From assembly GCA_024698005.1 (NCBI GenBank), contig JAILRW010000033.1, positions 1-39,705 on the forward strand: a stretch of 39,705 bases of DNA, written 5' to 3'. Under the pieces are notes generated by a model that did no database searches, was not told the DNA's origin, and saw only the letters and a program-made list of their open reading frames with translations. This stretch comes from Sphaerochaetaceae bacterium (lineage in GTDB: Bacteria > Spirochaetota > Spirochaetia > Sphaerochaetales > Sphaerochaetaceae). How positions within the stretch are numbered: position 1 is the stretch's first letter; each line of letters starts with the position of its first letter. The position numbers and the translations under genes were made by a program. This document shows positions 1-39,705 of this stretch, piece after piece.

Positions 1-28
1 CGATTCCAATGTAGATTATTCTTTCCAT
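1..28 (-). CDS. 5' end of a gene cut by the window edge; IS110-transposase-like N-terminus
   Basis: Only nine codons are visible, reading MERIIYIGI, with a strong ribosome binding site (GGAGGTCACT) directly before the ATG. IS110-family DEDD transposases typically begin with a stretch like RIIYIGID, so this is a plausible but unproven identification from very little sequence. The hairpin and inverted repeat just upstream of the start would fit the structured RNA-coding end of such an element. Any other protein starting with a hydrophobic beta strand is possible. Confidence 0.35.
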
Positions 29-126
29 AGTGACCTCCGCTTGCATGTGCTAAGGCAACATGCTCAGTTGTATTCATCCTAAGTATGCTACCAAACTCAC
101 GTCTTTGCAAAACTCAGGAGGTCACT
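29..126 (-). repeat. inverted repeat with internal hairpin upstream of the left-edge gene
   Basis: AGTGACCTCC (29-38) is repeated inverted as GGAGGTCACT (117-126). Between them, 43-63 forms a tight hairpin (GCATG-TGC, loop TAAG, GCA-a-CATGC). The left arm is also the ribosome binding site of the gene starting at 28. The structure lies in the position expected for a leader RNA or for the non-coding end of an IS110-type element, but neither role is shown by the sequence. Confidence 0.45.
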
Positions 127-538
127 TCATATTGTCTAGAATGATACAATTCATTGTAGATGGTCTTAAATTTAAGATATATAGGGAACGGGATGGTATA
201 AATATGCCATTCCTGAAGAGATAATAGTCAGTTAGAATCGTGTCTGTTTCAAAAACAATCTATAATTTCCCGACAAAAACGAATTTCAAAATGTTGTTTT
301 CCAAGAGCTCTTGCAATAAGAATATCCAATTTAGAATCGCTTTTTATCCTTAAAACGGATCAAATACTAAAAAATATGAAAGAAATGGAAATAATTATTA
401 TATTAAATAGAAGTTTTATAACCTATAATCCACACAAATCTGTTTCTATATATAGTATTATTTAGGTCAAAACCTGCATTTTAAGCGTTAAATCGAAGGT
501 TTTGTAGGTTTGGAAATAAAATCAAAAAAAACTAACCA

Positions 539-554
539 GGTTTCACGTGAAACA
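539..554. promoter_or_regulatory. parS site 1
   Basis: The sequence GGTTTCACGTGAAACA matches the ParB-binding consensus TGTTTCACGTGAAACA at 15 of 16 positions. It lies upstream of the parAB genes and would be bound by the ParB encoded at 2079-2999. Confidence 0.9.
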
Positions 555-775
555 ACAGTTCAGGTTGCCCTTTTGCCATCAGGTTTGTGAGGTAGTTTTG
601 TGGCTCTAAGTCTTTAGCGTCCGACTCTTGTTTTGGTATTTGCTACTGTGGTAGTGGTTTTTTGTCATGGCAGTTTATTTTTTTTTCATTACCCATGTTC
701 CCTTTTCTCGTTTGTGTTATATCAATAATGCAAAATGATTAGAGACGTATAATGTCCTAGTAAAAAATATTTTTA

Positions 776-791
776 TGTTTCACGTGAAACT
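776..791. promoter_or_regulatory. parS site 2
   Basis: The sequence TGTTTCACGTGAAACT matches the parS consensus at 15 of 16 positions, with only the last base deviating. It is the second of three parS sites within 1.7 kb. Confidence 0.92.
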
Positions 792-911
792 TGTAATTTA
801 GAATGATTTGACTCTTTCCTATTTGTTTAGGATAGGATATGAGGGCCTGTGTATTAAAGTTCGGAGAGTTTGGTCTTGATAAATTAGTTAAAATATTTGA
901 GGTTTTGACTA

Positions 912-942
912 GAATTAAAAAATCCCAGGAAAAACCTGGGAT
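912..942 (-). terminator. rho-independent terminator of the NifU-like gene
   Basis: ATCCCAGG, loop AAAAA, CCTGGGAT form an 8-bp stem (922-929 and 935-942). On the minus strand it is followed by TTTTTTAATT, directly downstream of the gene at 966-1214. Confidence 0.85.
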
Positions 943-965
943 CTGTGTTTGTTGTGAAGTTTAAA

Positions 966-1214
966 TTACATTGCCATCTGAGTAGCGTTTTCGACGATGA
1001 TTTCTGGTCCGATGACGTGCTGAAGATATCTCTGCACTCCATTCTTGAGCGTCATCTGTGACATTGGACAACCTGCACATGCTCCAACAAGCTTAACATA
1101 TACAGTGTTATTTTCCATCTTAATGAATTCTATATCTCCTCCATCGTTCTGGAGAGAGGGTCTGATCTGGTTAATTGCAGCAATAACCTTCTGTTCTAAA
1201 GTTTCCTCGCTCAT
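966..1214 (-). CDS. NifU-like Fe-S cluster scaffold (NifU C-terminal domain, 82 aa)
   Basis: This is a stand-alone NifU C-terminal (Nfu) domain. It carries the motif GACAGCP, whose two cysteines in CxxC spacing bind a transient Fe-S cluster between two subunits, and the typical upstream NDGGDIEF stretch. The family acts as a scaffold or carrier that hands Fe-S clusters to apoproteins in the cytoplasm. Eighty-two residues is normal for the single-domain form. The start is preceded by GGAGCTTAAA. It is transcribed divergently from parA and ends in its own terminator, so it is probably monocistronic. No other isc/suf genes are present here. Confidence 0.92.
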   Translation of the reverse strand: MSEETLEQKVIAAINQIRPSLQNDGGDIEFIKMENNTVYVKLVGACAGCPMSQMTLKNGVQRYLQHVIGPEIIVENATQMAM

Positions 1215-1327
1215 TTTAAGCTCCTATTAAATATTTCAATATATGAAAAATACATTAACTACATAGAGCAGTCAAGTTGGTTTGTTTTTTAGATGACAAG
1301 AAGATTTTTATTAACTATATTTTCAAT

Positions 1328-2086
1328 ATGAGTGCATGCAAAATTATATTTTTGAACCAAAAGGGAGGTGTTGGTAAAACAACTACCTGTGTAAACCTTG
1401 GATCATCACTTGCAGAGATGGGAAATAAGGTCTTGTTGATCGATTTTGATTCTCAAGGAAACCTTACTGGAGCTGTTTCGGGTGATAGCAGAAAGCCAAC
1501 TATTTATAATGTTATTGCTGGAGAGATTAGTGCAAAAGATGCCGTTCAAGAGACTCCTTTTGATAACTTATTTGTTATTCCTGGCTCTGTTGATCTTGCA
1601 GGTTTGAATCTTGAGCTTGTTTCTGAAGAAGATAGAGAATATTACCTCAAAAATAGTATATCTAGTCTTGATGATGAGTTCGATTTTATTTTGCTAGATT
1701 GCCCTCCTTCTTTGGGCCTTTTAACGATGAATGCTTTAGCATGGGCAGAGTATGTTTTTATTCCAATGCAGTGTGAATATTTTGCAATGGAAGGCTTGAA
1801 TATGCTTATGCGAACCATAACAAGCGTTAGAAAGAACATTAATAAAGATCTTAAAATCTTGGGTATTCTGTTTACTATGTTTACCAAGAGAGCAAGATTA
1901 AATGCTGAAGTTATAGAAGACGTTAGTACCTTCTTCCCCAATCTCGTATTTAAAACTATTATTCCTCGAACGATAAGACTTGCAGAAGCTCCATCACATG
2001 GCCTTCCAATTAGTGCATATGATTCTAGAAATTCTGGAAATAAGGCTTATCAGAACTTAGCAAAGGAGGTAATTTCACGTGTCTAA
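1328..2086 (+). CDS. parA: chromosome-partitioning ATPase ParA (Soj)
   Basis: This is a ParA/MinD-type ATPase that drives segregation of the origin region together with ParB and parS. The deviant Walker A motif KGGVGKTT is near residue 11, DFDSQGNLT follows as the Walker A' region, and LLDCPPSLG as Walker B. I chose the ATG at 1328 (252 aa) because family members begin a few residues before the KGG motif. A TTG at 1277 in the same frame would add 17 atypical residues. There is no clear ribosome binding site at 1328. The gene overlaps parB by 8 bases, so the two are translationally coupled. Confidence 0.95.
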   Translation: MSACKIIFLNQKGGVGKTTTCVNLGSSLAEMGNKVLLIDFDSQGNLTGAVSGDSRKPTIYNVIAGEISAKDAVQETPFDNLFVIPGSVDLAGLNLELVSEEDREYYLKNSISSLDDEFDFILLDCPPSLGLLTMNALAWAEYVFIPMQCEYFAMEGLNMLMRTITSVRKNINKDLKILGILFTMFTKRARLNAEVIEDVSTFFPNLVFKTIIPRTIRLAEAPSHGLPISAYDSRNSGNKAYQNLAKEVISRV

Positions 2087-2999
2087 AACAAAGAAAAGCT
2101 TTGGGCTTGGAAAGGGCGTAAGTACTCTATTTGCTGATTATCAGCAGGACAATGAGCCTACTAAAATTGAAGAAAATAATGGCAATGTTTCACGTGAAAC
2201 AGTGCTTTTTGTTAAACTTGATTCAATTAAGCCAAATGAAAATCAGCCAAGAAAAGTATTCGAAGAAACTGCATTGAATGAACTTGCTGATTCTATACGT
2301 CATCAAGGTGTATTGCAACCAATTCTTGTAGAGGAATATGCTCCTGGAAAGTATTCTATAGTTGCAGGTGAAAGACGCTTCAGAGCAGCTCAGATTGCTG
2401 AATTGAAAGAAATTCCTGTAATTGTAAGAAAGTTTTCTGCAGTTCAGAAATCTGAGGTAGCACTTATTGAAAACATCCAGAGAGAGAATTTGAATGCTAT
2501 AGAAGAGGCAAGAGCATATAAAGATATTATCGAAAAATCTGGTATGTCTCAGAATGAGTTAGCAGATATGGTAGGTAAAAATAGAACTACTATAACTAAT
2601 AGCCTTAGACTCCTTCAGCTTCCAGATACAATTCAAGATGATCTTGTTTCTGGTGTTTTAACAGCAGGTCATGCACGCGCTATTCTTTCCCTTGTTAATC
2701 CTTCTGATAGAATCATTCTTAGAAATAGAATTGTTGAAAAAGACCTTTCTGTTAGAGATGCAGAAAGAGTTGCAGAGTCTTTTAATGAGGGTAAAAAACT
2801 CATTGTAAAGAAAAATGTGGTAAAAGCTAACGATGCTATTAAACAAGAAGTTGAGGATAAATTCCTGGAAGCTTTTGGAACCAAGGTTCAGGTTACAGGA
2901 AATCTCAGGAGAGGAAAGGTTGTTATCCCATACAAGAGCAAGAATGATCTCGAAAGACTCTACTCTTTGCTCTCAAAAGGCGAATTATTTGAAGATTAA
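2079..2999 (+). CDS. parB: chromosome-partitioning protein ParB (Spo0J)
   Basis: ParB binds parS and spreads along DNA as a CTP-dependent clamp. The N-terminal half has the ParB/Srx CTPase fold with the box GERRFRAAQ near residue 107. A helix-turn-helix follows (SQNELADMVGKNRTTITN), then a C-terminal dimerisation domain. The start is a GTG at 2079, supported by AAAGGAGGT at 2062-2070 and by the overlap with the end of parA. A perfect parS site lies inside the coding sequence and encodes the residues NVSRET, an arrangement seen in many bacterial parB genes. At 306 aa its length is normal. Confidence 0.95.
   Translation: MSKTKKSFGLGKGVSTLFADYQQDNEPTKIEENNGNVSRETVLFVKLDSIKPNENQPRKVFEETALNELADSIRHQGVLQPILVEEYAPGKYSIVAGERRFRAAQIAELKEIPVIVRKFSAVQKSEVALIENIQRENLNAIEEARAYKDIIEKSGMSQNELADMVGKNRTTITNSLRLLQLPDTIQDDLVSGVLTAGHARAILSLVNPSDRIILRNRIVEKDLSVRDAERVAESFNEGKKLIVKKNVVKANDAIKQEVEDKFLEAFGTKVQVTGNLRRGKVVIPYKSKNDLERLYSLLSKGELFED
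2186..2201. promoter_or_regulatory. parS site 3, inside parB
   Basis: A perfect 16-base TGTTTCACGTGAAACA lies within the parB reading frame. A degraded half site, TTTCACGTG, also sits at the parA-parB junction (2073-2081). Binding by ParB could nucleate spreading here and could repress the operon. Confidence 0.96.
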
Positions 3000-3023
3000 T
3001 TATTTATATTAAAAGGAAATAAC

Positions 3024-3974
3024 ATGAAAAAAGAAGATTTAAAAGATGGTCTTTATGCTATCATCCATACTGAAAAGGGAGATATTGCTCTTTCTTTGGA
3101 GTTTAAGAAGGTTCCAATGACAGTAATGAACTTCGTTGGCCTTGCTGAAGGTGTACTCAATATGGAAGATCCTGATGAACCATTTTATGATGGCCTTGTT
3201 TTCCACAGAGTCATTCCTGATTTCATGATTCAGGGTGGAGACCCAAGGGGAAATGGTACAGGAGGTCCTGGCTATCGCTTCCCTGATGAATTTGATGACT
3301 CTCTCAAGCACGATGCTCCTGGTGTTCTTTCTATGGCTAATGCAGGTCCTGGCACAAATGGCAGCCAGTTCTTCATTACACATGTCCCTACCCCATGGCT
3401 CAATGGTAAGCATTCTGTTTTTGGTCACGTAATTGAAGGTCAGAAGATTGTAGATTCTATTCAGCAGGGCGATAAAATTGAGTCAGTAGAAATCATTAGA
3501 GTTGGTGCAGAAGCAGAAGCTTTCAAGGCTACAAAGCAGGCGTTCTCTGATCTGGTAGAAGGCTGTGAAAAGAGAGCCAAGGCGAAAGAAGCAGAAGAGC
3601 AGAAAAAGCTTGATGCTGAGATCGCTAATAGATATCCAAATGCAATAAAGACACCTTCTGGACTCAAGTACGTTGTTATCAAGGAAGGTGCTGGTGATAA
3701 GAAGCCTAAGTATGGACAGAGTGTTACCGTCCATTATCAGGGCTCATTGATGAACGGTAAGATTTTTGACTCCTCTATCATGAGAGGAACTCCTGCATCT
3801 TTCCAGATTGGACAGGTAATTGAGGGTTGGAATGAAGCTCTTCAGACAATGAGAAAGGGAGAAAAGAGAACCCTTATTATCCCACCAGATCTTGGCTATG
3901 GAATTCACGGTTTCCCTGGAGTAATTCCTCCAAATGCTACCTTGATCTTCGATGTGGAGTTACTTGATTTCTAA
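3024..3974 (+). CDS. cyclophilin-FKBP dual peptidyl-prolyl isomerase
   Basis: Two unrelated prolyl isomerase folds are fused in one 316-residue protein. Residues about 10-165 are a cyclophilin with the canonical [23 protein letters not shown] and [10 protein letters not shown] motifs. A short charged helical linker (about 175-200) leads to an FKBP domain (about 210-316) with [24 protein letters not shown] and the terminal IFDVELLDF. Both active sites look intact. There is no signal peptide, so it should act in the cytoplasm on folding proteins. The ribosome binding site AAAAGGA precedes the ATG. The gene overlaps radA by one base (TAATG). Such CFBP chimeras are known from a few bacteria, including a treponeme. 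Confidence 0.93.
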
Positions 3975-5338
3975 TGAAAGGTGGTAGTTCAGTAGTTTAC
4001 GTCTGCTCAGAATGTGGACGAGAAGAAACAAAATGGATGGGTAGATGTCCTTCCTGTGGTTCCTGGAATACCTTTGTTGAAGAAAAGGTCGTAAAGGAAA
4101 GCAAGGACAAAACACAGGCTGCGATGCCGATAATTGATAAGACCCTCAAGAAGCTTTCTGAGGTCAAGGTCGATAAGGCATTTAGATTCTCCAGTGGGAT
4201 AGATGAGCTTGATAGGGTACTCGGTGGTGGTATCATGCGACCAAGTTCTGTTCTTGTTGGAGGAGAGCCTGGAATAGGTAAGTCTACTATAATGCTCCAG
4301 ATGGTCTCTTCTGCTGCTGAAAAAGGAAAAGTTTTATATGTATCTGGGGAGGAGTCACCTTCCCAGGTAAAACTCAGGGCTGACAGGCTCAAGCTTAATT
4401 TGGAAAAGATCAATATCTTTTGTGATACTCGCCTTGAAGCCCTTGTTGATGTTATCGAGGATCTAAAGCCAGCCGTAGTCGTTGTTGATTCCTTGCAGAC
4501 TCTTTCGACCTCTACTGTCCCTTCTATCGCAGGTTCTCCAAATCAGATGAGAGCCTGCTGTTATGCTCTTTCGATGCTTGCAAAGACAAATGATATTGCT
4601 CTTTTCCTTATCGGACACGTAACGAAGGAAGGAACAATCGCTGGTCCTAAAATTGTAGAGCATCTTGTTGATACAGTTCTTTATTTTGAATCCAGCGACA
4701 ACGGTGTAAGGTTTTTAAGGGCGGCTAAAAATCGATTTGGATCAGTAGATGAAATTGGAATCTTTCAAATGGAGGAAGAAGGTCTAAAGGCGGTTAAGGA
4801 TCCTTCTGAATTCTTTATTTCCAACAGAAAAGAAAATGAAATGCCTTGCGGGATTGCCTATACCGCTGTTGTGGAAGGGAGCCGAACTTTCCTTGTGGAG
4901 ATACAGGCTCTTACTATTCCTGCAAAAAGTGGCTTTACTCGCGTCTATTCTGATAGGGTTGATACAGCAAGGGTCAATAGAATTGCTGCGATTCTTGAAC
5001 GTCATGCAGGCCTTCATCTTTCAGATCAGGATATCTATGTGAATATCGCTGGTGGCATGAAGATAAATGAAGTCTCTATTGAACTTGCTATCGCTCTGGC
5101 TCTCTGGTCTGCAAGAACGGGAACCGTTCTTCCTGCAGACTTAGTAAGCTTCGGTGAATTATCTCTCGCTGGCGAGGTAAGGCCAGTATCGTTCCTTGAA
5201 AAAAGAATAAAGACTAGCGAAGAAATGGGCTTTAAGACACATCTGTCCCCAAGTGGACAGAAAGTAAAAGGTATAACTCCTTGTAGAAATATAAAGCAGG
5301 CAATAATGATAGGTAGGGGAATTAGTAAGGACAGCTAA
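3974..5338 (+). CDS. radA: DNA repair protein RadA
   Basis: RadA is a RecA-like ATPase/helicase that promotes branch migration in recombination. The 454 residues show an N-terminal C4 zinc finger (C11, C14, C25, C28), a Walker A motif GGEPGIGKST near residue 97, the diagnostic KNRFG motif (AAKNRFGSVDE), and a C-terminal Lon-protease-like domain. Length and domain order are standard. The ATG overlaps the stop codon of the upstream isomerase gene, so the two are coupled. The stop overlaps the stop of the convergent hydrolase gene within the tetranucleotide CTAA. Confidence 0.97.
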   Translation: MKGGSSVVYVCSECGREETKWMGRCPSCGSWNTFVEEKVVKESKDKTQAAMPIIDKTLKKLSEVKVDKAFRFSSGIDELDRVLGGGIMRPSSVLVGGEPGIGKSTIMLQMVSSAAEKGKVLYVSGEESPSQVKLRADRLKLNLEKINIFCDTRLEALVDVIEDLKPAVVVVDSLQTLSTSTVPSIAGSPNQMRACCYALSMLAKTNDIALFLIGHVTKEGTIAGPKIVEHLVDTVLYFESSDNGVRFLRAAKNRFGSVDEIGIFQMEEEGLKAVKDPSEFFISNRKENEMPCGIAYTAVVEGSRTFLVEIQALTIPAKSGFTRVYSDRVDTARVNRIAAILERHAGLHLSDQDIYVNIAGGMKINEVSIELAIALALWSARTGTVLPADLVSFGELSLAGEVRPVSFLEKRIKTSEEMGFKTHLSPSGQKVKGITPCRNIKQAIMIGRGISKDS

Positions 5339-6003
5339 TTAATAAGGAATCCTTCCTCTTCTTCGATTATCTGAGCAATTTTATCGCTTTCATATACATA
5401 GCTGCCGTGGTCCTCATCCGGCAGAATTCTTAATTCATTGTTGCGTATATTAGCAGCAATAAAGGATGTATCTTTGAGTCTAATTATGTCGTGTTCTCCT
5501 GTAAGTATGAGTGCATGGCATTTGATCCTTCGTAGATCTTCTCGAGTTATATGAGGCTCCTGGACCATAAGGCGTGAAAGCTCATTTCCCGTCTCTTCGT
5601 ATTCCCTTTTCATTTCAAGGAAGGGGCGCTTCTTAATTCCATGAGGATTAGTATTGGCTCCACATGTGATTATAGCTTTAACAAGAGATGGATATCTGGA
5701 CGCAACTAAAAGGGCTAAGATTCCTCCGTCGGAAAAGCCACAAATTATAGGTCTGTTGATATTAAGTGCCTTTATAAAGGAAACGATATCCTCTGCCATA
5801 TCATCATAGTGCAGAGACTCTACGTGCCCAGAAAGCCCATGATTCCTAGAATCAAGAAGATATACATTATATTTGGATTGAAGGATATCCGCTGACTTAT
5901 AGAAAATAGTGTGGTCTTCACCATTTCCGTGGATAAAGATAAGGGGTTGTCCTTTTCCGTAGTTTTCATAATAAATATCGATATTATTGATATTGATGAA
6001 CAT
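5335..6003 (-). CDS. alpha/beta hydrolase, small form
   Basis: This is a 222-residue alpha/beta hydrolase with a visible triad: nucleophile elbow GFSDGG (Ser91), an acid in TGEHD, and His in DEDHGSY. The oxyanion-region motif IFIHGNGED lies near residue 25. The family usually runs to 250-280 residues, and here the lid between strands 6 and 7 is short. The substrate cannot be inferred from sequence; esterase or peptidase activity are both possible. There is no signal peptide. It converges on radA with a 4-base overlap and is divergent from the galactarate block. Confidence 0.85.
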   Translation of the reverse strand: MFININNIDIYYENYGKGQPLIFIHGNGEDHTIFYKSADILQSKYNVYLLDSRNHGLSGHVESLHYDDMAEDIVSFIKALNINRPIICGFSDGGILALLVASRYPSLVKAIITCGANTNPHGIKKRPFLEMKREYEETGNELSRLMVQEPHITREDLRRIKCHALILTGEHDIIRLKDTSFIAANIRNNELRILPDEDHGSYVYESDKIAQIIEEEEGFLIN

Positions 6004-6110
6004 GTGGATAATATAAATATTTTTTCGAGTGAAATAAACAACATTTTAAATGTAATTTTTCAAATAACATTTGATTTTTTAAAGATTTTTGCTTTTATAA
6101 TCAAATTTAA

Positions 6111-6139
6111 TTGACAAGTGACAAAAGCAGGGGTAACTT
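6111..6139 (+). promoter_or_regulatory. candidate promoter for the galactarate aldolase-garR genes
   Basis: A perfect -35 box TTGACA (6111-6116) is followed 17 bases later by a weak -10 TAACTT (6134-6139), about 50 bases before the aldolase start. Nearby, TTGTACA occurs twice (from 6154 and again just before the start codon), and ATTTGATT/AATCAAAT (6069-6076 and 6099-6106) form an inverted repeat; either could be an operator. Confidence 0.35.
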
Positions 6140-6188
6140 CGTATTTAGAGGTTTTGTACAGATTAGTAAAACATTTGGAGGTTGTACA

Positions 6189-7088
6189 ATGAATGTAGAT
6201 TTCATTAAGGGTATCATCCCACCAATCGTTACTCCTATTGATGAGAATGAGAAGGTTGATGAGAAGGCTCTTAGAAAGCATATCGACTTCATGATCGATG
6301 GTGGTATTAGTGGTATTCTTGCTTTTGGTTCAAATGGTGAGTTCTATATGCAGGAAGAGGACGAGATGGAACAGGTCCTCAAGATTATTGTTGATCAGAA
6401 TGCAGGTAGAGTTCCTGTTTACATGGGCGTTGGCGCAATTAGAACTTCAAAATGTATTCGTCTTGCAAACATGGGTATGGAAAACGGAGCTGACGGTGTT
6501 TCCGTTCTTCAGCCAATGTTCTTAAAGCCATCCGAAGATGAACTTTACACTCATTTTGCATCCATTGCTGATAGCATCAAAGGTGCTCCAATGCTTCTTT
6601 ACAACAATCCAGGAAGAACAGGTTATGGTATCAGCCAGGATATCGTAGAGCGCCTCGCTCACGAGAAAGACAACGTTGTTGGTATGAAGGATAGTTCCGG
6701 TGATATCACTCAGACTGCTGAGTACATCAGAAGAAATAGAGACGTAAATTTCAAGGTTCTCTGTGGTAAAGATACTCTTATCTATTCTGGTCTTACTCTC
6801 GGTACCTGTGGTGCTGTTTGTTCAACTGCAAACTTCCTTCCAAAGCTTATTGTATCCATCTATGATAAGTTCATGGCTGGTGATATCAAGGGTTCCCTTG
6901 AAGCACAGTTTGTTCTCAATCCTATTCGTCTCCAGATGGACAAGTCCAGCTTCCCTGTAGCAACAAAGGACTATGCTAATCTGCTCGGAGAATATGTCGG
7001 TAATCCATACCTTCCAAACAAGCCTTCAACAGAGGCTCAGATGGCAGGTCTCAGAAATCAGCTCGTAAAGGGTGGATTCCTGAAATAA
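6189..7088 (+). CDS. DapA-family aldolase/dehydratase, likely 5-keto-4-deoxyglucarate aldolase
   Basis: This is a 299-residue TIM-barrel enzyme of the dihydrodipicolinate synthase/N-acetylneuraminate lyase family. The Schiff-base lysine is K167 in GMKDSSGD, the catalytic tyrosine is Y138 in YNNPGRTG, and the pyruvate-binding loop reads GSNGEF. The family handles pyruvate-derived aldol reactions. The start at 6189 is supported by TTGGAGG seven bases upstream. It lies 38 bases before garR and near garD, so the inferred reaction is cleavage of 5-keto-4-deoxy-D-glucarate to pyruvate and tartronate semialdehyde, the step GarL performs in E. coli. The alternative, a KdgD-type decarboxylating dehydratase, would leave garR without a substrate. 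A true DapA is less likely from context. Confidence 0.82.
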   Translation: MNVDFIKGIIPPIVTPIDENEKVDEKALRKHIDFMIDGGISGILAFGSNGEFYMQEEDEMEQVLKIIVDQNAGRVPVYMGVGAIRTSKCIRLANMGMENGADGVSVLQPMFLKPSEDELYTHFASIADSIKGAPMLLYNNPGRTGYGISQDIVERLAHEKDNVVGMKDSSGDITQTAEYIRRNRDVNFKVLCGKDTLIYSGLTLGTCGAVCSTANFLPKLIVSIYDKFMAGDIKGSLEAQFVLNPIRLQMDKSSFPVATKDYANLLGEYVGNPYLPNKPSTEAQMAGLRNQLVKGGFLK

Positions 7089-7126
7089 TAGAAAAAATAG
7101 AAAAAGAATTCATAAGGAGAAAAAAA

Positions 7127-8011
7127 ATGAAAGTAGGTTTCGTTGGTCTCGGTATTATGGGTAAGCCAATGGCAAAGAACCTCCTCAAGGCTGGCCACGA
7201 GGTAGTTGTTTTCGATCTCAACAAGGCAAGTGTCGATGAACTCGTAGGTTGCGGTGCAAAGGCTGTAACAAGCGGTGCTGAACTTGCAGCTGAATGTGAT
7301 CAGTTCATCACAATGGTTCCAAATAGCCCACACGTAAGAGCTGCTGTTTTCGGTGATAACGGTCTTGCTAAGGGCGCTAAGAAGGGTGCAACCCTCATTG
7401 ATATGAGCTCCATTGATCCGGTCGAATCTAAGAAGATTGGTGCAGACCTCGAGAAGCTTGGTATCGACATGCTCGATGCTCCTGTTTCTGGTGGTGAACC
7501 AAAGGCTATCGATGGCACACTTTCTGTCATGGTTGGCGGTAAGAAGGCTACATTTGACAAGTACTATGACCTTCTCAAGTGTATGGCTGGTTCTGTTGTA
7601 TACGTTGGTGACCTCGGCGCTGGTAACATCGCTAAGCTCGCTAACCAGATTATCGTTGCTGTTAATATTGCAGCTGTTGCAGAAGCTCTCGCATTCTCCA
7701 AGAAGTGCGGTGCTGATCCTGAGCTCGTATATCAGGCAATCAGAGGTGGTCTCGCTGGTTCAACAGTAATGGATGCTAAGGCTCCAATGATGATGGCTAG
7801 AAACTTCAAGCCAGGCTTCAGAATTGAGCTCCACATCAAGGACCTCACAAATGCTCTCAACGCAGCTCACGCTATTAACTCCCCAGTTCCTCTCACTGGC
7901 CAGGTCATGGAAATGATGCAGGCTCTCAAGTGTGATGGCAACGAAAAGGACGACCACAGCGCACTTGCTAAGTACTACGAGAAGATCGGTAACGTCACAA
8001 TCTCCAAGTAA
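7127..8011 (+). CDS. garR: tartronate semialdehyde reductase (2-hydroxy-3-oxopropionate reductase)
   Basis: This member of the beta-hydroxyacid dehydrogenase family reduces tartronate semialdehyde to D-glycerate with NAD(P)H. It has the Rossmann motif GFVGLGIMGKPMAKNL at the N-terminus, the substrate-binding block DAPVSGGEPKAIDGTLS, and the catalytic lysine K170 in AKLANQ. Long blocks, including YYDLLKCMAGSVV, RGGLAGSTVMDAKAP and NFKPGFRI.LHIKDL, match the E. coli GarR sequence as I remember it. The length of 294 aa is the same as E. coli GarR. AAGGAGA precedes the ATG. It is co-transcribed with the upstream aldolase and ends at a terminator. Confidence 0.95.
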   Translation: MKVGFVGLGIMGKPMAKNLLKAGHEVVVFDLNKASVDELVGCGAKAVTSGAELAAECDQFITMVPNSPHVRAAVFGDNGLAKGAKKGATLIDMSSIDPVESKKIGADLEKLGIDMLDAPVSGGEPKAIDGTLSVMVGGKKATFDKYYDLLKCMAGSVVYVGDLGAGNIAKLANQIIVAVNIAAVAEALAFSKKCGADPELVYQAIRGGLAGSTVMDAKAPMMMARNFKPGFRIELHIKDLTNALNAAHAINSPVPLTGQVMEMMQALKCDGNEKDDHSALAKYYEKIGNVTISK

Positions 8012-8036
8012 GAAGCATTTTCAAAAAACAACTCAC

Positions 8037-8072
8037 TGCCCGCCGTTTTATAAACGACGGGCAATTTTTTTG
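8037..8072 (+). terminator. terminator after garR
   Basis: TGCCCG-c-CGTTT pairs with AAACG-a-CGGGCA (8037-8063) and is followed by AATTTTTTTG. It separates the aldolase-garR pair from garD. Confidence 0.88.
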
Positions 8073-8094
8073 TTTAAACAGCGTTAAAATACAA

Positions 8095-8142
8095 AACGAT
8101 TTTGAAAAATCGTTATTAAATTTAAATCTTCTGTTGTATAAT
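8095..8142 (+). promoter_or_regulatory. palindromic operator candidate and -10 box upstream of garD
   Basis: AACGATTTT (8095-8103) and AAAATCGTT (8106-8114) form a perfect 9-bp inverted repeat with a 2-base spacer. A consensus -10 box TATAAT lies at 8137-8142, and no good -35 box is visible. The palindrome occupies the place where an activator or repressor would bind, and the IclR-family gene downstream of garD is the obvious candidate. The link is inference. Confidence 0.55.
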
Positions 8143-8185
8143 TTGTTTACACAACTACAAAAGGTGTTCAAGAAAGGACAGAAAA

Positions 8186-9694
8186 ATGAAAGCTATTAAA
8201 GTAAATGCAAAGGATAACGTTGCTGTTGTCATTGCACCTGCAAAAAAAGGAGAAGTCCTTGAGGGTTTTGGCATCACATTGCTAGATGATGTTCCTCAGG
8301 GGCACAAGGCCGCACTCGTTCCTTTGAAAAAGGGAGATGCTGTTACAAGATATGGCGTAACACTTGGCTATATGATGGTTGATGTAGAGCCAGGAAATTG
8401 GATAAACGAACATATGATTGAGTTGCCACCATCACCAGCTGTTGCTGATCTCAAGTGTGGCAAGAAAGGGTACTATCCAGAAGAGGATCCAGAAAGAAAA
8501 ACTTGGATGGGCTATGACAATGGTCCTGGCAAGTATGCTGGCACAAGAAACATCCTTGGTATCTCAACAACAGTTCAGTGCTGTGCAGGTGTCTTGAGAT
8601 ATGCAACAGATAAGATCAAGAAGGAAATCCTTCCTAAATATCCAAATGTTGATGATGTGGATGCTCTCATCCATCCATATGGCTGTGGCGTTGCAATCAA
8701 TGCTCCTGATGCAGTAATTCCAATCAGAAGTGTCAGAAACTTGGCTAGAAACCCTAACTTCGGTGGCGAGCTCATGTTTGTTAGTCTCGGTTGTGAGAAG
8801 CTTTCCCTTGATAAAGTTCTAGACCCAGAAGAGATCAACGATGACAATGTTGTCGTTCTTCAGGAGTGCCAGGGCTTTACCGGAATGGTAGATGCAATCT
8901 GTGAGATGGCAGAAAAGAAGCTCAAGAAGCTCAACGAAAGAAAGAGAACAGAACTTCCTCTTTCAAAGCTTTGTGTAGGAACTCAGTGTGGTGGTTCTGA
9001 TGCTTTTTCTGGCCTTTCCGCAAATCCTTCTATCGGTTATGCATTTGACCTCTTGGCAAAGGGTGGAGCAACCTGTATGTTTAGTGAGGTAACAGAGGTA
9101 AGAGATGGTGTTCATATCATCGCAGACCGCTGTCAGGATGAAGCCTCTGTTGAGAAGCTCAAGAAGGAGATAAGCTGGTATGACAACTACCTTGCAAAGG
9201 CAAGTGTAGACAGAAGTGCTAATCCAACTCCGGGCAATAAGAAGGGTGGCCTTTCCAACATTGTTGAGAAAGCTTGTGGTTCTATTGCAAAGAGTGGTAA
9301 TGCGCCAATCATGCAGGTAATTGGACCAGCAGAGCTGCCAACAAGAAGTGGTATGACATTTGCTGCAACTCCAGCTTCTGATATTGTATGTGGACCTACA
9401 CAGGTTGCATCAGGTATTACAATTCAGGTATTCTCAACAGGTCGTGGTACTCCATATAGCCTCAAAGAAGTTCCTGTAATCAAGCTGTGTACTAGACATG
9501 ATATCAAGGTTCAGTGGCCTGATCTCTTCGATATTGACACAGGTGATGTTCTCACTGGCGAAAAGAGTATCAAGGAGTTTGGCCATCAGCTTTACAACTT
9601 GATTCTTGATGTTGCAGAGGGAAAGAAGCCTTGTGCAGAAAAGCTTGGTATCTACAATGACCTTATTGTAGATAATCCAGCACCAATAACGTAA
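8186..9694 (+). CDS. garD: galactarate dehydratase
   Basis: This UxaA/GarD-family enzyme dehydrates galactarate (meso) to 5-keto-4-deoxy-D-glucarate. The 502 residues contain the N-terminal SAF-like domain (about 1-85, with DVPQGHKAALVPL) and the catalytic part. Blocks such as LPKYPNVD, YGCGVAINAP.AVIPIR, NPNFGGE, QCGGSDAFSG, SEVTEVRD, DRSANPTPGNKKGGL, ATPASD, QVASGIT and TGRGTPY follow E. coli GarD closely, more so than altronate dehydratase UxaA. Conserved cysteines and histidines for metal binding are present. The start follows AAGAAAGGACAG. It has its own promoter region after the garR terminator and is followed by the IclR regulator. Altronate dehydratase remains a minor alternative. Confidence 0.92.
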   Translation: MKAIKVNAKDNVAVVIAPAKKGEVLEGFGITLLDDVPQGHKAALVPLKKGDAVTRYGVTLGYMMVDVEPGNWINEHMIELPPSPAVADLKCGKKGYYPEEDPERKTWMGYDNGPGKYAGTRNILGISTTVQCCAGVLRYATDKIKKEILPKYPNVDDVDALIHPYGCGVAINAPDAVIPIRSVRNLARNPNFGGELMFVSLGCEKLSLDKVLDPEEINDDNVVVLQECQGFTGMVDAICEMAEKKLKKLNERKRTELPLSKLCVGTQCGGSDAFSGLSANPSIGYAFDLLAKGGATCMFSEVTEVRDGVHIIADRCQDEASVEKLKKEISWYDNYLAKASVDRSANPTPGNKKGGLSNIVEKACGSIAKSGNAPIMQVIGPAELPTRSGMTFAATPASDIVCGPTQVASGITIQVFSTGRGTPYSLKEVPVIKLCTRHDIKVQWPDLFDIDTGDVLTGEKSIKEFGHQLYNLILDVAEGKKPCAEKLGIYNDLIVDNPAPIT

Positions 9695-9707
9695 TAGAAA
9701 GAAGTTA

Positions 9708-9740
9708 TCTGTGCTCCATGCCTACATCGGGGAGCACAGA
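9708..9740 (+). other. stem-loop between garD and the IclR gene
   Basis: TCTGTGCTCC (9708-9717) pairs perfectly with GGAGCACAGA (9731-9740) across a 13-base loop, starting 14 bases after the garD stop. No T-run follows, so it is not a standard terminator. It may stabilise or process the garD message, or set the level of the regulator downstream. Confidence 0.7.
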
Positions 9741-9773
9741 ATAATATTTAATAGAGAGGGTTTAATTAATAAA

Positions 9774-10553
9774 ATGGTTGTTGATCAGGATAGGTACAAC
9801 ATCAAGGGTATTGAAAGGGGTTTCAAAATTCTTGATCTTGTCGCAGAAAGAGGTGCTATAGGAATTCCAGATGTCTGTGAAGCTTTGGATGTGAACACAA
9901 ACATGGCTTTCAGGCTTCTCACTAGTATTCAGAAGTCAGGTTACCTCATCAAAGAAGAAAGGACAGGTCTTTATACTCTTTCACTTAAGATTCTTTCTCT
10001 TTCCAATGTTGCATTGCAGTCTCTTGAGATCAGAAAGTTTGCAATGCCTTATATGGAAATCTTCTGGAGCAGCTTCCAGAAGGCTAATGTCAATCTTGGT
10101 ATGAAGCATGGTGACGACATCCTCATTATTGAAAGAATTGAAGGCCTTTCTCTACCAAGAACCTACTTTACTCCAGGAAAGCAGATTCCTTTCCACTGCA
10201 CTGGTCTTGGAAAGGTTCTTTGCTGTGAGATGAGTGACGAAGAGATTGAAAGATTGATTAAGGTAAAGGGCTTGAAAGCTTATACTTCTCAGACAATCGT
10301 TGACCACGATAAGATGATAGATGAGCTTGCCAAGGTAAAGGCAGAAGGTGTTGGCAGAGACAGAAATGAGTTTATCTTTGGTGACAACTGTTCTGCAGTC
10401 CCTATCAGGAACAAGGCAGGACAGATTGTAGCAGGAATCAGTGCAAGTGCTCTTTCTGCGAATATGAGTGAGCAGGAGATTGAGGATATGATCCCTCGTC
10501 TTAAGGAGACTGCTGGAAGAATATCAGGCATGCTCGGATATATTACAGTTTAA
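9774..10553 (+). CDS. IclR-family transcriptional regulator, probable regulator of the galactarate genes
   Basis: This 259-residue protein has an N-terminal winged helix-turn-helix (RGFKILDLVAERG...IPDVCEALDVNTNMAFRLLTSI, about residues 12-60) and a C-terminal IclR effector-binding domain (about 80-255). The effector domain includes the typical FHCTGLGKVLC, GVGRDRNEF and AGISASAL segments. I chose the ATG at 9774, preceded by AGAGAGGG. A GTG at 9711 in the same frame lies inside the stem-loop and would add 21 atypical residues. Position after garD suggests control of the galactarate genes in response to a sugar acid or its product; the palindrome at 8095 is a candidate site. Confidence 0.9.
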   Translation: MVVDQDRYNIKGIERGFKILDLVAERGAIGIPDVCEALDVNTNMAFRLLTSIQKSGYLIKEERTGLYTLSLKILSLSNVALQSLEIRKFAMPYMEIFWSSFQKANVNLGMKHGDDILIIERIEGLSLPRTYFTPGKQIPFHCTGLGKVLCCEMSDEEIERLIKVKGLKAYTSQTIVDHDKMIDELAKVKAEGVGRDRNEFIFGDNCSAVPIRNKAGQIVAGISASALSANMSEQEIEDMIPRLKETAGRISGMLGYITV

Positions 10554-10559
10554 AATAAG

Positions 10560-10589
10560 GCCCTTCGTTGTACGAAGGGCTGTTGTTGT
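10560..10589 (+). terminator. terminator after the IclR gene
   Basis: GCCCTTCG, loop TTGTA, CGAAGGGC (10560-10580) is followed by TGTTGTTG. Confidence 0.75.
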
Positions 10590-10611
10590 AAAAATATTGC
10601 AGTTTGAAAAC

Positions 10612-10637
10612 AAATGGCCCAGAAGGGCCATTTTTTG
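10612..10637. terminator. bidirectional terminator between the IclR and TraB-like genes
   Basis: AAATGGCCC, loop AGAA, GGGCCATTT is followed by a T-run on the plus strand and by TTTGTTTTC on the minus strand. It serves the convergent TraB-like gene ending at 10652 and backs up the preceding plus-strand terminator. Confidence 0.82.
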
Positions 10638-10651
10638 TCTCTGCTGAACTT

Positions 10652-11839
10652 TTAGATCATCGTCAAAAGGAATGGGAAAGCTACAAGAGTTCCAAAAACT
10701 GATCCAAGGGAAGAAAGGAAGAATACTAGCAGAGCGTGAAGAATTCTGTTCCTGTACCAACCCTTCAGTGTCATTGAGTCATCATTAATGGCTTCGAAGT
10801 CCTTTACCTTTGGCTTTTTGAAGGTTGCTTCCAATATACCTCCAAGCATACCTACGCCCAGAACAGGTGCAAGCGCGAATAGAGGAGCAGTAACTGTACA
10901 AGCAATGATATTTAGGATGTGTGCTCCTGAGATCAAAGTTGCAATAAATGTACAGCTTGCATTTACTATTCCCCAATAGATAAATGCTCTGAGACCCTGA
11001 TCCCAACCAGAATTGAATGCTGATGCAAAAATAATGAGGATCAAAAGAGTTGGAACTATAAACTGCATTGCACCTGAGAGCCAACCACCGCTTGGAATAA
11101 CAGTAAGTTCTTCAAGAGAAGGAGTCTTTTCTCCTTTGTCCAGTTTTCCAATTGTGGAAATTACACCCTGTGTATGACCCGCTCCAATAACGGCAATCTT
11201 CTTCTTTCCTGGAGCTTCAAAAATGGAACGGCCAAGGTAGCAGTCTCTCTCATCGATGAGAACTTCCTTTACACTTGGAAGCTCCTTGGAAAGCTCGTCC
11301 ATCATCGACTGAAGTGTATCTTGCTTCTTGAGCTCTTCAAGTTCCTCCGGGGTAATTTCTTCCTTGGAGAAAGCTGCTGTTATAAGGGTTGCAAGTAGCT
11401 TGCACTTGTTCCAGAGGTTACTCTTTGCCCAGGCTCTGCGGAAGGTTGTCTGGATTTCTCTGTCACATAACGAAACAGGGATATTCTTCTCCTTTGCTTT
11501 TTCTGCAGCTCCCAGGATCTCTTCACCTGGTTTTGTGCCTGTCTGAAGACCCATTCTTCTCTGGAAAGAGGCAAGCGCAGTGTTTGCTAAAAGTAAAAAG
11601 CCTTTTCCTTCCCTGAAAACAGTTCTTATATCCTTTTCTTCCCAGCTCTTCTTCTGGGTCTTGGATTTCATTCTTCCATCATCAAGCTCGACACAGACCC
11701 TATCAGGGTTCTCTGAATCGATAAGGGTTGAAACCTCTTCTACACTGTTCTGGCTTATATGTGCAGTACCGACAAGGACGATCTCCTGATCTTCTAGGGT
11801 AAGTCTATGTACGGTATCACTAATCTTTTCTACATTCAT
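10652..11839 (-). CDS. TraB/PrgY-family membrane protein
   Basis: The protein has 395 residues. The N-terminal soluble part (about 1-250) shows the TraB/GumN motifs: VLVGTAHIS near residue 22, an acidic CVELDDGR segment, LCDREIQTTFRRAW, DERD, and VIGAGHTQGV near residue 215. These resemble a Tiki/EreA-like metallohydrolase fold. The C-terminal third (about 260-395) has four or five hydrophobic segments, so the protein is membrane-anchored. Enterococcal PrgY/TraB blocks self-pheromone activity; in most bacteria the role is unknown. No ribosome binding site is visible before the ATG. It is monocistronic between two intergenic regions. Function is inferred only at family level. Confidence 0.85.
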   Translation of the reverse strand: MNVEKISDTVHRLTLEDQEIVLVGTAHISQNSVEEVSTLIDSENPDRVCVELDDGRMKSKTQKKSWEEKDIRTVFREGKGFLLLANTALASFQRRMGLQTGTKPGEEILGAAEKAKEKNIPVSLCDREIQTTFRRAWAKSNLWNKCKLLATLITAAFSKEEITPEELEELKKQDTLQSMMDELSKELPSVKEVLIDERDCYLGRSIFEAPGKKKIAVIGAGHTQGVISTIGKLDKGEKTPSLEELTVIPSGGWLSGAMQFIVPTLLILIIFASAFNSGWDQGLRAFIYWGIVNASCTFIATLISGAHILNIIACTVTAPLFALAPVLGVGMLGGILEATFKKPKVKDFEAINDDSMTLKGWYRNRILHALLVFFLSSLGSVFGTLVAFPFLLTMI

Positions 11840-12003
11840 ATTGTGTTAAATATAACGAATCAAGGGAGTACTAACAAGGGCATAGGAGATTAGAGATTTG
11901 TACGTTATGTGAATTTTATTATTTTTTAGTGATGCCTTTTTTTCAAGAGGTAACATTCCCAAAAGGACTGCCGGAAACAGCTAACTATATTGAAATAAAA
12001 GAG

Positions 12004-13212
12004 ATGTCCATTTATCATGAACGCATGAAATATTCAGTTACAAAAAATACATCTCTGTTTAGATATCAGTATGACAAGCAGAAGCTCTTTGAAGGAGCAT
12101 GGCCAATCAAGGATGGCGTTTCTGTAAACGCTTATCTCGTTCAGGGAAGTGAAAAGACTGCTCTTATTGATTATGTTGAGGAAGGAGCCTCCTTCGATGA
12201 AGAACTCAAGGAGCTCGGCCTCACAGTGGAAGATATCGATGTCCTCGTTCTTAACCATATGGAGCCAGACCACACAGGTGGACTAAGGGATTTCTTCAAG
12301 AGAAGACCTGACATTCCTGTATACTGCACCAAGATTGCATCCACAGAGCTTATCAGCCTCTATGATAAGAAGGATGCACACGTAATTAAGCCAATGGAAG
12401 AACTCGACCTTGGTGGTGCAACTCTCGCTTTTATCCCAGTTCCTAATGTCCACTGGCCAGACACAATGTCCACTTTATACAAGGAAGAGGGAATCCTCTT
12501 CTCTTGTGATGCCTTTGGTGCATTCGGTGAGACAAAGAGTGTTTACGATGATGAGCTGACAGAAGAGGAGAAAAACCTTCTCGCAACAGAGACCGAGAGA
12601 TACTATGCAAACATTGTAGCTCCATTCTCCAATTTTGTTCTCAAGGCTGTAGATTCTGTTTCTGCACTCGATATAAAGATGGTATGTCCTAGCCACGGTA
12701 TCCTTTGGAGAAAGGATGTAAAGTGTATCATCGATTGGTACAAGAGACTTGCTACCTATTTTGCTGGTCCAAGAGAGAAGGAAATTGCAATGCTCCTTAG
12801 CAGCATGTATGGCAATACCAAGGCTCTTGCAGACGAGCTGGTAAAGAGAGCTGAAGAAGCAGGTGTAAAGATGCACGTTGTAAGAATTCCTGACGACGGA
12901 GCTTCTTTCCTTCTCGAGAAGGCATGGAGAAGTGAAGCTCTTGTTGTTGCTGCTCCTACCTATGAGAAGGCAATGTTCCCAGAAGCTGTATATGCAATGG
13001 ACCTGCTTGCTAGAAAGGGCATAAAGGGAAGAAAGAGCATGTTCTTTGGTTCAAGCCTCTGGTCTGGTGGCGCTGCTGCTGAGTATAAGGGCCTTGCAGA
13101 GAAGATGGGTCTTGAGGTCGTTGATGCAATCGACTACAGAGGTGTTGGCACAGAAGCTGACAGAGCGAAAGTTTTTGCAGCCTTCGATCAGATTCTCGAA
13201 GCTTTGAAGTAA
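12004..13212 (+). CDS. flavodiiron protein (FprA-type A-type flavoprotein)
   Basis: Flavodiiron proteins reduce oxygen or nitric oxide in the cytoplasm of anaerobes and microaerophiles. The N-terminal metallo-beta-lactamase-like domain holds the diiron ligands HMEPDH (H85, E87, D89, H90 from this start), VHWPDTM, CDAFG and PSHG. A flavodoxin domain begins near residue 260 (SSMYGNTKAL) with later SSLWSGGA. There is no rubredoxin or flavin-reductase extension, so it needs an external electron donor. The start is uncertain: ATGs at 11932, 12004 and 12025 are in frame and none has a strong ribosome binding site. The gene stands alone and ends at a good terminator. Confidence 0.92.
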   Translation: MSIYHERMKYSVTKNTSLFRYQYDKQKLFEGAWPIKDGVSVNAYLVQGSEKTALIDYVEEGASFDEELKELGLTVEDIDVLVLNHMEPDHTGGLRDFFKRRPDIPVYCTKIASTELISLYDKKDAHVIKPMEELDLGGATLAFIPVPNVHWPDTMSTLYKEEGILFSCDAFGAFGETKSVYDDELTEEEKNLLATETERYYANIVAPFSNFVLKAVDSVSALDIKMVCPSHGILWRKDVKCIIDWYKRLATYFAGPREKEIAMLLSSMYGNTKALADELVKRAEEAGVKMHVVRIPDDGASFLLEKAWRSEALVVAAPTYEKAMFPEAVYAMDLLARKGIKGRKSMFFGSSLWSGGAAAEYKGLAEKMGLEVVDAIDYRGVGTEADRAKVFAAFDQILEALK

Positions 13213-13235
13213 TAAATCAAAACTCATATATGACA

Positions 13236-13268
13236 ATGGCCTCCCGCAGGAGGCCATTTGTGTTTTAT
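13236..13268 (+). terminator. terminator after the flavodiiron gene
   Basis: ATGGCCTCC, loop CGCA, GGAGGCCAT (13236-13257) is followed by TTGTGTTTT. Confidence 0.88.
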
Positions 13269-13276
13269 AGGTTTTT

Positions 13277-14722
13277 TCAATCAATTTTCTCAAGGAAGTA
13301 TTTGATAAAACCGAGTGTCCTTTCTGCAGATTCTGCTTCAAGCTTTTCGTTAATTGAATGGACATCCCAGAGGTTTGGTCCTATAGAGACGGAGTCCATT
13401 CCTTCAAGACGGGCATTGATTACACCACATTCAAGACCTGCATGGATACAGGTGACTATAGGCTCCTTGCCATTGTAGAAATCTCTGTATGCATTTTCCA
13501 AAGCCTTTTCAAGCTTTGAATTTGGATCTGGTGCCCAGCCAGGGTAGGAACCACTGATCTTGATCTTGAAGCCGAAAGCTTCCGCAGCAGCTGCAACCCT
13601 GTAAGCAGTTTCAAGCTTTGCAGATTCAATCAGGGATCTGCTGGAGTTGATCAACTTGAACTCTTTATCATCAAGAGAAGCGATGGCAACATTGTTGCTT
13701 GTCTCAACGACGCCAGAAATGGCGGCAGACATGCCCTGTACGTTACAAGGAGTTAGATAGATAGCTTCAATGATGTCGTGGCTGCACTTTGCTTTCACAG
13801 CTTCTTTAGGACCGCTCTTTTCTTTTGTAAGTGTCAGGACCAGATCTGGGTCTGTAATTGCATACTCGATCTTGAGCTCCTGCTCTACCTGATTTACTAC
13901 GCTTATCAGTGTTTCAGCTTCCTCTGCCTTTACACAGAAGCTGATATGCGCTTCAGAAGGGATGACATTTCTCTTAGTTCCACCCTTAATGTCACAGATC
14001 ATGAAATCTGGAGCTCTGTGCATTACTCTAGAAATCGCCTTTATTGCATTTAGTCTTCCCTTGTGGATTTCACCACCAGAGTGACCTCCAAGCAGTCCGG
14101 AGATAGAGAGTGTAAAGAATTCGGCATCTTTGTAGACAGCTTCTCTTGCTGCTCTCTTGGTTACATCTATTTCGATACCACCAGCACAGCCTGTGTAGAT
14201 GATACCTTCTTCTTCACTGTCGATGTTTACTAGCTTTCTTGCTGATAGCTTTGTGGTGTCGAAAGCGAATGCTCCATCCATACCAGTCTCTTCAGAAACA
14301 GTGAAGAGACATTCGATAGGGCCATGCTTGGCACTTTCATCAGTAATGATTGTCATGGCCATGGCAACAGCGATGCCATTGTCTGCACCCAAGGAGGTGT
14401 CTTTTGCTCTTACATACCCTCCATCATAGACAATTTCAATAGGATCCTTTGTGAAGTCATGCTTACTTTCCCTGGTCTTTACACATACCATATCCATATG
14501 ACCCTGGAGACAGACACAAGGGACGTTTTCCATACCTTCTGTTGCTGGAACATAGTAGTATACATTGCCGATCTTATCTGTATCGGTCTTGATTCCTCTT
14601 TCTTTTGCCCAATCAAGCAGGAATGTTCTTATTCCTTCTTCGTTTCCGGATTCTCTTGGGATACTTGAGATTGCAGTGAAGTTCTCCCAGAGCGTCTTTT
14701 CACTCAAATTGTCATACCACAT
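13277..14722 (-). CDS. pepD: aminoacyl-histidine dipeptidase (PepD, M20 family)
   Basis: This cytoplasmic zinc dipeptidase cleaves Xaa-His and other dipeptides. The 481 residues contain the metal-binding motifs LQGHMDMVC, KDTSLGADNGIA and TVSEETGMDGA, plus the C-terminal HAGLECG, in the order normal for PepD (E. coli PepD is about 485 aa). The chosen ATG at 14722 follows AAAGGAAA and sits one base after the nagA stop (TGATATG). An in-frame ATG further upstream would overlap nagA and add a charged, atypical leader. It is the third gene of a MATE-nagA-pepD operon. Confidence 0.94.
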   Translation of the reverse strand: MWYDNLSEKTLWENFTAISSIPRESGNEEGIRTFLLDWAKERGIKTDTDKIGNVYYYVPATEGMENVPCVCLQGHMDMVCVKTRESKHDFTKDPIEIVYDGGYVRAKDTSLGADNGIAVAMAMTIITDESAKHGPIECLFTVSEETGMDGAFAFDTTKLSARKLVNIDSEEEGIIYTGCAGGIEIDVTKRAAREAVYKDAEFFTLSISGLLGGHSGGEIHKGRLNAIKAISRVMHRAPDFMICDIKGGTKRNVIPSEAHISFCVKAEEAETLISVVNQVEQELKIEYAITDPDLVLTLTKEKSGPKEAVKAKCSHDIIEAIYLTPCNVQGMSAAISGVVETSNNVAIASLDDKEFKLINSSRSLIESAKLETAYRVAAAAEAFGFKIKISGSYPGWAPDPNSKLEKALENAYRDFYNGKEPIVTCIHAGLECGVINARLEGMDSVSIGPNLWDVHSINEKLEAESAERTLGFIKYFLEKID

Positions 14723-14723
14723 A

Positions 14724-15890
14724 TCAAATTTCCTTTCCGATGAAACCCTCTCTTGGAGAGCCATCAATAAATAACGCTTTAACCTTTAGCTCTTCATCCA
14801 GGACAAGAATATCAGCCCTGTATGAGACCTTTAGATAACCAATTCTATCAAATCCATGAAGGGTAGCAGGTGTGGATGTTGCACTTTTGAGAGCGTCCAC
14901 TAACGGGACTCCCCAAGAGACAAGATTCCTAACTCCCTGATCCATTCCCAGACAGGAGCCAACAATCAAAGAAGAATCATTTTTACTTACGAAGGTTCCA
15001 TCTTTCAATGTCGACTCTATTCCATTTATGCTGAAGATCCCGTTTCCCAGTTGACTAGGCAGTAGACTGTCGGTTACTAACACAGCTCTATCCTTTTTAA
15101 GTCTGTAGACCATATTGACTACTTCTGGTACAACATGGTGTCCGTCAGCAATGATTTCAGTATACATATCCTCATCTGCTAGTGCAAAGCCTGCACAGCC
15201 TAAATCTCTATGGTGAAGAGGGCTCATTGCATTGAAAAGGTGGGTAACTCCCTTAAAGCCGTTTCTCTTTGCCTTCTTCATATCCTCTCCTGTACAGTTC
15301 GTATGACCTGCCATTAGAGTTATGTGCCTTTCTTTTGCCAATAGAGAAAGCTTTTCAATATTAGCCTTTTCTGGTGCTGCAGTCATGATTCTTACATTTT
15401 TAAGAGCTGTCAGGCTATCAAAGCTATCTCTATCAAACTCCCGTATTCCTTCTTTATCCTGACCACCAACCTTCTTTTCAGAAAGGTAAGGACCTTCATG
15501 GTTTACACCAAGAATTCTGGCACCTGTTTCTTTTCCCATACTAGCAACTATGCTTTTGTAGGAGAGAAGCATCTTTTCAATAGGCGCTGTGTAGGTAGTG
15601 GGGCAGAATGAGGAGACACCATTTTTAGTTATTGCTCTGGACCAGTTAATAATAGCTTCAGGATCATTATCCTCAATTCCAAAACCATAAGAGCCATGGG
15701 TGTGAGTATCTATGTATCCAGGAGCTATCAAAAGGCCAGATGCATCAATTGCAAGATAATTCTTTCTTGCTTTAATTGCAGGATGAGGCGCAATCTCTTC
15801 TATAAGTCCATCTCTGAAACGGATGGACATGTTGTCTCTTATTGTTTCTCCATCAAAGAGTCTTGCATTCTGGATTATATATCCCTTCAT
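14724..15890 (-). CDS. nagA: N-acetylglucosamine-6-phosphate deacetylase
   Basis: NagA removes acetate from GlcNAc-6-phosphate, feeding amino sugars into glycolysis or wall synthesis. The 388-residue amidohydrolase shows the metal-binding DTHTHG, the NHEGPYL segment carrying the catalytic-site Glu, AGHTNCT, THLFNAMSP, ADGHHV and LVTDS, all in family order. I chose the ATG at 15890 (MKGYIIQ). A TTG at 15914 in the same frame would overlap the MATE gene. It is spaced 13 bases from the MATE gene and one base from pepD, so these form one operon. No nagB is next to it, so glucosamine-6-phosphate deaminase must be elsewhere. Confidence 0.93.
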   Translation of the reverse strand: MKGYIIQNARLFDGETIRDNMSIRFRDGLIEEIAPHPAIKARKNYLAIDASGLLIAPGYIDTHTHGSYGFGIEDNDPEAIINWSRAITKNGVSSFCPTTYTAPIEKMLLSYKSIVASMGKETGARILGVNHEGPYLSEKKVGGQDKEGIREFDRDSFDSLTALKNVRIMTAAPEKANIEKLSLLAKERHITLMAGHTNCTGEDMKKAKRNGFKGVTHLFNAMSPLHHRDLGCAGFALADEDMYTEIIADGHHVVPEVVNMVYRLKKDRAVLVTDSLLPSQLGNGIFSINGIESTLKDGTFVSKNDSSLIVGSCLGMDQGVRNLVSWGVPLVDALKSATSTPATLHGFDRIGYLKVSYRADILVLDEELKVKALFIDGSPREGFIGKEI

Positions 15891-15903
15891 GTTCTTGATT
15901 ATA

Positions 15904-17247
15904 TCAAGACTCAATAGCTTTCATCCACATTCGTTTATTCAAATGTCTTGCTCCAACAACTACTTTAACTAAGTCATTAAGATGAACAAAAGCAATTACT
16001 GCATAAATTGGAAGTCCAAGCCCTGTGGTTAAAAAAGCAAGAGGTATTGCGACAAAGAACATGCAACCGGTCTCTCCCATAAAGGAGTAGCGAGTGTCTC
16101 CTCCTGCTCTGAAGATGCCAACATAGTATACTAGACCAACACTGATAATTGGTTGGTATATAGCACTTATTATAAGAGTGATAAGTGTTTCGTTCTTGAG
16201 TGCATATGAGATATTGAAAAGCTGTACGAGAAGAGGAGAGATGAGTGCCATGAGAAGGCCATGTGCAAGGCTGAGGGTCAGAGCAACTTTTACAGTCTCC
16301 TTTGCATATTTCTGGACATTCTCTTCTTCTCCTCCTGCTCCAAGGAGCTGACTCAGAACTACTGTAGCTGCGGATGCAATGCCCCAAGCGGTGATAAAGA
16401 ATACATTTTCGATAGACTCTACTATGCTTATAGCTGCGAAGGACTCTGTACCAAGTTTCGAGTATGCAACTTTACATATTGAAAGACCTATTGCGTAGAA
16501 GAGCTCATTGCAGAGAATAGGTAGACATATTTTCAAGTAGTCATAGGCAAAGGATGCTTTCCATGAGAATGCAACAGAGAATCTCCTGATCCTATATGGC
16601 TCTCTTCCTCTGTAAGAGAGAAAGACAATAATAAAGGTCTCAACGAATCTTGATGCTACAGTTGCAATAGCAGCACCCTGGACTTCAAGCCTTGGGAATG
16701 GACCAAATCCAAAGATGAGGAAGTAGTTTCCAACAGCATTCAAGGACAGAGCTATTATCGTAGAATAAAGAGGTATGCTAGTCTTGCCAACACTTCTGAA
16801 TCCTGTTGAATAGATAAAGGCAAGAGCATATAGAAAGTAACTTGGTGAAACCGTTTTGAGGTACTTTACTCCGACTGATATTACTCTCTCATCCTGTGAA
16901 AAGATGTGCACTGTTGTATGAGGAAAGAAGAAAGAGGCGATGAAAAAGATAAAAGAAAAGAGAAAAGAAAAGACAAGACCAATCGCCATGACCTTTTCCA
17001 TCCCGTCTTCATTCTTTGCACCGTAGAAGCGAGCAAGAAAAACAGAAACACCGCTGGCAATACCAAAAACACTTAAGTTGAGAAGTAAGTTTATCTGGTT
17101 TGCGATACCAACAGCTGCTATAGACACTTCTCCTAGCTGCCCGACCATCAGGGTATCCAAGAAAGACAGGGCAGTTGTCAGAAGCTGCTGAAGCATTATA
17201 GGGATAGCAACAAGCATTAATTTCTTTTTAAAAGTTTTATCTTGCAT
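15904..17247 (-). CDS. MATE-family multidrug/sodium efflux transporter
   Basis: This is a 447-residue inner-membrane protein with twelve predicted hydrophobic segments arranged as two six-helix halves. It begins with the MATE signature PIMLQQLLTTALSFLDTLMVGQLG, here trimmed to PIMLQQ...DTLMVGQLG in meaning, and has ARFYGAKN in the first half and SQLLGAGG in the second. The family exports cationic drugs or metabolites in exchange for Na+ or H+. Placement before nagA and pepD suggests co-expression, but the substrate cannot be read from sequence. The ATG at 17247 is preferred to an in-frame TTG at 17286. Confidence 0.92.
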   Translation of the reverse strand: MQDKTFKKKLMLVAIPIMLQQLLTTALSFLDTLMVGQLGEVSIAAVGIANQINLLLNLSVFGIASGVSVFLARFYGAKNEDGMEKVMAIGLVFSFLFSFIFFIASFFFPHTTVHIFSQDERVISVGVKYLKTVSPSYFLYALAFIYSTGFRSVGKTSIPLYSTIIALSLNAVGNYFLIFGFGPFPRLEVQGAAIATVASRFVETFIIVFLSYRGREPYRIRRFSVAFSWKASFAYDYLKICLPILCNELFYAIGLSICKVAYSKLGTESFAAISIVESIENVFFITAWGIASAATVVLSQLLGAGGEEENVQKYAKETVKVALTLSLAHGLLMALISPLLVQLFNISYALKNETLITLIISAIYQPIISVGLVYYVGIFRAGGDTRYSFMGETGCMFFVAIPLAFLTTGLGLPIYAVIAFVHLNDLVKVVVGARHLNKRMWMKAIES

Positions 17248-17331
17248 AATCGAAAAGATATTCTCATTTAATAAGGATATTTTCAATTGAGAAAATTCTT
17301 TATTCTTGTCATATGTGAGAATATCATCTAA

Positions 17332-18246
17332 ATGATGAAAAAAAGAGTTCTATGCGTAATCAACCCAAATTCTTCTAAAGGTAAGGGTTCAAAATATAAA
17401 GAATCTATTGAAAGGGAATTCTCTCTTTTTAATATCGAGACAGTATTTTCTTTTACTGCCTTTAAAGGACATGCAATAGAAATAGCTAGAGAAGGGGCCT
17501 TGAGCGGCTATGATACCATCGTCTGTTGTGGTGGAGATGGTGCTGTAAATGAGGTTGTAAATGGAATCATGCTCTCAAAGCGTCCTATCTCTCTTGGCAT
17601 TATTCCAATAGGGAGAGGAAATGACCTTGCCTGGAGCCTTAATATTCCATCAAACATAAAGAAGGCTGTTTCCCTTATTGCTTCAGGAAAGACCAAGAGT
17701 ATAGATCTTGGATATCTTGTAGGGGACGAGTGTCCAGAAGGACGATATTTTGCAAATGGAGCGGGGCTTGGATTTGAGGCGATCATAAATAGTAGGGCAT
17801 CCTCATATAAACATGTCAGTGGAATGCCTAGCTACTTCTTGGGCCTCGTATCCTCTCTGATCCACCTTCCATCCCCGTACGATTTGACCATAGAGCTTGA
17901 AACAGGAAAAAGAAGGATCAAAACACAGCAGATGTCTTTTAGCAATGGTAGAAGAATGGGTTCTGCTTTCCTGCTTGGGCCAAATGCAAAGATGGATGAC
18001 GGTCTACTTGATCTGAGCTACGCAAACAGATGTGTTCATCATCTTGAGCTTTTGAAACTTGTCATCGCATTCCTTCGTGGTCGTCAACTTGAGCTGGATC
18101 TTATGGAGAGTGAAAGGATAAAAAGAATTGACATATGTGATGCGTCTGGAGGCATGCTTGTTCAAGCTGACGGCGAAGAAATAGGCCGAGAAATGAAAAG
18201 GCTCTCTGTAGAGATAGTTCCTTGTGCCATAAATATATTCATGTAA
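17332..18246 (+). CDS. lipid kinase, diacylglycerol kinase catalytic domain (DagK/YegS/BmrU-like)
   Basis: The 304-residue protein phosphorylates diacylglycerol or a related lipid with ATP. The N-terminal domain has VINPNSSKGKG near residue 9, the nucleotide-binding GGDGAVNEVVNG near residue 65 (G-G-D-G-x-x-N-E-V), and IPIGRGNDLAW. A beta-sandwich C-terminal domain carries MDDGLLDL and QADGEE. There are no membrane segments, as is normal for this peripheral enzyme. It is divergent from the MATE operon across 84 bases. ATG codons at 17332 and 17335 are both possible starts. Confidence 0.92.
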   Translation: MMKKRVLCVINPNSSKGKGSKYKESIEREFSLFNIETVFSFTAFKGHAIEIAREGALSGYDTIVCCGGDGAVNEVVNGIMLSKRPISLGIIPIGRGNDLAWSLNIPSNIKKAVSLIASGKTKSIDLGYLVGDECPEGRYFANGAGLGFEAIINSRASSYKHVSGMPSYFLGLVSSLIHLPSPYDLTIELETGKRRIKTQQMSFSNGRRMGSAFLLGPNAKMDDGLLDLSYANRCVHHLELLKLVIAFLRGRQLELDLMESERIKRIDICDASGGMLVQADGEEIGREMKRLSVEIVPCAINIFM

Positions 18247-18393
18247 AAATTGATGGAAAGCAAAAAAAGTGGCAAATAAAAAATAATTTGTTATTATAAA
18301 AGAATTTAACACCACTTAACTTTTAGTTGACTTCTTAGTTTTTAGGTATTATTCTTTAAACTGCCTTTATATGCGGCAAAATAGGAGTTTTCC
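18247..18393 (+). other. intergenic leader of the glycosidase gene
   Basis: This AT-rich stretch contains no hairpin terminator that I can support. The ribosome binding site ATAGGAG (18381-18387) lies six bases before a TTG start codon. Confidence 0.5.
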
Positions 18394-19818
18394 TTGGTAA
18401 AAGATTTAGTTCCTTGCGTACATTTTTATGATCAGGACTTTGTAGATATGTATGATCGCACATGGGTCTGGTTGGAAGAAAGTTGGAATAAAGAGAAGAA
18501 CACAGAGCTCTTCCCTGACGGACTTCTTACATCTGCAGACGGCGAATCTATCAATCTATTCGACTCATGTCTCTCTGCCCTGTCACTTTCATACAGCAAC
18601 CAGAACTTCGATGCCTACTCCATGATAGATTTTTTCTACAAGCAGCAGGAAGAGGACGGCAGGATTGCCGAAACATATTCTCTTGAGACTTTTCAGCCAA
18701 TAGTCACAGAATCAAATCCTCTTGGTGTCTCTACTCCTCTCCTCCCTTTTGTAGAGTTCATTTTCTATCATAAGATTGGAAACAAGAAGAGATTGAAGGA
18801 GATCGTTATTCACCTCGAGAAGTACCTCGCCTGGATCAGTGAGAATTTCTTGAGATCTAACGGACTCTATTCTGTTCCTTACGAAGCTTGTCACTTGGGC
18901 AATGTGCCTAGAGAAGGAGCAGAATATACAATAGATTTCAATGCACAGATGGCTGCTGCTGCACTCTACATGTCCTCAATAGGAGATATCCTTAATGATA
19001 AGGAGCTCTCTTTTAGGTACAAAAGACAGTATTTCTCTCTCAAGACCCGTATCAATAGCATGATGTGGGATGATGAGACACATTTCTACTATGATCTGGA
19101 TAAGGATGAGAATCACATTTGTAACAAGCATATCGGTTCCTACTGGACACTGTTTGCTGAGATTCCTAATGATGAGTACTCTGAATACCTTATCCAACAG
19201 CTGAAAGATCCAGCAGAGTTCGGAACAGAGAACCCTTTCCCATGTGTTCCTGTTTCCTCTAAGTATTTCAGTGAGTCTGGTGATGGCTATAGAGGTGGTG
19301 TTGTTCCTTTCTATACCTATATGGTAATCAAGGGACTCATGAAATATGGTGCTTTTGTCTATGCGCGTGATTGTGCAATCAGACACATGTACTTCGTCCT
19401 CGATACTCTCCATCCAGACGGAGATACTGTTGGTGATGTATGGGAAGCATACAAGCCTAATAATGAAGGTTTCTCAGTCTGTACAGATGGTTCATTTGAG
19501 AACAGAAAGAGACATCTCCCAATGCTTGGCCTCGTTACAATAACAATGATGGTCGAGAATATCATTGGCCTTGAAATCTCTCTGCCAAGAAAGACAGTAG
19601 ATTGGGTAATGCCAGCGCTGGAAGCAATGGGTATCGAGAAGCTTTCTCTCAAGAGGAATAACATCACAATCCTGTCAAATAAGAATATCAGGGGTTGGGA
19701 AATCAGACTCGAGAGCGAAAAGCTCTATTACTTCTCAATTGAAATACTCGATGAGCAGAAAAAGAAGACACTTCCAATACCATCAGGAAAGTGCTCGATG
19801 CTGATTGATAAGATCTGA
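18394..19818 (+). CDS. six-hairpin glycosidase, GH63/trehalase-like
   Basis: This is a 474-residue, alpha-helix-rich protein of the (alpha/alpha)6 barrel type. Recognisable segments are the DFNAQMAAAALYMSSI helix pair, GSYWTLFAEIP, and GYRGGVVPFYTYMVIKGL, which corresponds to the GYWRGPVWPPTNYLV-like motif of GH37/GH63 enzymes. WEAYKPNNEGF may carry a catalytic glutamate. In the RGG motif the usual tryptophan is a tyrosine-containing GDGYRGG. The substrate is likely an alpha-glucoside or alpha-mannoside, but that is not resolved. There is no signal peptide, so it is cytoplasmic. Translation starts at TTG with ATAGGAG six bases before it. A short beta-strand tail follows the barrel. Confidence 0.75.
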   Translation: MVKDLVPCVHFYDQDFVDMYDRTWVWLEESWNKEKNTELFPDGLLTSADGESINLFDSCLSALSLSYSNQNFDAYSMIDFFYKQQEEDGRIAETYSLETFQPIVTESNPLGVSTPLLPFVEFIFYHKIGNKKRLKEIVIHLEKYLAWISENFLRSNGLYSVPYEACHLGNVPREGAEYTIDFNAQMAAAALYMSSIGDILNDKELSFRYKRQYFSLKTRINSMMWDDETHFYYDLDKDENHICNKHIGSYWTLFAEIPNDEYSEYLIQQLKDPAEFGTENPFPCVPVSSKYFSESGDGYRGGVVPFYTYMVIKGLMKYGAFVYARDCAIRHMYFVLDTLHPDGDTVGDVWEAYKPNNEGFSVCTDGSFENRKRHLPMLGLVTITMMVENIIGLEISLPRKTVDWVMPALEAMGIEKLSLKRNNITILSNKNIRGWEIRLESEKLYYFSIEILDEQKKKTLPIPSGKCSMLIDKI

Positions 19819-19820
19819 AC

Positions 19821-19857
19821 AAAGTAAAAGCTGGAAGAAATTCCAGCTTTACTTTTT
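19821..19857. terminator. bidirectional terminator shared by the glycosidase gene and recR
   Basis: AAAGTAAAAGCTGGAA, loop GAAA, TTCCAGCTTTACTTT forms a long stem with a single bulge and T-runs on both sides. It overlaps the last bases of recR. Confidence 0.88.
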
Positions 19858-20443
19858 ATACATCCATTCTGGCTTTTAATGATATTTCCAAGGTCTTTCT
19901 ATCTACGTATTCAAGATCGCCTCCAACTGGTAATCCTGCAGCAAGCCTTGTGATCTTTATATTGCTATCCTTGAACATCCTCTTGATGTAGAGAGCTGTT
20001 ATATCTCCCTCTTCATTTGGGTTTGTTGCAATAATTATCTCTTTGAAGGAACCCTCTTCGATTCTCTTCCTTAGAGAAGAAAATGATAGCTGATCTGGAC
20101 CAATTGAATTGAGTGGACTTATAGCTCCACCCAGGACATGGAAGAGTCCTGAATAAATGCCAGAGTTCTGGATAGTAATTACATCCTGGCTCTGCTCGAC
20201 GACACACATTACGCTTCTGTCCCTTCTTTCATCTTGGCAGATAGGGCATGGATCTGTTTCTGTAAAGGCACCACATATTGGGCATCTGTGAATCTTATCT
20301 TGTAGTGTAGCGATAGCCTCGCCGAGTCTTTTGTTGTAATTTGGGTCTGTGCCGATCAGACGATAAGTCATTCTTGCGGCACTCTTGCCTCCAATACCAG
20401 GAAGGCGAGAAAGCAGTTTTATAAGATCATCTATTGCATCCAT
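19856..20443 (-). CDS. recR: recombination protein RecR
   Basis: RecR works with RecO and RecF to load RecA at gaps. The 195-residue protein has the N-terminal helix-hairpin-helix (LSRLPGIGGKSAARMTYRL), the C4 zinc motif CPICGAFTETDPCPIC, and a Toprim domain ending in a Walker B-like ARMDV tail. It is normal in length. It lies 13 bases downstream of dnaX on the same strand, the classic dnaX-recR arrangement, although the small YbaB gene that often sits between them is missing. Confidence 0.97.
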   Translation of the reverse strand: MDAIDDLIKLLSRLPGIGGKSAARMTYRLIGTDPNYNKRLGEAIATLQDKIHRCPICGAFTETDPCPICQDERRDRSVMCVVEQSQDVITIQNSGIYSGLFHVLGGAISPLNSIGPDQLSFSSLRKRIEEGSFKEIIIATNPNEEGDITALYIKRMFKDSNIKITRLAAGLPVGGDLEYVDRKTLEISLKARMDV

Positions 20444-20456
20444 TATGTTTCAATTC

Positions 20457-22190
20457 CTAAAAATTATTGTTTCTTGAGAAGGAAGGATTATTATCTGTCT
20501 CTTCAAAGACAACACTTCCTCTGAAATCTCTGGCAATACGCTCCATTATAGGGTTTGAGACCTTTTTGGGACCTTCCAAAGAGGTGGCTGTAATATCTCC
20601 CTCATATTTGGCTATCTCTTGCAGACCTTTCTTGACAACCCTCATGTTGTTACGGAGCATTGCTGCTGATTTGTCAGTCTTTACCCTGAGCTCAAGAATT
20701 CCATTGTTGTTTATAAAAAGAGAGGAAACCTCATTCAAAGCACTGCCAATAGAGAAGTCGCCACCTTCAAGAAGCCTGTCTGCAAGGTTGTAAATATCTT
20801 CCATTGTTGGAGCTTTTAAAGCAGGAGTATTTTCTTCTTCCTCTTCCTCTTCTTCGTTGTCAGTATAGATTGCCGCAGCAACCTTACTTGGGGCTACTGG
20901 AGCTGTTTCAGGTTCCTTTTCTTCTGCTATCCTCTCGTTCTTTGGAGCTTCAAGAATTTGCTGCTTTACAGGTTCTTCAGTTTTTTTTTCTTCTATCTTG
21001 ACTGTGACAGTGTTCTGGACAACCTCTTTGACGACGGTAGCCTTTCCGTTTATCACATTCTCTCTCATCTCATCGAGCTTTCTAACAAGCTCCTCAGGTG
21101 TTGAGAGGTCTCTAAGAGAGGAGAGCCGAGAGATAAAGAGTTCAAGCTCAAAACGAGGAGAGATAGAGTAGCGGATCTCTCTGTAAAGCTGCAAGAGGGT
21201 TCTCATGGCAGCTTCAAGCTGAGCAACAGACAAAAGCTTTACCAGCTCCTGTGGGATGTCTTCGCTTCTCATATTCAAAAGCTCTTCATCGACAATGCCT
21301 TCCTTTACAAACAGGAGGGCTCTGAAGAAGTCTGTAAAGCTCTTAATGCACTGCTCGACAGAAAGGCCTTCTGAGAGGATGCCTGCAAGATCCTTGATAG
21401 CGTTTTGTCTCTGACCAGAAATTGCCATGGCAATGATATTTGAAATCTTGTCGGCAGATACAATACCAAGCTTGTCCCTGATGCCTGCCAATGTGATTCT
21501 ATTTCCAGAGAAAGATGCGACCTGATCAAAGAGAGTATAGGCATCTCTCATAGAACCAGTTGCTTCCTTTGCAATCCAGAAGAGGGCATCATCATCTGCT
21601 TCAATTCCCATCTCTTCTGCAGCTTCCTTCAGGCAGCCCTTAATGGCGTGCAGAGGGATGAGCTGGAAATGGAACTGCTGACAGCGACTTCTTATAGTAG
21701 CAGGAACCTTCTGAAGCTCTGTGGTTGCAAAGATGAAGATGATATATTCTGGTGGTTCTTCAATGGTCTTCAAAAGCGCATTGAAGGCGCTGTTTGAAAG
21801 CATGTGAACCTCGTCGATGATGTAAATCTTGTATCTAGAAGCCTGAGGAGGGAAGAGAACTTCGTCTTTGATAACTCTGATATCATTGACACTTGTATTT
21901 GAAGCACCGTCAATTTCGATAACATCGACAGCAGAGCCTGCTGTAATTTCTTTACAGTTATCACACTCACCACAAGGGTGTGCAGTAGGGCCATTCTTAC
22001 AATTTAATGCCTTGGCAAGAAGACGAGCAGAGGAGGTCTTTCCAACTCCTCTAGGACCAGAGAATAGATATGCATGGGCAATCCTGCCACTTTCGATAGC
22101 ATTCTCTATTGTGGAGACTACAAACTCCTGTCCTACAAGCTTCTCAAAAGCCTGTGGTCTTTTTCTGGTTGCTGTTACTTCGTATGCCAT
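20457..22190 (-). CDS. dnaX: DNA polymerase III subunits gamma and tau
   Basis: DnaX is the clamp-loader ATPase. The 577-residue protein has Walker A (SGPRGVGKTSS, near residue 45), a zinc module (C...CGECDNC), Walker B (IIDEVHMLS), and sensor residues in SRCQQF, followed by domain III. Past residue about 375 there is a low-complexity, acidic linker (with DNEEEEEEEEN near 445) and a short C-terminal tau-specific domain. A nine-A run spans codons 401-404; losing or gaining one A leads to an immediate stop, so a gamma form of about 404-407 residues is likely. It is co-transcribed with recR. Confidence 0.96.
   Translation of the reverse strand: MAYEVTATRKRPQAFEKLVGQEFVVSTIENAIESGRIAHAYLFSGPRGVGKTSSARLLAKALNCKNGPTAHPCGECDNCKEITAGSAVDVIEIDGASNTSVNDIRVIKDEVLFPPQASRYKIYIIDEVHMLSNSAFNALLKTIEEPPEYIIFIFATTELQKVPATIRSRCQQFHFQLIPLHAIKGCLKEAAEEMGIEADDDALFWIAKEATGSMRDAYTLFDQVASFSGNRITLAGIRDKLGIVSADKISNIIAMAISGQRQNAIKDLAGILSEGLSVEQCIKSFTDFFRALLFVKEGIVDEELLNMRSEDIPQELVKLLSVAQLEAAMRTLLQLYREIRYSISPRFELELFISRLSSLRDLSTPEELVRKLDEMRENVINGKATVVKEVVQNTVTVKIEEKKTEEPVKQQILEAPKNERIAEEKEPETAPVAPSKVAAAIYTDNEEEEEEEENTPALKAPTMEDIYNLADRLLEGGDFSIGSALNEVSSLFINNNGILELRVKTDKSAAMLRNNMRVVKKGLQEIAKYEGDITATSLEGPKKVSNPIMERIARDFRGSVVFEETDNNPSFSRNNNF
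20981..20989 (-). promoter_or_regulatory. candidate slippery A9 run in dnaX for gamma synthesis
   Basis: The coding strand reads GAAGAAAAAAAAACTG across codons 400-404. With ten As the frame becomes AAC-TGA (stop, 404 residues). With eight As it continues CTG-AAG-AAC-CTG-TAA (stop, 407 residues). Thermus thermophilus dnaX makes gamma by slippage on a comparable A9 run. Here the position, just after the clamp-loader core, fits a functional gamma. Confidence 0.6.
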
Positions 22191-22233
22191 ATTGAATATG
22201 ATACCAAAATATCAAAAAGCAAGCTATATTAGT

Positions 22234-23505
22234 TTACTCTTCGTCGACCTTCTGGACAAAGATTACAGAAAGAACTCTTCTTCCCTTAGTTCTGACAACT
22301 CTGAAGCGTCCAAGGGAGGTCTCTATAACGTCATTCTTCTGTAATAGTTTCTCTGATTCGTTCATCAGATAGGCAGCGACAGTCTCACCTTTATCCTCCT
22401 GATCTTCAGGGAATTCAAGATTGAGTTCATCTGTGAATCTTAGAAGAGGAGTTTCAGCTTCTACCATGAACCACTTCTCACCCTGGACAGACCTTGAAAG
22501 CGGTCTTATTGGTTCTGGTTTTTCTGTCTCATGTTCATCATACATTTCACCAAAAAGCTGTTCGACGACATCCTCCATACAGATGATACCGGCAAAAGAA
22601 CCGTACTCGTCTATGATAAAAGCCATCTGCTGCTTGGAGCGCTGGAATTCCAAGAAGAGGTCGTCAATATGCAAGGTTTCAGGGACAAAGAGAGGTTTTC
22701 TTGCATACAGCTTGATAGGTTCCTCTTCCTTGTTGTCCACAATAGCTCTGAGAACATCACGGACTCGAATTATTCCTGTGATATCATCTAAAGAATCTCT
22801 ATAGAGAGGGATTCTGGAAAAACCGGAATCCACTATTTTTGCTAGAGCATCTGAAAGGGGAGTGTCCTCATTAAGGCGGAATACTTCACTTCTGTGGGTC
22901 ATGATGGTTCTTACCTGAGTTTCAGAGAAGTGGAGAACCTTTTCCATCAGTCCTGACTCATATTCATCAAGAACACCCTCATCTTCTGCAGTATCTACAA
23001 TATGACGAATGCCTTCCAAACTAGTCTCTTTCTTCTTCTTTCCTCTGGAAAACGCCTTGCTGATTTCGTTGGAAAGACTCTTGAAAATTATAACAAGAGG
23101 AAAAAGAAGGATTGTCAGAATCCTTATAGGAATCGCCATTTCAATTGCAATCTTGATGTTGTGGATGATTGCAATCTGTTTAGGTGTAATTTCGCCGAAA
23201 ATAAGAATAAGCAAAGTGAGAATACCAGTAGCATAACCAACATAGGCATTGCCGAGGTACTCGATAGTGAAGCTAGTTACCAGTGCGGAAACAGAGATGT
23301 TTACTATATTGTTTCCGATCAAGATTGTTGTTAACAACAAATCGGGATGGGAAGCAAGATAGTTTGCATTCTTTGCCTTACTTCCCTTCCTCTCTTCAAG
23401 TTCTTTCTTCTGGATCAGAGACAAAGAGGTGAATGCAGTTTCTGTTCCAGAGAAGATTGCAGAAAGAATTATAAGTATTACTGTGATAAATAGCTTCAGT
23501 GTCAT
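22234..23505 (-). CDS. CNNM/CBS-domain membrane protein (CorB/TlyC-like)
   Basis: The 423-residue protein has an N-terminal CNNM (DUF21) transmembrane domain of about four hydrophobic segments (residues 1-135, with IFSGTETAFTSL and GNNIVNI), then a tandem CBS domain pair (about 200-330), and a C-terminal CorC/HlyC transporter-associated domain. This family handles Mg2+ or Co2+ export; in spirochaetes the soluble relatives are annotated as hemolysin TlyC without good evidence for haemolysis. The region from 22191 to 22233 separates it from dnaX on the same strand. Start at ATG 23505. Confidence 0.92.
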   Translation of the reverse strand: MTLKLFITVILIILSAIFSGTETAFTSLSLIQKKELEERKGSKAKNANYLASHPDLLLTTILIGNNIVNISVSALVTSFTIEYLGNAYVGYATGILTLLILIFGEITPKQIAIIHNIKIAIEMAIPIRILTILLFPLVIIFKSLSNEISKAFSRGKKKKETSLEGIRHIVDTAEDEGVLDEYESGLMEKVLHFSETQVRTIMTHRSEVFRLNEDTPLSDALAKIVDSGFSRIPLYRDSLDDITGIIRVRDVLRAIVDNKEEEPIKLYARKPLFVPETLHIDDLFLEFQRSKQQMAFIIDEYGSFAGIICMEDVVEQLFGEMYDEHETEKPEPIRPLSRSVQGEKWFMVEAETPLLRFTDELNLEFPEDQEDKGETVAAYLMNESEKLLQKNDVIETSLGRFRVVRTKGRRVLSVIFVQKVDEE

Positions 23506-23530
23506 GATTTTTTATTCTAAGCCAGATTAT

Positions 23531-23554
23531 AAAAACCGGCAACAAATGAGCCGG
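23531..23554 (-). terminator. terminator of the SRP RNA
   Basis: CCGGC (minus strand), loop TCATTTGTT, GCCGG is followed by TTTTTATAA. Confidence 0.75.
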
Positions 23555-23628
23555 GTCACATATAACAGCCTCTGACCGTTGCTACATTCCTGTCCTGGCG
23601 GGGTTGGGAGGAGTACATTGCCCGGGAT
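23550..23628 (-). ncRNA. ffs: signal recognition particle RNA, small bacterial (4.5S) type
   Basis: On the minus strand the apical domain reads GCCAGGACAGGAATGTAGCAAC. It has a GGAA tetraloop closed by CA/UG and the asymmetric loops CAGG and AGCA that bind Ffh. Flanking CCGGG/CCCGG arms close the hairpin. The ends are approximate. A terminator (CCGGC...GCCGG then TTTTT, plus-strand 23531-23554) overlaps the 3' arm. It lies just downstream of a tRNA-Ser gene and may be co-transcribed with it. Confidence 0.82.
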
Positions 23629-23648
23629 CTGTCACCGGAAATAAAAAA

Positions 23649-23734
23649 CGGAGAGGGGGGGATTCGAACCCCCGAAGGCTTTTGACCTTACACGACTTCC
23701 AATCGTGCACCTTCGACCACTCGGACACCTCTCC
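23649..23734 (-). tRNA. tRNA-Ser(GGA)
   Basis: An 86-base cloverleaf has acceptor GGAGAGG/CCTCTCC, D arm CCGAGTGGTCGAAGG, anticodon loop TTGGAAG (anticodon GGA), the long variable arm expected of serine tRNA, and T arm GGTTCGAATCC. CCA is not encoded. Confidence 0.96.
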
Positions 23735-23754
23735 AAAGTATGTAAAACGTTGTT

Positions 23755-23783
23755 ATAATAAATAATGGTTGAAATTTTATCAA
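23755..23783 (-). promoter_or_regulatory. promoter of tRNA-Ser(GGA)/SRP RNA
   Basis: On the minus strand a -35 box TTGATA (23778-23783) and a -10 box TATTAT (23755-23760) are separated by exactly 17 bases. The -10 box ends about 20 bases before the tRNA 5' end. Confidence 0.55.
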
Positions 23784-23820
23784 TACCTATTTTTAATTTG
23801 ATAATACGAGGAGAAATAAT

Positions 23821-24273
23821 ATGTTAGAAATCGGTTCACTTGCTCCAGATTTTACTTTGTTGGATCAGAATGGAAAGGAACACACACTGTCTTCCTATAG
23901 AGGAAAGAAGGTAATTCTTTATTTCTATCCAAAGGACAACACCTCTGGCTGTACAGCACAGGCCTGTGGTTTCAGAGACAGAATGCCTCAGATTACTGAA
24001 AAGGGTGCAGTAATTCTTGGTGTTAGTAAGGATAGCGTAAAATCACATAAGAAGTTCGAAGATAACTATTCTCTTCCTTTTACTCTTCTTGCAGACACAG
24101 AGCTTGAAGTAATCAAGGCATACGATGTCTGGAAGGAAAAGAATATGTATGGGAAGAAGACCTTTGGTGTTGTAAGAACAACCTATCTTATCGACGAAGA
24201 GGGAAAGATCATAAATGCTCTTGGCAAGGTAAAGGCCAAGGACAATCCTGAGCAGATGCTAGAACTACTTTAA
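23821..24273 (+). CDS. bcp: thioredoxin-dependent peroxiredoxin (Bcp/PrxQ)
   Basis: The 150-residue peroxiredoxin reduces hydroperoxides using thioredoxin. The peroxidatic cysteine is in NTSGCTAQACGF, and the second cysteine five residues later is the usual Bcp resolving residue. YFYPKDNTSGCT and GVSKDSVKSHKKF are typical of the Bcp subfamily. The start follows GAGGAGAAATAAT. The stop overlaps the stop of the convergent Nudix gene within TTAA. Together with the flavodiiron protein it suggests an anaerobe coping with transient oxygen. Confidence 0.95.
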   Translation: MLEIGSLAPDFTLLDQNGKEHTLSSYRGKKVILYFYPKDNTSGCTAQACGFRDRMPQITEKGAVILGVSKDSVKSHKKFEDNYSLPFTLLADTELEVIKAYDVWKEKNMYGKKTFGVVRTTYLIDEEGKIINALGKVKAKDNPEQMLELL

Positions 24274-24827
24274 TTTATATTTAGGCCTAGATAGCTGATC
24301 AGAACTTTTAATCCTTCCAACGGTACGCAGCACCAATCTTCTCTTATCTTTGCGGCTTTAAAGGTCTCTTCTATAGAGAACCAGCGTACTTCATCGACCT
24401 CCTCTTTCTGAAGTTGGAGGTCGTTTATGTTTATAGGCTTATCATAAACAAAGACAAAAGCGGTTTCTCGGTCGTGAAATTCTTCCCCGTGGAAAAACTT
24501 GTCTACCTTGATATCGAAACTACCTGCGCTCTTGAGATCTTTCTTTTCCGCTTTTATTCCAAGCTCCTCTTCCATTTCCCTGAGGGCTGATGTAATAACT
24601 TCATCTCCTGCGTGGATATGACCTGCTGATGAGGTGTCATACTGTCCAGGGAAGGAGTCCTTATCAAGGCTCCTTTTCTGAAGTAGGCACTCATATTTTC
24701 CATCACGTTGTCTTATGACCCATATGTGAGCAGTTCTATGCCTTATGCCTAGTCTATGAGCAGTTGATCTTTCAACTGTCTTTCCGGTAGGCCTTCCTAA
24801 TTCATCCACGATATCAAAGATTTCCAT
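24270..24827 (-). CDS. Nudix hydrolase, Idi/YfcD-like
   Basis: The 185-residue Nudix protein starts MEIFDIVDELGRPTGK, typical of the isopentenyl-diphosphate-isomerase-like group of uncharacterised Nudix hydrolases. The Nudix box is GHIHAGDEVITSALREMEEELGI in outline, with Asp in place of the first Glu and the REMEEELG metal-binding core intact. It should hydrolyse a nucleoside or isoprenoid diphosphate; the substrate is unknown. The ATG has no ribosome binding site and lies about 12 bases after the hairpin of the upstream putP terminator. It ends 4 bases inside bcp. Confidence 0.88.
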   Translation of the reverse strand: MEIFDIVDELGRPTGKTVERSTAHRLGIRHRTAHIWVIRQRDGKYECLLQKRSLDKDSFPGQYDTSSAGHIHAGDEVITSALREMEEELGIKAEKKDLKSAGSFDIKVDKFFHGEEFHDRETAFVFVYDKPININDLQLQKEEVDEVRWFSIEETFKAAKIREDWCCVPLEGLKVLISYLGLNIN

Positions 24828-24828
24828 A

Positions 24829-24869
24829 TGAATAAAAATAGGGTGCTGCAGTAAAAACTACAACACCCT
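24829..24869 (-). terminator. terminator of putP abutting the Nudix start codon
   Basis: On the minus strand AGGGTG...CACCCT closes a stem of up to 13 pairs including wobbles (24840-24869), followed by TATTTTTATTC. The Nudix ATG begins two bases later. Confidence 0.82.
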
Positions 24870-24889
24870 GAGCCTATCTAGAATAAAGA

Positions 24890-26347
24890 TTATTCTGGAT
24901 CTGTATAGCTTACAGCTTTATCAAAGAGCTCTTCTACTTCCTTTGAAGGAGGATCGTTAGCAAGGGTAACGATAACTGCAACGACAGTACTGAAGAAGAA
25001 TGCAGGGAAGAGTTCGTAGATACCAGTGAAGGAAAGGCCATAGAGCCAAAGAACATCAAAGACTGCACCTGAGATGATACCAGCAACAGCGCCTCTGAAG
25101 TTGAATCTCTTCCAATAGATTGCAAGAAGGATTGTTGGACCAAAGGCTGCACCGAAAACGCCCCAAGCATTGGAAACGAGGGCCATGATAGAGCCAGCGT
25201 TAGGGCTAGATGCAATCATGAGAGCAAGAAGTGCAATTGCAAGTACGACATATCTACCTGCCCAGAGCATCTCTTTGTCGCTTGACTGACCCTTTCTGAC
25301 GAGTGGCTTGTATACGTCAGAAGCAAAAGCAGAAGCAGCAGCCAAAAGCTGGCTGTCAGCAGTACTCATACTTGCAGCAAGTACAGCAGAAAGAAGAAGG
25401 CCAGAAAGAATGCCAGGGAAGATCTTTCTTACCATTGCAATGAATACGAGAGAATTGGAATTAATCTGCTCGTCAAATCCAAGGAACACACGGCCGATGA
25501 TACCAACAAGTGCTGCGAACAGGAGAAGTGTTCCAGTCCAGGTAACACCGATGATTGCACTCTTCTTGATGGACTTCTGATCCTTGATACTCATAAAACG
25601 GATAATGATGTGTGGCATACCGAAGTATCCAAGACCCCAAGCAAGACCATTGATGATGTCCTTCCAGCTGCTGAACATATCGAAGTAGTTGCCTGGAAGT
25701 GGATCTATGTTTGCAAAATCGAGCATGAATACTGCGAAGATTGGAGCCATCATCATTGCACCAAGAATAAGGAGACCCTGGAAGAAGTCTGTCCAACAGA
25801 CTGCAGAGAAGCCACCAAGGAAGGTGTAGCTGATGATAATAATTGCAGCAAGGTACATTGCGACAGTTGGGTTCATGCCAATAACTGTATTGAATAGAGT
25901 TCCGCATGCCTTTACAGAAGAAGCTGCATAGATTGTATAAGCACAGATGAATACGACTGCACAGATTACCTGGAGTGCTCTGGAAGAGGACTTGAAGCGG
26001 TTGGTCAAGAACTGAGGAATAGTAATTGAATCATCAGCAACAACTGAAAAACTTCTTAGCCTAGCAGCTTCAAAAGCCCAGGATAGTGCGTAGCCAAGAA
26101 TGAGGCCGATTGCGATCCAACACTGGCCAAGACCAAGTGCATAGATTGAAGTAGGAAGACCCATAAGTACCCAGGCACTCATATCAGAAGCGCCAGCAGA
26201 GAGTGCTGTTACCCATACACCCATCTCTCTTCCGCCTAGGAAGTAAGTCTTCTCGCCACCATTCTTCTGCTTGAAGAAGAAGTAGACACCAATAGCGATC
26301 ATGAAAATAAGGTATATAATGAATACTACAACCTCAGAAACTCTCAT
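24890..26347 (-). CDS. putP: sodium/proline symporter
   Basis: The 485-residue solute:sodium symporter has about 13 membrane helices. The first helices carry SAGASDMSAWVLMGLP, the sodium/proline-site region of PutP, followed by GLILGYALSWAFEAARLR, and the central ADSQLLAAASAF segment is typical. It imports proline with Na+ across the cytoplasmic membrane. The length is slightly under that of E. coli PutP (502 aa). The start follows a strong GGAGGTG. The leader contains two small hairpins. It is a single-gene unit ended by a terminator. Confidence 0.93.
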   Translation of the reverse strand: MRVSEVVVFIIYLIFMIAIGVYFFFKQKNGGEKTYFLGGREMGVWVTALSAGASDMSAWVLMGLPTSIYALGLGQCWIAIGLILGYALSWAFEAARLRSFSVVADDSITIPQFLTNRFKSSSRALQVICAVVFICAYTIYAASSVKACGTLFNTVIGMNPTVAMYLAAIIIISYTFLGGFSAVCWTDFFQGLLILGAMMMAPIFAVFMLDFANIDPLPGNYFDMFSSWKDIINGLAWGLGYFGMPHIIIRFMSIKDQKSIKKSAIIGVTWTGTLLLFAALVGIIGRVFLGFDEQINSNSLVFIAMVRKIFPGILSGLLLSAVLAASMSTADSQLLAAASAFASDVYKPLVRKGQSSDKEMLWAGRYVVLAIALLALMIASSPNAGSIMALVSNAWGVFGAAFGPTILLAIYWKRFNFRGAVAGIISGAVFDVLWLYGLSFTGIYELFPAFFFSTVVAVIVTLANDPPSKEVEELFDKAVSYTDPE

Positions 26348-26524
26348 GTATTTACACCTCCACGGGATGACCCGGAATAATTTTTAACATAATGCGGGAA
26401 TAGTTAATCCCACCCACGATTATTAGAGAATATTCTTATAAAAAGGATTACAAGGTCAATATTTTTGTGTAACTAAAAACAGATATGTTAAAAAATTAAC
26501 CACACAAATGGAAACAAAATGTAC

Positions 26525-26552
26525 AAAAAACAAAAACCCACTTATCGTGGGT
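26525..26552 (-). terminator. terminator of tRNA-Ser(CGA)
   Basis: ACCCAC, loop GATAA, GTGGGT on the minus strand is followed by TTTTTGTTTTTTG. Confidence 0.85.
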
Positions 26553-26574
26553 CATTATGTTTAAAAAAAGATAA

Positions 26575-26663
26575 CGGAGCCGATGCGATTTGAACGCACG
26601 ATGGCCATTACTGACCATGCCTGATTTCGAGTCAGGTGCCTTCGACCACTCGGCCACAGCTCC
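26575..26663 (-). tRNA. tRNA-Ser(CGA)
   Basis: An 89-base cloverleaf has acceptor GGAGCTG/CGGCTCC (one G-U pair), D arm CCGAGTGGTCGAAGG, anticodon stem-loop CCTGACTCGAAATCAGG (anticodon CGA), a long variable arm, and T arm GCGTTCAAATCGC. CCA is not encoded. Confidence 0.96.
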
Positions 26664-26672
26664 ATGGTGGAA

Positions 26673-26701
26673 ATAATAAGTGAATTGACCTTGTAAGTAA
26701 A
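26673..26701 (-). promoter_or_regulatory. promoter of tRNA-Ser(CGA)
   Basis: On the minus strand TTTACT (26696-26701) and TATTAT (26673-26678) are separated by 17 bases, and the -10 box ends nine bases before the tRNA 5' end. Confidence 0.45.
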
Positions 26702-26817
26702 GCTATCTACCAAATATAAAACAATGGTACAGAGAGATTGTAATCAATCATTATTAATACAATAGGTCTGCTGTTTAGTTGTTTTAACACTCCTTTCAAA
26801 GTGATAGAATCTATTTC

Positions 26818-28029
26818 ATGGAAAATAAAAAGACTCCTATAACAGTTCAGAAAAAACCAGGTTGGGCTTATCGTCTGGTTTTTGCCATTGCAAAGCCTAT
26901 AGCAAAGCATAAGTTCAATTTGACATACACTGGTGTAAAGCCAAAGGGCCCTTGTCTTTTGCTTTCAAACCACACATCTCATCCAGATTTCCTCTTTCTT
27001 GGAACCATGGCCCTTCCAGAGAGAGTAACTTTCCTTGCTTCCTATCACTGGTTCACATTCAAGCATATCGCTCCTTTGTTGAATATAGCTGGTTGTATTC
27101 CAAAGTATCAGTTTGCTAACGATATGATGTCCATGAGAAGGATGAAAAGTGTAATTGATAAGAACGATGGCTGTGTATTCATTGCACCAGAGGGGACTAT
27201 CTATGCAGGAGGATCTCTTGGCTACATATCTCCTTCCATCGGCAAGATGATTCGCTTCTTCCGATGTCCTGTTTATGCGTCAAAGATCGAAGGAGCTGGA
27301 CTTGGTAACGCAAAGTGGACCAAACGCTTTCATCGTGGCAGGGTCAATGTAGATACACAGCTCATTGTTACACCAGAAGAGGCGGGGAAGCTTTCAGTTG
27401 AAGAGATTCTTGAAAGGATAAACAAGTCACTCTCTTACGACGATTTTGACTTCCAGAAGAGGATGAATGTTCGTGTGAAGGGTGATGACAAGCTTGAGGG
27501 CTTTGATACCATGTATTACAAGTGTCCTTGCTGTGAGAAGGAGTTCTTCATCAAATCCTATGGTAATACTGTAGAGTGTACAGCCTGTGGGGCAAAGGCC
27601 GAGCTTGGAGAAGACTTCAGATTCAAGTGGAAGGGAGATAAGCAGTACTTCGATAACTATGTACAGTGGTATGACTGGCAGTTGGAGAAGATGAAAGAAG
27701 AAGTCCAGAAGCCAGATTTCTGTATGTCAGAAGAGGTGGAGTACGGAATCGATGTTCCTGGCAAGAACAACTATGTAATTGAGGGAAAAGGTCGGATGAC
27801 TCTCGATCATACTGGATGGCTCTATAAGGGAACCTTCAAAGGTAAAGAGGTAGAGGAGCACGATGATCTTTCTGAAGTATTCCTTGCTGTCCTAAAGACA
27901 GGTAGGCATTTTGAGCTTCCTTTCAAGGATGGTCACTGCAGAGTCTTCTATCCTATAGAAAATCCAAAGAGGTCTATGAAGTGGCATCTAGCTTCAAGAG
28001 CGATAACGGAACTTAATGAAAAGAAATAA
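26818..28029 (+). CDS. PlsC-like 1-acylglycerol-3-phosphate acyltransferase with C-terminal zinc ribbon
   Basis: Residues about 20-215 are a glycerolphosphate acyltransferase domain with the HX4D motif in SNHTSHPDF (near residue 60) and the APEGT motif near residue 122. The domain transfers acyl chains to a lysophospholipid at the membrane. After it comes an extra segment of about 170 residues that opens with a zinc ribbon, YYKCPCCEKEFF...ECTACGAK (about 237-263), then a Trp- and Tyr-rich region with no family I recognise. There is no transmembrane anchor beyond the amphipathic N-terminus. It is a single-gene unit. The extension is absent from standard PlsC (about 245 aa). Confidence 0.85.
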   Translation: MENKKTPITVQKKPGWAYRLVFAIAKPIAKHKFNLTYTGVKPKGPCLLLSNHTSHPDFLFLGTMALPERVTFLASYHWFTFKHIAPLLNIAGCIPKYQFANDMMSMRRMKSVIDKNDGCVFIAPEGTIYAGGSLGYISPSIGKMIRFFRCPVYASKIEGAGLGNAKWTKRFHRGRVNVDTQLIVTPEEAGKLSVEEILERINKSLSYDDFDFQKRMNVRVKGDDKLEGFDTMYYKCPCCEKEFFIKSYGNTVECTACGAKAELGEDFRFKWKGDKQYFDNYVQWYDWQLEKMKEEVQKPDFCMSEEVEYGIDVPGKNNYVIEGKGRMTLDHTGWLYKGTFKGKEVEEHDDLSEVFLAVLKTGRHFELPFKDGHCRVFYPIENPKRSMKWHLASRAITELNEKK

Positions 28030-28031
28030 AC

Positions 28032-28063
28032 AAAAAACAGGGATCATCGAAAAATGATCCCTG
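28032..28063. terminator. terminator between plsC-like gene and liv operon
   Basis: CAGGGATCAT, loop CGAAAA, ATGATCCCTG forms a 10-bp stem (28038-28063). On the minus strand it is followed by TTTTTTG, ending the liv operon; it may also stop plus-strand transcripts. Confidence 0.88.
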
Positions 28064-28081
28064 CTTCGTCTATAGGAAGTT

Positions 28082-28798
28082 TTACTTGTCCTTTCTCTTG
28101 CCAAGATATGCTTCCTTGACCTGCTCGTTTTCCATGAGTTCCTTTCCTGGACCATGGAGTACGATTTCACCAGTCTCAAGGACATATGCATCATGTGCGA
28201 CATTGAGTGCCATGTTTGCATTCTGCTCGATGAGTAGGATTGTAACACCTGCCTTGTTGATCTCCTGAATGATATCGAAGATCTGCTGAACGATAAGAGG
28301 AGCAAGACCGAGTGATGGTTCATCCATCATCATGATCTTAGGTCTGCTCATCAAGGCTCTACCTACAGCAAGCATCTGCTGCTCACCACCAGAAAGAGTA
28401 CCAGCAAGCTGCCAGGATCTCTCCTTAAGACGAGGGAAGAGCTCGTAGACCCATTCGTAGTCCTTTTTTATCTCTTCCTTGTCCTTTCTGAGGTAAGCGC
28501 CAATTCTTAGATTCTCTTCTACTGTGAGGTTTGCAAATACTCTTCTTCCTTCTGGAACGAGTGCAATTCCTTTCTCACAGGTGGAAGCAATGGACTTGTT
28601 CATGATTTCAGCACCATTGAAATTGATGGAACCTGATTCAGCCTTTACAAGTCCACTGATAGTTCTCAAAAGAGTAGACTTACCAGCGCCGTTTGCTCCA
28701 ATAAGTGTGACAATCTTTCCATCAGGAACCTCGAGAGAGACACCACGAAGAGCCTTGATACCGCCGTAGGAAACGTGAAGGTTATCGATTTTAAGCAT
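28082..28798 (-). CDS. livF: branched-chain amino acid ABC transporter ATPase LivF
   Basis: The 238-residue ATPase has Walker A GANGAGKST, the signature LSGGEQQMLAVGRAL and Walker B IMMMDEPSLGLAP. LivF works with LivG at the cytoplasmic side of the permease LivHM. The start at 28798 follows GGGAGGATAAGA and overlaps the end of livG by 8 bases (ATGCTTAA), so the two are coupled. It is the last gene of the operon. Confidence 0.94.
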   Translation of the reverse strand: MLKIDNLHVSYGGIKALRGVSLEVPDGKIVTLIGANGAGKSTLLRTISGLVKAESGSINFNGAEIMNKSIASTCEKGIALVPEGRRVFANLTVEENLRIGAYLRKDKEEIKKDYEWVYELFPRLKERSWQLAGTLSGGEQQMLAVGRALMSRPKIMMMDEPSLGLAPLIVQQIFDIIQEINKAGVTILLIEQNANMALNVAHDAYVLETGEIVLHGPGKELMENEQVKEAYLGKRKDK

Positions 28799-29633
28799 TC
28801 TTATCCTCCCCAAGGTATGCAGCGATAACTGCAGGATCGGACTGGATCTCGGCAGGAGTTCCCTTTGAGATAAGGGCACCGAAATTCAGTACATAGATTC
28901 TATCGGAGATATTCATTACAAGGTCCATATGGTGTTCGATCATACAGACAGTAAGTTTGAAGTCATCTCTGATTCTACCGATAAAGTCTGTCAGTTCGAT
29001 TGTCTCCTGTGGGTTCATACCAGCAGCAGGCTCATCGAGAAGAAGAAGAGTAGGTTCAGTTGCAAGAGCTCTCGCAATCTCAAGTCTTCTCTGAAGACCA
29101 TATGGAAGGGATGTACAGTTGTTATCCTTAACTGCAGAAAGGCCAAGGATCTCCAAAAGCTCTGAAGTTTCCTCTCTCTGGCGCTTTTCTTCTGCTCTAT
29201 TGAGACGGAAGGTTGCACTGAAGACATTGGAAGTCCTTCTCAGATGCTTTGCGATCAGAACATTGTCAAAAACACTCTGGCTTTTCCAAAGTCTGATATT
29301 CTGGAAGGTTCTAGCAATACCAAGCTTGGTAATCTGGTCAGGAGTTGGCTCAAGGTGTTCTGTATACTTTCCATTGTTTGTACCAGCGTAGAGTTTCTTC
29401 ATTTTTCCAGTTGGATGGTTTTCGATGATTTTCTTGCCACCAAAGAAAACATTTCCATTAGTTGGAGCATATACGCCAGTAATTACATTGAAGGCTGTGG
29501 TCTTACCAGCACCGTTAGGTCCGATAAGGGAAACGATTTCCCCCTGGTCAACGTGCATTGAAAGGGAGTTTACAGCTACAACACCACCAAACTGCATGGT
29601 GATATCATTCATTTCAAGAACAGTGTTGCTCAT
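28791..29633 (-). CDS. livG: branched-chain amino acid ABC transporter ATPase LivG
   Basis: The 280-residue ATPase has Walker A GPNGAGKTT, the LivG-type signature PYGLQRRLEIARAL and Walker B LLLLDEPAAGMNP. It is about 25 residues longer than E. coli LivG through an insertion between residues about 75 and 100. It overlaps livM by 4 bases (ATGA) and livF by 8. Confidence 0.94.
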   Translation of the reverse strand: MSNTVLEMNDITMQFGGVVAVNSLSMHVDQGEIVSLIGPNGAGKTTAFNVITGVYAPTNGNVFFGGKKIIENHPTGKMKKLYAGTNNGKYTEHLEPTPDQITKLGIARTFQNIRLWKSQSVFDNVLIAKHLRRTSNVFSATFRLNRAEEKRQREETSELLEILGLSAVKDNNCTSLPYGLQRRLEIARALATEPTLLLLDEPAAGMNPQETIELTDFIGRIRDDFKLTVCMIEHHMDLVMNISDRIYVLNFGALISKGTPAEIQSDPAVIAAYLGEDKNA

Positions 29634-30703
29634 GCCTTTACCCCCTTGTTCTTCTTACCTTTAAAGAGTCTTCTTAGTCCCGCTATGGAGAACTCCTTGT
29701 CTCCCATGATACCTCTCTGATAGAGAAGTACGATTGCCATGATGACAATAGAGAATACAACCTTTCTGAAGCCAGGGCGGAGTAGTGGGACGTGATAGGA
29801 GCCGATATAGGTATCAGCATTATCAAGGAATCTGAGCCACCATTCGGAGCAAGCGATAAAGAGGAAAGAGGAGATACAGGAACCTGTGATGGAACCAATA
29901 CCACCGATAACGACGATGAGAAGAATCTCATAAGTCATTGCAGACTTGAACTGGCTTGCCTGTACTGTTGTCTGGAACATAGCAAGGAGTGCACCGGAAA
30001 TGCCTGCAAAGAAGGAGCTGATAGTGAAAGCAAGACGCTTGTGGTGAGCAAGGTTGATACCCATAGCTTCTGCAGCGACTTCATCATCTCGGATTGCCTT
30101 GAAAGCTCTTCCATATGTGGAATTGATTAATAGAACGATAATTCCAATACAAAGACCTGAGACAAAGAAAGGAAAGAGAGTAGAACGGAAGATTGGGAAC
30201 TTTCTAAGGAGGTTCGAACCATTAGTAAGTCCACCAAGCTTATCCCACTGGAAAATAGCTCTGATGATTTCGGCAAAGCCAAGTGTTGCAATTGCAAGGT
30301 AGTCTGACTTCAAGTGAAGAACAGGTAGACCAATGAGGTAGGCGGCAAATGCAGCAACAACGCCAGCAAGCAGGATACCAACAGCTACAGGAACTGCAAA
30401 CTGGATGATACCACCATCATAGTACTGGTATACGGTTGCTCTAGCTTTTACTGGAATAGTAAGGATTGCGTAAGTGTAAGCACCAAGAAGCATGAATCCT
30501 GCCTGTCCAAGAGAAAAGAGGCCAGTGAAACCGTTGAGAAGGTTCATTGAAACAGCAACAAGTGCATAGATTGAACCCTTCTTCAAAACAGTGAAGAGCA
30601 TTGAGGTTCTTGGAAGAACCATTTCAAGTACTGCTGTAATTATAAAAACAAGAGCAAGGAGACCAAAGCTCAGGATAAGATCTTTTCTTTTTGCTGTATC
30701 CAT
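29630..30703 (-). CDS. livM: branched-chain amino acid ABC permease LivM
   Basis: This is a 357-residue membrane permease of about nine to ten helices. It carries GLFSLGQAGFMLLGAYTYA, HLKSDYLAIATLGFAEI and the EAA-like cytoplasmic loop AIRDDEVAAEAMGIN, typical of LivM. It pairs with LivH in the inner membrane. It lies ten bases after livH and overlaps livG. The start follows AAGGAGGAAAGT. Confidence 0.94.
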   Translation of the reverse strand: MDTAKRKDLILSFGLLALVFIITAVLEMVLPRTSMLFTVLKKGSIYALVAVSMNLLNGFTGLFSLGQAGFMLLGAYTYAILTIPVKARATVYQYYDGGIIQFAVPVAVGILLAGVVAAFAAYLIGLPVLHLKSDYLAIATLGFAEIIRAIFQWDKLGGLTNGSNLLRKFPIFRSTLFPFFVSGLCIGIIVLLINSTYGRAFKAIRDDEVAAEAMGINLAHHKRLAFTISSFFAGISGALLAMFQTTVQASQFKSAMTYEILLIVVIGGIGSITGSCISSFLFIACSEWWLRFLDNADTYIGSYHVPLLRPGFRKVVFSIVIMAIVLLYQRGIMGDKEFSIAGLRRLFKGKKNKGVKA

Positions 30704-30713
30704 ACTTTCCTCC

Positions 30714-31598
30714 TTATACCTTGTCAGTAGCCTTCTCGCCGAAGAGGCCAGTAGGCATGAACATGAGAACGATAATCAGAAGTACGAAAGTGAATGCATC
30801 AGAGAAGGTGGTCCATCCAAGACCCTTTATGATGTTTTCACAGATACCAATGATAAATGCACCAATTACAGCACCTGGAATAGAGCCAATACCACCGAAT
30901 ACAGCAGCAACGAAGGCTTTAAGACCAGGCATACCACCAACAGTAGGTGTAACACCTGTGTAGTTGGAGAAGAAGAGTATTGAACCAATAGCAGCAAGGA
31001 CTGAACCAATTACGAAGGTTGCAGAGATGACACTATTGATTTTTACACCCATGAGCTGTGCTGTTTCAAAATCCCTTGAAACAGCTCTCATTGCAATACC
31101 GATCTTTGTGTATTTGATGATGCTTACAAGAGCGATGATAAGAATAATCGTTACAAATGGAGTGATTACTGTTACACGCTTTGTCATTGCACCGAAGATT
31201 TCAATTGAATCAGCAATATATGGAACAGGTGGATAGTACTTTGTAAGACCGCCAGTTACATAGAGTGCAAGGTTCTGCAGAAGATAGGACATACCGATAG
31301 CAGAAATCATTGCAGACATTCTTGGAGCTGTTCTGAGTGGTTTGTAGGCGATTCTCTCAATTGCAAAGCCGAGAACGCCGGTTGCGATTACTGCAAAAGG
31401 CAGTGAAACATATAGTGGTAGGTAGCTTACCGAATAGATGACCATAAGGGCAGCACACATGAATACATCACCATGGGCAAAGTTGATCAGACGGAGAATG
31501 CCGTAGACCATGGTATAACCAATGGCAATAAGCGCATACTGTCCACCGGTGGAGATTCCGGCTAGAAGGTATGGCAGATTTGTCTGGAAGAATCCCAT
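30714..31598 (-). CDS. livH: branched-chain amino acid ABC permease LivH
   Basis: This 294-residue permease has about eight helices, with GGQYALIAIGYTMVYGILRLINFAH at the N-terminus and AVSRDFETAQLMGV as the EAA-like loop, the LivH pattern. I chose the ATG at 31598 because TTAGGAGTAGTT precedes it and it gives the normal N-terminus. Confidence 0.94.
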   Translation of the reverse strand: MGFFQTNLPYLLAGISTGGQYALIAIGYTMVYGILRLINFAHGDVFMCAALMVIYSVSYLPLYVSLPFAVIATGVLGFAIERIAYKPLRTAPRMSAMISAIGMSYLLQNLALYVTGGLTKYYPPVPYIADSIEIFGAMTKRVTVITPFVTIILIIALVSIIKYTKIGIAMRAVSRDFETAQLMGVKINSVISATFVIGSVLAAIGSILFFSNYTGVTPTVGGMPGLKAFVAAVFGGIGSIPGAVIGAFIIGICENIIKGLGWTTFSDAFTFVLLIIVLMFMPTGLFGEKATDKV

Positions 31599-31624
31599 AA
31601 CTACTCCTAAATATGAGGATTTTT

Positions 31625-31674
31625 TTAAACGGACAAAGGCTGCCCCTAGGCAGCCCTCATCCAATATATATTGG
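31625..31674 (-). other. hairpin between the binding-protein gene and livH, with a palindrome
   Basis: GGCTGCC, loop TAGG on the minus strand, GGCAGCC (31638-31655) lies between the binding-protein gene and livH, and is followed on the minus strand by TTTGTCC then an A-run, not a clean T-run. Just upstream is the perfect 14-base palindrome CCAATATATATTGG (31661-31674). Such hairpins often protect binding-protein mRNA and reduce read-through into the permease genes. Confidence 0.65.
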
Positions 31675-31676
31675 TT

Positions 31677-32861
31677 TTATTTTACGCTCTGTACAGAGAC
31701 AAACTGCCACTTGCCAGTTTCGTTGTCGACCTTCTTTACGTAAGCAACGTTTCTGATAGCATCACCATTCTCGTCAAATGCGATGTCACCGGATACGCCC
31801 TTATATGTTACGCTAGGAAGAATTTTCTGGATATCAGCACCCTTTGTTGAGCCTGCCTTCTTGAGAGCCTCGAGAGCAACATAGTAAGCATCAAAGCCCA
31901 TTGCTGTTACAGCTGCGATTTCGTCGTTGCCACCGTTGTTGGTGAGAGCTGTAGCATTTGTAGCAAGATACTTCTTGAAGCCATCTACGAAGGATGTGAT
32001 CTGAGGATCAGTTGAACCCTCAACGAAGAAGGTTGTTACACTTACGCCAACCTTAGTTCCCTTAGCAGCGCCGAGAACAACGTTGGAGTCCCAAGTATCA
32101 CCAGCAAGAATTGGCATTGTGAGACCCTGAGTGTTAGCCTGCTCGATGATGAGAGCAGCAGCTTCGATGGAAACTGGGGAGTAGAATACGTCACAACCAT
32201 TGTTCTTTGCATTGGTTACATAAGCAGCGAAGTCAGAAGTACCTTCTGGGAAGGTTTCATAGATAACCTGGCCACCGAGAGCTTCAAATGCCTTGATGAA
32301 GTAGTTACAGAGACCTACTGAGTAGTCATCGCCAAGCTTTGCAAGAGCATAAGCCTTCTTAGCACCGAAGGTGTCCTTTGCATAGTTAGCAAGAACTGTA
32401 CCCTGGAATGGGTCGAGGAAGCAGATTCTGAAGTACCAGTCGTTGCCAAGTGTTACCTGTGGGTTTGTACATGTGATGCCGATTGCTGGAATCTCAGCAT
32501 TTGCGAATGTATCGCCACCGGCAATGGAAACACCTGAGCCATAGGAACCGAGAACGAGGGAAACACCCTTAGAAACGAGCTCGGAAGCTGCAGTTACTGC
32601 CTTATCATTGGAAGACTCATTATCGACGATTACGAGCTGTACTTCGTAATCAGTACCACCGATGTTTACAGTTGGGGTGATAGAGTTAGCATACTGGATA
32701 CCAAGGGTCTCCTGCTTACCACCTGCACCATTATCACCAGAAGCTGGTTCATAAACACCGATCTTTACGACCTTTGCACCTTTTCCTTCCTGAGCGCCGC
32801 CAGCAAATACTACTGCGGATACAAGGAGAAGGATGGACAGAACAACGAAAAGTTTCTTCAT
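31677..32861 (-). CDS. livK: branched-chain amino acid ABC substrate-binding protein
   Basis: The 394-residue periplasmic binding protein of the Leu/Ile/Val type (type 1 fold) has a signal peptide (KK, hydrophobic core LFVVLSILLLVSAVV, then FAGGAQE). There is no lipobox cysteine, so it is likely a secreted soluble protein. The mature part starts VVKIGVYEPASGDNGAGGKQ and contains VLGSYGSGVSIAGGD, YALAKLGDDY and GFDAYYVAL, standard features. The ligand may be a branched-chain amino acid, another amino acid or urea, since LivJ-like proteins vary. It is first in the operon, with GGAGTTTGAT before the ATG. Confidence 0.9.
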   Translation of the reverse strand: MKKLFVVLSILLLVSAVVFAGGAQEGKGAKVVKIGVYEPASGDNGAGGKQETLGIQYANSITPTVNIGGTDYEVQLVIVDNESSNDKAVTAASELVSKGVSLVLGSYGSGVSIAGGDTFANAEIPAIGITCTNPQVTLGNDWYFRICFLDPFQGTVLANYAKDTFGAKKAYALAKLGDDYSVGLCNYFIKAFEALGGQVIYETFPEGTSDFAAYVTNAKNNGCDVFYSPVSIEAAALIIEQANTQGLTMPILAGDTWDSNVVLGAAKGTKVGVSVTTFFVEGSTDPQITSFVDGFKKYLATNATALTNNGGNDEIAAVTAMGFDAYYVALEALKKAGSTKGADIQKILPSVTYKGVSGDIAFDENGDAIRNVAYVKKVDNETGKWQFVSVQSVK

Positions 32862-33204
32862 ATCAAACTCCTCTTTTATTAACTAATTTAAAAACCATGA
32901 TAAATTAAAATGGCAAGCTTATAAAAGAGTTTTGTGTATTTTTATGCAATTTTTATTAGTTGAAATGAAAGAAGTTAGACTTGTGATTATTCTAACAATT
33001 TAATAAGCCATTTTTTAATAAAATATTTGGAATTTTTAATGCTTCTCTACGTCAGGAAGAAAAATTGGTTGAAAACAGAGAAAATATAATTATATAAAAG
33101 ATATCTCTATTTGAAATATGAATTTAAGCTTAGAAAATAAGTTACTGAAAGCAGTTATCAGCCATAAAAATAAAAAATATTATATGAAGCTCTTGAAAAT
33201 CAGA
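32862..33204. other. non-coding, upstream of the liv operon
   Basis: About 340 AT-rich bases hold the promoter region of the liv operon. A minus-strand TTGCAT (32944-32949) with TATAAG 20 bases on is a poor promoter match. A 29-codon plus-strand frame from 33118 has no ribosome binding site and I do not call it. Nothing else is supported. Confidence 0.5.
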
Positions 33205-33250
33205 TAAAAAAGAAACGCCTTTGTCATATAGTTAAATATAAAACAAAGGC
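33205..33250 (-). terminator. terminator of the phosphatase pseudogene
   Basis: GCCTTTGT (33217-33224) and ACAAAGGC (33243-33250) pair across an 18-base loop and are followed on the minus strand by GTTTCTTTTTT. Confidence 0.7.
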
Positions 33251-33277
33251 AATTTCTTTATTTTGGTGTAATTTCAG

Positions 33278-34418
33278 TTACAGATTAGCCTTGAGATCAC
33301 TAATCTCCTGCTTTGTAAGACCAATTGACAAGAGATAATTCTCTGCTCCCTTCTGGAGATCTGCAGAATAGAAATCATTGATGTTAAAGGCCTTCTGGAT
33401 ACTCTTTACGATATTGCTAGAAGCAATTGCATTGTACTTTTCACTTCCTTTTTCAACACCATAGTAGTTGTGGTAGGTAACCATGTAGTCCTCGAGAACT
33501 TCTTTTGCACTTGCTCCCATCAAGCATTCGAGAACAGCTGAAGTAAAACCAGCTCTGTCCTTTCCTTCGTTACAGTGAACAACATATACTCCTGGATTCT
33601 TTGCCATAAATTTGAGGCCTTCTGCTAAACCTTTCTTGAAGTCATCAGCTTCAAAGTCTACTCCAAGACCAAGGCATTTGACTTTCAGTGTTGAGTAATA
33701 GGAGTTGGCATATTCAGGTCTTCCTTCTAATACGAACTGACTATCAGCAAGGTTAATTGCAACAGTAACGCCAGCAGCCTTACAAGCTGCATCTGCCTGA
33801 GTGTTTCTTCCAATTTCTGGATTAACAGGGTGTGAAGATCTGTAGAGCTTACCATGCATTCCAGTTGTTGTTACCTGACGGAAGTTTGCAAATTCTTTAT
33901 CTGTGAGAGTCTTGTAGTCATTTCTATTGTTTGTTCTAGTGAGGTCTTTGAGTAGGAACTGTGAAAGGTATCCTCCTTTTTCAGCCATTATAAAGGTTAT
34001 TTTAAAAGGAATCTCAACACCATCGAATGCAGTCCAAAACCATGTCTTATCTGGGTTTGTTGTCTTCTTTGCTATTCCATAGGTCTCTGTAAAGTTTCCC
34101 ATGTTGATAGCCAGGGAAATACTTCCAGCAGGGTTCCCAGCTGCATCCTTTCCCATAATAATAGCAGGGCTACCAGTATCTACACCTGAATAGGTTGGTA
34201 CAATCTGGAAGTTCTAGCTTTTGATCAAGGAAATATACTTGAACAATGTCTCCCCATTCAAAACCTTTTGCAACAAACTCATCAGCAGTTCCTGTTGTGT
34301 TGAGGTTTCCATATTTTGACATATATTTGTTTGCCTCAAGACTTGGAAGTTCTGCCTGATAGATTCCTCCCATTTCTCTTATTGCCTGTGCTGTGAGTAC
34401 AGAAAGCAAAACCATCAA
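33278..34418 (-). pseudogene. frameshifted secreted tyrosine-phosphatase-like protein
   Basis: Two adjacent minus-strand frames encode one protein. The 5' part (34170-34418) holds a hydrophobic signal-like leader and a domain ending DQKLELP, then runs into a wrong frame and stops. The 3' part (33278-34156) continues IVPTYSGVDTGSPAIIM, then carries a phosphatase domain with HCNEGKDR (the HCX5R signature). Removing one base near 34212 restores ELPIVPTYSGV. A proper signal peptide (KKRAFTTVLILMVLL...TAQA) can be read upstream of the first ATG but has no start codon. So the gene looks inactivated twice, or the sequence contains errors. Function of the intact form would be a secreted Tyr/Ser phosphatase. 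Confidence 0.75.
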
Positions 34419-34502
34419 TATGAGAACAGTAGTAAACGCTCTTTTTTTGAATGTGAAATAAGAAAATATAAAATGTAGTTGTATTATATCATCATATAAT
34501 TG

Positions 34503-34544
34503 AAACAGAAAAACCCTTGCTATTGTTTTTTTAAAGCAAGGGTT
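34503..34544 (-). terminator. terminator of the MscS-sensor gene
   Basis: AACCCTTGC (34512-34520) and GCAAGGGTT (34536-34544) pair, and on the minus strand a TTTTTCTG run follows. Confidence 0.8.
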
Positions 34545-34568
34545 AACTATAAGAATTATGAAGAGATC

Positions 34569-37500
34569 TTAATTATCGGTTGCGATATCGACTTCAGCAG
34601 AAGCTTCCTTCTGTTCTTCGATAAACTTTTCCGCTTCCTTTTTCTCCTTTGCTGTTGTTCCTTTCGTTTCCTTTTCGTTGAGATAAGAAACAGTAACCTG
34701 TGGGAATGGAACGTTGATATCATTCTTGTTGAATACAAGATATAGCTCCCTGTTAAGGTCTCTTGTAAGCTGGAATCTATCAGACTCTTCACACTGTGCA
34801 ACTATGAGCAGATTTACAGAGTTGTCTCCCAGACAGGAGACTCCTTTATAGAAAGGTCCTCTGATAATAGCTTTCAACTTTCTCTTTATTCTAGGGAACT
34901 CCTTCTTGAGAACACTTTCAACTCGCTCAAGAGATTCTCCATATTCAATTGCCATTTCAATATGAACAAACGAGACGTCATTTGTCATGTTGGTGACCTT
35001 TGTGATGGCACTATTGTTGAATATTTTTACGTTTCCATACGCATCTTCAATATTTGTGGTTCTGATGCCGATTTTGATAACTGTACCTCTGAAATCTTCA
35101 ATCGATACAATGTCTCCAACTCGGAACTCTCCTTCAAACACTATGAATATGCCAGCAATGATATCGGACATGAGACTTTGTGCACCAAGACCAATAACAA
35201 TGGAGATGATACCGGCAGAAGCAAGGAGAGAGGCAGGCTTCAAGCCAAAGAGATATAGGGAATAGAAGAGGGCAACGAGAGCACCGCCGTACTGTAAAAC
35301 AGATTCAAGCAAATGTCCGACAGTTTCTGCTCTTGCTCCAATATTTGCTGTAAGGGAATTGATTATCTTTTGCAGAACCTTTGCACCAGATATTACGATT
35401 ATAAAAATGATGACACAGCGGGAGAAAACAAAAATATTAGCGCCGTGCTCTATGTCTCCTTTGATAATGTAATAGAATATCGAGTCATGATTGTTTGTGT
35501 TGTTAACAATCATTACAGAAATAAAAACGACAAGGAAGATAATGCTGTAATATATTTCAGTAATTGAAGCGAATTTCTGTTCTAAAGTTTTTGTCTTCCA
35601 TTCATTGATGTTCTTGCTGTTGAGAAGTATTTCTGAACCTATATTTCTTGCCTTTTTACTTTCTTTTAACAGTTCCTCTTCTTGCTCCTCGTTTTGTTCT
35701 ATTATTCGTTTGAAAATTTCATTTTCCTTGTTCGTGCTGAACATAAGGAAAGCAAGAATGGCTAATAAGGAAACAAGAGAGATGAGAACAGTTGCCATCG
35801 CTATTCTAAATCTGAATGCAAATAATGAGTTGGTAGGGATAGCCGTTCCTATGAACATATCTCCTATTTTTCTGATAGAAACGAAGTAGTCCATTTCATT
35901 TATTGTCATATATCCGTTATATGAGCCAGAGAACATGGCACTTCTTGTCTTTATTTCGACGCCATGAGCAAAAGGAGAATAGATAATATCGTGGCTCTCA
36001 TTGTCCTTGAAGCTCATGAAAACACCTTTATAGGACATGTTCTTACTCTGAAGTGCATAATCAATAGACTTCATTTTGAGAACTTCAGCCTTGTTTTCAT
36101 ACGAGATGCCTATCTGTACTAGGCCTCTGTGTCTTGTGATCTCTGAGCTTGGAACAATAATGTTTTCGTTTTCATCAAGAACCCCATTTTTATATTCTGA
36201 TTCAGAAACAAAACGAGTGATTCCGTTGTCGTTATATGTATAGTAGTAGTAGACGCTGCCGATGAACTGCTCAAGTTCTCCAAGTACCTCGTTTTCCTGA
36301 AGTTCCTGGAAGAGGTGGTCGGAATTTATGAGAACATCTCTAAATGCATATGACTGAGCATTTGGATCGTTACTCAGTTCAAAATTCCACCAAGGGGTAT
36401 TGGTTGCGATAACTCTACCTTTATCGTTGAAGATATAAATTGATGATAGGCCAAATGAGTCACAAAGTGTCTGGAGTATCGGTATGTTCCTTCCCGTGAA
36501 TACAGGGTTTCCATAGTCATCAAGGACAATAGTATTATCTTTGGTTTTGGCATACTCATAGTGGGCCTCATCAGTCATGTCGTAATTGAAGGCAAGTTCA
36601 GGAGATCTTTTCAATATCTCAGCGAGAAGTTGGTTCTTATATAGGTTCTGTTTATCAAAGAATTGCGTTACTGTTTCTGCTGCCTTGGTATTCTTTTTAA
36701 CACTTGCATCTAGTTCTTTGATTCTTGCCTCTGAGGTTTTCAATGCGGTGGTAAGCTGAGACGTGGTCTGTGAAATCATAGACACGCCAAAAATAGCTAG
36801 AAGACCAATTATAAGAAGAGGTATTACCTTCTTTCCAATAGTTGAGTTGTAGAATACTTCTTTGCCTGATTTTGTTTTGAACAAGAAGATTTGGTCTTCG
36901 AATATTGTTCCTTCCTTGACTTGACCTAACATGATCAAAATGACATAGCAGAGAATTAGTGAGCCAACTAGAACAAAGGCGATAGTTGACCAGAAGACAT
37001 CTGTAAATCTAGACCTGTATAACTCGAAATCTGGTGTAGCAGCTACTAAAAGAACTTCGTTTGAGAATACATCGGAAGAATATTTTCTTGATATGCAGAA
37101 ATAGGATTCACCCTCAATTTTTTGAAATCCAGAGTAACCATCTTTTAGGATGTCATCGGTAATACCGCATTCTCTAAAATCCCTATCTGTCAATATGAGA
37201 CCATCAGAATTTTTGAAGAAGGAGAATGTGCCATTTTCTGGGTCTAGGGTAAAAATGAAGCCAGAGCTATTTATCTGGATTGAATTGAGTAATGTCTGGA
37301 TGCTTTTGAGACTTTGTAGATCATTATTGATCTGACTTGAGTTAGCTGCGGCAACAAGATAATAACCGGTAGGTGTTCCATCTGCATTCAAAACAGGGTA
37401 GCTGTAATAGTACCCACTGTATTTTGCTTTGTCTGTTAAGTCCGTTGTTGCAATTACAGGGTTGAATTCTGTTCCATTTTTGATAGTTGTTCTTGTTGTA

Positions 37501-38042
37501 CCAGTCCATCCATTTTCAGATGCAGTAAGGATCTTGAACTGCTCTGGGGTAAAGACTCCTGTTGGGTTAGAGTTTGTTCTTATTAAATTGTATTTTATGA
37601 TTTTTCCTATTTCCTCATGTTGTGTGTCATAATTGTTAGCTAGAACAATGTTACCTTTGGTATCAATTACAAATACTGAGTCGAAACCAGTGTTAGCAAC
37701 AAAACTATCCAATGTACTAATCACTGATTTTAATTCTCTTTTTGTTTGTATTTTACTGCTTCCTTCGGCCTGAAAAAATAGGGCAATAAGATGTAAGGTG
37801 CTCTGGTTTGAACTGTGAAATTTGTTCGTAAGGTGTTTTATTTCTTCAGTGTGAAGATCGAATTCCTTCGTTATTTCGTTGAGCATAGGAAGAAGGTTCA
37901 TGTTTTTCTGATTCCTCTCAACGCTTTTGGTCTGCATCCAGAAAAGAGCAACAAACATTATGGAGATTGCTATTATCGTAGTAATGATATAGGCACTAAT
38001 AATCCCCTTGAATGAAGCTACTTTTTTTCTAGATTCTTTCAT
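34569..38042 (-). CDS. twin-Cache sensor fused to an MscS mechanosensitive channel
   Basis: This is a 1157-residue membrane protein. Order: TM helix (about 15-35), extracytoplasmic Cache-like domain with VFVIDTKGNIVLAN (about 40-345), two TM helices (about 345-370 and 405-425), a second Cache-like domain with SIYIFNDKGRVIATN (about 430-740), a TM helix, a charged coiled-coil (about 770-805), more TM helices, and an MscS core. The core has the pore helix PASLLASAGIISIVIGLGAQ and SDIIAGIFIVFEGEFRVGDIV, then the beta domain and an acidic/lysine tail. MscS opens on membrane tension; Cache domains bind small ligands outside the cell, so ligand-gated or modulated ion flow is inferred. GGAGGG precedes the ATG. 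No partner gene adjoins it. Confidence 0.9.
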   Translation of the reverse strand: MKESRKKVASFKGIISAYIITTIIAISIMFVALFWMQTKSVERNQKNMNLLPMLNEITKEFDLHTEEIKHLTNKFHSSNQSTLHLIALFFQAEGSSKIQTKRELKSVISTLDSFVANTGFDSVFVIDTKGNIVLANNYDTQHEEIGKIIKYNLIRTNSNPTGVFTPEQFKILTASENGWTGTTRTTIKNGTEFNPVIATTDLTDKAKYSGYYYSYPVLNADGTPTGYYLVAAANSSQINNDLQSLKSIQTLLNSIQINSSGFIFTLDPENGTFSFFKNSDGLILTDRDFRECGITDDILKDGYSGFQKIEGESYFCISRKYSSDVFSNEVLLVAATPDFELYRSRFTDVFWSTIAFVLVGSLILCYVILIMLGQVKEGTIFEDQIFLFKTKSGKEVFYNSTIGKKVIPLLIIGLLAIFGVSMISQTTSQLTTALKTSEARIKELDASVKKNTKAAETVTQFFDKQNLYKNQLLAEILKRSPELAFNYDMTDEAHYEYAKTKDNTIVLDDYGNPVFTGRNIPILQTLCDSFGLSSIYIFNDKGRVIATNTPWWNFELSNDPNAQSYAFRDVLINSDHLFQELQENEVLGELEQFIGSVYYYYTYNDNGITRFVSESEYKNGVLDENENIIVPSSEITRHRGLVQIGISYENKAEVLKMKSIDYALQSKNMSYKGVFMSFKDNESHDIIYSPFAHGVEIKTRSAMFSGSYNGYMTINEMDYFVSIRKIGDMFIGTAIPTNSLFAFRFRIAMATVLISLVSLLAILAFLMFSTNKENEIFKRIIEQNEEQEEELLKESKKARNIGSEILLNSKNINEWKTKTLEQKFASITEIYYSIIFLVVFISVMIVNNTNNHDSIFYYIIKGDIEHGANIFVFSRCVIIFIIVISGAKVLQKIINSLTANIGARAETVGHLLESVLQYGGALVALFYSLYLFGLKPASLLASAGIISIVIGLGAQSLMSDIIAGIFIVFEGEFRVGDIVSIEDFRGTVIKIGIRTTNIEDAYGNVKIFNNSAITKVTNMTNDVSFVHIEMAIEYGESLERVESVLKKEFPRIKRKLKAIIRGPFYKGVSCLGDNSVNLLIVAQCEESDRFQLTRDLNRELYLVFNKNDINVPFPQVTVSYLNEKETKGTTAKEKKEAEKFIEEQKEASAEVDIATDN

Positions 38043-38365
38043 AGAACACCCTCCAACAGTATAAAAAAAGATCTTGTTTCTTGCGAATTGTAATTCATTC
38101 TTTGTTAAGAAAAAAGAAAGAAGTACTTATATGAATCATAATAACAGGAAACTTATCCATTTTGAGTCAGTAAAATTAGTTATAAAACAAATTTTAATGG
38201 CTTATTTGAGCTAAAACATTGAAGAGAGAAGAGCAGTATCCTCAATGAGCTTAAATGTAAGTAAAACTAATAATATAATTAAATAGGCATAGAAAGGGAT
38301 TAAACAGAAAAGATATTTCTTTTCAGGTCACTTTTTGAGTCAATTTCAATAATATGTGCAAAATA
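38043..38365. other. non-coding, upstream of the MscS-sensor gene
   Basis: About 320 AT-rich bases hold the presumed promoter of the 1157-residue protein. I find no ORF with a start signal and no convincing promoter or RNA here. Confidence 0.5.
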
Positions 38366-38401
38366 TATAAAAAAATAACTCCTTGCAATTGAAGGAGTTA
38401 T
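38366..38401 (-). terminator. terminator downstream of the tRNA fragment
   Basis: ATAACTCCTT, 7-base loop, AAGGAGTTAT forms a perfect 10-bp stem (38375-38401), followed on the minus strand by TTTTTTATAT. Its place after the tRNA 3' end suggests it terminated the original tRNA gene. Confidence 0.88.
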
Positions 38402-38416
38402 CATTCTATCAGTTTA

Positions 38417-38456
38417 CGAGACCAAGAGGATTCGAACCTCCGACCCTCAGTTCCGC
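38417..38456 (-). pseudogene. 3' fragment of a tRNA gene, probable attachment site
   Basis: The minus strand contains a complete T arm (GGAGG, TTCGAAT, CCTCT) followed by TGGTCTCG as the acceptor 3' strand. Before it are a variable loop and the anticodon-arm 3' strand (CGGAACTGAGGGTC). The 5' half (acceptor strand GAGACCA, D arm) is missing. Loss of the 5' half while the 3' end and terminator remain is what integration into a tRNA leaves at one end. The identity is unresolved. Confidence 0.72.
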
Positions 38457-38602
38457 AAGGGTAAGGTCATCCAAATTAATTCCTTTTGGAGTAGGTAGAT
38501 AGAGAAGATTAAACCAGAAAAAAAGGACTCATAAAGGACTGAATCACAGGGAAATTTAGGGAGAATGGACTGAGGGTCCAAACTCTAATTTTCGGTAGGG
38601 TA

Positions 38603-38645
38603 GGAAAATAACAAGGACCAGAAGTTCCTGTTTTCTGGTCCTTGT
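38603..38645 (-). terminator. terminator of the small HTH gene
   Basis: ACAAGGACCAGAA (38611-38623) and TTCTGGTCCTTGT (38633-38645) form a perfect 13-bp stem with a 9-base loop, followed on the minus strand by TATTTTCC. Confidence 0.85.
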
Positions 38646-38665
38646 CCATATTTGTGAAAAGACAA

Positions 38666-39001
38666 CTACCTCCTTCCATAGAGTAGTTCTTCATCAGTCA
38701 TAAACATCCAATTTATGACATCCATTCTCTTGAACATCTTTCTCCCACAGATACTACATCCCAGACCTTTATTTGGTTGATACTCTTTGTGGTTATATAG
38801 GGTCTTTATCTTTACTCCTTTCAAATCACAACATTCTTGTAGAGAGAACCAAGGTTTGTTTGGAATTGTAGAGACAATCTCCTTCTCATCACTGGTCAGT
38901 CTTCTTCTGGTTTGGTCTTCTTTTCTCTTCATACTATTATTATAAACTTCTGTGGGACCATCCATTCTTATATCGACAGAATTAGCGAAAATGACGTCCA
39001 T
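38666..39001 (-). CDS. small helix-turn-helix protein, excisionase/AlpA-like
   Basis: The 111-residue protein has a basic N-terminal region (KRKEDQTRRR) and a winged-helix DNA-binding segment of the excisionase type (WFSLQECCDLKGVKIKTLYNH, then GRKMFKRMDVINWM). A CSIC cysteine pair lies between the two. Such proteins direct excision or transcription of integrated elements. The true start could be one of three in-frame ATGs (39001, 38965, 38932); none has a clear ribosome binding site. It sits just inside the putative element bounded by the tRNA fragment and ends in its own terminator. No integrase is visible in the window. Confidence 0.65.
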   Translation of the reverse strand: MDVIFANSVDIRMDGPTEVYNNSMKRKEDQTRRRLTSDEKEIVSTIPNKPWFSLQECCDLKGVKIKTLYNHKEYQPNKGLGCSICGRKMFKRMDVINWMFMTDEELLYGRR

Positions 39002-39222
39002 ATAGAGAAAAGGTGAAAAGGGGAATTTTACTATACTTTTTCACACAGAAATAAGAAACTTTTTCTGTATAAAAAACACATAGTTAAAACCATCATTTTT
39101 CCTATATTTTGGTTTGTTTTGAGACATCAATTATTTCTAAATACACTCAGAGACATTCCCAAGTTTCACATCTTGATGTTGTTTGTTGGTGTATCAAAAT
39201 CATTAACAACCTGATTGAACAT
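39002..39222. other. non-coding spacer within the putative element
   Basis: AT-rich, no ORF of interest and no recognisable signal beyond the terminator that begins at 39223. Confidence 0.5.
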
Positions 39223-39250
39223 AAAATGAGGTCTACCAGTTCAGTAGACC
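39223..39250 (-). terminator. terminator of the lipoprotein gene
   Basis: GGTCTAC, 7-base loop, GTAGACC, followed on the minus strand by TCATTTTATG. Confidence 0.7.
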
Positions 39251-39291
39251 CCAATTGAGTTTATAATCAATTTGATACAATAATAATTTTA

Positions 39292-39705
39292 TTATTCTTT
39301 TGTAAATGTCCTTGATGTCCCTTCAATTGTAACTACTAAACTACCATCAGATAGAGTAAATGTTCCTGATGTTGTATCATCTGTGTCTCCAGTATCTGTG
39401 GTGGCACTAAAGGAACCTGTTGTTGATGATGAGAGTGTGTACGTTCCTGTATATGTTACGGTTCGATCAGAAGAAGGAATAGTATTAGTTTTATCTACAC
39501 CACCCACAAGTAATTTATCTATATACGTTGAGAGGGTCATAGAGTAGTCTTCATTTACTACAGCTGTTGATGTAAAGGTAAGTACACATTCATCTCCCTT
39601 GTCAGTATACTCGTTTGTTCCTGTATATTTCCAAGTTCCAACAACAGAAGTTTCACTTGAACTAGAACCTGAACCATCAGAACAAGAAACAAAGAGACAA
39701 AGACC
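39292..39705 (-). CDS. putative lipoprotein, N-terminus cut by the window edge
   Basis: The frame is open to the right edge and continues upstream of the first ATG (39540). At the edge it reads LCLFVSCSDGSGSSSSE, which looks like the end of a lipoprotein signal peptide with lipobox FVSC and a Ser/Gly linker. The mature part begins SVVGTWKYTG and ends GTSRTFTKE; Thr- and Gly-rich beta strands dominate, with a TGTYTL...SGTFTL pattern resembling lipocalin-like lipoproteins. It should be anchored to the outer or inner membrane. Only the start of the signal peptide is missing. The function is unknown. Confidence 0.7.
   Translation of the reverse strand, partial: GLCLFVSCSDGSGSSSSETSVVGTWKYTGTNEYTDKGDECVLTFTSTAVVNEDYSMTLSTYIDKLLVGGVDKTNTIPSSDRTVTYTGTYTLSSSTTGSFSATTDTGDTDDTTSGTFTLSDGSLVVTIEGTSRTFTKE

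Follow-up and report, generated by a model that had tools for sequence, protein, structure and literature searches.

MscS channels are known mainly as tension valves, and no extracellular sensor is commoner in prokaryotes than the Cache domain. In the bCNG channels, an intracellular nucleotide is sensed by a C-terminal cytoplasmic domain. We know of no dCache modules in MscK, MscM or YbiO. It is recognised that some MscS subfamilies carry additional ligand-binding domains or large loops outside the cell (PMC4560390); the initial annotation of the locus described here, according to which MscS channels usually respond to tension only, was worded too strongly, because other members carry such ligand-binding additions (PMC4560390). 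On the sensor side, the Cache outputs tabulated in 2016 include kinases, chemoreceptors, cyclases, phosphatases and calcium-channel-type proteins, and MscS is not among them in the excerpted part of PMC4822843. Our literature search found no relevant combination of MscS with Cache or dCache. MscS with ligand-binding additions was thus already known, and the literature searched contained no double-dCache form.

Here we describe such a form in a stretch of 39,705 nucleotides (the window; contig JAILRW010000033.1 of assembly GCA_024698005.1) from a Sphaerochaetaceae bacterium, a gut or rumen spirochaete whose genome is a 1.68 Mb draft in 169 contigs. The annotated observation, a single chain joining extracytoplasmic sensors to an MscS-type channel, was confirmed as real.

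The pore helix, beta domain and vestibule align with E. coli and Thermoanaerobacter MscS (PDB 2vv5 and 3udc) over residues 876-1128. These two channels lack sensor modules, whereas the fusion adds five TM helices and about 830 residues before the core. It shares with bCNG (cited in PMC4560390) a ligand-binding module fused to an MscS core; however, its sensors are N-terminal, periplasmic and of the Cache type, and a Pfam scan of the protein found no cyclic-nucleotide-binding domain. Like E. coli MscK, MscM and YbiO, it has a large N-terminal extension, extra TM helices and a C-terminal MscS core, but no similarity between these proteins and the fusion was found outside the MscS core region. 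The MscK equivalog model NF008438 gave E 5.7e-20 and 70.7 bits, far under its cut-off of 991. With the dCache chemoreceptors and kinases PctA, Mlp24, Mlp37, Tlp3 and DctB, the protein shares the sensor fold and the TM-sensor-TM layout; it differs from them in having an ion channel as output instead of an MCP, kinase or cyclase, in its tandem modules and in the missing amino-acid motif. Extracellular Cache domains are also tied to channel function in the Cache-bearing channel system covered by PMC4822843, where they lie in a separate auxiliary subunit, in contrast to the fusion, which has them in the pore-forming chain.

Architecture of the fusion protein

The gene and the parts of its product lie as follows (window coordinates, all on the minus strand):

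34569..38042, minus: whole gene of the double dCache-MscS fusion, 1157 aa; ORF intact from ATG to TAA, with orthologues
38049..38054, minus: ribosome-binding site GGAGGG shortly 5' of the ATG, from the sequence
37947..38003, minus: TM1, aa 14-32, cytoplasm to periplasm; hydropathy 2.42, 5 K/R before the helix
36993..37937, minus: sensor module 1, aa 36-350, predicted dCache fold; dCache_1 match below cut-off, AlphaFold, Foldseek
36924..36992, minus: TM2, about aa 351-373; hydropathy 2.95
36774..36833, minus: TM3, about aa 404-423; hydropathy 2.56, K/R 4 before and 1 after
35799..36773, minus: sensor module 2, aa 424-748, predicted dCache fold, homologous to module 1; AlphaFold, Foldseek, hhalign
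35736..35798, minus: TM4, about aa 749-769; hydropathy 2.67
35565..35735, minus: charged cytoplasmic linker, aa 770-826, ending in a conserved W..K(S/T).EQKF; alignments and motif check
35499..35564, minus: TM5, about aa 827-848, extra helix ahead of the MscS core; hydropathy 2.24, K/R 3 before and 0 after
35430..35483, minus: periplasmic loop signature SIxxYxxxG-x(6)-N(I/L)(F/Y), aa 854-871; motif comparison
35133..35240, minus: pore-lining helix, aa 935-970, equivalent to TM3 of E. coli MscS; alignment to solved MscS
34983..35174, minus: MscS beta domain PF00924, aa 957-1020; E 3.3e-14
34680..34982, minus: alpha/beta domain of the MscS cytoplasmic vestibule, aa 1021-1121; aligned up to residue 1128 with the solved structures 3udc and 2vv5
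34512..34544, minus: intrinsic-terminator-like hairpin directly 3' of the stop codon; fold z = -6.2

The hairpin has a loop of 13, which is why a consensus terminator scan missed it. Promoter-like matches around the gene, including one at 38058-38087, were not more numerous than expected by chance. Since GGAGGG precedes the ATG and a terminator-like hairpin follows the stop codon, the gene is most likely a single-gene transcription unit in the window. As for compositional signs of recent transfer, its GC content is 37.5%, compared to 40-48% for most neighbours, but codon use was not clearly alien.

The C-terminal part was unambiguously assigned by sequence to an MscS channel whose core, with gate residues and vestibule, is intact. 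PF00924 matched with 53.2 bits against a curated cut-off of 20.2, and profile alignment to solved structures reached E 3.6e-33 with 3udc (over residues 905-1128) and E 5.1e-16 with 2vv5. Together with the gate positions, these matches bear out the intact pore and vestibule that had been annotated. In the pore helix, I948, G951, L952 and Q955 are the equivalents of L105, G108, L109 and Q112 in E. coli; the hydrophobic gate positions are thus I and L in the fusion, which retains the residues of G108 and Q112 but has Ser956 at the hinge position G113. As G113 matters for inactivation of E. coli MscS (PMC4560390), inactivation of the fusion channel may, by analogy, differ.

Hydropathy predicted eight helices in the protein and, with the positive-inside charge asymmetry, placed both large loops (aa 36-350 and 424-748) on the outer side of the membrane and the vestibule on the inner side. 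Beyond what had been annotated, each dCache module comes with its own transmembrane pair, and an extra helix precedes the MscS core.

By sequence, the sensor regions were recognised only faintly: module 1 matched Pfam dCache_1 with E 2.7e-4 and 21 bits against a cut-off of 45, module 2 had no usable match in the Pfam scan, and a sequence-profile search of both regions against the PDB returned nothing significant. Fold comparison alone gave matches. AlphaFold models, built from 14 family sequences for module 1 and 13 for module 2, had mean pLDDT values of 79 and 83, and each shows a long helix (about 55 residues) and, after it, two PAS-like alpha/beta subdomains. In Foldseek searches against the PDB, both modules matched solved dCache sensors with probability 1.00 (E down to 1.4e-8 for module 1 and 4.7e-8 for module 2), and the matches, at E 1e-8 to 1e-6, were almost exclusively dCache domains of chemoreceptors and kinases. 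TM-scores of 0.2-0.5 to solved dCache domains support the fold type and not the detailed geometry; as these scores are low, the models cannot be relied on for how subdomains and helix are placed relative to each other. Because no Pfam Cache match exceeded its cut-off, membership of the dCache fold rests on structure prediction. The models confirmed each extracytoplasmic part as a predicted complete dCache module between its own TM helices. As each is then a double Cache, the modelled subunit holds four Cache subdomains and not two. The Cache folds that had been annotated from the sequence therefore hold in the models, although their number doubles and neither module reaches a Pfam Cache cut-off.

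The two modules aligned with each other over 265 columns (hhalign probability 97.5, E 8.5e-12). As judged from these profiles, they are homologous and represent a duplicated TM-dCache-TM unit. The sensor profile also detects sensor regions in receptors of the GGDEF, MCP and SpoIIE types.

The initial annotation had suggested amino acids as possible ligands. The universal amino-acid motif of dCache_1AA domains, [YFWL]xxx(x)[RK]xW[YFW]...[YFW]...D (PMC11237719), is missing from modules 1 and 2 and from all homologues in both alignments, so sensing through this standard motif was ruled out and an amino-acid ligand is, on sequence grounds, not favoured. Domains of the dCache type that bind purines, amines or organic acids also lack the full motif (PMC11245519, PMC10104139).

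Distribution and genomic setting

The same domain order, which the initial annotation had proposed to look for in other spirochaetes, was found in 10 of the 139 family genomes and 4 of the 22 genera; a match in genome G022 is left out of this count, being a SpoIIE receptor instead. Full-length homologues in other genera have about 50% identity to the window protein. A scan of contig collections with the single protein as query found nothing, and an alignment-based scan returned ordinary Psychrobacter MscS and two named rumen spirochaete records that carry the order, CADCOT010000089.1 (RUG14846) and CAJOOY010000056.1 (Rumen_Coassembly_mag_2246). Outside the family, samples of 393 spirochaete genomes phylum-wide and 395 class-wide yielded no full-length homologue; the three short matches examined there (L088, L107, L108) are MCP or GGDEF receptors. 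Plasmid and viral collections contained no relatives of the fusion.

Two subfamilies can be distinguished. Subfamily A, to which the window protein belongs, comprises proteins of about 1150-1210 aa with a canonical pore and 30-51% identity to the window protein. Subfamily B has the same layout in about 1020-1050 aa and a divergent pore. In its members (L077, L078, L080, L081 and L082; genomes G160, G159, G155 and G157), the pore helix reads TGGxxGVIFGIxC..., off the usual pattern. One subfamily B fusion (L080, 814-2487 with 2615-5566) is arranged head to head with the gene of a PAS-bearing protein that resembles iron-only hydrogenases.

In the alignments, the sensor regions diverge fast (14-46% identity to the window) and the pore is best conserved. 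The loop signature SIxxYxxxG...N(I/L)(F/Y) is present in all 12 family proteins of both subfamilies, with conservative changes in one copy, compared to none of 13 ordinary spirochaete MscS. Against these 13, the MscS cores of all fusions grouped together with full support in a midpoint-rooted tree, a result compatible with a single origin of the fusion among the proteins sampled. Its retention in 10 genomes of 4 genera, at 30-51% identity within subfamily A, suggests that the whole architecture was probably selected as a unit.

Locally, the gene is absent from 15 genomes of the same genus. Collinearity with the sister genome G006 covers the LIV transporter operon (92-97% identity at the protein level) and the adjacent phosphatase gene (74%), and 90 bases directly upstream of the fusion gene (38370-38458) have a match there as well. 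Between these shared flanks, G006 has a surface-protein-like gene instead (window 34340-38370 versus L140 3012-7286). The fusion gene thus occupies a variable slot and was either gained in the window genome or lost in G006. The 90-base flank occurs in two copies in G006 and in one in the window's genome. Misbinning of the contig was rejected: its DnaX is closest to same-genus genomes (80% and 74%), and its LIV operon has 92-97% identity to that of a same-genus genome. Next to the fusion gene, a tyrosine-phosphatase-like gene (PF13350; 33278-34568, minus strand) is split into two frames that overlap near 34170-34213; G006 has an intact copy of 392 aa, and the split reflects a frameshift, a pseudogene or a sequencing error.

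The draft genome holds no chemoreceptor signalling domain (PF00015), unlike many spirochaetes, and for this reason the Cache modules of the fusion do not serve chemotaxis. One other dCache-like protein, a histidine kinase, is encoded in the genome, as is a second MscS, of ordinary type and cut off at a contig end.

In three related loci, an SDF symporter with an extra N-terminal domain lies next to or near the fusion gene (L072 1303-2952, L087 4769-6397, L077 693-2288). The two genes are on the same strand and 77 bp apart in G033, divergent in G157 and G155, and separated by one small gene in the subfamily B genome G160. The extra domain, of about 130 residues, has no Pfam name and by eye resembles an anti-sigma-type ATPase. 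Elsewhere in the family, such symporters adjoin SpoIIE phosphatases (L128, L129, L134), one of which has a Cache-like sensor region. In the window, no such symporter flanks the fusion gene, and those SDF proteins that were found in the genome are without the extra domain. The neighbourhood in the related loci hints at solute-transport physiology, and the symporter is a plausible functional neighbour of the fusion in these three. The annotated suggestion that the protein could work without partners agrees with the situation in the window.

A proposed ligand-tuned valve and its alternatives

The mechanism that we favour, and rate somewhat better than even, is an inner-membrane valve of the MscS type in which a periplasmic ligand would tune the opening threshold by way of two serial dCache modules. 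By analogy, the protein would form a homoheptamer, with the two periplasmic modules one after the other on the N-terminal side of the core in each subunit. A small molecule in the periplasm would bind one or both modules and shift their TM helices; the shift would be relayed by TM2-TM4, the cytoplasmic linker and TM5 until it reaches the tension-sensing helices, and sensor occupancy would thereby change the membrane tension at which the pore opens. The outcome would be a ligand-tuned osmotic or solute-release valve and not a purely ligand-gated channel. In its favour are the intact MscS core, the nearly exclusive resemblance of both sensors to dCache domains of chemoreceptors and kinases, the homology of the two modules, the predicted topology, the conservation of the whole architecture and the loop signature common to both subfamilies. 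The missing amino-acid motif, the low TM-scores and the sub-threshold Pfam match of sensor 1 count against such tuning. So does the fact that the big N-terminal additions of other large MscS paralogues have no known small-molecule site.

The same observations can be read structurally, with the dCache modules forming a large paddle in the periplasm that would set tension sensitivity or anchor the channel to the envelope, their ligand pockets having lost function. The lack of the motif in every homologue and the fast divergence of the sensors around a conserved pore would agree with this, as would the added helices of the E. coli paralogues and the sensor paddles that set gating pressure (PMC12375004). 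Yet four sensor-type subdomains with the fold of ligand-binding chemoreceptors are kept in every homologue, and the purine, amine and organic-acid sensors mentioned above show that a dCache domain can bind ligands without the full motif; we consider the structural reading rather unlikely. Distinctly less probable is a ligand-gated channel proper, opened by ligand without added membrane tension. Its sensors are fused directly to the pore, and the MscS family includes channels described as cyclic-nucleotide-gated (bCNG, cited in PMC4560390), but the tension-sensing core is kept here and at least one bCNG member is reported to gate by tension, according to a reference title in that paper.

The symporter loci could also point to an MscS module that does not conduct and serves mainly as a multimeric platform for signalling or scaffolding, coupled to the adjacent symporter, a role that the pairing of the same symporter type with SpoIIE phosphatases would suit. 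The pore and vestibule residues are, however, the best conserved, and no such symporter lies beside the gene in the window, which makes this reading very improbable. Finally, a 169-contig draft could contain an assembly artefact or a chance ORF joining unrelated genes, a possibility that the initial annotation had raised and to which we give almost no credence: it was excluded by the recurrence of the domain order in full-length homologues from independent genomes of four genera, among them the two named records, by the single grouping of all fusion MscS cores and by contig flanks collinear with the sister genome.

Sensors of the dCache type usually act as dimers. In the ligand-tuned valve, the tandem modules may pair within one subunit, an arrangement that would suit a seven-fold channel because these sensors are normally dimeric. 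A bolder version, possible but doubtful in our judgement, would make these proteins a new class of bacterial channels: the opening of the MscS pore would be set directly by a chemical in the periplasm, and the duplicated dCache module would form a sensor dimer within each subunit and so fit a two-fold sensor to a seven-fold channel.

The architecture offers a ready basis for building chemically controlled channels. It also lets one ask how a normally dimeric sensor couples to a seven-fold channel and, as a single-chain fusion kept in several genera, provides a system for asking whether an extracellular metabolite tunes a mechanosensitive pore.
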